DNA of 64,000 bases, from the NCBI GenBank assembly GCA_010672965.1, contig JAAHFN010000023.1, positions 1 through 64,000 on the forward strand, given 5' to 3'. Source of the stretch: Oscillatoria sp. SIO1A7. GTDB lineage: Bacteria; Cyanobacteriota; Cyanobacteriia; Cyanobacteriales; Laspinemataceae. The position numbers and the translations under genes were made by a program. Numbering within the stretch: position 1 is the first letter of the stretch; each line of letters begins with the position of its first letter. The notes under the pieces were generated by a model, which was not told the origin of the DNA, ran no database searches, and worked only from the letters and a program-made list of their open reading frames with translations. Of the stretch, positions 1-64,000 are shown in pieces.

Positions 1-250
1 ATATCTCATAAATTAAATTTTCCTTTTATACTGAAATTGGGGCCTGTTATGGAACCGATATTGAGGACCTTCTCTTAGGGCGATCGCATCTTTTTAAAAT
101 ATACAATTTATTTTGCAGGGGTACTTATAGTGCTTTATGTAGCGGCTATTCTCGGCACGCTGAGGCAAGATTTTTGTTGGAAATACTGCCAATGCGATCG
201 CCCTAATCGCCCTAACCAAATTATCGACTTATAACCACATTAGAAAAAAT
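1..250. other. Intergenic left edge, upstream of the GUN4 gene
   Basis: No supportable gene. One frame is open at the window edge and stops at about position 78, but it carries no recognisable motif, so I do not call it the tail of a gene. The stretch is AT-rich with two HIP1-like sites and presumably holds the promoter of the GUN4-domain gene that starts at 251. Confidence 0.5.
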
Positions 251-823
251 ATGTCAGACAATAATAGTAAAGTCAACTACGAAAAGCTGCAAAGATTGCT
301 TGCCGACGGAGAATGGGAAAAAGCAGACATAGAAACGAGAACAATTTTGCTCGAAATTGTAAAACGCAGGCAGTGGATGCGAAAGCAAGATATTAAAAAG
401 TTACCCGGCCTGGATTTAGTAACCTGCGATCGCCTCTGGTTCCAATATAGCAAAGGTCATTTTGGTTTCGGGGTGCAAGCCAAAATCTTGGCAGAGCAAA
501 AAAATTTCGAGGACTTTGCCCAGGCGATCGGTTGGTCGGTGAAAAACGAAATAGGAGGACGAGGTGCATGGGATTCTGTAGATCGGATTTATCGACAAGA
601 AAAGACACCTTACGACCTGACAGCACCTAAAGGTCATCTTCCTCTAACTTTTAAATTGGGTGGAGGAAAATCGACTTCTAAACCTTACACGGATGACACG
701 GATTCTGACATGGGCTTTTCTTCTATTGGTGGCTACTACGATAAATGGTCTAAGAACTCCTTTTTCGGGCCGAAGATGGTGGAATTTTTTTTAGAATATT
801 TTTGCCAAAATGAGGATATTTAG
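251..823 (+). CDS. GUN4 domain-containing protein
   Basis: The 190-residue protein carries a GUN4 core: an N-terminal helical part with DGEWEKAD and a leucine-rich helix (about residues 15-40), then LPGLDLVTCDRLWFQYS and the GHFGFGVQ segment (about 52-78), the most conserved stretch of the family. GUN4 binds protoporphyrin IX and Mg-protoporphyrin and stimulates Mg-chelatase. Cyanobacteria also encode many GUN4 paralogues, often fused to kinases or proteases, whose roles are unknown. This one is a short stand-alone protein with a divergent tail rich in Gly, Ser and Asp (about 130-165), so it may be a paralogue rather than the chelatase regulator. It is monocistronic, with no porphyrin genes nearby. 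Confidence 0.85.
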   Translation: MSDNNSKVNYEKLQRLLADGEWEKADIETRTILLEIVKRRQWMRKQDIKKLPGLDLVTCDRLWFQYSKGHFGFGVQAKILAEQKNFEDFAQAIGWSVKNEIGGRGAWDSVDRIYRQEKTPYDLTAPKGHLPLTFKLGGGKSTSKPYTDDTDSDMGFSSIGGYYDKWSKNSFFGPKMVEFFLEYFCQNEDI

Positions 824-934
824 GATATTGGTGGCGAGCGTAATTAATATAACTCTTGCACAATTACGGTAAAATTACCCCAAACCTTGGAAAGTTGGAA
901 TTCGATCTTGTCAGTGGTTTCCCGAGCCAGGCTG

Positions 935-1006
935 GGGCGAAGCATTCCAGTATAATAAATTTCTTTTATAACCCAGGGTTGTCTCGGGAATGCTGTCGCC
1001 CCTACA
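935..1006. repeat. Core fragment of a MITE-C type hairpin repeat
   Basis: Contains GGGGCGAAGCATTCC on one side and GGAATGCTGTCGCCCC on the other, the inverted arms of the MITE-C core, without the outer TATAGCG termini. It is followed by a short AACTCAAAACT/AATCAAAACTT tandem run (about 1028-1080) that abuts the end of the NB-ARC gene. Confidence 0.7.
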
Positions 1007-1077
1007 GCAAAATTAAAAATTCTCAAGCTAAGAACTCAAAACTCAAAACTTAAAAATCAAAACTTAAAAATCAAAAC

Positions 1078-2466
1078 TTAAAGATGTTCCCTGGTTACAT
1101 ATTTCATAACTACGGGTTGGAGGGTGAAAAGAGATTCATTGCCTTGGGGAATCTTTTCAATTAAAGCTCGCCATCCTAGAGAATTTAGAGCCTCGATCGC
1201 TTCTGAGGCGGAAACTGAATTCATCTGGGCGAGCAATTGTGGCAGAGCGATGGGCTGGCGGTGGCTCGCTAGGGAACGCATAATCTGTTTCTCTAATTCC
1301 GATAAGCGCTGGTAATGCTGGTGCAGAAGTTGTTGAAAATGCTTGTCTAGAATCAGAGTGCCGAAATCGAAATATTGAGCAACGCTGCCATTGCATAATT
1401 CTTTGATTCTGGCGGAGACGATTTGCAGCGCCAAGGGATTGCCTCGATAAATATCAATTAGCGCGTCCCATTCTTCTTCGTCGGATAAGCCTTGTTCCTG
1501 GAAAATTTTTCTGGCTGCTGCTCCCAAGCCATCTAACTGAAGGGAGCGAACTCGGCGATTCCGCTGCGCGGATGCTGCGCTAACGCGCCCTTCTAGCAAA
1601 GCAATTTCTCTGGGCTTGTCCCAACCGTTGAGCAGCAAGCAACTTTGGTGGCGTTCGGAGCCAATCCGCTGGAGCAGTTCGCCAAATTCTTCATATCCTT
1701 GAGGGTATTGTCCGGCGTAGTCGCTGTCTTGCAAAATCGACTCGACCCCATCTAATACAATCAGGCATTGCTGTTTTTTTAAACATTCCATTAACTGCTT
1801 GATGCGATCGGATGTTTTGGCTGCTAAATCGGCTTGGGGTAGATTGGATAAAAATCCGATTAGCTCTGCTAATAAATCGCCGACTGGGGGAGTATGGCGA
1901 AGATTGCGCCAGATAAGGCATTCAAATCTATCTTTAATTTGTTCTGCCAGCAAAGTGCAAAGAGCAGTTTTGCCCATACCTGCCATGCCAAAAACGGCGA
2001 TCGCCCGACAGCCATCCTCGAAAATCCATTGCTGGAGGGTGGCTAGTTCTCGATCGCGCCCATAAAAGAAATCGCTAATATCTGGAGCTTCGCCCCAATC
2101 TTGACGTGTGACTGGCCTCTGTTCTGGCCTCTGTTCTGATTTTGTTGCTGCTGCCTCAACGCCTGCAGTCATTTTACTGGAAACTGCTGGAACGCTCGCC
2201 CTGGTATTGCCTCCGATTAACTCTGGCTTGTATTGGGCAAACAGGGCAATCAAGTCAGAACGTCTGGAACGGCGATTGTCCAGAGTATCCTGGTGTAGGA
2301 CAAAGCGATCGCAGATATTTTCAATATGTTTTCTGACGGTTGATTCTGTTATATATAAGGAAAGAGCGATCTCCGAATCGGTCTTTCCTGCCAAAAATAA
2401 CTCTAAAACTTGCTTGCGCCTGCGGGATAGACCCTCAAATGGGCGATCGAATTCTTCTTTATGCAT
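1078..2466 (-). CDS. HTH / NB-ARC (STAND) ATPase
   Basis: Numbering from the start used here, the protein has a LuxR/GerE-like helix-turn-helix at about residues 12-70 (GLSRRRKQVLELFLAG and SEIALSLYITESTVRKHI), then an NB-ARC ATPase with Walker A GMAGMGKT, Walker B CLIVLDG, and a following winged-helix region. STAND proteins of this kind are signal-dependent switches. The usual C-terminal sensor repeats (WD40, TPR) are absent: the protein ends just after the winged-helix part, so it is a short version. The frame is open up to 2505, but those extra 13 codons lie in GGGCATCGGGCATTG repeat DNA, so I prefer the ATG at 2466 that begins MHKEEFDRP. Partner and signal are unknown. Confidence 0.85.
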   Translation of the reverse strand: MHKEEFDRPFEGLSRRRKQVLELFLAGKTDSEIALSLYITESTVRKHIENICDRFVLHQDTLDNRRSRRSDLIALFAQYKPELIGGNTRASVPAVSSKMTAGVEAAATKSEQRPEQRPVTRQDWGEAPDISDFFYGRDRELATLQQWIFEDGCRAIAVFGMAGMGKTALCTLLAEQIKDRFECLIWRNLRHTPPVGDLLAELIGFLSNLPQADLAAKTSDRIKQLMECLKKQQCLIVLDGVESILQDSDYAGQYPQGYEEFGELLQRIGSERHQSCLLLNGWDKPREIALLEGRVSAASAQRNRRVRSLQLDGLGAAARKIFQEQGLSDEEEWDALIDIYRGNPLALQIVSARIKELCNGSVAQYFDFGTLILDKHFQQLLHQHYQRLSELEKQIMRSLASHRQPIALPQLLAQMNSVSASEAIEALNSLGWRALIEKIPQGNESLFTLQPVVMKYVTREHL

Positions 2467-3596
2467 CCAAAATACCGTAATTAATGGGCATGGGGCATCG
2501 GGCATTGGGCATCGGGCATCGGAAGAGGCTGTCTTGGCAGGGAGTAGCTTACCTCGGGGTATGTTTTTTAGATTTGGTGTTTTCTAGGCGAATCGACGGC
2601 GTAGGGGCGATAGCATTCCCAAGACAACCTATTGCTATAAAATAAACATTTTTATTGGAATGCTTCGCCCCAGAAAGCTATGAAGCCTAACGACAACATC
2701 AAAAAGGAGGATTATCAAAAACATACCCTTGAAAGGCAGGGAGTAGGGAGCAGGGGAGAGGGTATTTCCCCCTTGCCTCCCTCCCCCTTGGGCAGGTATG
2801 GTGCCTCTTCCATCGGGTATCGGCATCGGGCATTGCAGCCGAAGAGGGAATGGAAGCTCCTAAATAAGGTATATCCCTATAATGGGGTTTTTGGTGTCTT
2901 ACAATAGGGCCTTCGCGATTCCCAATAGAAATAGGGCGTAAGTCCTGAGAAACTCAAGGCTATAGGTTCACAAGCCATTAGCAATGTTCGGGTCTCCAAG
3001 TGGGATGTTTTTAAAAGCAAGCTATAGCATTTCTCAAATTGATGTGATATGAGATTGTCTGGGGGATGCAATATCCCAATACGGAGGTTACCGCTCGGGG
3101 CGCCGAGATTGTCTGGGGGATGCAATATCCCAATACGGAGGTTACTGCTCGGGGCGCCGAGATTATCTCGGGGATGCTGTCGCCCCTACGGGATGTAAAT
3201 TACACTTATTTGAGAAACGCTATATCCAGATTTAAGATATTAGTTTATAGCCTCAAAAATTGCCCAATGCGAACATGCCCAAGAAAGCGGTCAGCTCTCA
3301 GCTCTCAGCTCTCAGCGGTCATGCTAAAAGCACAAGAGCGCAGCCGTAGCTCAAGTGCGCATAAGCTGTTGGGCGCCAGCCCGCTCCGTTGGCTAAGCTG
3401 TTGGGCGAAGCCGTTCCCGAAGGGTAAGCTTTTTTGCCCAATGCCCCATGCCCAAGAAAGCGGTCATGCTGAAAGCTGAAAGCTGAAAGCTGAAAGCTGA
3501 AAGCCTTTTTGCCCAATTCCCAATGCCCGATGCCCCATGCCCAATTCCCAACTCCCCATTCCCCAAATAAAAATTTATTGATACGTTTCCTGGCAG
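2467..3596. repeat. Repeat-filled intergenic region (about 1.1 kb)
   Basis: No gene seen. It contains a GGGCATCGG/GGGCATTGG tandem tract (about 2485-2525), a MITE-C core hairpin (about 2600-2668), a full MITE-C copy with an internal tandem duplication (3023-3224, listed separately), AGCTCTC and AGCTGAA tandem tracts (about 3294-3320 and 3472-3502), and short CCCAATTCCCAA runs directly upstream of the WD40 gene. Promoters for the flanking divergent genes must lie here but cannot be picked out. Confidence 0.75.
3023..3224. repeat. MITE-C copy with internal tandem duplication
   Basis: Ends are TATAGCATTTCTCAAATT and a matching ATTTGAGAAACGCTATA inverted repeat. Inside, a unit of about 60 bp (GGGGGATGCAATATCCC to GGCGCCGAGATT) occurs twice in tandem, followed by the normal GGGGATGCTGTCGCCCC arm. 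It is longer than the other MITE-C copies (about 138-154 bp) because of this duplication. Confidence 0.8.
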
Positions 3597-5960
3597 ATGA
3601 GCAAACCCGACTGGCTTGAAATTACCGAATATATCTCTGTTTTTAGTTCTGTTTGCGGAACTGTGGCGGCGGCTGTAACCCAGCAGGCAGTCTATGCTGC
3701 AGCGCCGATCGCCCTGACTTTGGGATTAAATCTGCTGAATCGAGAACGGGCAAACAAGTTGACCCGGAATTTTTCAGAAACAGCAACAATGGAGGTCAGG
3801 GAAGCGGTAAGGGAGGAAATAGCTCCTCTAGGCGATCGCTTGGAGCAATTGGAATCAAAAAGCCAACAGTTTCGCAACCAAGCCAAACAAAGGATTGCCC
3901 AAATCAAAGAATTAAGTAGAGAATCCGGGGAAGCAGCTATAGCTCTAGTCCATCAAATCCTAGACCCAATCGGCGACAAGCTGGATGCTCTAGAATCCGA
4001 AGTACAAGCCAGTCACGATGAAAGAAATAAGCTCCGTCAAGAGCTAGACTCTTTTCCAGAAAGCTTAGCTAAATTAGAGTCTGTTTTGCAGCAAGTCCGC
4101 AAGGAAACTGCCAAGGCTTCGCAAATCGAACCTGCAATCAGCGAGCAACTGGAGCGCTCTCTCAACCCTGTAAGCGATCGCCTCTCTGAGTTGGAGCGAT
4201 CGCTTACAGAGCTGACAGGCTTGGAGCAGCAAGTTAATCAATTAAAAGAAGCGGCGATGGAAACAGTCCGCGAAACTATTGAAACATATTCCTCCCGCTT
4301 AGAAAAAATAGAAACTCAATCGGGTCGTTATGGCACCCGAATTGAGGAAATTCGCGCCCTCGTCCGGGCAGGGGAGACTGGGAGCGATCGCGCCGAGGGG
4401 CAGGAAACGGGGAGCGAGGAGGAGGATGCGATCGCCCCAGTCTCCCTAGACATTTACTACCGTCGCTTGGATGAGTTGGAGTCTGAAATAGAGCGGTATT
4501 CCTCTGCCAATGAAGAGCAGCTTTCTCAATTAAAGGCAAAATTAAAAGAATCTCTGGAACGGGCAGAAGAAGTGGCGATCGCCAAAATAGATGCAGCCCT
4601 CTTACCCTTCATCGAGCGTTTAGAAAAATTGGAGCAATCTCAGACCAATCCAATCCCAACGACGCCATCTGTCTCTCCAGACTCGATTGAGGAAACTCCC
4701 GTAACAGAAACAGAAGACACTGCTGCCAAGCCGGAGCAATCGCCAAAGCAATTATCCAAAGAAGAATCAGAGCCAGAGTCAAGCGTGGCTTCCAGCTTGC
4801 CGCCACAGGTTCCCTCTCAGTATCGCAAAGAAAAAATTACTACTAGAGAAACTGCTGCAACCCCTCCTCCTCCGAGCGAACCTTCAGAACCTCTAGAAGA
4901 AGAATTCCCAGACTTCGATCTTGAGGAGCAGTCTGAGAATCCTGCGGGCAACCGCATCATTGGCGATCTTGAATCTTCCATCGGCGAAGCAGTAAATGAA
5001 ATTCAAGGATTTGTCGGCAATTTATTTAAAGGAAAGACGAGGCCAGATGGAGTAGCTCTTGGCAACGTTCGGGGTTGGAGAGGGTACGGAGCGATCGCAG
5101 GACATGCCGACGGGGTGACATCTGTCTGCATTAGTCCCGATGGCCAGAAAATTGCTAGCGGCGATCGCGATAACACCATTAAAATTTGGCAGCTAGAGAC
5201 TGGCGCAGAACTCTTTAATCTCAGCGGCCCAGAATGGTTTGCTGCTGCCAATTCCATCGTCTGGAGCCCTGACAGTCGAATTATAGCCTGCGCCCTTGGC
5301 GAAAATATCGCTATCTGGCAGAGTAGCAATGGAGAAGAAGTCCGCACCCTAAACGCCAACTGTCCCGTTACTGCGATCGCTTTTATAGACGGACAAACTC
5401 TTACCAGCGGCGATGCCAGTGGTGCTATCAAAACTTGGCAGCCTTTTACAGGAGATTCGCGCCTTCTGGCACAACATTCAGCGGCAATTACTTCTTTAGC
5501 GATTAGTCCCAATGGCCAGATATTAGCTACTGGCAGCGAGGATAACGCTATTCAGTTGTGGCAGCTAAACAGTGGCGAAGCGCTCCGAACTCTTTCAGGA
5601 CATTCCTCGGGGATTTGTTCCGTAGCGATTAGTCCCGACGGTCGTAGCTTAGCCAGTGGCAGCTCAGACAAAACTATAAAGCTATGGCAGCTAGATACTG
5701 GCGAAGAAATGCTGACTCTCCAGGGACATTTAGGTGCTGTTAAGTCTGTAGCAATCAGTCCCGATGGCGAAACTTTGGCGAGTGGCAGCTCTGACAAGAC
5801 TATAAAATTATGGAATCTTGCCACGGGCGAAGAAATATCTACCATCAAGTTGCATTCAGGCGATGTAAATTCCGTTGCTTTTAGCGTTAGCGAAGAAGGG
5901 CAAATATTAGTCAGTGGCAGCGAGGATAAAAATATTCAAATCTGGCGGGCGATCGCTTAA
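3597..5960 (+). CDS. Coiled-coil protein with C-terminal WD40 repeats
   Basis: The 787-residue protein starts with a hydrophobic, Ala/Val/Leu-rich segment (about residues 12-48) that may insert in or lie on a membrane. A long Glu/Lys/Gln-rich coiled-coil part follows (about 60-370), then a Pro/Glu/Ser-rich linker (about 370-450). About six WD40 blades run from residue 495 to the end; the clearest are the repeated SVAISPDG ... LASGSSDKTIKLW units. WD40 propellers are protein-binding platforms, so this is probably a membrane-tethered scaffold; no enzymatic domain is visible. The blades near the C-terminus are almost identical in sequence, which suggests recent internal expansion. The partner is unknown. 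Confidence 0.85.
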   Translation: MSKPDWLEITEYISVFSSVCGTVAAAVTQQAVYAAAPIALTLGLNLLNRERANKLTRNFSETATMEVREAVREEIAPLGDRLEQLESKSQQFRNQAKQRIAQIKELSRESGEAAIALVHQILDPIGDKLDALESEVQASHDERNKLRQELDSFPESLAKLESVLQQVRKETAKASQIEPAISEQLERSLNPVSDRLSELERSLTELTGLEQQVNQLKEAAMETVRETIETYSSRLEKIETQSGRYGTRIEEIRALVRAGETGSDRAEGQETGSEEEDAIAPVSLDIYYRRLDELESEIERYSSANEEQLSQLKAKLKESLERAEEVAIAKIDAALLPFIERLEKLEQSQTNPIPTTPSVSPDSIEETPVTETEDTAAKPEQSPKQLSKEESEPESSVASSLPPQVPSQYRKEKITTRETAATPPPPSEPSEPLEEEFPDFDLEEQSENPAGNRIIGDLESSIGEAVNEIQGFVGNLFKGKTRPDGVALGNVRGWRGYGAIAGHADGVTSVCISPDGQKIASGDRDNTIKIWQLETGAELFNLSGPEWFAAANSIVWSPDSRIIACALGENIAIWQSSNGEEVRTLNANCPVTAIAFIDGQTLTSGDASGAIKTWQPFTGDSRLLAQHSAAITSLAISPNGQILATGSEDNAIQLWQLNSGEALRTLSGHSSGICSVAISPDGRSLASGSSDKTIKLWQLDTGEEMLTLQGHLGAVKSVAISPDGETLASGSSDKTIKLWNLATGEEISTIKLHSGDVNSVAFSVSEEGQILVSGSEDKNIQIWRAIA

Positions 5961-6190
5961 CCGGGGAGTGTGGGGAGGGTGGGGAGTGTGGGGAGCTTTC
6001 AAGGGTATGTTTTTTATATATAATTACTCATAAATACCGTACTGTAGGGGCAATCCCCCCGTGGTTGCCCCGGTTGTATGAGGCGCTCTCGGGGCGGGCA
6101 CGGGGGCACCGCCCCTACAGATACTGTGACTGTTTAACCGGATTTGATATTATCTCTGGAATGCTGTCGCCCCTACGCCTTCGATCCGCC

Positions 6191-6344
6191 TATAGCGTTT
6201 CTCAAATAAGTGTAATATAATGAGCGATTAACGTAGGGGCGACAGCATCCCCAAGACAATCTCAGCGCCCCGAACGGTAACCCCCGTAATGGGATGCTTC
6301 GCCCAAGACTTCCTCAGATCGCAATCAATTTGAGAAATGCTATA
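6191..6344. repeat. MITE-C copy
   Basis: Terminal inverted repeat TATAGCGTTTCTCAAAT on the left and ATTTGAGAAATGCTATA on the right. Internal arms are GTAGGGGCGACAGCATCCC and GGGATGCTTCGCCC. It has no coding capacity. Confidence 0.85.
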
Positions 6345-6539
6345 GAAAGCATCAAATATAAAAAATATACCCTTTTAAGGGATTTCCAAATAAATATTTC
6401 TCCCTGGCTACCCGTAGGACAGGCTTCCGAAAAGTCTCTGGGCTCCGGACAGGCGGGACGCCCGTCCTACGAATTGGGTAATTTATTTCTTGGAATTCCC
6501 TAAGAGGGTGGGGAGCGGTTGCAAAATTGAAATTATCCC

Positions 6540-6636
6540 GGTCTCCATGTCTCCATGTCTCCATGTCCCCATGTCTCCATGTCTCCATGTCTCCATGTCT
6601 CCATGTCCCCATGTCTCCATGTCCCCATGTCTCCCC
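6540..6636. repeat. TGTCTCCA / TGTCCCCA tandem array
   Basis: Roughly a dozen consecutive 8-bp units of CATGTCTC or CATGTCCC type, ending next to the dacB stop codon. A short-period tandem array of unknown function; related tracts occur at 27781-27945. Confidence 0.85.
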
Positions 6637-6637
6637 C

Positions 6638-8326
6638 TTATTCCCGATCGCAGGGGGAGAGTGTTTGGAGTAGCAAAACTATTTCGTCTATGGCTTTACT
6701 GCGGACTTGACCGGGCCGATTGGAGCTATCGATCTCAATGCTAAAAGCTAGAGTTTCCCGCTCCCGGGCGGTGATATATCCGGCCAAACTGGAAACCCCA
6801 CTCATGCCGCCAGTCTTAGCCAATACCATTCCTTCTGCACTTGTTTCCCGGAATCGCCCCCGGAGAGTGCCGCCGATTCCCGCTACGGGCAGAGAATCGC
6901 GGAAAGTTTGCCACTGCGGCCTGTCCATTGCCCGCAGCAGTTGCACTAAGGCTTCGGGGCTGATTAAGTTATGTCTGGACAGACCGGAGCCGTCTTGTTG
7001 GATGTAGCTTTCCGGGTCAACGCCTAGTTTGGTCAGGATATCTGAAATGGCCTGCAAACCAGCGATCGCGGGGATAGGGGACAGACAAGGGGAGCCGGAG
7101 ACAGAGGGACAAGGAGAGAAGTCTTTCCCAGATGCAACTTGTCTCTGGAGTTCTCGAATTCCGAGAAGGCGCAGCAAAACTTCGGCGTAGAGATTGTTGC
7201 TGACTTTGTTGGTTTCCTTGATAATCTCCGATAAAGGCTCCGACTCTATGAAAGCTAGCTCTGGTTCGGTTTCTCTGGCTTCGAGACCCGTTCGTCGTAC
7301 TACAGAAGCTCGCTCTACAAATATGCCCGATTTTTTTAGGGCTCTGCGGAAATGGCGCAGAAAGTTCTCGGCTGGGTCTGGCACTGCTACATAAGCAGTT
7401 TCTGAAGCAGAGCCTACTCGCAAATTGCCATAAATAGTTATCAGGCGCTTTTCGGGATCTCGCGTAAGTCTGACAAACTCTTCCGCATCTTTGCTGCCGG
7501 TGATAGTTTTGTTTTCGACCCGCCAGCGGCCAGCTTCTGTTTCGTCTTCCCAAATAACTTTCAGTTTTTCGCCGAGACCTTGGGGTATTAGTTCTATAGC
7601 GATCGCATTTTCCAAAACAATCAAACTATTAACCGCAGCCCCATATCCCTCCTGCAAGTCTTCCACTTCCCAGGTTGGATCGATTTCTATCTCTCCGAGA
7701 TAGCCATCTTCGGCAACCAGTTCTTCTATATTAGTTATCCCCTTATCGCGCAACTGTTTGGCCAGATCTTCTAATTGCTCGGGGTTTATAGTCGGGTCGC
7801 CCCTGCCAACCAGACGCAATCGGGCGCGATCGCCATCGACGGTGCCATATATAGAAGTGCGCAGCCGATAGTTTTCTCCCAATAGCACTAAGCTTGCGGC
7901 AGTAGTTAGCAACTTAGTCACCGAAGCAGGAGTGAAATAGCTGCGATGATTCCGAGCATAGAGCGTTTTCCCATCCATAGTCTGGGCGAAAATACCCAGG
8001 CCGCTCCTATCTAGCTTGTATTTTTTGCGGATAGCTTCAATTTCTGCATCAATCGAAACCGAGCTGCAAGGGGACTGGGCAACTTGCCCTTCTCCGGAGG
8101 GAGTCGGGTTGCCGGTAATAGGCATTGGGGATTCGTCGTATTGTTCTGACCTTTGGATAGCGATCGATCTTATGTTGGGTGAGAGTTGTTCTTGGTTGTT
8201 TGTTGCTTGTTTGACAAGAAAAATGCTCTCTTTTCCTACATCGATGGTTGCAGCAGCTTCTTGCGCATAGACAAGAGAAGTAGGTAGTAATAAGAACAAG
8301 CTAAGCAATTGGGGTTTAAAAATCAT
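6638..8326 (-). CDS. dacB: D-alanyl-D-alanine carboxypeptidase/endopeptidase, PBP4 type (peptidase S13)
   Basis: The 562-residue protein begins with a signal peptide (hydrophobic residues 5-20, cleavage near VYAQ). It shows the three active-site motifs of the S13 penicillin-binding proteins: SxxK as ASVTKLL (Ser135, Lys138), SxN as VSNN in the middle, and KTG as AKTGGMSG near the end. Class C PBPs of this family trim peptidoglycan side chains or cross-links in the periplasm. The region between SxxK and SxN carries the extra domain usual for PBP4. About 25 residues before PAIAGLQ (SPCPSVSGSPCLSP) are coded by GACAAGG/GGGACAGAC-type repeat DNA that has entered the gene in frame. It is single, with repeat-rich DNA on both sides. 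Confidence 0.9.
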   Translation of the reverse strand: MIFKPQLLSLFLLLPTSLVYAQEAAATIDVGKESIFLVKQATNNQEQLSPNIRSIAIQRSEQYDESPMPITGNPTPSGEGQVAQSPCSSVSIDAEIEAIRKKYKLDRSGLGIFAQTMDGKTLYARNHRSYFTPASVTKLLTTAASLVLLGENYRLRTSIYGTVDGDRARLRLVGRGDPTINPEQLEDLAKQLRDKGITNIEELVAEDGYLGEIEIDPTWEVEDLQEGYGAAVNSLIVLENAIAIELIPQGLGEKLKVIWEDETEAGRWRVENKTITGSKDAEEFVRLTRDPEKRLITIYGNLRVGSASETAYVAVPDPAENFLRHFRRALKKSGIFVERASVVRRTGLEARETEPELAFIESEPLSEIIKETNKVSNNLYAEVLLRLLGIRELQRQVASGKDFSPCPSVSGSPCLSPIPAIAGLQAISDILTKLGVDPESYIQQDGSGLSRHNLISPEALVQLLRAMDRPQWQTFRDSLPVAGIGGTLRGRFRETSAEGMVLAKTGGMSGVSSLAGYITARERETLAFSIEIDSSNRPGQVRSKAIDEIVLLLQTLSPCDRE

Positions 8327-8829
8327 AATTTAATTGGGAATGGGAATGGGGAATTGGGAATTGGGAATTGGGAATGGGGCATTGGGCATTGGGCATTGGG
8401 CATGGGGGTATATTTTTTACATTTAAGGTGTAGGGGCGACAGCATTCCCTCGACAGCCTTTGCTCTCTTCGCAAAAATTAATGTATTGGAATGCTTCGCC
8501 CTCTTATGCTTGAAGGAGCCAACGACATGCGTAGTAAGGGAGATTGTAAAAAACCTACTCTTGTGAGGCATGGGGCATGAGGGAATTGGGAATTGCGCGC
8601 CCACTGTAACAACTAATACGTTTCTGGGGCGAAGCATTCCAATACAATAATTTTCTTTAAAACAAAATCTGTCTCGGGAATGCTATCGCCCCTACACCCT
8701 CAAGGGTACCCCTCAAAAATGCCAAACATAAAAAACATACCCGCAGATTGCCCCCAACCCCTCCCAGGAGGGTCACGCCCAATTCCCCACACCCCACACC
8801 CCACACCCCACACCCTGCCCCATGACCAT
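8327..8829. repeat. Repeat-filled intergenic region between dacB and the CHAT gene
   Basis: No gene seen. Contains a GGGAATTGGGAATTGGGC tandem tract directly upstream of dacB (about 8333-8405), two MITE-C core hairpins (about 8430-8502 and 8625-8697), and a CACACCCCACACCCC tract (about 8785-8820). dacB and the CHAT gene both read leftwards, so dacB expression must start within these repeats or upstream of them. Confidence 0.7.
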
Positions 8830-11800
8830 TTACCAAGGACTGCCAATCATAGTGAAAGCTGCCCAGTAGTAGGGATGGGACAATACTCTGCTGTCCTCTT
8901 TTGCTGTAGCTGGACTGCTGGGCAAGGGAATGGGTTTTGCCAATCCCGTTCCATACAAGCTACCGTCTTTTATAAAGACCTCGCCCCGAATCATGGCAAT
9001 TTGGGCAAGTCTGAGGGCTTCTGCTTTGGTGGGGGTTTGGCCGAGGTGCTGGTAAAACTGACTCATTAGGCCGAGAGTGCCGCGATCGCTAACATACCAG
9101 AGACTGGCTAGAGCGGATTTTACCCCAGCGGCTACAGCCAAACCGGCAAAACCCAACTCTGCCGAAGTATCTCCTATGGCAGTTTGGCAAGCGCTCAGCA
9201 CTAGCAGCTCCAGGGGCGAGCCGCCCCCTCTTTTGCCCCAACCCATTTCCCGCAATTGTTCCAGGTTTAAGCGGCCGTCTGCTAGCTGGATGTAAGACGC
9301 TCCTGGGTCTCCGGGCTGAAACTGGGAGTGGGTGGCCAGGTGAATTATGCCAAATTGGGCGTTTTCTGAAGCAGCTTTGAGATTTGCCTTGGTAAAAGCT
9401 CGATCTAAGAATAGCTCCCCCGACCATAACCCGGAAGTTATCAAAGATAGCTCTAGGGGGACGGCGGGCAAAGGGGGATGCTCTCGAAATCGGGATGCTC
9501 CCATGCCCAGGATTCGATATTTTCTCAGGTTGGGTTCGTAGCTAGTGTCGGTGAGATTAATGCTGGGAATCAAACTGAGACTGTATTTTTCTATTAAAAA
9601 TTGGCGACCGTCATGTAGGGCAGCTAAGGGCAGCGATCGCAAACCCGCATCTACAGAAAAGAGCAAAGTATCAATGTTTTGGCTAGCTAAAAGTCCCTCC
9701 ATTGGCTCAATTATCAGTTTGTATAGCTCTTGGGCTGGTTCCAGATAGCCGTCCCCTTCCGGACTGATTGATATTGCTGCTGAGAGCCGCTCCGATAGCT
9801 CTAGCAATTGCTCCCTTTTTTTCTTCACAGAAAAACGCGCCGCTGTCGAACCGGGGGAGACGAGGATTATTTCTAGCTCTGTCTCTTGGGAAACTACATA
9901 AGCGATCGCTGGCTTTTTCCCGGAGAGCCTCTCTATTCGTCCCAGAGTTTCGCGAATAGTCTCCACGCTCCCAGAGTCGTCGCCCGGACGAGTTAGTGGT
10001 TCAAACTCCTGAGCAAATAATTGCTCCACAAATAAGACCAAACCTTCCGAATCTAGAGCGGCAAAATCTGGTTGCCCCCCTGCTCTTGCTTCTCCTGTCC
10101 CAGAGGGCGTCTCATTATTATTTGTTTGGTCTTCTATCTGGTTCGTCTTCGCACTATTCTGCGCCGATGTATCCCCAGTTGTTTCTACTGGTTGCAGGTC
10201 CACTATTGGTTGCGGATCGGCTACTGCTTGCCCCCCTGCTCCCACAGTCCCCTGCCCCCCTGCTTCTAATTGCGGGTCGGCTACTGGTTGCGGGTCGGCT
10301 ACTGGTTCTGCTGCTGCTTGCCCCCCTGCTCCCACAGTCCCCTGCCCCCCTGCTTCTAATTGCGGGTCGGCTACTGGTTGCGGGTCTGCACCGAAACTGC
10401 CCTGCCCCCCTGCTCCCACAGTCCCCTGCCCCCCTGCTCCTAATTGCCGGTCGGCTACTGGTTGCGGATCGGCTACTGCTTGCCCCCCTGCTCCTCCGCT
10501 CCCTGCTACTAATGGCGGGTCGGCTACTGGTTGCGGGTCTGCACCGAAACTGCCCTGCCCCCCTGCTCCCCCGTTCCCCTGCCCCGTTCCTCCGTTCCCC
10601 TGGGGCTCGGCAGGTATGACTACTGGATCGCTCGTAGGATCCAGAGGTTGTGGCTCTGGCAGAGGTTCTTCGGGAGTTTCTTGTGGAGGTTCTGGCGGCT
10701 GAGCGACAGTGCCATTGGTGATAATCGAAAAAGTATCTTCTTGGAAACTGCCAGGGAAAGTACGCTCTGGTAAAACAGCTAACTCCCCAGTATCTATAGC
10801 AGAGCCAGTTCCGTTTTCCGTCGCATCCCCGACTATAAAAGGAATCCCCGCCGCGCCTCCACCATGCTCGATGGTTACCGAGCCGGTTGCTCTAATCCTA
10901 TTGGCCACGGATACGGTTCCCTCTGGGGCCGAGAGGATAACCGTTTCGCTGTTAGAGATGCTGGCGATCGCAATACTCCCCCCAGAAGCAGCTCCACTGG
11001 AAATAAATATCGTCCCTCCTCCACCGCCAAAGGAACCGGGCACCAGATTCGGTTCTGCTATTTCTTCTACTCCCGCTCGCAAGATAACAGCGGCCTGGGT
11101 CTGTAGGATGCGCGCATCGGCATCGTCCCCGACTAGGGTTGTATCCGGGCCGACTATAGAAATATCGCCGCCAAAGATGTTTCCTCCAGCTTCTATTTTC
11201 AGGGAGACCCCAGAGTAGTCGCCAAAAACAACATCCCCCCGGGCGCTGATTATCGGGTCGAATAGGCTCAGGAACTGACCGGGCTCGCCAGTGGCAGTGG
11301 AGAGCCTGAAGCTGCCGCCAGCTCTGAAGTGAGAGTCTCCAGAAAAATTGCCTGTTCCGGCGATCGCAACGATATCTCCCAAAGCTTGGAAAGGAGGGTT
11401 ATCGGCGGCTTCGGGAGATAGAGCCAAAATATCTATATCTTCTCCGGCGGCTATCTGTAGTTCGTTCCCGGCTCTGGCAGCGAACAGTTGCTCGCCGCTA
11501 TCCCTAATCCGCACGGTTCCATCGGCAATAAGTCTTATATCTCCATTGCCGCTCAGCTCGGTTCCCAGCAAAGTTAGATCGTTCGCGGCTTGCAGCAACA
11601 ACGTCCCCGTCTCTATCTCTGCGTTTTGCAAAGCAACATCTCCGCTTTCCACTGCAATCCCCGAACCCGTTAGCCGCACGGTCCCACTTCCATCTATCTC
11701 CACGGCGCTGGCATGGCCGCCAACGCCTCCGGTCAGCAGTTTCGGCAGGGAAAGGACTGGCGGCACCGATGGATTTTCATTGCCAAGATTTTCATTACCA

Positions 11801-12588
11801 AGCACTGGGGTTTCTATTTCCAGGCTGAGAACTTGTCCCGGCCCAGACAGGCGCAGAAGTCCTTTATATATAGAAGCGACAATTACTTGGCCGGAGGGTG
11901 CCTGCAGTCCGCCTTCTGAAATAACCCTGTTGCCAATTAGGGCAAGCCGTTTTCCTTCTCCAACTGATAGCTGTCCCTGGTTTAGGACTATGGCCGACCC
12001 GCTCGGGAAAAAGAAACCGCTGGGGCTCCCTACTAAGTTCTGGTAAGAGGAAGTATTGCCTAGAGTTAGCTCTCGGTCTCCAAAAATAACCCCTCCGGCG
12101 CTGGTTGCGAAGAAGTCGCCCGGTACGTTTAGCCTCGCTCCCGGACCCAATACCAATCCGGCCGGATTGATTAAGAATAAGTTCGAGGAGCCGCCGATTA
12201 CCTCGATGGTGCCGTCGATGCGCGATATTTCACCGCCAACTATTAAGGCAAGTATGTTCTGGATTTCTGGAACTGTATGAAATTGGGCGGCGATACCGGG
12301 GGGTATGTCAAGTTTTTGTAGTTGGTGAAACAGATTTGTGCGATCGGACGAGAGTTTTCCTCCTTCTATATGGATGCGATCGCCTTGTCTCCTTATTTCC
12401 GTGCCTCCTTGGGGTACGGGCACTATCGACTGAGCCCGCACTCTTCCCCAAGGAGCCTGCACGGCGATAAAACTCACAAGTAAGGAGCCAGCCAAAACGG
12501 CTCCCAACCAAATTTTGCTTTTGACCGATACCGTAGTGCTTCCGCCTAGTGACTGCATCAGATAATCCCCAGAGTTATCTTTGACCAA
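8830..12588 (-). CDS. Filamentous haemagglutinin-type exoprotein with C-terminal CHAT protease domain
   Basis: The 1252-residue protein has a signal peptide (hydrophobic about residues 28-45, cleavage near RAQS). A haemagglutinin/TPS secretion domain follows (about 55-300), with NLFLINPAGLVLGPGARL and GDFFATSAGG, then a beta-helix-like part (to about 600). A low-complexity region (about 620-880) of VADPQ and GGQGTVGAGG repeats comes next, then a CHAT caspase-like domain (about 950-1252) with catalytic His in HLATH (1083-1087) and Cys in SACQTAIGD (Cys1134). TPS domains direct export through a TpsB pore, so the protease would be delivered to the cell surface. No TpsB gene is in the window. The start may instead be the ATG at 12558 (MQSLGGSTT). 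Substrate unknown. Confidence 0.85.
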   Translation of the reverse strand: MVKDNSGDYLMQSLGGSTTVSVKSKIWLGAVLAGSLLVSFIAVQAPWGRVRAQSIVPVPQGGTEIRRQGDRIHIEGGKLSSDRTNLFHQLQKLDIPPGIAAQFHTVPEIQNILALIVGGEISRIDGTIEVIGGSSNLFLINPAGLVLGPGARLNVPGDFFATSAGGVIFGDRELTLGNTSSYQNLVGSPSGFFFPSGSAIVLNQGQLSVGEGKRLALIGNRVISEGGLQAPSGQVIVASIYKGLLRLSGPGQVLSLEIETPVLGNENLGNENPSVPPVLSLPKLLTGGVGGHASAVEIDGSGTVRLTGSGIAVESGDVALQNAEIETGTLLLQAANDLTLLGTELSGNGDIRLIADGTVRIRDSGEQLFAARAGNELQIAAGEDIDILALSPEAADNPPFQALGDIVAIAGTGNFSGDSHFRAGGSFRLSTATGEPGQFLSLFDPIISARGDVVFGDYSGVSLKIEAGGNIFGGDISIVGPDTTLVGDDADARILQTQAAVILRAGVEEIAEPNLVPGSFGGGGGTIFISSGAASGGSIAIASISNSETVILSAPEGTVSVANRIRATGSVTIEHGGGAAGIPFIVGDATENGTGSAIDTGELAVLPERTFPGSFQEDTFSIITNGTVAQPPEPPQETPEEPLPEPQPLDPTSDPVVIPAEPQGNGGTGQGNGGAGGQGSFGADPQPVADPPLVAGSGGAGGQAVADPQPVADRQLGAGGQGTVGAGGQGSFGADPQPVADPQLEAGGQGTVGAGGQAAAEPVADPQPVADPQLEAGGQGTVGAGGQAVADPQPIVDLQPVETTGDTSAQNSAKTNQIEDQTNNNETPSGTGEARAGGQPDFAALDSEGLVLFVEQLFAQEFEPLTRPGDDSGSVETIRETLGRIERLSGKKPAIAYVVSQETELEIILVSPGSTAARFSVKKKREQLLELSERLSAAISISPEGDGYLEPAQELYKLIIEPMEGLLASQNIDTLLFSVDAGLRSLPLAALHDGRQFLIEKYSLSLIPSINLTDTSYEPNLRKYRILGMGASRFREHPPLPAVPLELSLITSGLWSGELFLDRAFTKANLKAASENAQFGIIHLATHSQFQPGDPGASYIQLADGRLNLEQLREMGWGKRGGGSPLELLVLSACQTAIGDTSAELGFAGLAVAAGVKSALASLWYVSDRGTLGLMSQFYQHLGQTPTKAEALRLAQIAMIRGEVFIKDGSLYGTGLAKPIPLPSSPATAKEDSRVLSHPYYWAAFTMIGSPW
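10200..10600. repeat. In-gene tandem repeats coding Pro/Gly-rich linker
   Basis: Within the CHAT gene, units such as CCCTGCCCCCCTGCT and GCGGGTCGGCTACTGGTT recur many times in frame and code the ADPQPVADPQ and GGQGTVGAGG linker. The unit order is shuffled, which points to slippage or recombination. The array length probably varies between strains. Confidence 0.85.
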
Positions 12589-13001
12589 ATGGAAATTTTC
12601 AATTTATTTCTTGACGGACGTTGCCAAAAAAGCTTTCAGCTCTCAGCTTTCAGCGTTCAGCTTAGGGACAAGAGGTCAAAGCCGCCGTCTCGGGAAGCCA
12701 GCCGGCCAAGGGGGGAGCCGGGGGCGGCTACACAAACTCTCGCCCAAAAGAGCAAATGAATGGCAAAAGTGAAATGCTCCCCTGCGATCGCCCTCCTTAT
12801 TCCCAAATATCCAGGGAATTATATGGATTTATGATATGATAGCACTCCGGAGCCGGGTAACTGTTTCGCCAGCCATACTTCAACTAAAGCAAGCATTAAC
12901 AACAGTAGCCAGAAACCCGATTGACGGTCGCATTGCCAACATGAAACTATCGGATAGTATATCGCAGGATATAGGAAAAAAGTTAGCCTACAAAAAAATA
13001 C
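12589..13001. other. Intergenic region upstream of the UPF0175 gene
   Basis: No gene seen. Contains AGCTCTCAGCTTTCAG tandem bits (about 12632-12662), a GC-rich GCCGCC...GGCGGC inverted repeat (about 12680-12730), and a GTGAAATGCTCCC end of the MITE-D type (about 12769-12782). The last 200 bp are AT-rich and probably hold the promoter of the UPF0175 gene. Confidence 0.5.
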
Positions 13002-13262
13002 ATGAATACCATTAATTTAAAAATACCCGTTGAATCAGTAAACCAAGGAGAAAAAGCAGTTCTCATAGAAGTAGGCATCCAGCTATATAAACAAAAAATA
13101 TTCACCTTCGGCCAAGTCCGTCGCTTGCTGAATGTTTCTGTCTGGGAACTGCAAAAAATTTTAGGAGAACATAAAATAGAACGGCATTATGAAGAAGCAG
13201 ATTTAGCGGAAGATTTGGCATCTATTGAAAGAGGAGATTGGGAAGCATTTTTGTTTTTTTGA
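13002..13262 (+). CDS. UPF0175 family protein (putative antitoxin/regulator)
   Basis: 86 residues with the UPF0175 pattern: an N-terminal beta strand (LKIPV), a helix (VLIEVGIQLYKQ), then FTFGQVRRLLNVSVWELQKILGEH, a helix-turn-helix-like unit, and an acidic tail (EEADLAEDLASIE). Members are small DNA-binding-like proteins often paired with PIN-domain or DUF3368 toxins. No such partner follows here: the next gene is 264 bp away and is a YbjN-like protein. This looks like a solitary copy. Confidence 0.8.
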   Translation: MNTINLKIPVESVNQGEKAVLIEVGIQLYKQKIFTFGQVRRLLNVSVWELQKILGEHKIERHYEEADLAEDLASIERGDWEAFLFF

Positions 13263-13270
13263 GAGATTTA

Positions 13271-13344
13271 CGAAACCGGTTTTTTGCGAAAAACCCGGTT
13301 TCTGGCGGGCGGACTCAACGCCTGTTGCGCGATCGCGCAACAGG
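13271..13344. repeat. Two palindromes: CCGGTTTTTT hairpin and HIP1-centred palindrome
   Basis: About 13273-13304 is a GAAACCGGTTTTTTGCGAAAAACCCGGTTTC hairpin of the family also seen near 40.9-41.1 and 41.6 kb. 13321-13344 is a perfect 24-bp palindrome, CCTGTTGCGCGA followed by its complement, centred on a HIP1 core. Both lie just after the UPF0175 stop and could act as a terminator; neither has a U tract. Confidence 0.7.
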
Positions 13345-13526
13345 TCAGGCGTTCTCAAAAGGTGACAAGCTAATGGGGCCATTAGGCACTTATTCCTGGA
13401 GGAGAGGCTCCGAGCAAGTGATAAGGCGAGCTGTTAGGAAGCTTAGCTGGTAAGGGGTTGATAAGGAACGCGATCGAGCTATTCTAAGATAAGAAAGATA
13501 AAACTAATCTGCATATAGGAAAGTTT

Positions 13527-14009
13527 ATGACCGTACAAGAGGCAACCGCGATCGCCCAAGAGTCCCTCGACAACCAGTTCAGCTTAGAATCTATCCCAGT
13601 TAACTATGTAGAAGAGATTGAAACAGTCATTGCTGGCATGGCTGAAGAGCAAAAGGTGAAGTTTGGCCACAGCCCAGAAGCTGGCTATCGTTGGAAATTT
13701 AAGTACGGCACAGTTGACGTATTCATTCAACTGACGGGAACAACTGATGATGATTACTTTACCGTTTGGTCTTCGGTATTGCCACTGCCAGCCAATAACG
13801 AACTCAAACTGATGCGCTTGCTCCTGGAGATGAACTGGACCAGCACATTCGAGGCCCGTTATGCAATTGTGGACAATCGAGTGGTAATCCTATCGAGTCG
13901 CACGGTAGCGGACCTATCTCCCGTGGAAATATCGAGAAGTATTACTATAGTAGCAACTTTGGCTGACGAAAGCGACGAGCCCCTAACAGAAGAATTTGGG
14001 ATAAAATGA
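13527..14009 (+). CDS. YbjN domain-containing protein
   Basis: 160 residues matching the YbjN/type III secretion chaperone-like fold found throughout cyanobacteria: an N-terminal helix (about 3-35), a beta-rich centre with WKFKYGTVDVFIQL and YFTVWSSVLPLP, and a helix-strand end with LNEMNW-like LLLEMNWTSTFEARYAIVDNRVVI. The molecular role is unknown; in cyanobacteria the family is thought to act as chaperone or regulator. The stop codon overlaps the ATG of the lipoate ligase gene (ATGA at 14006-14009), so the two are translationally coupled. Confidence 0.8.
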   Translation: MTVQEATAIAQESLDNQFSLESIPVNYVEEIETVIAGMAEEQKVKFGHSPEAGYRWKFKYGTVDVFIQLTGTTDDDYFTVWSSVLPLPANNELKLMRLLLEMNWTSTFEARYAIVDNRVVILSSRTVADLSPVEISRSITIVATLADESDEPLTEEFGIK

Positions 14010-14788
14010 AGCCGGCGACAAACCATGAAATTTCCCATTCTCGTTGGCGTTTGATTCCCCCATTGCAAGCAAGCGGGGAAGTTCAAATGGCTATCGATCG
14101 CTGGCTGATAGAGCAGCACCGATTGGGAAAGCATCCACCGGCGCTGCGTTTTTATACTTGGTCGCCAGTAGCGATTTCTTTAGGCTATCACCAGCGCCAA
14201 ACGCCAGATTTTTGGCAGAATTTGGTCTGGAAAAAAGAGCCGGTGCAGCAAGTACGGCGGCCAACAGGGGGACGGGCAGTGCTACATCAGGGAGACCTAA
14301 CTTATATGGTGGTGACTTCAGGGTTGCCCAAAGCAAGGTTGCAAGCCTATAAAATCTTATGCGATTTTTTAATTCAGGGCTGGAAAGAACTTGGGGTAGA
14401 GCTATTTCTAGGCACGGCGAAACGGATAGAGGGAGCTAATCCCAATTGTTTTGGCAGTGCCACTGGAGCAGATTTGGTTTTTGAGGACGGGACTAAATTT
14501 ATTGGCAGCGCTCAGCTCAGAGTTGATGGCGCAATTTTGCAGCATGGCTCGATGCAACTAGAACCAGATGCCGAGCTGATAGCCAGAGTTTTTGGCAGCG
14601 ATCGCTCAAAACTTTTTTTACCTATTTGCCAGAAATATCCTCACCTACCCCCCTGCTCCGAGGAGCTTATCGAAAAGGCGATCGATGCTTTGGTTGCTGC
14701 TTGTAGTTCTTGCTTTGGTGCCGAGCTGGTAGTAGAACCTCTTTGCGATCGCGAATGGGCAGAAATATTGGCAAAAGGCGATCGCTAG
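14006..14788 (+). CDS. Lipoate-protein ligase A-type protein
   Basis: 260 residues of the biotin/lipoate A/B ligase family. Visible family features are AIDRWLIE near the N-terminus (about 31-38), LRFYTWSPVAISLGYHQ (about 47-63), the conserved RRPTGGRAVLHQGDLTY (about 83-99), and the lysine-containing FIGSAQLR segment (about 165-172). It should attach lipoate or octanoate to carrier domains such as those of pyruvate dehydrogenase or the glycine cleavage system. Its first codon overlaps the stop of the YbjN-like gene, so the pair is likely one operon. Whether it transfers lipoate, octanoate or another acyl group cannot be read from the sequence. Confidence 0.85.
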   Translation: MKPATNHEISHSRWRLIPPLQASGEVQMAIDRWLIEQHRLGKHPPALRFYTWSPVAISLGYHQRQTPDFWQNLVWKKEPVQQVRRPTGGRAVLHQGDLTYMVVTSGLPKARLQAYKILCDFLIQGWKELGVELFLGTAKRIEGANPNCFGSATGADLVFEDGTKFIGSAQLRVDGAILQHGSMQLEPDAELIARVFGSDRSKLFLPICQKYPHLPPCSEELIEKAIDALVAACSSCFGAELVVEPLCDREWAEILAKGDR

Positions 14789-14853
14789 TATTAGTTATAA
14801 AAACAGCTCGCGTCCCCGACCTGACGCTGCGATTCTCCCCCAATAAAACCGAT

Positions 14854-15144
14854 ATGAAATATATTCTCCTACTATTCTTAATTTTATTTTTTGCCGTGGC
14901 TCTGCCTGCAGAAGCATCCTTGTGTCGCAACTACAATGGCAATTCAATTTGTATTATCAGCATCAAACGGAGCGCTAAGTATTATTGGAGATACAGAGCA
15001 GCCGTAAGCGTGAATGGTATTGCCAGACCAATAGAGGTTTATAATTGCCGCGATCGCCAGAGAATTCGCCAAGATGGATCGGTTGTTTCTTTCGAGCCGG
15101 ACGGTGCTGGCGAATTTATCTGCAATACCCTCAAGAAGAATTGA
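14854..15144 (+). CDS. Small secreted protein, unknown function
   Basis: 96 residues from the ATG at 14854. It has a clear signal peptide (MKYILLLFLILFFAVALPAEA) and a mature part of about 75 residues with four cysteines (LCRNY, ICIIS, NCRDR, FICNT) that could form two disulphides. The frame is open upstream, but that part overlaps the lipoate ligase gene and has no signal peptide at its start, so the inner ATG is preferred. I do not recognise the family. It follows the ligase gene by 65 bp and may be co-transcribed. Confidence 0.7.
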   Translation: MKYILLLFLILFFAVALPAEASLCRNYNGNSICIISIKRSAKYYWRYRAAVSVNGIARPIEVYNCRDRQRIRQDGSVVSFEPDGAGEFICNTLKKN

Positions 15145-15180
15145 AAAGCTACTCTCGAAACCGGAGGCGACTCCCGTTGC

Positions 15181-15318
15181 TATAGCGGTTCTCAAATTGA
15201 TGTAAATGTCTGGGGCGAAGCATCCAGTACGGAAATTACCGTTATACAGCCGAGATAGTTACGGGGATGCTGTCGCCCCTACGTTTTCGTTCATTATACT
15301 AATTTGAGAAACGCTATA
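15181..15318. repeat. MITE-C copy
   Basis: 138 bp bounded by TATAGCGGTTCTCAAATT and ATTTGAGAAACGCTATA. Internal arms are GGGGCGAAGCATCC and GGGGATGCTGTCGCCCC. It ends 10 bp before the antitoxin stop codon. Confidence 0.85.
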
Positions 15319-15327
15319 TTGGCATCC

Positions 15328-15657
15328 CTATTGCCCGTTATCCGAATTCGTAGTAACCGATAGCTTCAGTCCCAGCTCTTCTAGCCAAAGACTTAAATGG
15401 TAAATTTCTCGACTTCCTTCTACCGATAGCAGGCTATCTAGTTTTTCTAAATGCTCTTTGGCTCGCGCTGCGGGCATCCTCGTTTCCCCAAGTGCCTCGG
15501 CCACATCCTGGAGCGCGTGTTTTAGCAATTCCGGTTCTGGGTCTTCTTCTTCCATAATTGCAGTCAGGTAGCCTGCTGCATCTTCGGGGTCCTTCCTTAA
15601 CCTAGAAATGAGAAAATCGTGGTAGCTCAAACTTTTACTTTTAGGTCTGGTTTGCAT
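15328..15657 (-). CDS. Addiction-module antidote (HigA-like/HI1420 family) antitoxin
   Basis: From the ATG at 15657 the protein has 109 residues. It shows the antidote family pattern: SYHDFLISRLRKDPEDAAGYLTAI, then DPELLKHALQDVAEALG, an altered HTH region, and the closing LWLEELGLKLSV. The frame is open for 25 more codons upstream, but that part is the out-of-frame end of the toxin gene. The start overlaps the 3' end of the toxin pseudogene by 17 bp, the usual coupled toxin-then-antitoxin order. The toxin is destroyed by inserted elements, so this antitoxin is now orphaned. The HTH region is less canonical than in typical members (EALGETRMPAARAKEHLEKL). Confidence 0.75.
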   Translation of the reverse strand: MQTRPKSKSLSYHDFLISRLRKDPEDAAGYLTAIMEEEDPEPELLKHALQDVAEALGETRMPAARAKEHLEKLDSLLSVEGSREIYHLSLWLEELGLKLSVTTNSDNGQ

Positions 15658-16042
15658 TTCGACTCCTATATTCTGTCCAGTATTCTCTAGCCGTCTCAAT
15701 ATCTTGCTGTTGCGTGCCTTTTTCTCCACCACAGAGAAGAAGGACTAGAGTGGTCCCGGATTGTCCAAAATAGATTCGGTAGCCAGGACCATAGCTTATA
15801 TCAAATCCGGTTAATTACCCATAAATCCCGTAGGGGCGGTGCCCCCGTGCCCGCCCCAGACCAACCGGAGCGGCCGGGGCGGGCACGGGGAACCCCTACA
15901 GATACTGTGACTGTTTAACCGGATTTGATATTATCCTCAATTCGCAGACTCCTTCTCCTACGGAACGATAGTCTCCCAAATTTCCCTCGGTTACTCGGGT
16001 GAGTCTGACTCGATTTGCTAGATTTATTGTATTTGCTTTTTC
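15641..16042 (-). pseudogene. HigB/RelE-type toxin disrupted by MITE-A and truncated by MITE-B
   Basis: On the minus strand, 16042 to 15934 codes NLGDYRSVGEGVCELRI and 15795 to 15641 codes YGPGYRIYFGQSG, then LVLLLCGGEKGTQQQDI and AREYWTEYR. Together these form the phage Gp49-like/HigB toxin, ending 17 bp inside the antitoxin gene. Between ELRI and YGPGYR sits a 132-bp MITE-A copy flanked by TTA; removing it and one TTA restores ELRISYGPGYR exactly. The element adds 45 codons and an in-frame TAG. The first 20 or so residues are missing because a MITE-B copy (16043-16132) abuts the 5' side. The toxin is therefore dead. Confidence 0.85.
15799..15930. mobile_element. MITE-A copy inside the toxin gene
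   Basis: 132 bp with perfect 16-bp terminal inverted repeats, TATCAAATCCGGTTAA and TTAACCGGATTTGATA, flanked by a TTA direct repeat (15796-15798 and 15931-15933). The inside holds a GTAGGGGCGGTGCCCC/GGGCACGGGG inverted pair and no open frame. Terminal repeats plus a 3-bp duplication are the marks of a transposed miniature element; the mobilising transposase is not in the window. Confidence 0.9.
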
Positions 16043-16132
16043 AGGACTTACGCATTACCCCTATGTCTGGTAGGGGCGATTCGCGAATCGCCCCTACACT
16101 TAGTGTTGCATAAGACAATTTGCGTAAGTCCT
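16043..16132. mobile_element. MITE-B copy
   Basis: 90 bp with perfect 12-bp terminal inverted repeats AGGACTTACGCA and TGCGTAAGTCCT. The middle is a TAGGGGCGATTCGCGAATCGCCCCTA palindrome (longer than the arms), with no coding capacity. It separates the toxin remnant from the CBS gene and lies in the latter's upstream region. Confidence 0.9.
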
Positions 16133-16164
16133 ATTTTTGTATCTGCTTTTTTGGAGCGATCGCC

Positions 16165-17043
16165 ATGAGTTCAGCAAATCCAGCAAATCCAGCAAATCCA
16201 GCAAATCAAATACCCTGGGAAGTTCGACCGCTAGAGGGAGGAGCGAGCGAAACTTTCCTGGCTCTAGAAGCGGCAATGCCAGTTGTCTCGATCGCCAGCT
16301 TAAACCTAAAAACTTGCCAGATATCCGACAGAGTAGCAGAAGTCTTGGCTCGGCCAGAGCTAGAAAAATTCGATTATATTCCCGCGAGCGATCGCGATAG
16401 AATTGTCGGAGTTTTGCATCGCCCAGAAGCTGGCCAAAGGGGAAATAGCCGGGATATCTCGGAAGACATCTCAGTCCGGGAAGCAATGCAACCCTTGGAT
16501 GAGTCTCTTCTTATCTCGGCCAATGCCAGTTTGCTCTCTTATATAGAAAATGCCGATCGCTCCTTTTACCGTTTGGTTGCTCGGGAAGAAGAAATTATCG
16601 GCATAGTCACCCCGAGCGACTTGCAAAAATTCCCGGTGCGTCCTTTACTATTCTGCGCGATCGCTCTTGTAGAACTGCTCTTAGCCGAGTGGTTGCGCCA
16701 AAATTATCGACAAGAAGACTGGCTGGCAGTCCTGTCTGAGAAACGCAGGGCAATAATCGCCCAAAGATGGCTGGATTGGGGTTCCGACAATACAGCCCTA
16801 GATTTAGTCAGCGTCACGGAATTTTGCGACAAGCGAGATGCAGCCCTCAATCTCGGTGCCTTTGCCAGTAAGAATGCAGCCAGAAAAAAACTAAAAGATA
16901 TTGAATGGTTGCGTCATGCTGTCATGCATTCGGGGGATTATGCCCTGACCCCAGAAAATGCCCAGCGGGTTTCGCGAACTATGCGTCAAGCCCGAGAAGC
17001 GATCGTCATTCTCCAGAATGCTTTGGGGGATGCTTTGGGGTAA
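16165..17043 (+). CDS. CBS-domain-like protein
   Basis: 292 residues from the ATG at 16165, chosen because a GGAG box lies 9 bp upstream and because the longer frame starts inside MITE-B. The N-terminus has a short SANPANPANPANQ repeat coded by a CCAGCAAAT tandem. Residues about 30-165 resemble a CBS pair: VVSIASLNLKTCQISDRVAEVLARPELEKFDYIPA, then DISVREAMQPLDESLLISANASLLSYIENA and EEIIGIVTPSDLQKFPVRP. The C-terminal half is helical and unassigned (RRAIIAQRWLDWGSDNTALDLVSVTEF). CBS pairs usually sense adenosyl nucleotides; a regulatory role is inferred only. Confidence 0.7.
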   Translation: MSSANPANPANPANQIPWEVRPLEGGASETFLALEAAMPVVSIASLNLKTCQISDRVAEVLARPELEKFDYIPASDRDRIVGVLHRPEAGQRGNSRDISEDISVREAMQPLDESLLISANASLLSYIENADRSFYRLVAREEEIIGIVTPSDLQKFPVRPLLFCAIALVELLLAEWLRQNYRQEDWLAVLSEKRRAIIAQRWLDWGSDNTALDLVSVTEFCDKRDAALNLGAFASKNAARKKLKDIEWLRHAVMHSGDYALTPENAQRVSRTMRQAREAIVILQNALGDALG

Positions 17044-17160
17044 GACATGGAGGGAGATGGGCGATTTTTGCGTAAGGATAGGCAATTTTTGGCGAAAGAT
17101 GGGGAAGGATTGGGATAAATTAAAACAAACAGTAAAGTAAAGAATATTCCCCAAAAAGAC

Positions 17161-18885
17161 TTGAAACCGCGCTCTAGCTACTGGCAACTCCTGCCCTACC
17201 TGCGTGCCCATTGGCAAACCATCGCTCGGGCTTTGGCTTGCACCTTGGGATTTACTTGTTTCTGGCCCATGCTAGTCCATCTCGTTGGTGAAATGGCGCG
17301 TTTCATCGGCCAGGGAGATGTAGTTGCCATTTCTCAGCTCGCCACTTTTGCTGCCTTCATCTTCATCATCCGAGGAGCCGTACAATACGGCCAAGATGCT
17401 TTGATGGCCAAAGCCGCCCTAGACATTTCCCTAGATTTGCGTCAAGACACCTGCGATCGCCTGCTGCGTTTGAACATCGGCTATTTTGCCACTGCCAAAA
17501 CTGGAGACCTATCCTATCGCCTTACAGAAGATATCGATCGCATCGGCGAGACAGTCAATAAAATTTTTCACCAGTTTATCCCCTGCATCTTGCAGTTGGT
17601 AGTATTGCTCGCCTACATGATCTCTCTCAACTGGCAATTAACTACAGCCACCTTACTCGTAGCACCGGCAATGGCAGTTTTGATTGGCTGGTGCGGAGAA
17701 CAGTTACGCATCTACTCTCGCCGCAGTCAAAATCGCATTTCCGATTTATCTGCCTTAGTGGCCGAACTTTTCAGCGGCATCCGTATAGTTCAGGCATTTG
17801 CGGCGGAAGAATACGCCCTAGAAAAGTTTCGTCGCTCTGCCGATCGCAACCGCAAAGCCAGATATTCTGCCGAACGCCTCAAAGCTCTGCAATTCCCGGC
17901 CATAGGATTTCTAGAAGCCCTGAGCATTCTGCTGCTATTTTTGCTTGGCGGCTGGCAAATTCGAGAAGGCAATCTGACGGGAACGGAATTTATTAGCTAT
18001 GGTGCGGCGGCGGCTTGGCTGATAGATCCGATTTCGATTACGACTAGCAATTATAATGAGTTTAAGCAAACTCAGGCATCCGCCGATCGCATTTTTGAGT
18101 TGTTGGCAATGAAACCAGCGGTGGCCGATAGACCTAATGCGATCTTCATGCCTAGGGTCAAGGGTTTGGTGGAATATCGAAATGTTACTTTTGGTTACGA
18201 TAGCGGCGAGCCAGTCTTGCAAAATCTTAGTTTATTGGCGAGGCCGGGAGAGGCGATCGCTCTTGTCGGTGCCTCCGGCGCTGGCAAAACAACTTTGGTA
18301 AATCTCCTGCCCCGCTTCTATGACGTTCAAGAGGGAGAAATATTAATCGATGGGATTAATATTAAAGACGTAACGACCCCGAGCCTGCGCCGTCAAATCG
18401 GGATTGTCCCCCAGGAAACCGTATTATTTTCTGGTACGATTGCCGAGAATATTGCTTTTGGTCGGACTAATTACGATATGGAAGCAGTAGAAGCTGCGGC
18501 GATCGCCGCCAACGCCCGCGAATTTATCGCCGCTATGCCCGATGGTTATTATACGCAGGTGGGAGAGCGGGGGATGAATTTGTCTGGGGGACAGCGGCAA
18601 AGAATTGCGATCGCCCGTGCTATTCTCCTCGATCCGCGCATTCTCATCCTCGATGAAGCAACTTCTGCTTTGGATTCCGAATCGGAAAATTTAATTCGAG
18701 AAGCTTTAGAACGACTAATGCGCGATCGCACGGTTTTAATTGTTGCCCATCGCCTAGCCACAGTTCGCCGCGCCCACAGCATTTTAGTCATAGAAGGCGG
18801 CCGGATTGTAGAATTCGGCACCCACGACGAACTCCTCGCCCAAAAAAAGCGTTATGCCCATTTTTATGCCCAGCAATTTTACTAA
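17161..18885 (+). CDS. ABC transporter, fused permease/ATPase (exporter type)
   Basis: 574 residues: an N-terminal six-helix membrane domain (about 20-310, ABC type 1) and a C-terminal ATPase (about 335-574) with Walker A GASGAGKTT, the Q-loop in VPQETVLF, signature LSGGQRQR, Walker B ILILDEA and the switch His in VAHRLAT. This half-transporter layout works as a homodimer and resembles the MsbA/HepA group exporting lipids, glycolipids or peptides. The start is a TTG (17161); no ATG or GTG fits upstream without losing the frame. The TAA stop is the first base group of a 98-bp tandem duplication. Substrate unknown. Confidence 0.9.
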   Translation: MKPRSSYWQLLPYLRAHWQTIARALACTLGFTCFWPMLVHLVGEMARFIGQGDVVAISQLATFAAFIFIIRGAVQYGQDALMAKAALDISLDLRQDTCDRLLRLNIGYFATAKTGDLSYRLTEDIDRIGETVNKIFHQFIPCILQLVVLLAYMISLNWQLTTATLLVAPAMAVLIGWCGEQLRIYSRRSQNRISDLSALVAELFSGIRIVQAFAAEEYALEKFRRSADRNRKARYSAERLKALQFPAIGFLEALSILLLFLLGGWQIREGNLTGTEFISYGAAAAWLIDPISITTSNYNEFKQTQASADRIFELLAMKPAVADRPNAIFMPRVKGLVEYRNVTFGYDSGEPVLQNLSLLARPGEAIALVGASGAGKTTLVNLLPRFYDVQEGEILIDGINIKDVTTPSLRRQIGIVPQETVLFSGTIAENIAFGRTNYDMEAVEAAAIAANAREFIAAMPDGYYTQVGERGMNLSGGQRQRIAIARAILLDPRILILDEATSALDSESENLIREALERLMRDRTVLIVAHRLATVRRAHSILVIEGGRIVEFGTHDELLAQKKRYAHFYAQQFY

Positions 18886-19078
18886 GATCGAATTTGGTTA
18901 ATTAACCTAATATCAAATCCGGTTGAATAACCTTGCCTTTCGTAGGGTGCGTTAGCGACAGCGTAACGCACCTGTAGGGCTAAGATCGAATTTGGTTAAT
19001 TAACCTAATATCAAATCCGGTTGAATAACCTTGCCTTTCGTAGGGTGCGTTAGCGACAGCGTAACGCACCTGTAGGGC
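18883..19078. repeat. 98-bp direct duplication starting at the ABC transporter stop codon
   Basis: Unit 1 (18883-18980) and unit 2 (18981-19078) are near-identical, starting TAAGATCGAATTTGG and containing the MITE-A left end TATCAAATCCGGTTGA plus GTAGGGTGCGTTAGCGACAG. The first three bases are the transporter stop codon, so the duplication took the gene end as its boundary. Confidence 0.85.
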
Positions 19079-19151
19079 TTGGTGCGTTACGCTGTCGCTA
19101 ACGCACCCTACAAGCTACTTATTTTTTTAGGGCATTTAACCGGATTTGATA
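19009..19151. mobile_element. MITE-A copy with long internal palindrome
   Basis: 143 bp between TATCAAATCCGGTTGA and TTAACCGGATTTGATA, flanked by TAA on both sides (19006-19008 and 19152-19154), the same 3-bp duplication as the copy in the toxin gene. Inside is an inverted repeat of about 30 bp, GTAGGGTGCGTTAGCGACAG... against its complement, with a TGTAGGGCTT spacer. It could fold as a strong hairpin downstream of the ABC transporter gene. Confidence 0.85.
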
Positions 19152-19167
19152 TAACAAGTCGATTCTT

Positions 19168-19430
19168 GCGTAGGACGGGCGTCCCCCCTACCAGTAAGTT
19201 ACAAAAAGATTTCTAACCAAGCCGTAGGACGGGCTTCCGCGAAGTCCCCCCTACCAGTAAGTTACAAAAAGATTTCTAACCAAGCCGTAGGACGGGCTTC
19301 CGCGAAGTCCCCCCTACCAGTAAGTTACAAAAAGATTTCTAACCAAGCCGTAGGACGGGCGTCTCGCCTGTCCCCCCTACCAGTCCTACCAGTCAGGGAC
19401 AGGCGGGACGCCCGCCCTACGCAGCGCGAT
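19168..19430. repeat. Tandem GTAGGACGGGCG / TACCAGTAAGTTAC repeats
   Basis: About four tandem units of roughly 60 bp containing GTAGGACGGGC, CCCCCCTACCAGTAAGTTAC and AAAAAGATTTCTAACCAAGC. The last ends in the palindromic GGACAGGCGGGACGCCCG that recurs at 6.4, 22.1, 35.5 and 45.95 kb. No gene. Followed by a short AAGCTAAGAACTCAAAACTC duplicate before the TPR-protease stop. Confidence 0.8.
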
Positions 19431-19518
19431 CGCATATATATAAGGTAGGCAAGGCACAGCCCGAATCAAAACTCTCAAGCTAAGAACTCAAAACTCTCAA
19501 GCTAAGAACTCAAAACTC

Positions 19519-21381
19519 CTACTCTAATTCTTTCAGCCGGTTAAGCGCGTCTTGGTAATACTTCTGGTTCCCTTCTTGCAAAAATAGGTCTGCGGCCTTC
19601 CGAAAATCTCCTATTGCTCCTCGTTTGTCTCCAGAATCACGACGCGCATTACCCCGGTTGTGGTAGGCTGAAGCATATTTGGGATTAATCTCGATCGCCT
19701 TATTGTAATCGGAAATAGCTCCTGCAAAGTCCTCTTGGTTAGCGCGGGCATTACCCCGGTTGTTGTAGGCATTAGCATTGTTGGGATTAATCTCGATCGC
19801 CTTGTTGTAATCGGAAATAGCTCCTGCAAAGTCCCCTTGGTTATAGCGGGCAACACCCCGGTTGTTGTAGGCATCAGCAAAGTTGGGATTAATCTCGATC
19901 GCCTTATTGTAATCGGAAATAGCTCCTGCAAAGTCCCCTTGGTCATAGCGGGCAATACCCCGGCTGCAGTAGGCAATTGCATCCTTTGGATTAATCTCGA
20001 TCGCCTTGTTGTAATCGGAAATAGCTCCTGCAAAGTCCCCTTGGGCTTTGCGGGCAATACCCCGACCGCCGTAGGCATAAGCATAGTTGGGATTAATCTC
20101 GATCGCCTTGTTGTAATCGGAAATAGCCCCTGCTATGTCCCCTTGGGCTTTGCGGGCAATACCCCGGTTGTTGTAGGCTTTAGCATTGTTATGATTAATT
20201 TCGAGCGCCTTACTGTAATCGGAAATAGCTGCTGCTATGTCCCCTTGGTCATAGCGGACAATACCCCGGTTTAAGTAGGCAATTGCATAGCTGGGATTAA
20301 TCTCGATCGCCTTGTTGTAATCGGAAATAGCTGCTGCAATATCCCCTTTGTTATAGCGGGCAATACCCCGGTTGAAGTAGGTTTCAGCATCGGTGGTACT
20401 GGCCTCGGGAGTTTTGCGGAGATCGCTGTCAAGATTGGGAGGTTTGGGGGGATAGCTGTTAAGATTGAGACGTTTGAGGCGATCGCTGTTAACCTCGGGA
20501 GTCCTGCTGCTCTTTTTGAAACGTAAAGCTACAGAAATGCCCTTAGTTGCTAGATAAAAAACAGACAGAACGCCGACAGAGCCCAGCAGTACCCAGAAAA
20601 AATTCAACCCCTCGGAATCTTTGGCTATCTCTGGGCTCGGTAGAGGTGCGGAAATAGCTGGCGGTGGCGCGATATTTATACCTTTTGGCTGCGACGCCAA
20701 AAACTTCTCAATGGGAATCCCCAAATTAATCTTATTTCCAGGGGTTTCGTCCCCGCGCCCGTGAATGCCAATTACCTTCCCTGCTTCGGAAAACACCGGA
20801 CCGCCGCTCATGCCCCGGCGAGTCAGACTGTCATATATAAGGGCATATCCGTCCCCCTGCTCTTGCCGACCGATAATGCTTCCTGCTGTCACCAAAATCG
20901 TGCGTTTTTGCAGTCCGGGGCTGGGCTCTGGCGCGCCAGCAATGTAAACGGTTTCCCCCCCAGTGACTTGCCGGGAATCGCCGAACTGCGCCAGCGAGTA
21001 AGTTTCGTCACTATTAAACTCGATTACTGCCAAATCCACCCCCGGCACGGGTTGGCTGATGTTGCCGAACTCTACCCGGTGTCGCTCCTCGTCGGCAGTA
21101 ATGACCAGACAAGTCGCCCGATTTTCAATGGCATTCTCGACTGTATGGGCGGCGGTGAGGAGGGAGTAAGTTTTGCCCTGGCGCTGAAAAATTACCCCAG
21201 ACCCGGACTGGCAGCCATCAATGCGCGCGGTGACAGCTTTGGCGATATCGCTAACTTCTTGGTAGGAAAGCGCCCAAGCAACTTGCGACTGCACCAGGAC
21301 AATCGCAGCACCGGCGATAATTCCAGAGAATTTCGAGCCAAACAATTTCGAGCCAAACAACTGCGCGCAATTACCAAACAC
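19519..21381 (-). CDS. Trypsin-like serine protease with membrane segment and TPR array
   Basis: 620 residues. A signal-like hydrophobic stretch (about 18-37) is followed by a trypsin-like protease domain with catalytic His79 (LLTAAHT), Asp116 (VDLAVIEF) and Ser192 (GMSGGPVF). A second transmembrane segment (about 260-285) precedes a Pro-rich linker and eight 34-residue TPR units (about 331-602, e.g. AISDYNKAIEINP). The topology suggests protease and TPR on opposite sides of one membrane, though this is inferred. The TPR units are almost identical at the DNA level. The start at 21381 overlaps the COP23 gene end by 11 bp; trypsin-TPR and COP23 pairs are common in cyanobacteria, so the two probably form an operon. 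Confidence 0.88.
   Translation of the reverse strand: MFGNCAQLFGSKLFGSKFSGIIAGAAIVLVQSQVAWALSYQEVSDIAKAVTARIDGCQSGSGVIFQRQGKTYSLLTAAHTVENAIENRATCLVITADEERHRVEFGNISQPVPGVDLAVIEFNSDETYSLAQFGDSRQVTGGETVYIAGAPEPSPGLQKRTILVTAGSIIGRQEQGDGYALIYDSLTRRGMSGGPVFSEAGKVIGIHGRGDETPGNKINLGIPIEKFLASQPKGINIAPPPAISAPLPSPEIAKDSEGLNFFWVLLGSVGVLSVFYLATKGISVALRFKKSSRTPEVNSDRLKRLNLNSYPPKPPNLDSDLRKTPEASTTDAETYFNRGIARYNKGDIAAAISDYNKAIEINPSYAIAYLNRGIVRYDQGDIAAAISDYSKALEINHNNAKAYNNRGIARKAQGDIAGAISDYNKAIEINPNYAYAYGGRGIARKAQGDFAGAISDYNKAIEINPKDAIAYCSRGIARYDQGDFAGAISDYNKAIEINPNFADAYNNRGVARYNQGDFAGAISDYNKAIEINPNNANAYNNRGNARANQEDFAGAISDYNKAIEINPKYASAYHNRGNARRDSGDKRGAIGDFRKAADLFLQEGNQKYYQDALNRLKELE
19600..20400. repeat. 102-bp coding repeats of the TPR array
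   Basis: Eight 102-bp units within the protease gene share runs such as TTGTAATCGGAAATAGCTCC and GGGATTAATCTCGATCGCC with few differences between copies. This indicates recent expansion or gene-conversion between units, so copy number may vary between strains. Confidence 0.85.
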
Positions 21382-21940
21382 TTTCTTTCAAGCCCGATCG
21401 CTCCACTAATGTTTCCAAAGGGACGATTTCTGGATTGCCGCCAGTTTCATCCACGGTACTATCCGTCCCTTTACCCTGAGTAAAGTTGGTCAATCTGGTC
21501 AGAACTTCGCTCGGGTTTTTGGCATTATCCTTTTTCAGGGTAAAGAGCATATTCTTAAGGTCGCACTGGGATTGTCCCGGCGTTAGATAGCAGACCACAT
21601 GGTAACCATTACTTACTTTTCCGGTCGTCAGCACCAAACTTCCCAGGCCGCCGCCATTGGCAGCCACAACATCGGTCAAGCGTTTGGACACGATTTCGCA
21701 GCGCTTTTTAGGGGTGTACTGAGGACCGAATTCAACGGTATTCCAATTGATAACGGGAACTTGGGATTTTTTCCTGCCCCGGCGAGCGATCGTTCCCCAG
21801 CCTTGCGCGGTGGTAACGCAATGGAAAGTGGTCGCCTCTACCGCCTGCGAAACCAGTGGCAGCGAACAGGCTCCCGTCCCCAAAACTGCAAACATGGCAG
21901 CCAGAACCTTGACCGCGTTCTCAAAAGTCTTCTCAGCCAT
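21371..21940 (-). CDS. COP23 domain-containing secreted protein
   Basis: 189 residues with a hydrophobic N-terminal segment containing TGACSLPL (about 20-28), which may be a signal peptide or lipobox, then a COP23 domain: FHCVTTAQGWGT, VINWNTVEFGPQYTPKKRCEIVSKRL and a closing HVVCYLTPGQSQCDLKNMLFTL. Four conserved-type cysteines are present in the mature part. COP23 was named for a circadian-oscillating, membrane-associated protein of Cyanothece; its function is not known. It sits directly upstream of, and overlaps, the trypsin-TPR gene. Confidence 0.85.
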   Translation of the reverse strand: MAEKTFENAVKVLAAMFAVLGTGACSLPLVSQAVEATTFHCVTTAQGWGTIARRGRKKSQVPVINWNTVEFGPQYTPKKRCEIVSKRLTDVVAANGGGLGSLVLTTGKVSNGYHVVCYLTPGQSQCDLKNMLFTLKKDNAKNPSEVLTRLTNFTQGKGTDSTVDETGGNPEIVPLETLVERSGLKESVW

Positions 21941-22039
21941 AGTCCTCCCCCGCTAAGTGCAATATTTTAATTTTAGGGCATTGGGAATTGGGCATTGGGC
22001 ATTGCAGGATAAGGGATTAGGGAGAGTTGTCAGTTGACC

Positions 22040-22200
22040 CTAAGCTTAGGACCTTGCGTAGGACGGGCGTCCCGCCTGTCCCGACAACCGGGGTACGGAC
22101 AGGCGGGACGCCCGTCCTACGCGAGAGGGGGACAGGCGGGACGCCCGTCCTACGCAAGGGAAAACCGGGGGTACGGACAGGCGGGACGCCCGTCCTACGC
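22040..22200. repeat. GTAGGACGGGCGTCCCGCCTGTCC palindrome cluster
   Basis: Four or so copies of the CGTAGGACGGGCGTCCC/GGGACGCCCGTCCTACG palindromic repeat in alternating orientation, separated by ACCGGGGTACGGA. It lies between divergent genes for COP23 and the kinase and is followed by CCAAATCCAAAATCCC tandem units. It can fold into several hairpins. Confidence 0.85.
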
Positions 22201-22241
22201 TCCAAAATCCCAAATCCAAAATCCCAAATCCAAAATCGACA

Positions 22242-23261
22242 ATGACAGGACAAATTCTCGGCGGACGCTACCGAATTCTCAAGTTTTTGGGTCAAGGGGG
22301 GTTTGCGGAAACCTATATAGCTGAAGACATACATCTGCCCGATCGCCCCCAGCATGTAGTTAAGAAGCTCCAGCCCTTGGGAGCAAATGGCGCGCCTCCC
22401 GATCCTGCGGTATTGCAAATCGCCCGGCGCCTCTTCGATAGGGAAGCCAAAGTTCTCTATCAACTGGGAAACCACGACCGGATTCCCAAATTGTTGGCGC
22501 ATTTCCAGGAAAGCCAAGAATTCTATTTAGTTCAGGAATTTATCGAAGGGCAAGACCTCAGTAGCGAAATCTGCCCGGGCAAGGTGCTGACCGAGGAAGC
22601 TGTGATTGACTTGTTGCGCAGCAGCCTAGAAGTATTGGTCTTCGTCCATCAGCACGATACTATTCACCGAGACATCAAGCCCTCGAATTTAATTCGCCGC
22701 GCCTCGGACGGTCGGATTGTACCGATTGACTTTGGCGCGGCAAAACAAATTAGCAGCAAAATAGCGATCGCTCTAGGTCAAGCGGCTCCTACGGTAATTG
22801 GCACTCCGGGCTATATGCCCAAGGAACAAGAACTGGGCAAGCCCGAACTCAGCAGCGATATCTATGCTTTAGGGATGACGGCAATTCAAGCTTTGACTGG
22901 GGTTCTGCCCGGGCAGCTACCTACGGATGCCGACGGCGAAATTATCTGGCAGAATCGGGCGCGGGTCAGCAACAAAATCGCAGCTATTTTAAGCAAAATG
23001 GTTCGCTACGACTATCGCCAGCGCTATCCATCGGCAATTGAGGTATTGGAAGCCCTAGACGCCCTGGATCCAAGGGTGGCTTCAGTTACGAAGAAAAGCA
23101 CAAAGCCAAAAAAGTCAAATCGACTTACCCTGTGGCTGTCTTTACTAGCGCTGCTATTTGCTACTGCTGCCCTTGGAATTACCATAACTGCGATCGTATC
23201 CGGCTCTGGGTTTATTGCCCCCAAGCAACCTAGAGAACAAAATAGAGATTGGGAGTGGTAA
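22242..23261 (+). CDS. Serine/threonine protein kinase (PknB-like) with C-terminal membrane anchor
   Basis: 339 residues. The kinase domain (about 10-275) shows the Gly-rich loop GQGGFAETY, catalytic Lys in VVKKL (41/42), HRDIKPSN (Asp144), DFG (163-165), and the activation-loop end GTPGYMPKEQ. Residues about 285-320 give a basic stretch followed by one transmembrane helix (LWLSLLALLFATAALGITITAIV); the rest is a short tail of about 15 residues. Most relatives carry a longer sensor or effector domain after the helix; here it is nearly absent, so this is a minimal membrane-anchored kinase. The start ATG follows repeat DNA with no obvious ribosome binding site. Confidence 0.9.
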   Translation: MTGQILGGRYRILKFLGQGGFAETYIAEDIHLPDRPQHVVKKLQPLGANGAPPDPAVLQIARRLFDREAKVLYQLGNHDRIPKLLAHFQESQEFYLVQEFIEGQDLSSEICPGKVLTEEAVIDLLRSSLEVLVFVHQHDTIHRDIKPSNLIRRASDGRIVPIDFGAAKQISSKIAIALGQAAPTVIGTPGYMPKEQELGKPELSSDIYALGMTAIQALTGVLPGQLPTDADGEIIWQNRARVSNKIAAILSKMVRYDYRQRYPSAIEVLEALDALDPRVASVTKKSTKPKKSNRLTLWLSLLALLFATAALGITITAIVSGSGFIAPKQPREQNRDWEW

Positions 23262-23284
23262 TTGATTTTTATACTTGTCATATA

Positions 23285-23422
23285 TATAGCGGTTCTCAAA
23301 TAAGTGTAAATTAGAAGTGTAGGGGCGACAGCATCCCCAAGACCATCTCTGCTGTAAAATGGGGATTATCGTATTGGGATGCTTCGCCCTAGACACCTCA
23401 CATCAATTTGAGAAACGCTATA
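23285..23422. repeat. MITE-C copy
   Basis: 138 bp between TATAGCGGTTCTCAAAT and ATTTGAGAAACGCTATA. Internal arms are GTAGGGGCGACAGCATCCC and GGGATGCTTCGCCCT. It lies between convergent kinase and Rpn-like genes. Confidence 0.85.
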
Positions 23423-23510
23423 AGAGGCGCGGCTCGTTGCCGATTCCGATTTCATCCAGAATCTTAAAGAAACCGCGCCTCCTTTACTCTGTTATTTTTC
23501 TAGAATAGCT

Positions 23511-24389
23511 CTACACTGCCATAGCCGGAACTGCAGCGATAAACTCTTCTAGAGATTCGACTTCCAGCAGCACCCCAACCAATTCTTCTAATTGTTCGGC
23601 GCTCAACTCAGCCAGGTCAGACTCTACGGAAGAAGGTAGCTCGCCAAACCGCCGCCGGAGCAAACGCTGTAGCGTCCGCAACACTCCTTGTTGCATTCCT
23701 TGTTGCATTCCTTGTTGCACTCCTTCTTGCAAAAACTGTTTGCCCCAGGGAGATTCTCGCAGGGCTTCTGATTCTAAACTCATAATTCGCTCCACCAAAT
23801 CGGTTCCCAATACAAATGTAGCAAAGATTCCCAAAATCCTTTTCAAATCCTGGATTTGCTCGGAAGCGGGCAGCTCTTCTACGGCTTCTACGGCCCGCTG
23901 CAATACCGATTCGCGATCGCCACCTTTCATCACCGGGGCTAATGGCAGCAGCGCGATTCCTTGCGGTTTAAACGCTTCTGCTACATCGACTTCCCAAAGA
24001 TTAATAACTCGGTAGTCTTGGCGCGCTTTTATGTTCATCAAGTCGGATTCGTAGCGGCTGCGTATCTTCCGAGGTATTTCTGGAGGCAAGATGTTGACTA
24101 CTACCGGATAGACTAACAAATTGTATTTTTCCTCTGCCAAACCTGCATAAGCCCGTATCCGCTTGGGCATCCGAGGATCCGGACGCATTTGGATTTCTGT
24201 CAGAAGCAAAAAATCCAAGCCTTTGCCATTGGAGGCTTTTAGCAATACGTCGTTCTCCCGGCTGACCAATTGGAATTCCGAACCGAGAATTTCTCGCGCT
24301 ACCGCGTTGGGCAAATTCGTCACCCATTTCACCCAGGCATCCGGTGCTAAACTAATTAACCTTTTGCTGCCAATATCTGCTTGAGCCAT
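23511..24389 (-). CDS. Rpn-like PD-(D/E)XK nuclease-fold protein with DUF4351
   Basis: 292 residues. The N-terminal half is an Rpn/transposase-31-like nuclease fold with the pattern LDFLLLTEIQ (about 59-68), acidic residues where PD-(D/E)XK enzymes bind metal. The centre is helical, and the C-terminus has the DUF4351 helical unit (RRRFGELPSSVESDLAELSAEQLEELVGVLLEVESLEEF). Between them lies a QQGMQQGMQQG repeat coded by a 12-bp tandem. Members are abundant in filamentous cyanobacteria and are annotated as recombination-promoting nuclease-like or DUF4351 proteins; their role here is unknown. Monocistronic. Confidence 0.8.
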   Translation of the reverse strand: MAQADIGSKRLISLAPDAWVKWVTNLPNAVAREILGSEFQLVSRENDVLLKASNGKGLDFLLLTEIQMRPDPRMPKRIRAYAGLAEEKYNLLVYPVVVNILPPEIPRKIRSRYESDLMNIKARQDYRVINLWEVDVAEAFKPQGIALLPLAPVMKGGDRESVLQRAVEAVEELPASEQIQDLKRILGIFATFVLGTDLVERIMSLESEALRESPWGKQFLQEGVQQGMQQGMQQGVLRTLQRLLRRRFGELPSSVESDLAELSAEQLEELVGVLLEVESLEEFIAAVPAMAV

Positions 24390-24889
24390 TAATAGTTTTA
24401 GGAATTGACTCTTCTATTTAATCATAAAAATGGCACAATCGTGCGTTAAGTCTATCTATTTTTATGCGAGCAATAACAGCGATCGCCCGTCAGTTTATTG
24501 TAGATATGCAACCTCCGTCATTAGCAGATTCGAGAATCTAAAATCTAAAGTCTAAAATAAGATTAATAGCCTAGTGGCGACTGAAAAGCACCGACTATCT
24601 CGGCTATTTTGCGAGCGATCGCCAGTAATTCCATCTCTCGCCAGCGCTTCCCGATAATTTGCAATCACCTTTCTATCGCATTACAAAATTGAAATGCTCC
24701 CGCTGACTGCTGACTGCTGACTGCTATAGCGTTTCTCAAATAAGTGTAATAAAGAATCAGACCCTAGAACTGTAGGGGCGACAGCATCCCTTCGACAATC
24801 TCGGGGCTCCTAACGGCAACCTTCATATTGGGATGCTTCGCCCCAGACATCTCACATCAATTTGAGAACCGCTATATATCAATAAAGCA
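24390..24889. other. Intergenic region with a MITE-C copy
   Basis: No gene seen. 24390-24470 is AT-rich and probably holds the Rpn-like gene promoter. A CAAAATTGAAATGCTCCC end of MITE-D type is at about 24684-24701, followed by CTGACTGCTGA tandem bits. A full MITE-C copy lies at 24725-24876, ending just before the channel gene stop. Confidence 0.6.
24725..24876. repeat. MITE-C copy
   Basis: 152 bp, TATAGCGTTTCTCAAAT to TTTGAGAACCGCTATA, with the internal arms GTAGGGGCGACAGCATCCC and GGGATGCTTCGCCCC. Confidence 0.85.
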
Positions 24890-27076
24890 TCAATAAAAAA
24901 CTAGGACAGTGAAAATGAGCAAAACTTTTAAAAAGAAAGGCCAGTAAAGGAGTTTCGGTATGAGGTTATCTTTATAATTCAGCACCTCCATTTTGGTGCG
25001 GGATGCGAGCAGCAATGCGTTGAGCGTCACCAACAAAATCAAAACATATAGGATAAAATAGAAAAATTCTATATAGATAATACCGCCAGTCGAGATGCTA
25101 CTCCTAAGATTGATTTGATCTAAAATGACGATAAAAATAAAAGCGCCGCTGGTGGAGACAATTTCCATAGCGCTGAAGCTGAGAGCCTCATTATCTCCGT
25201 TATTTTTTCTCAAGAGCATCTGGATGAAGAACAGCAGGCAAGCCAGCACCATGCTGGGCATGACATTAGAAATAAAAACCGTCAAGAAATTTCTTTTAGC
25301 TATGATAGTAAAATAAAGCTCTGGAAATTCCTGGTAAACTGTGTCCGCATTGGTTAGCTCAAAACCGAAATAAGTATTATATTCATTTATTCTGTATTGG
25401 AAAAAGCTGCTCTCCAAATCCCATCCAGGAAATACAAAATCTTTTTCTACCCCGGGGATAGATGTCGGATTCATCTCGCTGTAAGAATCCAAATCCGGCA
25501 CCAGAATTATATTTTGATAAAAATCGCTGCTCCAGATGCGCACCCAAATATCCTTGGAGTCAAATGGATAGCGGTTGTAATTGAAGTTCTGGCGAAGTAC
25601 GGCTTCAAAGTACCAGCCGACGACTTCGTGAGTTTCTGTCTCAAAGCGATAAGCCTCAATAGGCTCAAAATCTGCAGAGGTAATGGCTTCCGGCAAGACA
25701 AATCCGGCGGTTTCTTCGTCGGGGATGATATCGGGTAAGCTTTTGGGAAACTTTTGCCAGAGGTAACCGGAGATAAAGACGTTATTAGCTCCTTGAAACT
25801 CCATAGATTGGATGAAAAGACCCGTGGGTATTTTTATAGCAGAGCTTTTTTCTAATTTCCGATCTATCTTGGCGCGAGATTCCAAAAAGCTCTGTAACCC
25901 CTCGTTACTGAGGATAACTGTACCTTCGGTATTTTTGTCAGGGCGTTCGATGAAAGACAAATACCAAATAAATCCGATGCCTCCGCTCAAAAATACCGAG
26001 GTGCTAACTGATACGGCCCAAAGGCTCCACAGGCTCCCTTTATAAGCTCGGAATAGGATTATAGAAAAGAAAAATAAGCAAGATATACTGCCCAGAGCTA
26101 TCCAGATTGGCTTGTGCTTCGTGGCGTTGTCGGTAAATATTTCGTCTTTTATAAATACTACGCCAAGAGCCCAGCTAGTTGAGGGAATCGGTTCAAAAAA
26201 TACCCAGGTAGATTGACCTGTCTCTTCGTTGCGATCGTCGATTTCCACGCTCTCGCCAGCAATAGCTCTTTTACTAGCCTCCAGCAGGATATTATACTTA
26301 TCCTGGATAACCTTCTTCTCTGGCTCTAATAGATTCCCCGTGTCTTCTATAAAATCTTTGATTGGATGGTAGATAAAATTACCTTCTTGAGAAATGAGAA
26401 ATCCGTATCCGGTTTTGCCGATAGTAAGGGATTTCATCAATTTTTCTATATCTTTCCAAGCATAATTGACGCTAACTACACCAGCGATATCCTTTTTTTC
26501 GCTTTCCTTATCTTTGTGGTAAAATGGAGCGCCAAATGCCACCAGCATATTATTGCTTATTTCGCTAAAAAATGGTTCTACCCAGGTAGCTCCTTCCTTC
26601 TGAGGTTTGTGATACCATTCGTATTGCGGTAGTGTGTAAGCGTAGTATTTTTCTATAGGTCGGTATTCTATTTTGTCCCCTGTTCTAGCGTAATAGGGGG
26701 CGTAAAGGGGTATTTTTTCAAATTTTCCGGCATCTCTCGGATAGGTAAAAGGCTTGTAACTGGCTGCGAGACCTGAGATTTTGGGGTTTGACTCTATTTC
26801 TGCAAGCAAGCGCTCTTGGAGCCCATCTTCTCCTAATTCTCCTGTGGTAATATCGTTTGCAATACCTAGAGCTATATCGCTCAGTTTTTGCAATTCTGCA
26901 TCGATTTGCTGGGCAGCTCTAACAGCCTCTTGTTTTGGACGGTATTTCGCTTCCTGTCTTTTTTGCTGCCTTTCATTAAAATATGAATAGGCCATCATTA
27001 CGACGAATAACAAACTGGCAGTACCCAGAGCCAAGGATACTCGAAAAAATAATGCTGGAGATGCAGATATTTTCAT
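24890..27076 (-). CDS. Cache sensor domain fused to a pentameric ligand-gated ion channel-like domain
   Basis: 728 residues. TM1 is at about 10-30; a periplasmic PDC/Cache sensor follows (about 45-318) with the typical WYHKPQKEG...VEPFF, GAPFY and GKTGYGFLISQEGNFIYHP motifs; TM2 and TM3 are at about 323-343 and 353-375. Residues 380-590 form a second extracytoplasmic part resembling the beta-sandwich of Cys-loop receptors: a pro-loop without cysteines, RYPFDSKDIWVRIW (502-515), then FTIIAKRNFLTVF leading into four closing helices (about 595-622, 634-656, 663-692, 708-728) in the M1-M4 order. I infer a channel gated or tuned by a Cache-bound small molecule. It reads away from cytM, 200 bp apart; monocistronic. 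Confidence 0.8.
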   Translation of the reverse strand: MKISASPALFFRVSLALGTASLLFVVMMAYSYFNERQQKRQEAKYRPKQEAVRAAQQIDAELQKLSDIALGIANDITTGELGEDGLQERLLAEIESNPKISGLAASYKPFTYPRDAGKFEKIPLYAPYYARTGDKIEYRPIEKYYAYTLPQYEWYHKPQKEGATWVEPFFSEISNNMLVAFGAPFYHKDKESEKKDIAGVVSVNYAWKDIEKLMKSLTIGKTGYGFLISQEGNFIYHPIKDFIEDTGNLLEPEKKVIQDKYNILLEASKRAIAGESVEIDDRNEETGQSTWVFFEPIPSTSWALGVVFIKDEIFTDNATKHKPIWIALGSISCLFFFSIILFRAYKGSLWSLWAVSVSTSVFLSGGIGFIWYLSFIERPDKNTEGTVILSNEGLQSFLESRAKIDRKLEKSSAIKIPTGLFIQSMEFQGANNVFISGYLWQKFPKSLPDIIPDEETAGFVLPEAITSADFEPIEAYRFETETHEVVGWYFEAVLRQNFNYNRYPFDSKDIWVRIWSSDFYQNIILVPDLDSYSEMNPTSIPGVEKDFVFPGWDLESSFFQYRINEYNTYFGFELTNADTVYQEFPELYFTIIAKRNFLTVFISNVMPSMVLACLLFFIQMLLRKNNGDNEALSFSAMEIVSTSGAFIFIVILDQINLRSSISTGGIIYIEFFYFILYVLILLVTLNALLLASRTKMEVLNYKDNLIPKLLYWPFFLKVLLIFTVLVFY

Positions 27077-27276
27077 TGCTTTTACCTGAATCTTTTGTTA
27101 ATTTTTTTCTTTGAAAGGGGTTAGAGAGGTCAGCGGCCAGCGGTCAGCAAACTCTGCCGCTTTGGGCTAACGTAAGGGCTAACATAAGGGAGCGCGATCG
27201 CTCTTTACTGCGCGGGGTTTAAGAATTATCGCTCCCTCACTTTTAGTGAGCGAGCTTATTGTCGAGCGCTTTTTGA

Positions 27277-27705
27277 TTATAGTTTTTCCAAGTAACTGAG
27301 TAAATCTGCCATTTCTTGGGGATTAGGCTTGAATTGCGGCATAGGAGGAGTCTTGCCACTGGTGACTTGACGGATTAGCCCCATGCGAGACCGGCGCTGG
27401 GAGACGCCATACAGGCTCGGGCCAACCTGAGTGCCCTGGTGAAACCAGTGACAGCCAGAGCAGTTCATTTGAAATATGGCACTACCCCGAACTGGATCGC
27501 CGCTCAGGGATATGACTGTTTTTATATAGGGGTCGGACATTTGAGCCTGGTAGGCGACCAGTACCCCCAAGCCGATGGCCAAGACAACGATCGCAGCCCA
27601 GGCGAGCGAGCTTGTTTTGAGTAAAGACTGCCCGGCCAAGCTGGCGATCGCGGCGCTAGTGCTATCCTCTATGTCCGCTTCAGATTTACCAAGTTGCTTA
27701 TCCAA
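27277..27705 (-). CDS. cytM: Cytochrome M (membrane-anchored c-type cytochrome)
   Basis: 142 residues. An N-terminal cytoplasmic part of about 33 residues, one transmembrane helix (about 35-53, AWAAIVVLAIGLGVLVAYQ), then a class I cytochrome c domain with haem motif CSGCH (Cys82, Cys85, His86) and the sixth ligand Met122 in TPPMPQF. DPYIKTVISLSGDPVRG before the haem site is typical of cyanobacterial cytochrome M. CytM modulates photosynthesis and respiration under stress or mixotrophy in Synechocystis. It lies divergent from petG, about 335 bp away. The N-terminal cytoplasmic extension is longer than in Synechocystis CytM. Confidence 0.85.
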   Translation of the reverse strand: MDKQLGKSEADIEDSTSAAIASLAGQSLLKTSSLAWAAIVVLAIGLGVLVAYQAQMSDPYIKTVISLSGDPVRGSAIFQMNCSGCHWFHQGTQVGPSLYGVSQRRSRMGLIRQVTSGKTPPMPQFKPNPQEMADLLSYLEKL

Positions 27706-27780
27706 AACTGCTCTAATTAAACAAGAATGTACAAATCTTTGTATTTACTAACATACCTTAACAATTGCGCTAAGTAAGCA

Positions 27781-27945
27781 TGTGGGGAGACCGGGGGACC
27801 GGGCAGGGGGCAGGGGGGCAGGGGGGCAGGGGGCAGGCAGGGGGCAGGGGGAAGGGGAGACAAGGGGACCGGGAGAACGGGGAGAGGGGACAAGGAGACA
27901 TGGAGACAAGGAGACATGGGGACAAGGAGACATGAGGAGAGGGGA
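27781..27945. repeat. G-rich tandem tract between cytM and petG
   Basis: Composed of GGGGGCAGGGG, GGGGAGACCGGG and GGAGACAAGGAGACATGG units on the plus strand, related to the TGTCTCC array at 6.5 kb. It fills the shared upstream region of cytM and petG, so promoters must lie at its edges. Runs of four or more G could form G-quadruplexes (inference). Confidence 0.8.
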
Positions 27946-28028
27946 AAATTTTCAGAAAAATGCAGCTAGGAAAATCTAGCCAGTAATATGAGAAACTAGC
28001 AAGATGGCAATTTATTTTAATTTGGGAT

Positions 28029-28034
28029 AAGGAG
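28029..28034 (+). promoter_or_regulatory. Ribosome binding site of petG
   Basis: AAGGAG six bases before the ATG of petG, the strongest Shine-Dalgarno match seen in the window. It fits high translation of a b6f subunit and supports the small frame. Confidence 0.75.
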
Positions 28035-28040
28035 AACTCA

Positions 28041-28136
28041 ATGGTAGAACCCCTACTGTCAGGTATCGTATTGGGCCTTATATTGGTGACCCTTGCTGGG
28101 TTGTTTGTCGCCGCCTACCAACAGTATCAGCGCTAA
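28041..28136 (+). CDS. petG: Cytochrome b6f complex subunit 5 (PetG)
   Basis: A 31-residue single-helix protein, [20 protein letters not shown] then [11 protein letters not shown]. It matches the highly conserved PetG sequence: the N-terminal VEPLL lies at the membrane face and residues about 5-27 form the thylakoid helix at the periphery of the b6f dimer. It is shorter than most PetG proteins, which end in a few more residues after QYQR (often a polar tail of 5-6); here the stop comes directly. The neighbours, divergent cytM and convergent rsmD, match gene orders known for petG in cyanobacteria. Confidence 0.95.
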
Positions 28137-28149
28137 ATTTTAATTTCTG

Positions 28150-28209
28150 ACGCATATATATATGTAGGGTGCGCTTCTAGCAACCTACATATATATATGT
28201 AATATGCGT
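28150..28209. terminator. Long AT-rich hairpin between convergent petG and rsmD
   Basis: ACGCATATATATATGTAGG pairs with CCTACATATATATATG and the following TATGCGT, with a loop of about 14 bases. It lies between the stops of petG and rsmD and could end transcription from both sides. It also ends in TGCGTAAGT-like sequence, so it may be a degraded MITE-B. Confidence 0.6.
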
Positions 28210-28218
28210 AAGTTATTT

Positions 28219-28773
28219 TTAGCCCCGGACGAGACGATAGAAGGTGATAGCAGTTCCACCGTAGGCTTTCTGTCGGCAAATTTCTAGTGAGGGTACTGGA
28301 GCGAAGGGTTCCCGATCGCTGCTATGTTCTAGAGCCAGTTCGCCATCTGGGGCCAGTAAGAGGTAGCCGGCGATCGCCTCCAATGTCGGGGAATACAAGT
28401 CGCTGGCATAGGGCGGATCGAAATAGATCCGATCGAACTGCTGGCCTTGGAGCTTTTTAAGTCGCCGCGTTACATCGGCGCGCATGACCTGAAATGTCTG
28501 ACTCTCTTGGGCGACTGCTTCTAGATTCTCCCGAATCATAGCGCAGGCTCGGCCCGACTGTTCGATCGCCGTGATGGAGGCAGCTCCCCGACACAAAGCC
28601 TCGGCACTCATTGCCCCAGACCCAGCACATAGGTCGAGCCACCGACAGCCGTCAATAGCGCCCTTCCAAATATTAAAGACTGCCTCTCGCACTCTCGCTG
28701 AAGTGGGACGAGTTAGTTGACCGGGCAAGGTTTTTAGCGGGCGATCGCCATAGATTCTTACGCTCATCTGCAC
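28219..28773 (-). CDS. rsmD: 16S rRNA (guanine(966)-N(2))-methyltransferase
   Basis: 184 residues. MSVRIYGDRPLKTLPGQLTRPTSARVREAVFNIW is the usual RsmD start, WLDLCAGSGAMSAEAL is the SAM-binding motif I (about 44-60), and YFDPPYAS (about 117-124) is the catalytic DPPY motif of N2-guanine/N6-adenine methyltransferases. It should modify G966 in the 30S subunit. The start may be the ATG at 28773 (MQMSV) or two codons later. Confidence 0.9.
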   Translation of the reverse strand: MQMSVRIYGDRPLKTLPGQLTRPTSARVREAVFNIWKGAIDGCRWLDLCAGSGAMSAEALCRGAASITAIEQSGRACAMIRENLEAVAQESQTFQVMRADVTRRLKKLQGQQFDRIYFDPPYASDLYSPTLEAIAGYLLLAPDGELALEHSSDREPFAPVPSLEICRQKAYGGTAITFYRLVRG

Positions 28774-28985
28774 AAATTAAAAAACAGTCATCAAGGGCAG
28801 CCGATGCAGGAATTGCCGAGTTAAAGCAACATTGCTACACTAGCTTGTTTATAGAGATTATTTTCTGGTTTTGTCTTGAATTATACCGTTTTGGGTAAGG
28901 CCATAGCTGAAATCTATCGCAATCTGGTGCAGATAGCGACTGTCTTTCGGGAATCTCTGCAAAGAGCATCTGCAAGGAGCGATTT

Positions 28986-29564
28986 ATGTATGAGGTCTAT
29001 ACAGTAAAAAATAAAGATACTCTCTGGGATATTGCCGAGGCATACTATGGCGATGGCAGCCTCTGGGAGCGAATTTTCGCAGCCAATCAGACAGCGATCG
29101 CTAGCGACCCCAATACGATGTTAGAACCAGGCTTGGAGATTACCGTTCCTTTAGAGGAACAAACTACTGCTATTTCACAAGGGTCGGATGCCGGTCAGAG
29201 ATATATCCTACAAGAAGACGACACTCTCTGGGACATTGCCGAGGCACATTATGGCGATGGCAGTCTCTGGGAGCAGATTTTCGCAGCCAATCGGGAGGCA
29301 TTATCCAACGATCCAGAAAATATTATTCCCGGCCAACAAATTGTCATACCTTTATTAGAAGAATCAAGCTCTATGCCCGATGCTTCCGGCAATCAGCTTT
29401 ATACCGTTGAAGGAGATGAGAGTCTCTGGGATATTGCTGAAAAGTTCTATGGCGATGGTAGCTTGTGGGAGCTAATTCATGAGATGAACGAAGATCTAAT
29501 TGGCGACGACCCAGAGGACATCGAGCCCGGAGATGAGATAGTGATTCCTGCTGCTGGGTTATAA
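28986..29564 (+). CDS. Protein of three tandem LysM-like domains
   Basis: 192 residues made only of three LysM units (about 3-55, 70-122, 134-188), each with the pattern YxVxxxDTLWDIAExxYGDGSLWExIFAxNxxxI and ending in PGxxIVIP. There is no signal peptide and no catalytic domain. The WDIA/YGDG form resembles YgaU and the LysM proteins of contractile injection systems more than secreted peptidoglycan hydrolases, so a cytoplasmic adaptor role is possible. No injection-system genes are nearby. A GGAG box lies just before the GCGATTTATG start. Confidence 0.75.
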   Translation: MYEVYTVKNKDTLWDIAEAYYGDGSLWERIFAANQTAIASDPNTMLEPGLEITVPLEEQTTAISQGSDAGQRYILQEDDTLWDIAEAHYGDGSLWEQIFAANREALSNDPENIIPGQQIVIPLLEESSSMPDASGNQLYTVEGDESLWDIAEKFYGDGSLWELIHEMNEDLIGDDPEDIEPGDEIVIPAAGL

Positions 29565-29757
29565 AAGTCAAAAGTCAAAAGTCAAAAGTCAAAGGTTAAA
29601 AGTTAAAAGTCAAAAGTCAAAAGTCAAAAGTCAAAGGTTAAAAGTTAAAAGTTAAAAGTCAAAAGTCAAAAGTCAAAAGTCAAAGGTTAAAAGTCAAAAG
29701 TCAAAAGTCAAAAGTCAAAAGTCAAAAGTCAAAAGTCAAAAGTCAAAAGTCAAAACT
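29565..29757. repeat. AAAGTCA heptamer tandem array
   Basis: About 27 consecutive units of AAAGTCA with AAGGTTA and AAAGTTA variants, between the LysM stop and the scpB stop. Pure short-period microsatellite-like DNA; similar short runs occur near 53.6 kb. Copy number is expected to vary. Confidence 0.9.
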
Positions 29758-29767
29758 TAATGCCCCT

Positions 29768-30283
29768 TCATTCTTCCTCGTCTTTGGGAATATCTCGCAA
29801 GCGCAACTCTAGCTGTTTGGGCAGCTTGTCTATTTGAAAATATTGATGAAATTTTTTTGTCACCTGCAACCAATAGGAGCGACCGTCGGATTGACGGCGC
29901 TTGCGGACAAAGCCCTGTTGCACCAATTCTTGAACGTGCTGATAAGCACCGGAACCGCGCAGCTCGACTAGCTCTGTTTGGCTTATGGGATCTTTTTTTA
30001 GGGCAATAACTGCTAGAGTTCTTAAAGCTGCAACTCCCAACTCAGCCGGAAGTAATTTTTGCACCAAGCCCTGAAAGCTTTCTCGCAATTGGAGAGTATA
30101 GCCTTGATTGGTTTCGACGATTTCCAAAGCAGTGTCTCGGTGGGCGTAGTCGTTCATTAGGGCGATCGCCGCCTTGCGAGCCGCCTTTTTCTCGCAGTCC
30201 GCAAACTCCGCTATTTCAGCCAGGGATAGGGGCTGGCCTTTTAAATAAAGAATCGCTTCAATTTTACTTACTAAACTAGGCAT
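29768..30283 (-). CDS. scpB: Chromosome segregation/condensation protein ScpB
   Basis: 171 residues with two winged-helix domains typical of ScpB: SKIEAILYLKGQPLSLAEIAE at the N-terminus, the beta-wing part ALEIVETNQGYTLQLRE, and the conserved second domain LPAELGVAALRTLAVIALKKDPISQTELVELRGS. ScpB dimers bind the ScpA kleisin of the SMC condensin complex. The C-terminus is short and acidic (KDEEE). The Trp-rich gene lies upstream on the same strand. Confidence 0.9.
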   Translation of the reverse strand: MPSLVSKIEAILYLKGQPLSLAEIAEFADCEKKAARKAAIALMNDYAHRDTALEIVETNQGYTLQLRESFQGLVQKLLPAELGVAALRTLAVIALKKDPISQTELVELRGSGAYQHVQELVQQGFVRKRRQSDGRSYWLQVTKKFHQYFQIDKLPKQLELRLRDIPKDEEE

Positions 30284-30436
30284 CTAAGATTGGTACGCAT
30301 CTACAATCCAGCAACGGTAGTGGAAATTTCCTGCCGAAGCGCGAATTGGCCTGTGCCACTGTAACATCCCCTCTACCATTCCACGCCCCATTCTACGCCA
30401 CCATGTTCTATTCCCCCACCTCTTTTGCCCCAATCT

Positions 30437-30691
30437 TCAGATTTGCTCCTCGTCATTTTTCGTCATTTCTTGCAAAGATTGCCAACCTGCTTGCCATAGA
30501 GAGCGGTTTTTTAGCTGTCGAGCTTCGACCCAGAACCTCACATTGGGGTCGCAGGCAGCTACCATTTCGGCAAAAACCCATTTGCCCTCATTTTTGCGAT
30601 TTACCACTTGGAAATGTCGCCAGCCCCAGGTTTTCTGCATGGCCGTCCATTTGGAACCAACTAAGTAAGGATATTTCTGTTTTTTCGGCAT
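30437..30691 (-). CDS. TIGR02450 family Trp-rich protein
   Basis: 84 residues: YLVGSKWTAMQKTWGWRHFQVVNRK, KWVFAEMVAACDPNVRFWVEAR and a tail with LWQAGW. The pattern of five or more tryptophans and the LVGSKWT start define the small conserved family TIGR02450, found in cyanobacteria and some other bacteria and of unknown function. It is upstream of scpB on the same strand, 153 bp apart. Confidence 0.85.
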   Translation of the reverse strand: MPKKQKYPYLVGSKWTAMQKTWGWRHFQVVNRKNEGKWVFAEMVAACDPNVRFWVEARQLKNRSLWQAGWQSLQEMTKNDEEQI

Positions 30692-30970
30692 TGGCCTAAA
30701 TTAGGGTATTGGGCATTGGGAATTGGGCATTGGGCATTGGCATAGAGATGGGAAGGGGTAGGAGACTTTCAAGGGTATAGCTATCAGTTATTAGCTATTA
30801 GCTATCGTTAATCGGTGGTGCTATATGTTTTTTATAAACGAAGGAATGAGGCCCGCTACCCTGCCTCTTCCTATGCCCAATTCGCCCAATTCCCAATTTT
30901 ATCCTGAGCCCCAACGCTCGGTCCGCTCTTCCGCTCTTCCCAATTCCGCTCTTCCGCTCTTCCCTATTCC
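30692..30970. repeat. Tandem-repeat intergenic region
   Basis: No gene seen. Contains GGGCATTGGGAATTGGGC (about 30708-30742), AGCTATTAGCTATC units (about 30785-30810) and TTCCGCTCTTCCC units (about 30925-30965). Confidence 0.7.
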
Positions 30971-31948
30971 CTATTCCTTTAATTCCTGGATATCCCTTGC
31001 TTTCCTAGGGAGCAGGGATTCTTTTTGACCCCGCGTTCGCGCCTGAAGGCAGATTAGATCGATGGGGGTTCGCAGGATATCTACTAGATCCGACTTACCA
31101 ACGATCGCTTTGGCACTCGTAACGGGCAACTCCTTTAATAACCAGCGGCTCAACCGATAAAAATATTCATAAGTTGTTGGCGATCGCATCAGTTCGACCT
31201 CGTGCAACTCGTGCAAATAACGGTTGGATTCCCCATACCGACGCCATTGACCGGCTAGTTGTCGCAGAGTGCTGCGGTGCCGGTGTTCTACCACGGCGTT
31301 GGCAGCAAACTCCAGTTGCCAATCGGTCGATCGCAGAATCCGCCAACAGAAATCCGCATCCCCCCCAGTGGTAAGATAGGGACGAAATAGACCCACCTCT
31401 GTTAGAATTTCTCGCCTAACAGCCAGATTTGCTGTTTGGCCGTAAGGACAGAAAGGATGGGCTAATGTATGTTTTTGGGATAAGACATCTTTGCGATCGG
31501 CATAGCGTTCTAGAAAACTATTCCCAGCTAAGGCGGCAATTTCTCCGGCAACCAAGCCCACATCAGCATTGGCGAAAGGTTTGATTAGAGATGCCAGCCA
31601 TTCAGGCCGGGGCCGACAGTCCGCATCGGTAAAAGCGATTATCTCTCCCTTCGCAGCTCGAATTCCGGCATTGCGAGCCGCATAAGAACTCTGAATTTTG
31701 TTTTCGCTTAGGGGACGAATGGCGATTTCGGGAATATCGCGGGCGGTAGCTTCTAGGAGGCTAGCAGTGCGATCGCTACTATTATTATCCACCAGCAAAT
31801 ATTCTACCTTCTCTGTGGGATAGGTTTGCTGGGGCAGACAGGCGATTAAATCGGGCAAATCTCTTTCGCCATTATAGATTGGCACCACCACCGAGACCTG
31901 CGGTTTTGAAGCTTCTGGGAAACCTTGACTTTCGTGGGAGGTAAGCAT
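30971..31948 (-). CDS. Family 2 glycosyltransferase
   Basis: 325 residues from the ATG at 31948 (MLTSHESQ). The GT-A domain begins VSVVVPIYNGERDLPDLIACL, with nucleotide-sugar binding DNNSSDR, the DxD-like DADCRP metal site, and an acceptor-side GGDADFCWRI (the usual ED/DxD helix). It should transfer a sugar from an NDP donor to a glycan or lipid. The frame is open for 18 more codons upstream, but these are CCCTACACCCTAAACC repeat DNA. A C-terminal part (about 245-325) is helical and may contact the membrane. Confidence 0.85.
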   Translation of the reverse strand: MLTSHESQGFPEASKPQVSVVVPIYNGERDLPDLIACLPQQTYPTEKVEYLLVDNNSSDRTASLLEATARDIPEIAIRPLSENKIQSSYAARNAGIRAAKGEIIAFTDADCRPRPEWLASLIKPFANADVGLVAGEIAALAGNSFLERYADRKDVLSQKHTLAHPFCPYGQTANLAVRREILTEVGLFRPYLTTGGDADFCWRILRSTDWQLEFAANAVVEHRHRSTLRQLAGQWRRYGESNRYLHELHEVELMRSPTTYEYFYRLSRWLLKELPVTSAKAIVGKSDLVDILRTPIDLICLQARTRGQKESLLPRKARDIQELKE

Positions 31949-32137
31949 TGGGGCAAAGACTAGGGTGTAGGGTTTAAGGTGTAGGGTGTAGGGAAGCTTC
32001 ATGCTATTTTCCCGATTGCTTTCGGGAGTCGGAAAGCCCTACTGTTAAGAGGAGCAGGGTTTCGATTAGGAACGAGAGCGCTCTTGTTATCAAAAATTTT
32101 TTAAAAAGCACAAGACGATCGCCCTAGGCAAGAACCT

Positions 32138-32833
32138 TTAGGGAATAATTTCTACTATCGTACCGACTTGCACCACTTGGTAGAGTTCGTCAACATCCTT
32201 GTTTTTTAGGGAAATGCATCCCAATGTCCAGTTAGTGCCTCGATCGATTAAATCGTCGGCTCCCTCTGGAACCCCGTGAATGCCAATCTCGCCGCCGATG
32301 GTAGCGCTCGAACTGAGTTTCCTTTGTTGCTTGGCTTGGAGATGCTTGCGCCAAGATGCTGGAGTAGGATAGTCAATCCACAAAAATTTCGACCAACTCT
32401 GGTGGGGATAAAGGTCTCGAATCTTAAACAATCCTTCTGGAGTTCTGCGATCGCCCTCTTGCAATTTATCCCCGGTTGGATTTACCCCCAAAACCACTGG
32501 ATAAGATTTAATCGGATTGCCCTGGTAATAAACCGTCAGTCTATATCGCGATTTTTCTATCAAAATCGATGTTTTGCTTTTGTCCGGGTTGGCGATGCCG
32601 AGAATGTCGGATATTTGGCGATCGTAGTTAAAACGATTGTCTCCTGGCGGCACTATATGAAAAGGTTCTTCCGACTCGCTGCTATTTAAAAACGGCAGAT
32701 CGAATAAAGTCGCACCAGGAAGATAGCCAAGGCGAGACAGTTGGTAATAGAGGCCGATAATAGCAAGGAATGCCAGAGCGATCGGCCAGCCTTTTTTAAA
32801 AATATCGTCTATTATTTTTCTTTCAAAGACCAT
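32138..32833 (-). CDS. L,D-transpeptidase (YkuD family)
   Basis: 231 residues. One membrane anchor (about 15-32) is followed by a YkuD domain (about 88-231): ILIEKSRYRLTVYYQGNPIKSYPVVLG, TPEGLFKI, IGIHGVPEGAD (His of the active site) and TLGCISL (catalytic Cys). Such enzymes form 3-3 peptidoglycan cross-links or attach proteins to the wall, with the catalytic part in the periplasm. Monocistronic on the minus strand. Confidence 0.88.
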   Translation of the reverse strand: MVFERKIIDDIFKKGWPIALAFLAIIGLYYQLSRLGYLPGATLFDLPFLNSSESEEPFHIVPPGDNRFNYDRQISDILGIANPDKSKTSILIEKSRYRLTVYYQGNPIKSYPVVLGVNPTGDKLQEGDRRTPEGLFKIRDLYPHQSWSKFLWIDYPTPASWRKHLQAKQQRKLSSSATIGGEIGIHGVPEGADDLIDRGTNWTLGCISLKNKDVDELYQVVQVGTIVEIIP

Positions 32834-33195
32834 ATAGACTTATCCTTCTTGTTTTTGAAAATTATAGATGCTCCTGATTAGCAACCAGAACCCGGGTTTA
32901 TTCCGGCCACCTGCATGCATAAAAACGTTGGAAATTATTTTTTGCTCCAAGTATAGCACTACGGATTAAGGGAACGGACAGCCTCTTGGGGGAACGAAGA
33001 GTGACTTCTCTGCGCCGGAGCGTCGCGCTCATAGCGTCTAGGAAAATTCTTTCTAAAGACGAATTATAACATATTACAGACAAAGTATAGAATATTTTTA
33101 GATAGCTTGACAATAATGCAATAAACTGATAAAGTCTTAATTCAGATCGAGGGATAGAGTTTTGGTTTGTTCTTTTGTAAATATAGGGATTAGAA
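32834..33195. other. Intergenic region between the L,D-transpeptidase and oxygenase genes
   Basis: No gene or repeat seen apart from a short GCGCCGGAGCG/CGCTC imperfect hairpin at about 33014-33035. AT-rich with several TATAAT-like hexamers near 33070-33180, upstream of the oxygenase ATG. It carries the divergent promoters. Confidence 0.5.
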
Positions 33196-34059
33196 ATGGC
33201 AACTAACATTATTCTGAATCAAGTTTTTACGGATGCAACCAGGAGGAAACTCATTCATTCCGGGGATATTTTCTTGATATCTGCCTTAAAGTCAACTGCC
33301 AAAATGTGCGATTACGCATTTCAAGTTGTCTGCGATAAATTTAAAACGGCAAATCCAGAAACTGCGTTTCTCGATTTGCCAGTAGAAGAATTTGCTAAGA
33401 AAGTTGAAAAGGTTAAGAACGAGTTTAGCAATAGTTTTTACTCAAAAGAGTTAATTCGCGAGCTTTTAATCGAAACCGACTCAGACCCGGCAGAATACTA
33501 CTTTGATGTGCCCAGAATTAGAATAGTTCCTAACTACGATTACCTGCATGCAGGTGTTAGCTATGCTTATTCTCCCCATAGAGACACTTGGTATGGCGGA
33601 CCGACTTATCAGATTAACCACTGGATGCCGGTACTGCCAATAAAGCCAGAAGTTTCTATGGCTATATGGCCTAATTACTTTTCAAAAACAGTTAAGAACA
33701 GTTCGGAAACATTTGATATAACTCGTTGGGACAAGGTGGAGCGAAAAAAAGCAGTTGAGAATATAAAGGTTGAAACTCGCCCTCATCCATTACCCTTTGA
33801 AGAAATAAATAGAGAATCTGAATTAAGAATTGCTGGCAGTCCAGGAGATATCATAATTTTCTCTGCCAATCATCTTCACGGTACAGTTCCAAATCAAACT
33901 AATACAACAAGGTTTAGCATAGACTTTAGAGTATTTAACAAGTTAGATATTAAAGAGGCAAATGGTCCTGATAATGTAGATAGTGAGGCTACAGGGATGG
34001 ATGGAGATTATTTGCAACAGATGTTTGATGCAAACACGCTTTTAAAATATGCTTCTTAG
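33196..34059 (+). CDS. Putative 2-oxoglutarate/Fe(II)-dependent oxygenase
   Basis: 287 residues. I do not recognise a named subfamily, but the iron-binding facial triad of 2OG dioxygenases can be read: HxD as SPHRDTWYGGP (His128, Asp130), the distal His in SANHLHGTVPNQT (His226 or His228), and a following Arg (RFSIDFR, 239-245) that would bind 2-oxoglutarate. The N-terminal 90 residues are helical. Substrate unknown; a glycan-building-block hydroxylation is suggested only by the neighbours (TylF methyltransferase 45 bp downstream on the same strand). Confidence 0.7.
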   Translation: MATNIILNQVFTDATRRKLIHSGDIFLISALKSTAKMCDYAFQVVCDKFKTANPETAFLDLPVEEFAKKVEKVKNEFSNSFYSKELIRELLIETDSDPAEYYFDVPRIRIVPNYDYLHAGVSYAYSPHRDTWYGGPTYQINHWMPVLPIKPEVSMAIWPNYFSKTVKNSSETFDITRWDKVERKKAVENIKVETRPHPLPFEEINRESELRIAGSPGDIIIFSANHLHGTVPNQTNTTRFSIDFRVFNKLDIKEANGPDNVDSEATGMDGDYLQQMFDANTLLKYAS

Positions 34060-34103
34060 TCTAATTAAAAGGAACTAGATAGATTTCAATTAAAGGTATA
34101 AAA

Positions 34104-34829
34104 ATGACAAAGAGAAGAATCACAGAACAAGAAAAACAGTATTACGAGCAAAGGAAAAAATTAATTGCTAGCTGCTCTGCAGATTACATTGCTGACGCTC
34201 CGTTTTTGTTTGCAAACCGCATTCAAATTACGCAAATGCTGTCACGCATTGAGCTATTTAAAATGATTTTAGACGTACCGGGAGCAATTATCGAATGTGG
34301 AGTTCATCGCGGTAATGCTCTGATGCTTTATTTTCAACTTTCAGTGGTGCTGGAGCCCTATGCAATTAATCGTTCAATTATTGGCTTTGACACGTTTGAA
34401 GGTTTTCGCAGCATCACAGATAAAGACCCAGATGATATTAATGAAGAAATGTTCTCAGACACCGATTATGACATTCTCAAGCAGGCTATAGAAGTTAACG
34501 ATCTTATTCGACCAGTCAATCGCATTCCTAGGTGCGAGCTTGTCAAAGGCGATATTACGGTAACTGCTCCAGAATTTATTAAAACTCGCCCAGATCTGGT
34601 AGTTGCTATGTTGATTCTAGATACTGACTTGTATCAACCGACAAAAGTAGCTCTTGAGACTTTTATCCCTTTAATGCCTAAAGGGGGAGTAGTCGTAATG
34701 GATGAAGTTTGTTATCGTAATTTTGCAGGGGAAACTGTAGCTCTGAAAGAGGCATTTAACTTGAATAATGTAGCTTTGAAAAGACTGCCATTTGATACCT
34801 GCACTGGTTATTTTAAGATTGGAGATTAA
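34104..34829 (+). CDS. TylF/MycF-type O-methyltransferase
   Basis: 241 residues of the macrocin/mycinamicin O-methyltransferase family: IIECGVHRGNALMLYF (SAM-binding motif), SIIGFDTFEGF, GDITVTAPEF, MLILDTDLYQPTKVALETFIPLMPKGGVVVMDEVCY with the Mg-binding Asp of LDTDLY. Family members methylate sugar hydroxyls, often on NDP- or macrolide-linked deoxysugars. It follows the oxygenase gene by 45 bp and probably shares its mRNA. A perfect 15-bp hairpin lies downstream. Confidence 0.85.
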   Translation: MTKRRITEQEKQYYEQRKKLIASCSADYIADAPFLFANRIQITQMLSRIELFKMILDVPGAIIECGVHRGNALMLYFQLSVVLEPYAINRSIIGFDTFEGFRSITDKDPDDINEEMFSDTDYDILKQAIEVNDLIRPVNRIPRCELVKGDITVTAPEFIKTRPDLVVAMLILDTDLYQPTKVALETFIPLMPKGGVVVMDEVCYRNFAGETVALKEAFNLNNVALKRLPFDTCTGYFKIGD

Positions 34830-34851
34830 CGATCGCTCCTAAGTTAGGGTG

Positions 34852-34988
34852 GGGAGCATTTCACTTTTGTAAGTAGTAGGTTGGGCCCGCCATCAACGAA
34901 ACCCAACAATAGCGAGAGTTTTGTTGGGTTTCGTTCCCGGGCCGCTCCCTACATTGCTATGTATCTCTTGCAAAATTGAAATGCTCCC
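34852..34988. mobile_element. MITE-D copy
   Basis: 137 bp bounded by GGGAGCATTTCACTTTTG and CAAAATTGAAATGCTCCC, an 18-bp terminal inverted repeat with one mismatch. Inside is a perfect 15-bp inverted repeat, AACGAAACCCAACAA (34895-34909) and TTGTTGGGTTTCGTT (34921-34935), that may act as a terminator for the TylF gene. Single ends of the same type occur near 6.52, 12.77 and 24.69 kb. Confidence 0.8.
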
Positions 34989-35117
34989 GTTAGGGTGTAG
35001 AATTTAGGGGGTGTAGAGTGTAGGGTCTAGGGTGTAGGGAAGAAAGGGAAGACTTGGGAGAAGGGGAAGACTTGGGAGAAATTATTAATTCCCTACACCC
35101 TACACCCTACACCCTTT

Positions 35118-38100
35118 TTAATTAAGCCAATCCGGCATATCTTTTGCCTGAAGTGACTGCGAGGCTCGATAGAGTCCGACAGCTACGAACCCATTGATAG
35201 CTGTAACATTGCCTGCAGAAGAAATTTGCGCAACTAAGGCATCGCTAAAACTTTGTTCTTCGGCGTTGAGGGATTGGTCTAAAAACCCGCTTTCGATAAC
35301 TGACTTATGGGCTTTACCCACATCTCCTTGATAGAAACTTTGCACTTGCTCTGGTGCAAGGCCGAGCCAAAAGTCCGCGAGTTGTCGGCGTAAAACGCGC
35401 AATTCGGCAATTATTGATTCGTCCGATGGATCTATGTAATAGAGATTGGCGCAACCCACTAGGCGATTGAGGAATTCTTCTGTTATCAGTTGGCTAGCAG
35501 CATTGGCCTGTCCTACGGGAGGTTCTGGGTCAGAAGCTATGGCCTGGGACAGGCGGGACGCCTGTCCTACAGGGGATAGGGGGATAAGGGATCCCGGAAC
35601 TGGGGGAGGGCTTGTCTCAATGTTTCCTTGTCCCCCGTAGGACAGGCGTCCCGCCTGTCCCTCTTGCTGCTCCTCTGCTCCCTTGCTCCCTGCTCCCTGC
35701 TGCGATTCGCCGACCAACTCTTTAAATAAATTGCCGATTTTCGCTCCATAGGCAGGGCGGTCTAGGAAAGGAGGCAATTGCTGCATTTTTTGCAAAATTT
35801 GCTTCCTGAGTGCGTTGCGCCGATCGCGGTTTGTACCCAACTCAATGGCCAAATTAAGATAAGCCTCTTCGCTGTCGGCAATTAAATCGGTAATTCCCAA
35901 TTCTCGCAGTAGGGCGATCGCTTGTCGGAAGCGCAAAGTATCCCCTTCAAAAGCTACGGTAGGAAGCCCGACTTCCAAGGGATCTAATAAAGAGGTCGCC
36001 CCGCCATAGGGGTAGGAGTCGAGATAAACATCGCCTAATTTCAGACATTCCTTGATATCCGCCGAAGTCGGCAGGGTCTTAATAATAAGGAGACGATTTA
36101 TATCTATGCCGTGCTTGGCAAACTCTTGCTTTAGCAGTTCCACAAAGGGAATCGCTGGATAAGAACGAGTCCAGGCCGGGCCGAAGGGATATAAGACCAG
36201 AATTGAATTAGGCACTGCGACCATAATTTTTGCCCAGGTTTCCCTCAGCTCTGGAATAATTTTGAAGAAATTAGCGCCGGAAACAAAGACAGTAGTATCC
36301 TCGCTTGCCCCCCAGCTAGACCTATCTGGTAAAACTGTCGGCGTCTCAAAACCGAGGGGATAGCTAAAACAAAGTCCCGAGCCTTCAATAGTTTTCAATT
36401 GTTCTCGATATTGCTCGCTAGCACTGGCGGGGGCGGTTAAGCTGCCAGCTATGTAGCAATCAATATTAGACATTCCCGTCGAAACTGGCGATGCTAAAGA
36501 AGTCACCTGCACCCGGGCGAGGCGATGCAGGGCTAAGAAAGTTATTTGATTGGATATCGCCGTAACGTTGGTGCCAATCCAAAGAATATCAAGATCGTCA
36601 AAGCGAATTGTCTGGACTTGTTTGCTTAGATTGGACGGTAGCTTTACTAGGCGATCGCCTTTTTGCTGGCAATATTGCTCTAGAGGACTCCCCGTCACGT
36701 TAACCGCATATAAAATAATCTCGAATTGCTCTCGGTCGAGATGCTCGAAAACAGGAATAGTAGCAAAAGTCTCGGTCTGAGGATTCCAATGAGCCTTCAG
36801 CACCCCCAGACGAATTTTTTGCTTTTTGCCCGCTACGGGAGTGCGAGCCGGAAAACTGAAATCTAGCTGATGACCCCGACTTTTTAGGGCAAACTCCATA
36901 ATTTGCGATCGCTGAGTATAGACCTCTCGCAAAGACCCGGGGGCAAAGTAGAGCGGCAGAAAGCTGGCATTTTGAGAAAACAACCAAGCCACATCTTGCC
37001 AAATTTCCGAATCTGGGTTGCTGGCGATGCGGCTAGAGATATAAGCGATTAAACCTTGGTAATAGTTATAGTATTTCTCTGCTTGTCCCAGTTCGCGAAA
37101 ATAGCTGGGAGGCGCTAGCAAAAATTTCACATAGTCCGCGAACAACCATTTGGGAATCGGAGCGCCTTGATATTGCAAGGGCAACTCGTAGCAGCGAGCG
37201 TAGAGCGTGGCGGCCAAGAACGTTTGAATAGCCGTCCGTTCTGCCCAGACCCGAGACAAGCCAGAGGCTAATTGCGCCAAAAACTCGCGATCGCTTTCGG
37301 TTAGTAACTCGTCTTTTAGACCGCTTTCGAGTAGCGATCGGTGCGCTTCCCCCGCTTCTCCGGCGTAGGTATCGGGCAATTCTTCAGATAAGACGCGCAG
37401 CCAGAACTCGGCTAGCAGCTTTCTGGCTTGTCTGAGTTGCGCCAATATCTCTCGGTTGCCGTTATTTTCGCGAAATTGCCGAGCTAGATTGGGAATGGAG
37501 CTGAGGGAGAGGGTGTGGGGTGTGGGGTTTGGGGTTTGGGGTGTAGGGTTTGGGGTTTGGGGTGTAGGGTTTGGGGTTTGGGGTTTGGGTTGTAGGTTTT
37601 GCAATTTGGCGCTGACAATTTCAGCCATTTGCGACCAAGAGAATTTTTTGGCTTGTTGCAGACCTGCGGCAATAAGGCGATCGCGAGTTTCTGGTTTTTG
37701 CACCTCAACCAGAGCTTTGGCCATTCCAGCTACATCGCTGTCATTAATATAGAGTGCCGCTTCTCCTGCTGCCTCGGAAATTGCCCCATTAGGACAGGTA
37801 ATGACCGGACAGCCACAGGCCATTGCTTCTACAACTGGCAAGCCAAAGCCTTCGTATTTAGAAGGATAAACTAGGGAAACAGCGCCAGAATAAGCAGCTC
37901 GCAATTCAATATCGCTAAGTTTCAGAATGCGGACTGCCGCCTCCGCCACATAACCAGTTAAAGCCGGTTCGAGGGTCGGACGCCCGCCCACGCAGATAAT
38001 CTCAAAGTTGTCGCTACTGTTGCCAGAGTTCTTTAGTTGGGCTAAGGCTTGGAAAAATAGAGGCGTATTTTTGTAGTTATTGACTCCCAGGCGATCGCCC

Positions 38101-40847
38101 ACTAAAATAAAATAAGGTTTGGCAATCCCGTATTTCGACTTAAACTGTTCGATTTCTACAGCCGCCGCCGGTTGAAAATGGCTCTGAATTCCACAATAAG
38201 CGATCGCCACGGATTCCGGCGCAATCCCTGGAAAGTAGCGAACCAAGTCCCGAGCGGTACTTTCGGAAATAGCAATATACCCCGAAGCATGGCGGATGCC
38301 GTAGTGTTTTTCGCGCCACATGGGGTCGGCCAGATTCACCTGTTGCAATTCGGGAATCATGTCATAGGCCATAAAGACCGAGGGAGTCGATATCGGAGTG
38401 GTGTAATAAGTAGAAATAAAGATATCGGCTTTTTCTTCGTCGCAGATTTGCTGCAAATAAGCGCGATCGCCATCGGTATTATTGTAATCGTAGGAGCGGA
38501 CGCCGAGATATTTTACCCCCGCAATCCGAGGAGCAGTCCCGGAGCGATCGAGCATGAGAATCTGCTTGGCAAATCCCGTCCGTACCCATTCCTGAAGCAA
38601 GCAAGTCCAAACCCGAGCAATGCCCGTGTTGTTAATTTGGAAAAATACGCCGTCAATAATAATCATTTTCTTCTTTTCTGTAGGTAGGGGCGAAGCATCC
38701 GTTAAATTCTTTTGGCTCTCTAACGAATTTTTTTTGCCCTCTTCTTTGCCTGAATGCTTCGCCCCTACGGGTTGGCCTTGAGATTTTTGGCTGTTATCTA
38801 GAGCATTTTTATAGAGAGCTATTGTTTCTTGGAGGCATTTTTCCCAAGTAAATTTTTTGGCTTGCGCCAAGGACTTACGCGACATCTCCTCTCGCAGAGA
38901 AGGATTTTGATAAATCCCAAGCATACTCTGGCACAAGCCATCCGCATCCCTGGGGTCTAGCATGATGCCAGCATCGCCGACGACTTCTGGCAAAGAAGAA
39001 GTATTGGAGGTAATGACGGGAACTCCGCATTGCATCGCCTCCAGAGGAGGAAGGCCAAATCCCTCGTAAAAAGAGGGATAGACAAATGCTAGAGCGCCGC
39101 TATATAGGGCAGCCAGGTCTTCGTCCGCCACATAGCCGGTAACGATTATCCTATTTTTCAGGAAGGCATTGCGCTCGATTTCCGCAAATATTTTATTTTC
39201 TTTCCAGCCCTTAGTCCCGACCAAGACTAGATTTAAGTCCTCGATACCCTGCTGTATAACGAGCTGGGCAAAACAGCGAATAGCCAGATCGATGTTTTTG
39301 CGCGGTTCTAGAGTACAGACGCTGAGCAGATAAGGCTCTGGAGGAATTCCGTATTTGTGCCGTACCTTCTGACTCGCCCCCTCGGAGCAGGGATAAAAAA
39401 CATTTGGGTCTGCGGCTAGGTGCGTAACGAATACGCGATCGCCAGGTAAGTCAGTACAATTGCAAAGGTCGTTTTTAGTAGAATGCGAGATGCATATTAC
39501 CCAGTCATCCGGTTTGATTTGCTCCAGAGTTGCCCGCAACTCGCGACTCTGGTTGTGAGCAAAAAATTCTGGATGTAAAATAGGGATAAGGTCATATACC
39601 GTAAATAGTCTGGGTGCCTTTACAGATTCTCTTCTCGGAAAAGTGTAATAAGGAGAATGGAAGATATCGACGTCGGGAAAGCGCGAGGGATACAGGGTTA
39701 TTTTTTGAAAATCGGGATTGACTTTGATATAGTCCTGGCAATACTTATAGGCCGTGGATGACTCCGTGGCGCAAAAAGATAGTTCTATTTCAGGCGTTGC
39801 TAGCAGACCCCGCGCAATATTCTCGACTACCCGAAACACGCCAGTTCTAGAGCGATGGTAATGGTGCGCCAAACCCAAAACGGAAATATCATATAATATT
39901 TTTATCGTGGGCTGGTGCGCGATCGCATTTTCAATCGCCTCTCGCATCAGTTCCGGTCTCGGTTCTGAACTAAACGCGATTAAATTCTCATTTATAATAA
40001 CGTTACGCCACTCTATATTATTAAAAGACAATACCTCGACAACATCTGCCGCAACCTCCCGCTTGAGACTTGCTTCTAGAGAGGACTCTCGAACTGCCTC
40101 AAGCAGGTTCTTAGCTAAATTTGTGTAGGGTTTTTCCACTCCCTCTTCGTGGTCTTGTTCTAACCGCAGCCGATAAGAAAATAGCGGCTCGGTAACTTTA
40201 GCAAATTCTCCTAATAGCATCAGCTCCATCAGGATAATCACATCCGATCCGTAGCGATCGCTTAATAAGTTTGTCTTCCTCAGCGCCTCGGGGCGGATAA
40301 TCCCATAAATCGATTCGTACCAATTAATTTGACCGATTAAGCGCCGGACTCTTTCCCTAACGCTTAATCCAGCAGTGTTTAATTCCCTGTTATACTTGAC
40401 TCCAACGAGCTGGTTCCCCTCTTCATTAATCAACTTGGCCTCGCTGCTACAGAGGACTGCATTCGGATTTTTTTGCAGCTTTTCCGCGCATTTCCTAACG
40501 TAGGTTTTATCCCACAAGTCGTCGTGAGCCGCCCACATAAAATATTCGCCTGCGGACAATTCAAAGACCAGGTTAAAATTTTTAGTTGCTCCGAGATTAA
40601 TTGGATTGCGGTAATAGCGAATCCGCGAGTCCCGGGCGGCATATTCCCGACAAATCTCCGACGTCTTGTCTGTGGAGGCATTGTCGGAAATAATCAATTC
40701 AAAATTATCGTAGTCTTGTGCCAGTAAGGAATCTAGGGCAAGGCGCAGGTAGCGATCGCCGTTATACACCGGCATTCCAATACTAACTAAAGGGGAATTG
40801 GGAATTGGGAATTGGGAATTGGGATTTGGGATTTGGGAATTGGGCAT
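35118..40847 (-). CDS. Multi-module glycosyltransferase: GT2, two GT4, SPINDLY/HMW1C-like (GT41)
   Basis: Numbered from the first in-frame ATG at 40889 (1923 residues; start used here is residue 15). GT2 spans about 33-300 ([21 protein letters not shown]). The first GT4 spans 330-700 ([25 protein letters not shown] at 606-619) and the second 742-1097 ([12 protein letters not shown] at 1012-1023). A GT41-like part at 1150-1722 has [20 protein letters not shown] and [17 protein letters not shown]. Linkers at 708-737, 1100-1127 and 1742-1797 are coded by inserted repeats. Residues 1829-1923 repeat the helical segment of 1149-1247, then stop: a truncated second copy. It probably builds a multi-step glycan. 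Confidence 0.85.
35500..35665. repeat. GTAGGACAGGCG palindrome copies inside the glycosyltransferase
   Basis: Inverted copies of GGACAGGCGGGACGCCTGTCC and related halves are coded in frame as [11 protein letters not shown] and VGQASRLSQ in the linker before the truncated C-terminal copy. Same palindromic family as in intergenic DNA at 6.4, 19.3, 22.1 and 45.95 kb. Confidence 0.8.
37510..37597. repeat. GGGTTTGGGGTGT tandem tract inside the glycosyltransferase
   Basis: TTTGGGGTTTGGGGTGTAGGG units coding the [14 protein letters not shown] linker (residues about 1100-1127) between the second GT4 and the GT41-like module. The same tract type fills several gaps between genes. Confidence 0.85.
38684..38768. 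mobile_element. MITE-C core element inserted in frame in the glycosyltransferase
   Basis: 85 bp with arms GTAGGGGCGAAGCATCC and GAATGCTTCGCCCCTAC, coding residues 708-735 ([11 protein letters not shown] to TDASPLPT) between the two GT4 modules. The frame is kept. It is the same core as the intergenic copies at 2.6, 8.45 and 8.65 kb. Confidence 0.85.
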
Positions 40848-41153
40848 TGGGCACTCCCCTTCTGGGGGGGGGTTGGGGGTGGGTGGCATTGGGCTTGTGA
40901 AAAACCCGGTTTTTTGGAAAAACCGGGTTTTTGGCCCCTGTCTGTCCCCTTAAGGACATGGGGGGAATTCGGCATCATTATATGAGAAACCCGGTTTTTT
41001 GGAAAAACCGGGTTTCTGGCCCCTTAAAAAGTTTTAATGGGACTCTTAGACAGACTCAGGAGGGAATTGGACTTATGAGAAACCCGGTTTTTTGGAAAAA
41101 CCGGGTTTCTGGCCCTTTTATGAACTCTTAAGGAGTTGATGCGGATGACTCTA
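40848..41153. repeat. Repeat tract with three GAAACCCGGTTTTTTGG hairpins
   Basis: No gene. GGGAATTGGGCATTGGGC tract next to the glycosyltransferase start, then three copies of the AAACCCGGTTTTTTGGAAAAACCGGGTTT hairpin (about 40900-40932, 40982-41016, 41079-41113). Each stem is near-perfect and can form a strong hairpin. Confidence 0.85.
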
Positions 41154-41567
41154 TTACTCATAGTAGTTCTCTCCGAAGGTGGCTCGGGCCGCTGCTTTCC
41201 ATGCCTCTGGATCGCTCAAGTATTCTTTGACGTCTTCAATGGTATCCACTAGCTCCTCTGCGTCCTCTGGCTCCAAGTCTATAGCCCTGAGATTTTCTTC
41301 GAGAAATTCTTCGGGAAATAAGGCGTAGAGATGACCGTTCGCGAAGCGTCTCCGTAGGAGAATTGCATCTGCCAAAAAAGCCGGGGTAATATCCTCGCCA
41401 TCTTTGAAAGAAACAATCGCTTTCTTGCCAGAGCGCAAAGCAGAGCGCGATCGCAGAGCATATTCGCCATCTTGGCTGGCAATGCACAAATTGTGGCCTA
41501 TGACTTCAGTAACGGCGATCGTCACTGTAGCGCTAGTTGTCGGACTGGGAGTTGCGAGAATATTCAT
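41154..41567 (-). CDS. DUF4325 (STAS-like) protein with a repeat-derived insertion
   Basis: 137 residues. VIGHNLCIASQDGEYALRS, KKAIVSFKDGEDITPAFLADAI and FPEEFLEENLRAIDLEPEDAEELVDTI with the closing YLSDPEAWKAA match the STAS-like DUF4325 family (a strand-helix fold, role unknown). Between DAI and LYALFPEEF the protein carries about ten extra residues (LLRRRFANGH) coded by GTTCGCGAAGCGTCTCCGTA, a palindromic repeat widespread in cyanobacteria. The gene thus has an in-frame repeat insertion at the edge of a predicted helix. The DNA downstream is a short hairpin tract. Confidence 0.65.
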   Translation of the reverse strand: MNILATPSPTTSATVTIAVTEVIGHNLCIASQDGEYALRSRSALRSGKKAIVSFKDGEDITPAFLADAILLRRRFANGHLYALFPEEFLEENLRAIDLEPEDAEELVDTIEDVKEYLSDPEAWKAAARATFGENYYE

Positions 41568-41604
41568 AAATTTTCAGCGATCGCTTGGGCATTGGGCATT
41601 GGGC

Positions 41605-41645
41605 TGATGAGAAACCCGGTTTTTTGGAAAAACCGGGTTTCTGAC
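41605..41645. repeat. GAAACCCGGTTTTTTGG hairpin
   Basis: GAAACCCGGTTTTTTGG and AAAAACCGGGTTTCT arms separated by a few bases, same family as the copies at 40.9-41.1 kb. It lies between the Uma2 gene stop and the DUF4325 gene start. Confidence 0.8.
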
Positions 41646-41696
41646 CCGAAAATAGTAAAAAAACAACTTTTCCAACTTTTCACTTTTCACTTCTAG

Positions 41697-42266
41697 CTAT
41701 GAACCCATCTTGAGCCAGCCAAAGAGGCGATCCACGGTGAGGTTTAGCTCGATTCCTTCTAAGGCGGGGAGAGTATCGTTATTTTCCATGAGAATGGGTT
41801 TGGGTTGGCGATCGCGCAAAAACACTAGAACGCTCTTATCGTCTGGGTCGATTAGCCAGCCAAGCTGGCTGCCACGATCCATGCAATACAAGATATTGCC
41901 AATGACTTTATTTGTTTTTTGTTCCGGGGAAATAATTTCAATAACCCAATCCGGGGGGATTTCAAAGCGATCGGGCACTTCCCCATCCGCAAGAAAGGGA
42001 ATATTTTGCCAGAGAAAGACTGCTATATCGGGAACGATGGAGCGACTCCCAAAGCTGCAACGCAGTTCGGTAAAAGCATAAGCAATCTTTGCTTCTTCCG
42101 TTACGAGATTAATTTCGTTAGAAAGTTTTGCTTGTAAACGGCTGTGTCTTCCTTTTGGAATTGGTTTTTGGCTAATTTCTCCGGCGATGAATTCACTGGC
42201 AGGTTTGGTCTCTGGCAGTTGGAGGAATTCTGCTAAACTGAGCGATTGAAAGGCGGCGATCGTCAT
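41697..42266 (-). CDS. Uma2 family protein (putative PD-(D/E)XK endonuclease)
   Basis: 189 residues: LSLAEFLQLPETKPASEFIAGEISQKPIPKGRHSRLQ, then SIVPDIAVFL (metal Asp) and PDWVIEIISPEQ (Glu of the E-x-x motif), the usual Uma2/DUF820 pattern. Members are extremely numerous in filamentous cyanobacteria; nuclease activity is inferred from the fold, and the biological role is not known. Monocistronic on the minus strand. Confidence 0.88.
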   Translation of the reverse strand: MTIAAFQSLSLAEFLQLPETKPASEFIAGEISQKPIPKGRHSRLQAKLSNEINLVTEEAKIAYAFTELRCSFGSRSIVPDIAVFLWQNIPFLADGEVPDRFEIPPDWVIEIISPEQKTNKVIGNILYCMDRGSQLGWLIDPDDKSVLVFLRDRQPKPILMENNDTLPALEGIELNLTVDRLFGWLKMGS

Positions 42267-42496
42267 GGCGGGACAGCGTGCAATGGATTGATTGTCTCAT
42301 ATTGTAGGAGCTCTGAGCAGCTAGAGTCAGAAACCCGTTTTTCTGGCCCCTTTATGGCTCCTTAAGGACATGGTAATTGATCCAGAATCGTAACACTAAC
42401 TAAAATACCAGACTCAAGCAACAATTTATCTGCGATTTGCGCTCCGATTTAAATGCTATAAATATATTTCAAATATGATTATATTTTTTCAAAAAA

Positions 42497-43267
42497 TCAA
42501 TCCCTTATTCTCTTGAGATATCCATCTGGAGCGACTGTAATTAAAAGCTTGTGCTGAATACGCTTATCAATTTCAAACTCGGGGTGGGTTTTGAGATATT
42601 CCCAAACGGCTGTCTTGGGGTTGTTGCCTTTGCTCCAAGGACGATCGCTAAACATATCATCAGGTAAATCTTCAATGATGGTGTCGAAGACTACACAATA
42701 GCTGCCAACAGAAACTAATGGTGCATAGGCTTCTAATTCAGCCAATACATGATCGTGGGTATGGTTGCTGTCGAGACAGACCATAATTCTCTTCTTGTCT
42801 GCTGCTTTGGCTTTGACTTGCTCGATAATTTTAGGGTCAATGCTGGAACCCTGAATCATTGAGATGCGCTTAAACATGGGATGAGCTTCTATGGCTTCGC
42901 GATTATGTTGACGAATGTCAATGTCTAGACCCAATACTTCAGCATCTTGAGACCCACCGCAAGCAGCATTAAGCTCTAACATAGAGGCAGAAAAAATCAG
43001 CGATCCCCCGTGAGCGATGCCAGTTTCAATAATTAGGTCAGGCTGAACCGACCAAATTAACTCCTGCATGGCAACCATTTCAATTGGTGTTTGAATAATT
43101 GGTCTGCCAAGCACGCTAAAATTGTACATATATTTATTTTGAAACGCTTGAATAAGCCATTTCAACGATGTTTCTTGCCAAGAAACATCCTCAGGATAAC
43201 TACTGACTCTTTCCTGGATTTCTTGTTGGAAAAGTACAGCCGGATCGTTGATTCTTTTTTTAGTCAT
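42497..43267 (-). CDS. CmcI/rhamnosyl O-methyltransferase family protein
   Basis: 256 residues from the ATG at 43267, whose ATGA overlaps the stop of the GNAT gene (coupling). The CmcI-family marks are the SAM site DLIIETGIAHGGSLIFSASML, VLGLDIDIRQHNREAIEAHPM, and VCLDSNHTHDHVLAELEAY; the metal residues of SNHTHDH resemble the active site. Named members hydroxylate/methylate cephalosporins or O-methylate rhamnosyl residues. In this sugar gene cluster a sugar O-methyltransferase is the better guess. It is the last gene of the minus-strand run from about 45.8 kb. Confidence 0.8.
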   Translation of the reverse strand: MTKKRINDPAVLFQQEIQERVSSYPEDVSWQETSLKWLIQAFQNKYMYNFSVLGRPIIQTPIEMVAMQELIWSVQPDLIIETGIAHGGSLIFSASMLELNAACGGSQDAEVLGLDIDIRQHNREAIEAHPMFKRISMIQGSSIDPKIIEQVKAKAADKKRIMVCLDSNHTHDHVLAELEAYAPLVSVGSYCVVFDTIIEDLPDDMFSDRPWSKGNNPKTAVWEYLKTHPEFEIDKRIQHKLLITVAPDGYLKRIRD

Positions 43268-43899
43268 TTTTCTCTCCAAACATAGTGAACTAAGTAACGA
43301 TTAGGTGAAGGATACGAATCATCTTCAATCCACGTTGTGATTTCTGGACAAACTTGTTGTCGTAGTGGCACCCTTTTCTTCTCAAGAAAGCCAAGGTTTT
43401 CATAAAAATTTGTAGCTGGATTATCAGATAGTACACGTACTCCAAGATCTATAATTTCAAGTTGGTTAATAGCCCATTTCATCAGAGTAATTAAAGCAAC
43501 TGACATCAAGCCTTTTTCAGATGATTTGCCACGCACTACTGAATCAGCTTCACCATATAATGTCTCCCAATTAATATTGGCTAAACCCATATAGCCAATT
43601 GGATTCTCTGAGCTATGTTCAATCATAAACAAAATTCGCCCAGGATCGTTATGAACCGTATTAGTTAACCAATCAGACGTTCGGGATTCAGTAGCATTAA
43701 ATTCGGTTAAAAAAGACTTTTTATTTTGGTTTCGCCACTGAGTTAGGCATTGTACATCACTAGAGTTTAACAACCCAGGTCGAGTTGGAATAGGACGTAA
43801 AAAGTATTGTTCAAAGTTTGGTATTCTCAAGCCTAATTGGGGCTTTTTATAAGTAGCAGTATCTTTGATATGCTTTAAAAGATACATTCCTCTATTCAT
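43264..43899 (-). CDS. GNAT family N-acetyltransferase
   Basis: 211 residues from the ATG at 43899 (overlaps the DegT gene end by 8 bp). The GNAT core is visible: FLRPIPTRPGLLNSSDVQCLTQWRNQNK, PIGYMGLANINWETLYGEADSVVRGK, GLMSVALITLMKWAINQLEIIDLGVRVLSDNPATNFYENLGFLEK. This resembles acyltransferases that N-acylate aminosugars or act in ribosomal/FlmH-type decorations. With the aminotransferase directly upstream, acylation of an NDP-amino sugar is the likely role (inference). The frame is open for 14 more codons upstream but that lies inside the aminotransferase gene. Confidence 0.85.
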   Translation of the reverse strand: MNRGMYLLKHIKDTATYKKPQLGLRIPNFEQYFLRPIPTRPGLLNSSDVQCLTQWRNQNKKSFLTEFNATESRTSDWLTNTVHNDPGRILFMIEHSSENPIGYMGLANINWETLYGEADSVVRGKSSEKGLMSVALITLMKWAINQLEIIDLGVRVLSDNPATNFYENLGFLEKKRVPLRQQVCPEITTWIEDDSYPSPNRYLVHYVWREK

Positions 43900-45031
43900 G
43901 GTTGCCACCTTCAAAAAATGCTTTAATTTTGGAACAAACAAAATTTATTGTTTCTGTTGGTATCAAACTATGAAGTGGGAGAGAAAGTATTTCCGAAGAT
44001 ATTTTGTTTGTAATAGACAAATCACCTTTAGTCATTTTATCGAATAAGCTAAAGCAATGGCCTGGTTGCCAGTGTATTCCCGTATCAATCCCACATTGCT
44101 TGAGACGATCGCGAAGTGCTTGCCGCTTATTTGAGGGAACTCTAATGTAGTAGAGAAAAGGTGTAACATTTTTAAAATCAGATATGGGGGTTTTTACTTC
44201 TCTGACTTCTGAAAGTAACTCGTTGTAAAGAGAGCAAGCTGCTTGTCTAGATTCAGTTATTTCAGGCATTTTAGCAAGTTGTGACAAACCAATAGCAGCG
44301 TGCAAATTAGCCATGTGATAACGAAATCCTAAACGACTAACGTCATAAGTCCATGCCCGTTGATTACCATACATCACGCTTGCAGGTTGTCCCATACCAA
44401 TTAACCGCATTTGATGAAGAGTTTCCACTTCTTCCCGCGTCTTCACAACCAATGCACCACCATCAATGCAAGTAATAGTCTTGACGGGATCGAAGCTGAA
44501 CATACAAATATCGGAGAATGTGCCAATTTTTTTACCTTTATAGTACGATCCGAAGGAATGTGCTGCATCGTGAATGACTCGAAGTTGGTAACGAGCTGCC
44601 AACTCCGCGACAGCATCGTGATCGGCTAGGCAACAGTCATAATCCATAGGAATTATGGCCTTAGTTTTTGGGCTAATTAACTCCTCTACCTTTGCTACAT
44701 CAAGACAAAGAGTATCCTCTCGAATATCGCAAAAAACTGGTTTAGCACCAACTGCTAAAATAGCTTGGAAATCTGCAATATTGTTGAATGATGGTGTTAT
44801 AACTTCGTCACCAGGATTGATTCCAATAAGCATCATTGCAAGATGCAATGCCGAATGTCCAGTATTAACTGCTACTACATATCGATCTTCAGCACCAAGA
44901 AATTTTGCTAGCTCTTCCTCAAATTTACCAACATAACCTCCCATTCCTAACCAGCCCAGTTCTAATGATTCAACTGCGGCTTGGATTTCTTCTTGTTGAA
45001 TTAAAGGTTTAAATACAGGAATTTGTTTCAT
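43892..45031 (-). CDS. DegT/DnrJ/EryC1/StrS-family sugar aminotransferase
   Basis: 379 residues. PLP sites: GHSALHLAMML (phosphate site), IHDAAHSFG (Asp155), and FSFDPVKTITCIDGG with the Schiff-base Lys184. Family members install an amino group at C3 or C4 of NDP-ketosugars. The exact position cannot be told. It overlaps the GNAT gene and follows the NeuD-like pseudogene, and together with RfbC and the C-methyltransferase suggests a modified deoxyaminosugar. Confidence 0.9.
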   Translation of the reverse strand: MKQIPVFKPLIQQEEIQAAVESLELGWLGMGGYVGKFEEELAKFLGAEDRYVVAVNTGHSALHLAMMLIGINPGDEVITPSFNNIADFQAILAVGAKPVFCDIREDTLCLDVAKVEELISPKTKAIIPMDYDCCLADHDAVAELAARYQLRVIHDAAHSFGSYYKGKKIGTFSDICMFSFDPVKTITCIDGGALVVKTREEVETLHQMRLIGMGQPASVMYGNQRAWTYDVSRLGFRYHMANLHAAIGLSQLAKMPEITESRQAACSLYNELLSEVREVKTPISDFKNVTPFLYYIRVPSNKRQALRDRLKQCGIDTGIHWQPGHCFSLFDKMTKGDLSITNKISSEILSLPLHSLIPTETINFVCSKIKAFFEGGNHE

Positions 45032-45033
45032 GT

Positions 45034-45315
45034 TTAAACTCTAATATTTTTTCTTGGTGTTAATTTACTGCTTCGATATTTTACCTTCAAGTCTCTCCCT
45101 ATCGCGACTAAGCAGGCTACTTTCTGCGCAGAACTCCTGCCTTACTGCCACTGTGCCAACCCCTGGCGACCAAAATACAGGGGCACGTCTGCAAAGGGTG
45201 GCGTTACATTTTTGTTATTATCAAATAAGGCCACTAACTTCAGACCCGAGTTCTTTAGGCATTCCCTCAATATCTTAGCCTGTCCCGTTGCTCCCCAAAA
45301 AATTATTTCTTGCAT
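45034..45315 (-). pseudogene. NeuD/PglD-type acyltransferase N-terminal fragment with an in-frame stop
   Basis: From ATG 45315 the frame codes MQEIIFWGATGQAKILREC, a Rossmann start (GATGQA) typical of the PglD/NeuD N-terminal domain, and runs 57 codons to a TAA at 45142-45144. The same frame then continues CLVAIGRD, the expected next element of that fold, to a stop at 45034-45036. The left-handed beta-helix acyltransferase domain is absent. So the gene has a premature stop and lacks its catalytic half. It sits between RfbC and the aminotransferase, and was probably an acetyltransferase of this pathway. Confidence 0.7.
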
Positions 45316-45324
45316 CAGTTTTGC

Positions 45325-45849
45325 TTAGAGAAGCTGATAAGATCGATCTTTGCTGGAAATCGCCGATGGTTCTAGGGGCCATTTTATGCCAAAAGCCGGA
45401 TCGTTCCACCGCACTCCCCGCGCCGATTCTGGATGATAGAACTCTGCCATCTGATAAAAGACCTCCGCGCGATCGCTCAGAGTTTGGAACCCGTGAGCAA
45501 ATCCTTCGGGAATATAAAACATCCGGCGATTGTCTCCAGTTAGTTCGACCCCTAGCCATTGCTTGAAGGTTGGCGACTCGGGCCGCAGGTCGATAATGAC
45601 ATCATAAATAGCACCCATCGTGCAGCGCACCAGTTTCGCTTCTGCGTGGGGCTCGACTTGATAATGCATTCCGCGCAGGGTGCCTTTTTGATGATTAAAA
45701 GAAATGTTGCATTGGACGAACTGGGTATGAAGGCCGTTGGAGCCAAATTCTTCTTGACAAAAACTGCGGGCAAAGAAGCCGCGATCGTCTTGGCGTCGCT
45801 CTAGATCGATGATATATGCCCCTTTAAGTTTGGTTTCTGCGAAAATCAT
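45325..45849 (-). CDS. rfbC: dTDP-4-dehydrorhamnose 3,5-epimerase
   Basis: 174 residues, a complete RmlC cupin: GAYIIDLERRQDDRGFFARSF, FVQCNISFNHQKGTLRGMHYQ with catalytic His in GMHYQ, VRCTMGAIYDVIIDLR, and the closing FYIPEGFAHGFQTLSDRAEVFY. It epimerises C3 and C5 of dTDP-4-keto-6-deoxyglucose. The window has no rmlA, rmlB or rmlD, so they lie elsewhere. The neighbouring genes suggest use of a branch sugar instead of, or besides, rhamnose. Confidence 0.92.
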   Translation of the reverse strand: MIFAETKLKGAYIIDLERRQDDRGFFARSFCQEEFGSNGLHTQFVQCNISFNHQKGTLRGMHYQVEPHAEAKLVRCTMGAIYDVIIDLRPESPTFKQWLGVELTGDNRRMFYIPEGFAHGFQTLSDRAEVFYQMAEFYHPESARGVRWNDPAFGIKWPLEPSAISSKDRSYQLL

Positions 45850-46008
45850 ATAGCGGTAAGCGGTCAGCGGTCAGCGGTCAGCAGTAAGCAGTCAGCAGTC
45901 AGCGGTAAGCGGTCAGCGAATTCCAAGAAATAAATTACCCAATTCGTAGGACGGGCGTCCCGCCTGTCCTACAGGGAAATGAGGTAGAAATATTTATTTG
46001 GAAATCCC

Positions 46009-47256
46009 TTAGCTCTCAATCCTCAATTCTGGAATGGGAATAATAAACTTACCCCCGCGCTGGCGGTATTCGGCCTGTTGGGCGAGAATTTCCTCGGCAA
46101 AATTCCAGGTGAGGAGCAGCACATAGTCCGGCATAGCTTCCAACAGCTTATCTGGCGAATAGATAGGCAGGTGGGTGCCCGGAGTGTAGCGACCTTGTTT
46201 AACGGTACTGCGATCGACTACAAAATCCAGGGTTTCTTTGCCAATGCCAAAATAGTTGAGTAAAGTGCTGCCTTTGGCGGAGGCTCCGTAAACGGCAATT
46301 TGTTTCCCTTGAGCCTTGATATCCCGCAATAGGGCGAGCAGCTCTTGACGCAACCGCTCTACTTTAGTACCAAAATTTTGGTAAAAAGCAAAACGACTTA
46401 CTCCCCAGGCCGCTTCTTCTTGGAGCATGGTATCGACAGTTTCGTAACTAACTGGCGTTTGCTTTTGTTTTTCCCTGGCTTGTTTCAGGGCAAATATTCT
46501 TAGGGAACCGCCGTGAATTGGCGATCGCTCCACATCCGCTACTTGCAAACCGTGACGCGCAAACAGACTCTCCAGGGCTGTTAGAGAAAAATAGCAGAGG
46601 TGTTCGTGGTAGATGGTATCGAATTCTACGCGATCTATAGCATCTTTTACATAAGGAACTTCGATAACTGCAACGCCAGTATCTCGCAGCAGTTTTTCTA
46701 GTCCAGCCACAAAGCCATTCAAGTCAGCCACATGAGCCAGTACGTTATTAGCATGAATGACATCCGCTTGCTTCCCTTCTTCTCGGAGTCGAGCCGCTAG
46801 TCCCGTGCCAAAAAAATCGCTAATAGTGGGAATCCCATGTTTTTCCCGGGCAAACTGGGCAATATTCTCTGCTGGCTCTATGCCTAAGACTGGAATCTCT
46901 CGATCGCGATAATATTGCAACAAATAACCGTCATTGCTAGCAATCTCTACAACTAAGCTATTACTATCTAAACCGCGCAGAGGAATCAGGCGGCTGACGA
47001 TTTCCCGGGCATTGGCCAAAACTGTATCGGAAAATGAGGAAAAATAGAGATACTCGCGAAATAGCTTCTCTGGCGGTACGGTCTCGCCGATCTGCACTAA
47101 GGTACAGCGAGGACAAAAAAACAGTTCCAAAGGATAGGTCGCTTCTGGTTCTGTCAATTGCTCCTTGGTTAGCAAAGCATTGGCAAGAGGGGTCTTGCCC
47201 AAGGACAAAACTTTTTCTAATTCGGGATAATGACAAGAACGACAGGCATTGGGCAT
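46009..47256 (-). CDS. NovU/TylCIII-type sugar C-methyltransferase
   Basis: 415 residues from ATG 47256 ([12 protein letters not shown]). N-terminal zinc motif [16 protein letters not shown]...FFCPRC (four Cys), SAM site [15 protein letters not shown] (about 105-118), [25 protein letters not shown], and the C-terminal part [16 protein letters not shown]. Members C-methylate dTDP-4-keto-6-deoxysugars at C3 or C5. The open frame runs 57 codons further but that is CCCCACACCCTACACCC repeat DNA, so the start at 47256 is chosen. Reads into a gap and then RfbC. Confidence 0.88.
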
Positions 47257-47630
47257 GGGGTAGGGTGTGGGGGGTGTGGGGTGTGGGGTGTGGGGTGTGG
47301 GGTATGGGGTGTAGGGTGTAGGGGGCAGGGGGCAGGGAGCAGGGAGCAGGGAGCAGGGGGACCTTCGGGACAAGGGGAAGTTTGCTGTCCTCTCACTCTC
47401 ACAAGGTACATTATTGCTTTTTACCAAGGTTGTAGGGGCGATTTCGCGAAATCGCCCCTACAACCTACCCTAGGATGTTGACTCTGAGGCTTTTTCACCG
47501 TTTTTGTGACAATTGGCGATCGCCTCAAAATTGGAGTAAACTCTAAAGATTTGACGGGAGAGGCGGGTTATGGGCATGATGATGGAATAAGGCGAAAATA
47601 TAAACTTTTCTTGGTTTTCTGCTAAAAATT
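47257..47630. repeat. Tandem-repeat and palindrome region between C-methyltransferase and dapB
   Basis: No gene. GGGTGTGGGGTGTGGGG tract (about 47258-47350), GGGAGCAGGGAGCAGGG tract, and a perfect 38-bp palindrome at 47428-47465 (GGTTGTAGGGGCGATTTCG and its complement) of the same core as inside MITE-B. The AT-rich end before dapB probably carries its promoter. Confidence 0.75.
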
Positions 47631-48458
47631 ATGACCGATCGAACTCCTATCCCAGTAATTGTCAGCGGTGCGGCAGGAAAGATGGGCCGCGAGGTGGTAA
47701 AGGCGATCGCAGGCGCTCCGGACATGACTTTATTTGGTGCTGTGGATCTCAATCCCGAACATCTGGGCAAAGATGTTGGGGAAGTGGTAGGATGCGGCCC
47801 GCTGGAAGTGCCGATTATGAACGAGTTGCAAAGCATTCTCTGTTCTGCGGCGCAGGAAAAACAACCAGCGGCGGTAGTGGATTTCACTCACCCTAAAAGC
47901 GTTTACGAGAATGTTAGAGCCGCGATCGCCTATGGAGTTCGTCCGGTAGTGGGCACCACAGGTCTAAGTCCCCAACAAATTCAAGAGTTAGCCGAATTTG
48001 CCGATAAAGCCAGCATAGGCGTTATCATTGCGCCTAATTTTTCCATAGGCATCATCCTCCAGCAACAAGCAGCTATCCAAGCCTCAAAATACTTCGATCA
48101 TGTAGAAATTATCGAACTTCACCACAACCAAAAGGCAGATGCTCCTAGCGGTACTGCCATTAAAACTGCTGAAATGCTAGCAGAAATGGGCAAAACCTAT
48201 AACGAGCCAAGCGTAGAAGAGACGGAAAACATTGCCGGGGCAAGGGGCGGCCAATTAGATGAAAACATCCGCATCCACAGCGTTCGCCTTCCAGGCTTGA
48301 TTGCCCACCAAGAGGTTATTTTTGGTGCCCCGGGTCAACTCTATACCCTGCGTCACGATACTAGCGATCGCTCCTGCTATATGCCCGGAGTTCTCCTCTC
48401 TATCCGCAAAGTTATAGAACTCAAATCTCTCGTCTATGGTTTAGAAAAGATATTATAA
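47631..48458 (+). CDS. dapB: 4-hydroxy-tetrahydrodipicolinate reductase
   Basis: 275 residues: the nucleotide-binding [13 protein letters not shown] start, [35 protein letters not shown], and the catalytic [15 protein letters not shown] (His-His and Lys). It reduces hydroxytetrahydrodipicolinate in lysine and diaminopimelate synthesis. Length and all motifs are normal. Confidence 0.95.
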
Positions 48459-48598
48459 ATGGGAATGGGGCATAGGGCATAGGGCATTGGTAAGAGTTTT
48501 AAGTTTTAAGTTTTAAGTTGTAAATTAATTATCAATGCCCAATGCCCAATGCGAACATGCCCAATTCCCAATTCCCAATCCCCAATTTCCCAATCCCT

Positions 48599-49273
48599 AT
48601 GCTAGTTCCCTTAACTCGTAAAACCTTTGAAGAACTGATTCCAGCGATCGCCACTGGCGCTCAATATCGCTACTGTTGGGGCAAGTTGCCGGAGCTACTG
48701 AGGCGGGCGTTGATTTCTTTTGGCGGCGTCTTGGTTTTGAGCCTCCTTGCCGTTTTTTGGGACTATAGTTGGCGGCCGTTTTTTATTATTGTCGGCATCT
48801 TTGTGGGTCTGTACTGGTTGTGGGCTCCGATTGCTATTGCCGGTCGCATTAATCTGCAATGTCGTCGCTACAAATATAGCGGATTTTGGAAAGGCAAAGT
48901 GCTGGATGTCTTCGTAACTGAAGAGCTAGTTGGCATGGAGGAAACCGTCAATGCTAGAGGGGATCTGGTTCTGGTGGAAAACAGGGAACGGCGAATTAAT
49001 GTTGAAGTGGGCGATCGCAATGGCTTTTTCACAACCATCCAAGCTCCTCTGCGTCGGGAGGACAAGAACATTGTCCCCGGTCAAACCGCTCTGATGTTGG
49101 TTATGTCCAGTCAACCAGACCTTAGCATCATTGCCAAAGTCTCGGATCTCTACATTCCCCGTCTGGATCTATGGGTGAGCGACTATCCCTACTTGCGACG
49201 AGATTTATTTATTGATATTAGTAGAGAGTTGCGCGAAATGCAGCGAGCCCAAAAACAACGAGCTAGAAGTTAG
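48599..49273 (+). CDS. Conserved cyanobacterial membrane protein, unknown function
   Basis: 224 residues from the ATG at 48599 (MLVPLTRKTFEELIP); the open frame starts upstream in AATTCCCAATTCCC repeat DNA. Two transmembrane helices (about 38-56 and 60-82) then a soluble domain with a conserved-looking GRINLQCRRYKYSGFWKG and ISRELREMQ. Some cyanobacterial homologues are labelled phosphate ABC transporter permease, but I see no transporter motif. It lies 140 bp after dapB. Confidence 0.65.
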   Translation: MLVPLTRKTFEELIPAIATGAQYRYCWGKLPELLRRALISFGGVLVLSLLAVFWDYSWRPFFIIVGIFVGLYWLWAPIAIAGRINLQCRRYKYSGFWKGKVLDVFVTEELVGMEETVNARGDLVLVENRERRINVEVGDRNGFFTTIQAPLRREDKNIVPGQTALMLVMSSQPDLSIIAKVSDLYIPRLDLWVSDYPYLRRDLFIDISRELREMQRAQKQRARS

Positions 49274-49715
49274 TTGGGGCATAGGGTAGGGTGTAGGGTG
49301 TAGGGTGTAGGGTGTGGGAAAAATAGCAGGAATTTTCAAGATCGCCCCACACCCGACACCCCACACCCTAGCTCTGTTAGTATCCGGTGCGAGGTTATGC
49401 ATCCTACTAATAGCTTCTATGCATAATTCCCGATCTTTAATAGATTAATGTAGCCATTGCTACAATTTCACATGCATTTACTCTGTAAAAAAAGGAAATC
49501 GTTTGTTAGCATGACGTAAATCAATCTTAGGCTCTCCTAGACTTATGGTGTAAAAGTTACGCAAAATATTAAAGAATTGCGATCGCCGCCCCCCTAGGCG
49601 AAAAAATTATCCTTAAAAATGGGTCTCCGTGCCACGACAGATCCAAGGGGAGCCTCTGTTTTTAGGTTATAAAACCGTGATTTACCTGCCACAGTAAGTA
49701 TCTGTAAGGTTAGAA
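49274..49715. other. Intergenic region upstream of the ClC gene
   Basis: No gene. GGGTGTAGGGTGTAGGGTG and its complement flank about 49285-49370. The rest is AT-rich, with a GGGTCTCCGTG ... AGGGGAGCCTCTG partly complementary stretch at about 49621-49662 that could fold upstream of the ClC ATG. It does not match a riboswitch class I can name. Confidence 0.5.
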
Positions 49716-51071
49716 ATGATTTCTGTTAAGCAAGCTCAAAAGGAACAATTAGTAGCAGAGAAATCAGATAGCAAACCCGAACAATTATCCTATGTTCAAA
49801 TTCTCTTGTATGCCAGTGCTGTTGGCGTGGTAGGAGGATTGGTTGCTACAAGTTACTACTTTGTCCTAGAACAGCTTTTGGAGTTAGTTTGGGAAAAAGG
49901 ACAACCGTACTTGACGGGATTTTTCCCAGCTTGGTTGCCAGCATGGAACTATACTTGGATTGCGGCAACCATCGGCGGATTGGGTGTTGGCTTGTGTCTC
50001 CATTTCTTTGGTTCCCCAGGAGAGATGGCGGTCGTAATCGATCAAGTTCACGATCCCGGTCGTCTAGAACCGAGTCAAACCCAGGCTATGGTTGCCACTT
50101 CCTTGGTATCGATTACTGCAGGAGGAAGTTTAGGGCCAGAAGCACCTCTAGTGCAAATTAACGGCAGCTTGGGAACTTGGATTGCAGACAAGTTGAATTT
50201 GAAGCTCAAAGAGACGCGGATTTTGACCTTCTGCGGTATGGGTGCAGCATTAGCGGCATTTTTTGGCGATCCTATTGGAGGTCCTTTATTTGCCCTAGAA
50301 ATTCCCCATCGTCGTGGCATTCAGTACTACGAAGCAATTACCCCAGCAATTGTCGCAGGCATATTTAGTTTTGGGGTGTTTCGGTTTGGTACTGGATTAG
50401 AAGTCGGAGGCATCTATCGCTTTGACTATTTTGGTGCCGTTCCTGCGTTGAGTTGGCTAAACTTGCTCGAAGCTTTAGCACTGGGAGCGGTTGGCGCGAT
50501 CGCTGGAGTTTTGTTTATTGGCATTTTTCGAGTCACGCACTTTGCTATTGAAGCCATTGAGCATCGCACAATATTGTTGGCAATTTTGGGAGGATTGGGA
50601 ATTGGTTGGTTGGCAGTCCTGTATCCGCAAACTCTCTTTTTTAGCGAGCAGCAAATCGAAACTCAATTAATTGAGCCAGCCATGACCTTCAGCATCGTAA
50701 CTTTATTGGGCATTTGTCTGGCTAAAATGATTGCCATCAGTTTTACCATTCACGGTGGATTTCGAGGGGGTTTTATTTTTCCACTGTTTTTCACTGGGGC
50801 AAGTTTGGGATTGGCGATCGCGTTTATTATCCCCGGCGTACATCCGACGATCGCAATGCTATGCTGCATGGCTGCCATTAATGTAGCGATTACAAAAACT
50901 CCGATTAGCACCTCTATTATTTTGAGCGTTCTCTCAGATACATCGATAATCCCTATTATTGCCGTTGCGAGTTTTACAAGTTTTTTATTGACGAGCAATA
51001 TTGGTTTGTTAAAAACTCAACGCCCCAGGCACCAAGAAACAATTTCAGGTATCGTCTCGCCTGAAGCCTAG
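49716..51071 (+). CDS. ClC-type chloride channel/antiporter family protein
   Basis: 451 residues, about ten hydrophobic segments. The family fingerprint is GGSLGPEAPLVQINGSLG (residues 136-153), PIGGPLFALEIPH and GFRGGFIFPLFFTGASLG. In CLC exchangers the first motif is GREGP with the gating glutamate; here it reads GSLGP, with Leu139 at that position, as in some groups annotated as SycA-like. That suggests a channel-like or altered-coupling protein (inference). The N-terminal 25 residues are polar and cytoplasmic. Convergent with cobH across a 15-bp hairpin. Confidence 0.88.
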   Translation: MISVKQAQKEQLVAEKSDSKPEQLSYVQILLYASAVGVVGGLVATSYYFVLEQLLELVWEKGQPYLTGFFPAWLPAWNYTWIAATIGGLGVGLCLHFFGSPGEMAVVIDQVHDPGRLEPSQTQAMVATSLVSITAGGSLGPEAPLVQINGSLGTWIADKLNLKLKETRILTFCGMGAALAAFFGDPIGGPLFALEIPHRRGIQYYEAITPAIVAGIFSFGVFRFGTGLEVGGIYRFDYFGAVPALSWLNLLEALALGAVGAIAGVLFIGIFRVTHFAIEAIEHRTILLAILGGLGIGWLAVLYPQTLFFSEQQIETQLIEPAMTFSIVTLLGICLAKMIAISFTIHGGFRGGFIFPLFFTGASLGLAIAFIIPGVHPTIAMLCCMAAINVAITKTPISTSIILSVLSDTSIIPIIAVASFTSFLLTSNIGLLKTQRPRHQETISGIVSPEA

Positions 51072-51129
51072 AATTTTCGACTTTGCCACCTTAAAGACAG
51101 AGCATTGTCTTTATTATTTGCAATACGTT

Positions 51130-51167
51130 AGAAACCGGGTTTCTTGAATTGGAGAAACCCGGTTTCT
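51130..51167. terminator. Bidirectional hairpin between ClC and cobH genes
   Basis: Perfect 15-bp inverted repeat AGAAACCGGGTTTCT (51130-51144) and AGAAACCCGGTTTCT (51153-51167) with an 8-base loop. It lies between convergent stops and fits a shared terminator; also a member of the GAAACCCGG hairpin family. Confidence 0.65.
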
Positions 51168-51203
51168 GAGTTAGGGTATTAACGCAAGGTATATACGAAG
51201 ATA

Positions 51204-51833
51204 TCAAACCATTCTTTGGTTCTCTTGGCCATAAGCCTGCCAAGCTAAATCTACGAGACCGTTGACGATCGCTACTGCTACCACGGCGCTTCCCTTGCGC
51301 CCATCAACGCGAATATTGGGAATCATCGAGTCATTTAATCTCGCTTTGGCTGCATCTACCCCCACAAATCCAGAAGGGGTCCCAATTACCAAGGCCGGTC
51401 TAATAACTTCTGCTTCGATTAACTCCACAAGGCTCGTGAGGGCAGTCTGAGCCTGACCGACTACAAAAATACCTTCCATATACCTTTGGGCAAGAGTTTC
51501 AATTCCCCAAGAGGCGCGGGTTTTTTCCTTTTGGGGCCGCACTATTGCTTCCATCGAGCAGTAAACTGGATTGGCAAATGTATTTTGGATATGGGGAGCA
51601 ATTCCCACCTGGACCATTGGTACGTCCACCACTATTGTTGTTCTAGCCGCCAAAGCTGCTGCACCCGCTTGTAACGCTTGGTTAGAAAAACGAAGCAGCG
51701 ATTTATATTCAAAGTCGGCAGTAGCATAAATCACCCGCCGTACAATTTCATACTCCGCCGGTGAAAACATATGTTCTCCTATTTCGCGATCGATAATGGC
51801 CAGACTCTGAGCATCGCTGACATGCCACTCCAT
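51204..51833 (-). CDS. cobH: Precorrin-8X methylmutase
   Basis: 209 residues: SLAIIDREIGEHMFSPAEYEIVRRVIYATADFEY, GAAALAARTTIVVDVPMVQVGI, and the conserved ALVIGTPSGFVGVDAAKARLND with VDGRKGSAVVAVAIVNGLV. CobH/CbiC moves a methyl group from C11 to C12 in cobalamin synthesis. The active-site His of CobH appears altered or replaced, but I cannot place it with confidence. Monocistronic. Confidence 0.9.
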   Translation of the reverse strand: MEWHVSDAQSLAIIDREIGEHMFSPAEYEIVRRVIYATADFEYKSLLRFSNQALQAGAAALAARTTIVVDVPMVQVGIAPHIQNTFANPVYCSMEAIVRPQKEKTRASWGIETLAQRYMEGIFVVGQAQTALTSLVELIEAEVIRPALVIGTPSGFVGVDAAKARLNDSMIPNIRVDGRKGSAVVAVAIVNGLVDLAWQAYGQENQRMV

Positions 51834-51882
51834 TATTTGGCCCCCCTTTTTTACACCACAACAGCAGCAACGGCTATTCTAT

Positions 51883-51970
51883 AGGACTCAGGCATCTACG
51901 CTACGGGTAGGGGCAACCACGGGGGTATTGCCCCTACTAATATTAGATCTGGATATTTTGCGTAAGTCCT
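51883..51970. repeat. MITE-B copy, diverged left end
   Basis: Starts AGGACTCAGGCA and ends TGCGTAAGTCCT with a GTAGGGGCAACCACGG/TATTGCCCCTAC inner palindrome. The left terminal repeat has lost the perfect match. Confidence 0.7.
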
Positions 51971-52122
51971 GTTCTGTTCGGAATCCCAAATCTGGAAAAC
52001 TACCATCCATTGAATATGTTGGCGAGCAATTTGTCAAGAATTAGGGTGTAGGGTAGGGTCTGTGGGGTGTGGGGTTGGGGTGTAGCGGTGTAGGGGAAGA
52101 AAGTAAAAACTGTACCGCCCGC

Positions 52123-53151
52123 TTAAAATTTACATATAGACTCTGGCTGAAGCGGACAAACTTGGTTGGCGATCGCCGGATTGTCCTCCATCCAGACCGC
52201 TCTCAAGCTACTCAGGGATGAAAGCGGCTCTATCTTGGTAATTGGATTGCCGCCGATATAGAGATAATTTAGAGTTTTCAGAGATTGCAGCCCACTAATA
52301 TCCTTGACTTGATTGTCCTTGAGATCGAGTAACTGTAGATAGGTCAAAGAGCGCAGGTCGGCATCAAAAATTTTATTTTTGCTTAGATAAAGCTCGGTTA
52401 ATTTAGTCGCAGACTTTAGAGAGCTAATTGCGGCGATTTTATTATGGCTGAGGTCGAGCCAACTCAGATAATTCAAAGATTTTAGGGCATCTATATTCTC
52501 GATTTGATTGTGGCTCAGATTTAGCCCAGTCAGGTCGCTCGGGTATGCCAGCGCCGCGATATCTGCAATTTTATTGTTGCTTAGATTCAGCATTCCGAGC
52601 TGAGTTAGCTCTCCAAGCGAATCTATATCTACAATTTGATTGCTACCGAGTCCGAGAATAGTCAGTTTTGTTAGCCCTGCCAAGGAACTAATATCGTCAA
52701 TTTGATTATCGTTCAGGTTCAGCTCGGTCAGCTGAGTCAGGGATTGCAACGGGGCAAGATCCGAGATTTGATTATTACTCAGATTTAGTTCGGTTAGCTG
52801 AGTCAGAGATTGTAAAGGGGCAAGATCCGAGATTTCATTATTACTCAGATCTAGTTCGGTTAGCTTGCTCAGAGATTTGAGGGGGCGAAGGTCGGCAATT
52901 TTTTTTGCAGATAAGTCTAGTTCTGTAAAGGACAAAAGATTATCGAAGGCGCGATCGCACTGAGTTGTTCCTGCTACTTGTAACAAAACTTCTACTGTGT
53001 GTTGGGCATCTTCAGCAAGACGTTCTCGATTCAAACACCATTCGTTAAAAACTTCATAAGTCTTTGGGGTACAACTGGAGAGACCTAAAGTGAAAACCAG
53101 TACCGTATAGGAACAGGACTTACGCAATGAGTCTATTTGTAGGGTGCGCAT
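52123..53151 (-). CDS. Leucine-rich-repeat lipoprotein
   Basis: 342 residues from the proposed start MRTLQIDSLRKSC at 53151. A hydrophobic stretch with lipobox LGLSSC (TLGLSSCTPK) marks a lipoprotein; then about 11 internalin-type LRR units of 22 residues (LTELDLSNNEISDLAPLQSL and similar) run to near residue 320. LRRs bind proteins, here at the outer membrane or wall. The open frame goes back to 53370 through a MITE-B copy (53115-53203); the original start is therefore lost, and the element seems to supply the present one. Several LRR units are near-identical at the DNA level. Confidence 0.8.
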   Translation of the reverse strand: MRTLQIDSLRKSCSYTVLVFTLGLSSCTPKTYEVFNEWCLNRERLAEDAQHTVEVLLQVAGTTQCDRAFDNLLSFTELDLSAKKIADLRPLKSLSKLTELDLSNNEISDLAPLQSLTQLTELNLSNNQISDLAPLQSLTQLTELNLNDNQIDDISSLAGLTKLTILGLGSNQIVDIDSLGELTQLGMLNLSNNKIADIAALAYPSDLTGLNLSHNQIENIDALKSLNYLSWLDLSHNKIAAISSLKSATKLTELYLSKNKIFDADLRSLTYLQLLDLKDNQVKDISGLQSLKTLNYLYIGGNPITKIEPLSSLSSLRAVWMEDNPAIANQVCPLQPESICKF

Positions 53152-53203
53152 TGCGCACCAGACACTGTATAAAGAATTATAACTGACAATTCGCGTAAGT
53201 CCT
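53115..53203. mobile_element. MITE-B copy at the start of the LRR gene
   Basis: 89 bp, ends AGGACTTACGCA and CGCGTAAGTCCT. The inner part (TAGGGTGCGCATTGCGCACC) is a palindrome. On the minus strand it codes SYNSLYSVWCAMRTLQIDSLR, including the ATG proposed as start. The reading frame crosses it without a stop. Confidence 0.85.
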
Positions 53204-54062
53204 GAGGAAGTGCAGGAAGCGATCGCCTTAAAGCCATACTTTTTTAACAGCAAATTCGATCGACCTGGGCTCTTTTTCTCTGAGTCTGCAAATGTCGGCT
53301 TTTTTTGTGTAACCGCAGCTTTGAGGGTGCCTGCGAACCGAACGCAGATCGATCGGATTTGGTACAACATCCTCTAAACCTCCTCATTTTCTGCGGTTAT
53401 CGTACCCGATCTGGTATCGCTTTGGGTCGTGGCACTAGAAATTATTGGAAAAAAATCTATCGATTGCTCGAAGGCGATCGTCCTGGATGCTTCCATCCAA
53501 AGCGATCTCTTTGGATTCCATTTTACGCCAACGACAAGGAATCTTACTTAGCCCATCAATTCCAGGACTTACGCAAATTGTCAGGTCTAATGCTTTATAT
53601 AGCGCTACGCGCAAGTCAAAAGTCATGCATTCAAAAGTTAAAAGTAGTCTCTGACCAAGGAACGAGCATTTATAAATGTCAAGCGCTTATTTGCGTAGCG
53701 TTATATAGTGTCTGCTGTGCAATTAGTGCGCTACTAATAGAGTCTGTGCGTAAGTCCTACTATAGATGCTTTCGCCCGACAATCGGAAGTCTCGCAACAG
53801 ATAACTGACTGAGTACAGATAAGCCTTAGTCGATGCCTACATTAGACTGCGAATGCTCCGGATAAGCGCCGATCGCTTGAGTAGAAAGGTTTTAACAATT
53901 CAGGGATAACCCATCTCTAAGGAAAAAAAACCGCCATTATGCGGGGCGAAACAGAGGTTTTCACTGGCCGGTTTATCGCCGTTAAAAGGCAGGGATTAAT
54001 TCGCCAAGACTTACCTCTATTCGCCAGAGTGGGCTGATGCATAACCGACAACATATAGTTCA
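53204..54062. other. Unassigned region with a 195-bp MITE-B-like element
   Basis: No supportable gene. Both strands have short open frames over 53305-53560, but none resembles a family I know. 53564-53758 is bounded by AGGACTTACGCA and TGCGTAAGTCCT, longer than other MITE-B copies, with AGTCAAAAGTCA tandem bits inside. 53930-53985 has a GGGGCGAAAC...GGTTTATCGCC stem that could be a structured RNA but matches no class I can name. Confidence 0.5.
53564..53758. mobile_element. Long MITE-B-like element
   Basis: 195 bp between perfect AGGACTTACGCA and TGCGTAAGTCCT repeats, about twice the size of other MITE-B copies. Inner inverted pairs are TATATAGCGCTACGCGCAAG and CGCTTATTTGCGTAGCGTTA. No coding capacity seen. 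Confidence 0.8.
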
Positions 54063-54077
54063 ATGGGGAGTCAATCT

Positions 54078-54335
54078 ATGAATATTATCGGTTTCCTGAG
54101 TAGCCTTTTTAGCAACAACTCTTACGCCAGTTACTTAAAGGCCAAAGAAGAACGAGACTATCACACCGATTCTTTTGATGAATGGTGGGATTATCAGGCT
54201 TACTTAAAATCGGGAGGTAAGCTAAATAGCCATAAGTTTGAAGAAGAACGCGGCAGCCGGGGAGGAAGCCATTTTGACAGCCGCGATCGATATACGACGC
54301 GATCGCATTCTTCTAGAAGAGAATATAGGCATTAA
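54078..54335 (+). CDS. Small polar protein, unknown function
   Basis: 85 residues from ATG 54078 (MNIIGFLSSLFS); a GGAG box lies 9-12 bp upstream, inside a possible five-codon longer start at 54063. The N-terminus is hydrophobic for about 12 residues, then very polar and rich in aromatic and charged residues (YLKAKEERDYHTDSFDEWWDYQAYLKSGG), ending in a basic Ser/Arg/His tail. I do not recognise the family. Nearest gene is the NACHT gene, convergent. Confidence 0.55.
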   Translation: MNIIGFLSSLFSNNSYASYLKAKEERDYHTDSFDEWWDYQAYLKSGGKLNSHKFEEERGSRGGSHFDSRDRYTTRSHSSRREYRH

Positions 54336-54430
54336 AAAATAGGGCATTGGGCATGGCGCATTGGGCATCGGACATGGGAAAGGGTGGGGAGTGTGGGAGG
54401 TGTGGGAAGGGTGGGAGATGGGGAGACAAA

Positions 54431-54523
54431 AGGACAGAACTTACGCAAACTGTCCATATATAGTATTTATAGGGGCAATTTATCCGCATTTGCCCCTATT
54501 GATAGCGTCATTGCGTAAGTCCT
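54431..54523. repeat. MITE-B copy, degenerate left end
   Basis: Starts AGGACAGAACTTACGCA (interrupted repeat) and ends TGCGTAAGTCCT, with a TAGGGGCAATTT...TTGCCCCTAT inner pair. Confidence 0.7.
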
Positions 54524-54608
54524 TCAGGACTTTCAGCACATCCTTTTACCCCAATGCCCTATGCCCGATGCCCTATGCCCAATGCCCAATTCCGCTCTTC
54601 CCAATTCC

Positions 54609-57191
54609 CTACACCCGTTGGATCGCAATTCTAATTCCTTCCCAAGCTGGCAATCGCCCCAAACGCCGCTCGTCCATTAAAAGAAAAAAAGCATAAAGAT
54701 TAAGAATATCGTCTCGTCGCTCGGCAGAGTTTGCGCTTAAGCGATCGTAGTTTTTATTGTAATCTCCAGACTCTGGCTGGGTTTGAGCTTCGGCTTTTTT
54801 GCGATAAGTATTTGCTAGCAAATCCCAGAAGAGATAAATTAATAGCAAATTAGTGCGAGTATCGACCCAATCAAAAGTCGAGTCACTGGCTAGAGTACGG
54901 TTTTTTAGCCTCCGCCGTGCTTTAGTCAGTCTTAGAGCTAGGTCGCGGATGCGAGTCAGATTTCCCGAGCGGGTTAGAGCCCAGATAGACTGGCGAGCCC
55001 GCTCGAAATTCCCGAGTAAGCCCTGAGAATTGATATGGGTCAAAGCCCGGACAATATTACTAGCAATTTGGCGGTAGCGAGCTTTAGCTAAAGTGACAGC
55101 CAGATTAGAGGTTAAAAAATTTCCGTCCCGGATGCGGGCTCGCTCTAAGTCGAGGCTAAGAGCGATCGCGATATTTTCTTCCCAGATTTGCTCCCGTTCC
55201 GGCGCGATCGCAACAACCATATTCTTTTTCTGGCCATAGCACCAGCTCCCTTGCCGGTCTGCTAAGGGAAAAGCCAGAGTTTCCGCTCTAGAAGGCAATC
55301 GGTAGCGAACTCCAAATCCAGCAAACTGCCGAGTGAGCCATTCGCAAAACTCTTCAGCATCGCTAGCTCGGATGCCAGCGATCGCCTCAGTTGAGGTTCC
55401 CGGGCGAAATCTGGCACCTCGCCAAAAGTCCGGCTGGCGATATTGACCCACTTTTCGCTTTTCATCAATAAACAATTGATATTCAACGCAGGTAATGTAG
55501 CTATTATCTAAGGCAACCGCCCTATTAGCTTCTAACAAACGCTTCAGCCTTGTTTGTAGCTTCAAACGCGCTGCCCCTCTGAAAATTTCACTATTGTAGG
55601 ATTCTAAATTAGCTTCTATCGGCAGCTCTAATTCCTTTTGCAAGTGGGGGCGGATATTTAAACCTTCTTCTAAACAATCATAAGCCAGCTTCAAAGTGTA
55701 AGGACGAGCTAGGGCTGCCCGAATTATATCCTGATTTGCTTCGCTTGCAGCAACATAGAAGCGAATTGTATCTTGCCACCAAGGTTCTTCAATATTATCG
55801 ATCAGAATATTTTCTTGCTTAGTTCGTTTAATTTCTAGGGCTGCTAGGTATTCTTGAAAGTCTTTACGGAAGAATTCATAAATTCCTTCCTCTCTTGCGA
55901 CGATAAGTCTTCCCACTTGTTGTACGAGATTAGTCTCGCAGGATTCTCCAGGAAACTTGCCGCTAGTTAGATTGCCGAGCGACTTGGCGGCAAACTGACA
56001 GGTTTTCTGCTGCATTAACTGTAAAGCGATCGCTTGCAACTGGGACTTTTTAGCGACTTGGCCTCCTAGCAGAATATCGCATATAGCATCATAAAGTTCT
56101 ACTCGTCTGCTTGGCAGAGTACCCAAAGCATCATATACTGTGGCGATCGCTTCCAGTAAAGAAGGGTTCGTAGCCATTACTCCTAGAGAGGCACTGCTCT
56201 CAATAGCATCAAGGAGGCTTTTTCTGGCCGAGACTGAATTAATTACTGCTGAATTTACTTCAGAATCTGTTTCTTTTGCCGACCTAGAAATAGCGGAACT
56301 ATTTTCCCAGGTTTCCCAGGAGTTACTCATAGATAATTTATATACAGCCTGCAATGCATTTTTTACAGCATATCTAGGTAACCCTCGGATATTGTGGGTA
56401 AGTTCTATTTCCCCATCTTGCCGATACCAATTGCGGACAAACTGTCGGACTTGTCTGGTGTTGAATGGCTGGATTTCGAGAACAATTTTGATTCTTTCTA
56501 GAGGAGCTTTTGCATAAGTATGCCGCCGAGAAGTAACAATAAATGAGACCTGGGGGTAGTTTTGCAGTTGGCTATCTATCCAAGAAAGCATTTTTTGGCG
56601 ATCGCTCTTTTCCCCAATGTCATCCAAGCCATCGAGCATGACTAGATATTGCTGCTGTTCGAGCTGGCACTCTATCCATCTGGGGGATAGAAACTTGTTA
56701 TAGATAAATGGTTGACAGGAAATAGCTTCTGACAAAGTAGGGGGGCTATCGCTAATAATTGCTTCGTGCAAATCGCGCAGATACAACAAAACCGGGATTG
56801 GTTTTTCTCTTTTCGAGCTAGGAGAGGGCAGCCGAGATTGGCCTTCTATTGCATAAGTCTGCCTCAAATGCTCTAATAAAGTGCTTTTTCCAGAACCAGT
56901 TGGGCCAACTAGCGCGATCCGGCGAAAAGCTGGGCTATCGGCCATTTCTGCTAAAAAATCCCCAATTTCAAAACTGCCGGTCGATTCTTCCGCCTGAATT
57001 ATAGTTGGGGAGAGAAACTCGGCGCTTTCCGGGACAACGCGCAGAGGCACAAACAGTTGGTAAGGTAAAAGGTGCTGTTGCAATCCATACTTCCTATTTT
57101 TCCAGTTGCGATCTTTGCAGTTTTGGATTGAGCTTGGTTCCGGCTGCCAAGGAAACCAATTAATGAAAGCCTGTAAAATATCTGGGAACAT
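54609..57191 (-). CDS. NACHT ATPase with internal FGE-sulfatase-like domain
   Basis: Numbering from the TTG at 57227; start taken at the ATG of residue 13 (MFPDILQAF, position 57191), giving 860 residues. NACHT region about 95-480: Walker A GPTGSGKST (108-116), Walker B YLVMLDGLDD (194-203), then VTSRRHTYA and the winged-helix FFRKDFQEYLAALEI. An FGE/SUMF1-like domain lies about 570-680 (VEYQLFIDE, GIRASDAEEFCEWL, VRYRLPSRAE) without the catalytic cysteines. The C-terminal 190 residues are helical and unassigned. STAND proteins of this kind may detect intruders or stress; no effector domain is visible. Confidence 0.82.
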   Translation of the reverse strand: MFPDILQAFINWFPWQPEPSSIQNCKDRNWKNRKYGLQQHLLPYQLFVPLRVVPESAEFLSPTIIQAEESTGSFEIGDFLAEMADSPAFRRIALVGPTGSGKSTLLEHLRQTYAIEGQSRLPSPSSKREKPIPVLLYLRDLHEAIISDSPPTLSEAISCQPFIYNKFLSPRWIECQLEQQQYLVMLDGLDDIGEKSDRQKMLSWIDSQLQNYPQVSFIVTSRRHTYAKAPLERIKIVLEIQPFNTRQVRQFVRNWYRQDGEIELTHNIRGLPRYAVKNALQAVYKLSMSNSWETWENSSAISRSAKETDSEVNSAVINSVSARKSLLDAIESSASLGVMATNPSLLEAIATVYDALGTLPSRRVELYDAICDILLGGQVAKKSQLQAIALQLMQQKTCQFAAKSLGNLTSGKFPGESCETNLVQQVGRLIVAREEGIYEFFRKDFQEYLAALEIKRTKQENILIDNIEEPWWQDTIRFYVAASEANQDIIRAALARPYTLKLAYDCLEEGLNIRPHLQKELELPIEANLESYNSEIFRGAARLKLQTRLKRLLEANRAVALDNSYITCVEYQLFIDEKRKVGQYRQPDFWRGARFRPGTSTEAIAGIRASDAEEFCEWLTRQFAGFGVRYRLPSRAETLAFPLADRQGSWCYGQKKNMVVAIAPEREQIWEENIAIALSLDLERARIRDGNFLTSNLAVTLAKARYRQIASNIVRALTHINSQGLLGNFERARQSIWALTRSGNLTRIRDLALRLTKARRRLKNRTLASDSTFDWVDTRTNLLLIYLFWDLLANTYRKKAEAQTQPESGDYNKNYDRLSANSAERRDDILNLYAFFLLMDERRLGRLPAWEGIRIAIQRV

Positions 57192-57227
57192 ATCGATACT
57201 TAAATAACCGCACGAATAGCGCCTCAA

Positions 57228-57500
57228 AGTTAAGACTGCCCAAGGTCAGGCTGGCAGAATCTATTTTGAGGCAGGAACGCAGGTCCAATTTTCTACTACT
57301 CCGGGCAACAGAGAAATTGTCAGTTGGAATGCGATCCAGATCTATTTATTCGGTTCGAGCGAAGCTTTATCCGCAATTAAAATAAGATCCAGCAATCCTA
57401 AATCATTCGTAGTCTCGAACAAATGCCGTATTCTGACTGCTGAGAGCTTTTTTGCCCAATGCCCTCCTGAGCCTGGTCGTTGCGACCCAATTACCAAATA
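57228..57500. other. Intergenic region between divergent NACHT and HAD genes
   Basis: No repeats or gene seen apart from a GGTCGTTGCGACC palindrome at about 57476-57488, just upstream of the HAD start. Holds both promoters. Confidence 0.5.
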
Positions 57501-58358
57501 ATGACAAAAATAACCACTAACCCAAGCGCTACAAGTCCAGCCGATATTAAATTGCTGGTATTGGATATTGACGGCACGATCGCGGGAATATCGAATCAAA
57601 TCAGCCCCAAGGTCCAGCAAGCCATTGAGGCAGCGAGGGTCAAGGGGGTGCAAGTGGCGATCGCTACGGGTCGGATGTATCAATCTGCCCTGCGCTTCCA
57701 TAAGCAAATTGGCTCTAGCTTGCCCTTAGTTGCTTATCAGGGTGCCTTCATAAAAGATCCATTAAGCCAAACAATTCATCAGCACCAGCCCCTGAACCAA
57801 AAAATTGCTCTCCAGCTATTGGATTACTTCGATCGACCGGAAGTGCGATCGGCTATTTCCGTCCACTGCTACATCGACGATCTCTTATATATAAGAGAAC
57901 TGACCCCCGAATCTCAAGCCTATGTAGAGCGGGTTGGCGTTACTCCACAAGTCCACCCTGACCTGCGCCCCTTTGTTTCTGGCACCGCACCCACTAAAAT
58001 TCTTGCCCTCAGCAAAGACCGAGGAGCGATCGACCATCTCATGGAAGCTATTGCCAGCCACTATAGTCCGACCGAACTATACCTAACCAAATCTAGCAGC
58101 ACTTTTTTTGAGGCAGCTAATCCAGGAGCCAATAAAGGTGTAGGGGTTCGCTATCTAGCCGAGGAACTTCTGGGGCTGACAGCAGCCAATGTAATGGTCC
58201 TAGGCGATAACTTCAACGATATAGAAATGCTGGAATATGCAGGAATTGGAATAGCTATGGGCAACGCACCCGCGCCAGTAAAGGCCCTAGCTCACTGGGT
58301 TGCTCCTGATGTAGAGTCCGACGGTGCAGCAACCGCAATTGAAAAGTTTTTACTCTAA
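57501..58358 (+). CDS. Cof-type HAD-IIB family phosphatase
   Basis: 285 residues from ATG 57501. HAD motif I is LVLDIDGTI (nucleophile Asp), motif II in VAIATGR, and the closing VMVLGDNFNDIEML with IGIAMGNAPAPVKALA gives motifs III and IV. The cap is of the C2B type, placed between motifs II and III. Members hydrolyse sugar phosphates and similar small phosphates. An upstream TTG at 57480 is possible but weaker. Confidence 0.9.
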   Translation: MTKITTNPSATSPADIKLLVLDIDGTIAGISNQISPKVQQAIEAARVKGVQVAIATGRMYQSALRFHKQIGSSLPLVAYQGAFIKDPLSQTIHQHQPLNQKIALQLLDYFDRPEVRSAISVHCYIDDLLYIRELTPESQAYVERVGVTPQVHPDLRPFVSGTAPTKILALSKDRGAIDHLMEAIASHYSPTELYLTKSSSTFFEAANPGANKGVGVRYLAEELLGLTAANVMVLGDNFNDIEMLEYAGIGIAMGNAPAPVKALAHWVAPDVESDGAATAIEKFLL

Positions 58359-58657
58359 TAATTAACCAATTAGTAGGGGCGACAGCTCCGTGCTGTAGGG
58401 GCGAGGGCGGCGAGGGCGGAGCATAGCGGGCAGGCAAGCGATTTGGCAGTTTCTGATTGAATACTTGATATCATCTAAGATCGGAAAGGGCACCGACGAC
58501 TGGCCGTGTTTCGTCTCGGTGCCCTTACCTGTTCGCTCCTCACACTTGGAAATCAATATAGCGGATAAATTGGAATTTGTCACGCCTCTGGAAAAAAATT
58601 TTCAAGATTTAATGACAATCCGCTTGTTTCCATAATATCGCTGACGGACTAGCCTCC
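58359..58657. other. Intergenic region with a strong hairpin
   Basis: No gene. A GGGGCGACAGC/GCTGTAGGGGCG repeat follows the HAD stop. 58487-58528 is an 11-bp perfect stem, AAGGGCACCGA and TCGGTGCCCTT, with a loop of about 20 bases, followed after a few bases by CTCCTCACAC. Possible terminator or small RNA; see findings. Confidence 0.55.
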
Positions 58658-59599
58658 CTAAAGTTCCTCGGGAGCCGCCAGAGCCAAACCCTCTTCTAGC
58701 AAGAATCTTAGCAATTTTTGCGTTCCCAGGACTAACCCCAATCTGCCGCGAGCCAAATCGAGATTTTCCTGTTTTACTTTTCCCAAAATTCGACAGGCAC
58801 TATAAAATTTCTCAAAATCCTCAGCCAAAGCAGCAGCTAATTTGAGTATTTTATCTCGCTCGGGCCTACGAGCCAAAGCATCTAGAGTAGCCATCAACCG
58901 GGAAATCAGAACAAGTTCCCTTGGTTCTGTCAAGCGAAGTTGGTCCCGCTCGTCCAGCCAGGAAATATCCCGAGCAAGTTGGTACGGGACAATTAAGCCT
59001 TCTTGGCAGGCCGATCGCAAGAGCGAGCAACAGCGGGCGTTAGCGTATTGAATCTGAAAAACGCCCTTGGACAGAGACTGTTTAGTTTTTACTGCTGAGT
59101 TTTGACTGTGGAGTTTTGAGTTCTTAGCGTCAGATTTTGAGGAAGCATTCGTCGGATCGCCTATATTTTGGGGCAAAAATTTGGCACCAGATGCTTCGCC
59201 CCATTGGCCATAGGCGTTTTGCGCGAGATACTGCAAAAAATTGGCTATGCCAGTATCGGTGAATTGGAGGTGAATCCAACCCGGGGGAACGACGGTTAGG
59301 GTGAAATCTGGCGATACGGGAATTAGCGGGGCGAGGCTCGTTGCAATTTCTAGCGGGGACTGACGCCAGAGTTTTTCTAATTTAAGAGCTATCCCCGATA
59401 TATATAAGATTTTTTTTCTCCCATCTTTACTCCTGTCCTTACTTTTATATAAAGGAATAGTCTCGGCAGTTACAATAGGGCATTCTGACTGCCAAAGGTA
59501 ATGCTTTGAAATACCTTCGAGCAAATTCCTTGCTAGTAAGGAGCTAGGAGCAAGGGATAGAGGCGGCAATACTTTTCGGATGGCCGGTTCGACGGGCAT
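58658..59599 (-). CDS. DALR anticodon-binding domain protein
   Basis: 313 residues from ATG 59599 (MPVEPAIRKVL). The C-terminal half (about 190-313) is a DALR all-helical bundle like that closing arginyl-tRNA synthetase: QIQYANARCCSLLRSA, LISRLMATLDALARRPERDKILKLAAALAEDFEKFYSACRIL. No aminoacylation core is present. Residues about 135-165 (ASGAKFLPQNIG, TNASSKSDAKNSKLHSQNS) are coded by repeat DNA, including a GAAGCATTCGTCGG/GATGCTTCGCCCC MITE-C piece. The family occurs in cyanobacteria and its role is unknown. Upstream codons are CCCTACACCC repeat DNA. Confidence 0.8.
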   Translation of the reverse strand: MPVEPAIRKVLPPLSLAPSSLLARNLLEGISKHYLWQSECPIVTAETIPLYKSKDRSKDGRKKILYISGIALKLEKLWRQSPLEIATSLAPLIPVSPDFTLTVVPPGWIHLQFTDTGIANFLQYLAQNAYGQWGEASGAKFLPQNIGDPTNASSKSDAKNSKLHSQNSAVKTKQSLSKGVFQIQYANARCCSLLRSACQEGLIVPYQLARDISWLDERDQLRLTEPRELVLISRLMATLDALARRPERDKILKLAAALAEDFEKFYSACRILGKVKQENLDLARGRLGLVLGTQKLLRFLLEEGLALAAPEEL

Positions 59600-60116
59600 A
59601 GGGCATAAACTAGGCTGTAGGGTGTAGGGTGTCGGGTGTAGGGATAAGAGCGGACTTTGCCGTACTTTCTTCTTCCACCTACACCCCACACCCTTATACC
59701 CTACATCCTAATTAAAAACTCACACCCCACACCCCATACCCTACACCCTACACTTTAATTAAAACCACACACCCTACACCCCACACCCTACACCCTAAAC
59801 TTTAATTAAAACCTAAACTAGGGTGTAGGGTGTAGGGTTTGGGGTGTAGGGATAAGAGCGGACTTTGCCGTACTTTCTTCTTCCACCTACACCCCACACC
59901 CTTATACCCTACATCCTAATTAAAAACCCACACCCCACACCCCATACCCTACACCCTACATCCTAATTAAAAACCCACACCCCACACCCCATACCCTACA
60001 CCCTACATCCTAATTAAAAACCCACACCCCACACCCCACACCCTACACTTTAATTAAAACCACACACCCCACACCCCACACCCTACACCCCACACCCTAC
60101 ACCCTAAATAAAGCTA
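59600..60116. repeat. CCCTACACCC / TAATTAAAAACCC tandem array
   Basis: Short-period tandem DNA (CACACCCCACACCCCATACCC units with TAATTAAAAAC spacers). A block of about 90 bp (GGGATAAGAGCGGACTTTGCC to CCTACATCCTAATTAAAA) occurs at 59641 and again at 59849, 208 bp later. No gene. Confidence 0.9.
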
Positions 60117-62996
60117 TCATTGCCAATTTCCGGTCAAGGCTTCTGGCTCTTCCTGCAAGGGTAAAGAGATAGTAAAACTAGAACCTTTGTTGGTATCGGA
60201 TTCTAGGCTAATGTAGCCCCCCAAGAGTTCGGCTAATTTGCGGGTAATGGTCAGACCTAAACCGCTGCCTTGGTATTGGCGCGATAGGGAGGAGTCAATC
60301 TGAGAGAAGGGAATAAAGAGTCGCTCTTGCTCCCGTTGGTCAATGCCGATGCCGGTGTCCCAAACCATAAAGTGAATCCAATCGGAATGCCGGTTTCTCG
60401 AACTACTATGGTTTGAAGAGCGATCGCCGCGAGTCTTATAGATTTTTAAGCCTATAGTGCCTTCAGGGGTAAATTTAATCGCATTGCCCAGCAAATTGAG
60501 GAGCATTTGTTTCAAACGACGGTAGTCAACTAGCATATATTCCAAATCGGGAGCAACCTCAACTTCTAGATTTAGGCCGTGGTTGGCGACTCGTTCCCGA
60601 ATTAAGCTAATCGTGCTTTGACAGAGATCGTGAATAAAGACGAGCTGGGGTTCTACTTCTAGGCGATCTGCTTCCATGCGCGACAGATCTAGAATATCGT
60701 TAATTAGCTCTAACAAATGTTGGCCGCTATTATGAATCCTCTCGGTATAATCGAATTGCTTGGAGTTTAGTTCGCCAAAAGCTCCCTCAAGCAGTACGTT
60801 AGCAAAACCCAGAATTGCAGTTAAAGGGGTGCGGAGTTCGTGGCTCGTAGTAGTAATGAAGTCTTCTTTCATGCGATTCATCGCGGTCAGTTCTTCATTC
60901 TTTTCTTGCAGGAGCTGGCAGCGATCGCGCAATTCCGTGACATCTTTGCTAACGCCTATCGCCCGCCTGACCCGGCCAGCCGCATCGGTAATGGGAGCGT
61001 AAACGCTATCGAAAGTTCGAGTTCTGTCCGCAAAAGAAATTTCGTTAGTAACCCGGACTGTTTCGCCGCTGGTAAAAACTTGACGGATTAAGGATTCGAG
61101 GCTATCCGCCGCATTTTCCCCGAGCAACTCTCGATTAGTCTTGCCAATAATCTGGGCTGGTGGTAATTGCAAGAGCAGGGCACCGGCAGAATTGATGGAG
61201 AGGTAGCGCAGCTCGGAATCGTATTCGGCAAAAACTTCGTTGGATTGTTCGATAAACGAGCGGAGGTATTCGGCATTGGCTCTAGAGGAATGCTCTTGTT
61301 GGGCGAGACGAGTCTGTTCGATAGCTATTCCGATTCGATCGGCCACCGCTTGGACTAACTGCTCCTCTATCTTCGTCCAGCGGCGAGGGGCATGGCAATG
61401 GTGAATTACCAATAAACCCCACAAAGCAATGCTATCTTCCCCAGCCGATCCTTTATTCGTATATCGAATTCCCACTGCGATTATGCTGCGAGCATCCAAG
61501 TCGGAGAGCATTTCCCTATGGCATTGCGCCAGGTCCGAGGCCCAAACATCGTCTGCCCGCCACAGCCGCCCATTGCGATAGGCGTCTAGATATGCGGAAG
61601 GAATGCAATCGACTGGGAATACATTTCCCTCAGTCGCGGGATAAGCCGGATCGACTGCTTCGGCAACGCAGATGCCGCTGCGATCGCAGCGAATCTGATA
61701 GCCCAGCACCCGGTCTGCATTTAATGCTTGTTGCACTCTCTCGACTGCCAGTTGCAGAATCTTGGGCAGCGCTTGATTGGAGCGAATTTGGGCAGAAATC
61801 TCGTTTAAAATTCCTTCTCGCTCTCTTTGCTGTTCTAGTTCTCGTTCTGCTAGGGCGCGATCGCTCAAATCTTTGACAAATGTCATTAAATAGCCTTCTT
61901 CGCTCTCTTCTCCCACCAGAGACATACTTATTTCTGTCGCGAGAATAGAGCCATTACGCCGCAAGTAGCGCTTGCGCAAAGATTGTCGCTTTAAGCCTTC
62001 CTCCAGTAACGATTCAATCAGCCGCACCTCAACTGCAAAATCTTCTGGATGAGAAATGCTACGCAGATCCAAGTGACGAAGTTGCTCTTTTGTGTATCCT
62101 ATCATCCGACAAAAAGCAGGATTCGCCGCCAGGATTCCTCCATCTAAGCTTTGGTAGATAATGCCAATCGGTGCTTCTGAGAACAGATGAGTTTCCACGG
62201 AGTCTGCCAGAGATTTTTGTGACGAGGGGTTTGGCAGATTCTCTCTCATACCGCTCTGGCGATCGCCAACTTCTCGACTAGGATGCTCTTCCCAGTCTGG
62301 CGGTACTATTTGCTGGAACTGTCGCCAAAATCTTCCGAGCAAATTTGGATCGTTTTGGAGATCCGCTGCCTCTAAGCTGGAGCAATGAGGTATGGCAGCA
62401 GCCACTGCTGGGGTCGCCAGTAATTGGGCGATCGCCTCCGGCTCTACTACTAGAGATACCCGAAATGGCGCTTCTGGCTCGATGGCATTTTGCCCATTTC
62501 CATTGGGACTGCCAGCATAACCCCAAGATATTCCCTCTCTCCCGTTATTTTGATTAGCAAACCTCTCCAATTTTATCCAGACATTGAGCTGGCTTCCTAG
62601 CACTAGCAAGCTGGCTTCTACTTCTGGAATAACTATCCGAGTAATTGCTACATAAGCCTTACTATGCTTGGCAAAATACAATATTTTCTCATTTTTTTCT
62701 ATGGCAAGCCCGGAGTATTTATTTTGGCCATTGCTGGGGGCTTTCTGTTCTATTTTAAATTGTTCTAAATCGGAATTTATTTGAGACAATAAAGGCTTGT
62801 ATTCGCTGCGATTGCTCTCCGCTTTTTGCCACATCAGCTCCAATTGCTCGCATAGCTCTAAGTTTTCTCCTCCTACTACGAACGCTCGCAACCTACCACT
62901 GTATTCTATCGCTTGGCGCAGTCTTTCCAGCAGAATTATAATGTTTTGCCAGGGTAAAATTAAGATAAATTCGTCTCCTTTCCTTATATTAGTCAT
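60117..62996 (-). CDS. PAS-GAF sensor histidine kinase with bilin-type GAF
   Basis: 959 residues. N-terminal unassigned part (1-265); PAS about 267-382 (IGIIYQSLDGGILAANPAFCRMIGYT); GAF about 400-560; second PAS about 578-690; HisKA with phospho-His719 (TTTSHELRTPL); HATPase with N-box Asn838, TGIGI and GSGLGLTI. The GAF matches the cyanobacteriochrome pattern: ADDVWASDLAQCHREML has the chromophore-type Cys492-His493, and WGLLVIHHCHAPRRW follows. A second Cys464 (VDCIPSAYLDAYRNGR) aligns with the DXCF-type Cys. No transmembrane segment. No response regulator is next to it. Light sensing is inferred. Confidence 0.82.
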   Translation of the reverse strand: MTNIRKGDEFILILPWQNIIILLERLRQAIEYSGRLRAFVVGGENLELCEQLELMWQKAESNRSEYKPLLSQINSDLEQFKIEQKAPSNGQNKYSGLAIEKNEKILYFAKHSKAYVAITRIVIPEVEASLLVLGSQLNVWIKLERFANQNNGREGISWGYAGSPNGNGQNAIEPEAPFRVSLVVEPEAIAQLLATPAVAAAIPHCSSLEAADLQNDPNLLGRFWRQFQQIVPPDWEEHPSREVGDRQSGMRENLPNPSSQKSLADSVETHLFSEAPIGIIYQSLDGGILAANPAFCRMIGYTKEQLRHLDLRSISHPEDFAVEVRLIESLLEEGLKRQSLRKRYLRRNGSILATEISMSLVGEESEEGYLMTFVKDLSDRALAERELEQQREREGILNEISAQIRSNQALPKILQLAVERVQQALNADRVLGYQIRCDRSGICVAEAVDPAYPATEGNVFPVDCIPSAYLDAYRNGRLWRADDVWASDLAQCHREMLSDLDARSIIAVGIRYTNKGSAGEDSIALWGLLVIHHCHAPRRWTKIEEQLVQAVADRIGIAIEQTRLAQQEHSSRANAEYLRSFIEQSNEVFAEYDSELRYLSINSAGALLLQLPPAQIIGKTNRELLGENAADSLESLIRQVFTSGETVRVTNEISFADRTRTFDSVYAPITDAAGRVRRAIGVSKDVTELRDRCQLLQEKNEELTAMNRMKEDFITTTSHELRTPLTAILGFANVLLEGAFGELNSKQFDYTERIHNSGQHLLELINDILDLSRMEADRLEVEPQLVFIHDLCQSTISLIRERVANHGLNLEVEVAPDLEYMLVDYRRLKQMLLNLLGNAIKFTPEGTIGLKIYKTRGDRSSNHSSSRNRHSDWIHFMVWDTGIGIDQREQERLFIPFSQIDSSLSRQYQGSGLGLTITRKLAELLGGYISLESDTNKGSSFTISLPLQEEPEALTGNWQ

Positions 62997-63813
62997 TTAT
63001 TTCTCTCCATATTTTATGCGGTATATTTTTACCCATTTTTTGCTGTAGTCGGTTTTAAAAAATTTCAGGGTAGCGAGGATATCATTTGCCACGATCGCAA
63101 TATAGCACCTCTAAATTATTTTGATAGTCTAGGCCGTCAAGGTAGTTGTGAATAGTCGAGCAATTTTTTCCAATGCCCAATGCCCAATGCCCAATGCCCA
63201 ATGCTCCCCATAGGAGAATCGCTCCCCCTTGCTCTATTTTTACCTAGGGAATTTATTCTCATTATCTAGTCCAGATTTTCGATACTCTGCCAAAAATTTT
63301 CGTAGGAGGAGCTTCCCTTGCGCTAAACCTACATTGTTTATTGCTAGTTTTTTATATGTAATATGCTGCCTATCGGGCAAGACTCGCGATAGATTGCTCG
63401 TGACAGCGCCTGGAAAGCGGGCAAGATTTTGAGCCGAACTTCCTCCCCCAGATATCGGCAGAACCAACTGCCGAATGCACCCAATAAAATCTATTTAACA
63501 GTATTTTAAGCAGATTATTGTTCGACAATCGTTATCCAGTGCCTGGGCGCGATCGCATCTTCCCCTGCTATAGGACTTGCGCAAGGGCGCTATTCGTAGG
63601 AACGTCAAGAAGCACCAGAAGCTATATATAGCGATCGATAGTAGCGAGAAAGCCTAAGTCCTGCAAAAGTCTTCCCCCACAGAGTAAATACCCTACCCCA
63701 CCCCAGTTATTGCCCAATTCCCAATTCCCCGTTCCTTGGTAAATTTTTATAAACAAATATAACGTTTTATCGCTAGCGCGATCGCCTTTGCCACGTTGTT
63801 AGTAAATTAATAA
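62997..63813. other. Intergenic region with a MITE-B-like copy; no supported gene
   Basis: AATGCCCAATGCCC tandem units at about 63172-63205. 63572-63662 has AGGACTTGCGCA at the left and CCTAAGTCCT at the right, a degenerate MITE-B. The rest is AT-rich. A 75-codon minus-strand frame at 63240-63467 shows no family features. Upstream of the LodA-like frame there is TTATTTATTTATATAAAA. Confidence 0.5.
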
Positions 63814-64000
63814 AATTTATTTATTTATATAAAAAATAATTTAATCTCTCTCGATCGCGTTGTTAGAGCCGCCATTCATCCGGCGATCGGCATTGCCCGA
63901 GTCGGCGACAGTCCCGACGAATATTTTATCGGCCCGGAATTACCCTATTGCCATCCCACCGCCGAGGGTGGTTTTAAAGATAGCCGGGGACGGCTGAAAC
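63814..64000 (+). CDS. N-terminal part of a LodA/GoxA-like CTQ-dependent oxidase, cut by window edge
   Basis: The frame from about 63856 codes RVVRAAIHPAIGIARVGDSP then DEYFIGPELPY and GGFKDSRGRLK, the conserved N-terminal start of the LodA/GoxA family of quinone (cysteine tryptophylquinone) amino-acid oxidases. The frame is open back to 63814, after a TAA, but contains no ATG, GTG or TTG, and no ribosome binding site is visible. So either the start is unusual, or the 5' end has been lost or mutated. The rest lies outside the window. Confidence 0.65.

Follow-up and report, generated by a model that had tools for sequence, protein, structure and literature searches.

The window, a stretch of 64,000 nucleotides from the cyanobacterium Oscillatoria sp. 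SIO1A7, encodes a protein that joins an N-terminal Cache sensor to a module homologous to the pentameric ligand-gated ion channels (pLGICs), a family that includes channels carrying nerve signals in animals. A predicted transmembrane (TM) hairpin separates the two modules. The protein is probably the subunit of a Pro-loop receptor pentamer in which each subunit carries its own dCache domain and a Cache ligand gates the pore by way of the hairpin. Judged from sequence, the protein family branches deeply within the pLGIC superfamily, has been little studied, and goes unseen by Pfam.

Domain layout and membrane topology

The gene is an intact ORF on the minus strand (Table 1); the first-pass annotation had read a 728-residue protein from these positions and named no strand. 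Each subunit is predicted to be composed of TM1, a periplasmic dCache domain, TM2, a short cytoplasmic turn, TM3, a periplasmic ligand-binding domain, and the helices M1–M4. Kyte-Doolittle hydropathy gives seven segments (residues 9–27, 324–342, 352–370, 600–618, 634–652, 672–690, and 709–727). The first two flank the dCache_1 match, in agreement with an earlier placement of a Cache/PDC domain at about residues 45–318 between TM helices, and the last four correspond to the closing helices noted at that time. The hairpin formed by TM2 and TM3 was absent from the earlier statement. Its turn, residues 343–351 (RAYKGSLWS), contains two K/R and zero D/E residues. These charges fit a cytoplasmic turn, so that the domain after the hairpin is predicted to be periplasmic again. 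The hairpin thus implies subunits with seven membrane spans.

Table 1. Features of the Cache–pLGIC gene and its product, in positions of the window
Feature	Residues	Positions	Strand	Evidence
Gene of the 728-aa Cache–TM hairpin–pLGIC protein, stop included		24890..27076	minus	ORF and translation
TM1, N-terminal anchor, N terminus predicted cytoplasmic	9–27	26996..27052	minus	hydropathy; charges
dCache_1 periplasmic sensor	54–307	26156..26917	minus	Pfam PF02743, 3.8e-16; PDB Cache domains 3li8, 3lic, 3lib
TM2 of hairpin, predicted periplasm to cytoplasm	324–342	26051..26107	minus	hydropathy 2.41; helix 322–344 in low-confidence AlphaFold model
TM3 of hairpin, predicted cytoplasm to periplasm	352–374	25955..26023	minus	hydropathy 1.61 (352–370); helix 349–375 in low-confidence AlphaFold model; charges
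pLGIC ligand-binding (extracytoplasmic) domain	378–592	25301..25945	minus	hhalign, domain alone against canonical pLGICs: Prob 96.9, E 1.7e-10
Pro-loop motif (RYPFD)	R502–D506	25559..25573	minus	P504 invariant in 17/17; aligned to RYPFD of GLIC
M1, after conserved R595	600–618	25223..25279	minus	hydropathy and alignments
M2, predicted pore helix, E638 near cytoplasmic end	634–652	25121..25177	minus	hydropathy, alignment, charges
M3, E670 just before	672–690	25007..25063	minus	hydropathy and alignment
M4, C terminus	709–727	24896..24952	minus	hydropathy

In the 728-residue protein, dCache_1 (59.8 bits against a gathering cut-off of 45) and MCP-like_PDC_1 score above their Pfam cut-offs, and other Pfam matches fall below. 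The PDB sequences matched by the sensor part are Cache sensors, with 3li8 at 7.1e-10. Among ten relatives scanned with Pfam, a Cache family was matched at E 0.1 or better in seven and none in three short ones (L015, L018, and L019). dCache_1 was matched in eight of nine Bacteroidota members, with a best E-value of 1.7e-5. Several relatives score below the dCache_1 gathering score, and the term sensor-bearing is used here for a wider class than Cache by Pfam.

The amino-acid and amine motif of dCache_1AA and dCache_1AM domains includes a key Asp, at the position of D173 (PMC10104139). In an alignment with 3lib, this position is N204 in the window protein, and it is D in 2 of 21 members. Since the key Asp is not kept, an amino acid or amine binding through this motif is unlikely, and the amino acids or amines suggested in the first-pass annotation as Cache ligands are not favoured; the ligand may be another compound.

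The C-terminal half is homologous to pLGICs

The homology of residues ~378–728 to pLGICs is established by profile comparison. The profile of the family's C-terminal region aligns with 13 canonical pLGICs, found via PF02931 in the window's phylum, at an hhalign Prob of 98.6 and an E-value of 1.1e-15 over 281 columns. Two reversed and ten column-shuffled control profiles give a Prob of 0.0–1.5, and the ligand-binding domain alone gives a Prob of 0.1 against a reversed profile. M1–M4 alone reach a Prob of 9.1 with the canonical pLGICs, indicating that the pore half is strongly diverged. A profile built from 17 sequences of the C-terminal half matches GLIC among PDB sequences at 5.9e-9, over GLIC residues 105–308, which extend from before the Pro-loop to M4. 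The alignment of the 13 canonical sequences matches GLIC at 1.6e-69. A Cys-loop-family-like second domain followed by channel helices had been read from the sequence before, together with a proposal to compare this region by profile, and the controlled alignment and the GLIC match bear that reading out. We infer that the protein forms a pentamer and functions as a channel.

A Pfam scan of the 728-residue protein detected the sensor families alone and no channel family, a 5-sequence profile gave no pLGIC match against PDB sequences, and phmmer with the single sequence matched acetylcholine receptor gamma chains in the PDB just weakly (E 0.0071, residues 567–691). These searches speak for a C-terminal half that belongs to an unrelated 4-TM family and contains YPFD by chance. 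Such an origin is extremely improbable. It is contradicted by the hhalign Prob of 98.6 against at most 1.5 in the controls, and also by the GLIC profile match and by Foldseek. On these alignments, the YPFD match is more than a chance motif.

AlphaFold2 models of residues 1–728 and 378–728, each with a pLDDT of 49 from a four-sequence input, are too poor for the β-sandwich; the order of strands and helices fits. With the low-confidence model of residues 378–728, Foldseek ranked GLIC first (E 1.4e-5), and all 44 matches at E ≤0.001 are pLGIC chains by title, including GLIC and its mutants, DeCLIC, GABA-A, and a glycine-receptor chimera. The TM-scores by query length are just 0.17–0.28 over these 44 matches, and on so poor a model they give the Foldseek result little weight.

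The Pro-loop of the window protein is contained in NRYPFDSKDIWVRIW, which carries P504. This proline is invariant in the 17 aligned members, and the Pro-loop Pro is present in 31 of 31 members. The acidic position two residues further on, D506 here, is D in 26 of the 31 and N in five. R595, the basic residue ending the ligand-binding domain, is conserved to 90% or more across the 17 rows aligned; a basic residue at this end is a criterion of the superfamily (PMC549065). Residues 378–592 contain no cysteine, and the protein is therefore a Pro-loop receptor and not a Cys-loop receptor in the strict sense. The original label Cys-loop-like is corrected accordingly.

Four segments of M1–M4 are above threshold in 24 of the 31 members and three in six; one member (L003) is cut by the contig end. 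By alignment, E638 has an M2 register of 3', −1', or −2'. Its column is acidic in 18 members, R in 4, and neutral in 9. Cation-selective pLGICs bear acidic rings where M2 ends on the cytoplasmic side, and E638 could constitute such a cation-selecting ring.

Distribution and descent of the family

A second copy is present on another contig of the window's own genome and is 54% identical to the window copy. Relatives are also found in Oscillatoriaceae cyanobacterium M33_DOE_052 (66% identity), two Bacteroidetes MAGs (29% and 27%), and Vibrio sp. THAF191d (24%). The relative in Acaryochloris marina MBIC10699 (33%) contains the channel module only and is annotated 'hypothetical protein'. Two genomes behind relatives, G041 and G044, are rated 7% contaminated, which makes the phylum of those relatives less sure.

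A full-length profile at 1e-10 matched 23 of 386 genomes in the window's phylum, 15 over the channel module and eight over Cache only. With a module profile at 1e-5, 22 of 395 genomes matched in the phylum of the Bacteroidetes relative, and 15 of these 22 have a long ORF that includes the sensor. The same search matched 58 of 388 genomes in the window's class. Four of these have long members, six have Cache-less members, and the rest are weaker matches (best 3.6e-16) that include, among the loci inspected, canonical pLGICs and pLGICs fused to PBP-I domains. In the window's taxonomic family, 3 of 14 genomes matched, one of them Cache-less. The viral contigs and phage records searched contained no relative. 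PF02931 is present in 14 of the 386 phylum genomes and at none of the module loci of the Cache–pLGIC family in the same genomes. Pfam detected a channel family in 0 of 24 members scanned, so that the genes may be taken for those of Cache or hypothetical proteins. In one genome (G002), the gene is split near M2–M3 by ~1.2 kb (L086, 7809–8507 beside 8947–10881). The gap contains an ORF that is transposase-like by eye and has no Pfam match.

In a tree of 56 rows, 31 sensor-bearing proteins are separated from 25 canonical pLGICs by one branch (100/100). Since the family's own sequences or profiles were used to gather the sensor-bearing rows, the branch shows separation from the sampled canonical rows and not an absence of other Cache fusions. 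A 50-row tree with the Vibrio and Acaryochloris proteins agrees with the split. In a 57-row tree to which eight Cache-less and four PBP-I-fused rows were added, 25 sensor-bearing and the eight Cache-less proteins form one 100/100 group, and the PBP-I-fused rows form one group (99/99) outside it. By these sequences, the members of the 100/100 clade come from the window's phylum, from Bacteroidota, and from one Vibrio, and none of the canonical or PBP-I-fused rows sampled falls inside it. All trees are unrooted, and near-copies and long branches were removed from the 50-row and 57-row trees. From the loci of the class search, L103–L108, L119, L121, L123, and L125 only were taken into the tree. 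L033 and L078 (scan picked another ORF), L012/L102 (split gene), and L040, L074, and L076 (near-copies or spares) were left out of the counts.

The eight Cache-less rows form one set (99/93) nested in the family, with Cache-bearing rows from the class of the window as the neighbours of this set (93/84, not starred). By eye, each of these proteins has a short start followed by TM3 as the only helix before the ligand-binding domain. The set would most simply reflect one loss of Cache. Since Cache-less members exist and three relatives contain no Pfam Cache, not every lineage requires the sensor.

Hydropathy shows both hairpin helices in 30 of the 31 sensor-bearing proteins, the exception being L005, whose second helix is under threshold. 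Ahead of the Pro-loop, 22 of the 25 canonical pLGICs have no more than one segment, and the other three have a second, isolated one. The sensor and channel also diverged together. Their distances correlate with an r of 0.92, and 0 of 2000 permutations gave a value as high, in a sample of 21 of the 32 sensor-bearing members that excluded six rows and five proteins of <690 aa. The window copy and L001 share 60% identity in the sensor, 71% in the hairpin, 69% in the ligand-binding domain, and 77% in M1–M4.

No other gene recurs in most of the 16 neighbourhoods clustered, as would suit a sensor-effector that works by itself. An ABC-type ATPase (4 of 16, the window included) and a Ser/Thr-kinase-like protein (3 of 16: the window, L081, and L089) make up the widest clusters, and the remaining clusters are common to close relatives. 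Each of the Ser/Thr-kinase-like genes is no more than a few kb from the Cache–pLGIC gene; the one in the window is at 22242–23258 on the plus strand. About 200 bases upstream of the window gene, and on its strand, a cytochrome c protein is encoded (27277–27705, minus strand; Pfam 1.3e-8). Small CxxCH proteins are directly upstream in L091 and L092 as well, and the window CxxCH protein falls in no cluster with them at 1e-8. These three kinds of neighbour were taken as coincidence, the first two being common kinds of gene and the CxxCH protein of the window not clustering with the other two.

Three neighbour genes are common to the paralogue and the Oscillatoriaceae relative (L079 and L080) and not to the window copy, which is nevertheless nearer than the paralogue to that relative by sequence. 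In Vibrio sp. THAF191d (L095, 1681–5932), the Cache–pLGIC gene overlaps the second of two upstream genes by 4 bases, and these two overlap each other by 4 bases. One encodes an SBP_bac_3 protein (5.2e-27) in which TM helices are recognisable by eye, the other a small membrane protein that matches no Pfam family. The Vibrio channel may have a transporter-derived binding protein as a partner. In L088, an ORF at 4375–5334 on the minus strand, ~2 kb from a family member, looks like a canonical pLGIC by eye and has no Pfam match.

Proposed gating and relation to known channels

Known Cache receptors relay ligand binding to the cytoplasm along TM2. In the Cache–pLGIC protein, a small molecule would bind the Cache domain and TM2 would then most likely move as in chemoreceptors. 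Where the movement would otherwise reach a cytoplasmic signalling domain, here it would return along TM3 and arrive at the start of the ligand-binding domain. Opening of the M2 pore would thereby be biased, and a periplasmic chemical signal would become an ion flux. A homopentamer would contain 35 TM helices, seven per subunit. This proposal draws on the family membership and order of both modules, the predicted topology, the single branch of the sampled members, and the co-divergence; the pentamer, conduction, the Cache ligand, and coupling through the hairpin would follow by inference. Counting against it are the diverged pore half, the variable E638 column, the pLDDT of the models, the 5-sequence profile without a pLGIC match, the members that lack a Cache match, and the split gene of G002. 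In addition, dCache domains are commonly described as dimers, an awkward fit to five-fold symmetry. That a deep pLGIC branch unseen by Pfam has seven-helix subunits whose Cache domain gates the pore through a TM hairpin into the membrane and back is put forward tentatively. To our knowledge, gating through such a hairpin is known for no pLGIC.

An agonist could alternatively act at the canonical inter-domain site, with the Cache domain modulating the channel or concentrating its ligand and the hairpin serving as a tether. The ligand-binding domain and M1–M4 are kept in Cache-less members, in line with two ligands, and Cache and PBP domains were proposed as pre-sensors by Tasneem et al. (PMC549065). 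Co-divergence of sensor and channel argues against this arrangement, as does the hairpin, whose presence in members of both the window's phylum and Bacteroidota goes beyond the need of a loose tether; a dual-ligand channel is thus rather unlikely. Less likely still is a receptor that uses the pLGIC-like build as a scaffold and signals through protein contacts rather than ion flow. The strongly diverged pore half and the lack of a charge kept across the family at the E638 column would suit a non-conducting receptor, but the family retains the four helices together with the Pro-loop and R595, and the chain has no cytoplasmic signalling domain.

Gating by a Cache domain through the hairpin would distinguish the family from channels of related architecture. 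Cache/MCP-N fused ART-LGICs have been described in Methanosarcina, Cytophaga, and Microbulbifer, and cyanobacterial members were called simple forms (Tasneem et al., 2005; PMC549065). As in the window protein, a Cache-type sensor is N-terminal to a ligand-binding and 4-TM channel domain. However, the extra domains are placed there between the signal peptide and the ligand-binding domain and the available text mentions no hairpin, which sets them apart by description. The first-pass suggestion of a cyanobacterial Cache–pLGIC holds; the fusion as a kind was already described (PMC549065). In the open-access literature searched, which most subscription papers lie outside, this paper is the only one that joins a cache domain and a ligand-gated ion channel, judged by title and abstract start. 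The word Cache is absent from the available text of PMC4795631.

GLIC and the canonical PF02931 pLGICs of the window's phylum share the ligand-binding domain, the Pro-loop, and M1–M4, but contain neither Cache nor hairpin and lie on a separate branch (100/100). DeCLIC, too, has an accessory domain in the periplasm that precedes the ligand-binding domain. In DeCLIC, this domain consists of two jelly-roll lobes packed on the ligand-binding domain (PMC9897478, PMC12664993), whereas the window protein has a Cache fold separated from it by a TM hairpin. DeCLIC is the only pLGIC with a partially characterised N-terminal domain according to the available text of a 2025 paper (PMC12664993).

PBP-I-fused pLGICs likewise carry a periplasmic sensor and also occur in the window's class, but the four rows in the tree group outside the family and show no hairpin by eye. 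Peripla_BP_6 (Pfam) is fused directly to the pLGIC module in L119, L121, and L123, and L124–L128 are alike by eye; many ORFs of similar length matched in one genus of the class. In L121 (1–3459, minus strand), Peripla_BP_6 and the pLGIC match are followed after M4 by SBP_bac_1 (4.2e-32). In L122 (1162–3606, plus strand), a pLGIC match (Neur_chan_memb 2.1e-4, below cut-off) is followed by SBP_bac_5 (1e-38). Both ORFs extend to the limit of the locus retrieved. For a pLGIC, carrying a sensor at the extracellular C terminus may be more unusual than the Cache fusion.

New here are the cyanobacterial case with its paralogue, the hairpin that leads to a 7-TM subunit, the 100/100 clade, the nested Cache-less subgroup, and the co-divergence of sensor and channel. 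As one clade holds both sensor-bearing and naturally Cache-less members, control of a pentameric channel by an accessory sensor becomes testable by comparison. The family may help explain how bacteria use pLGIC channels.
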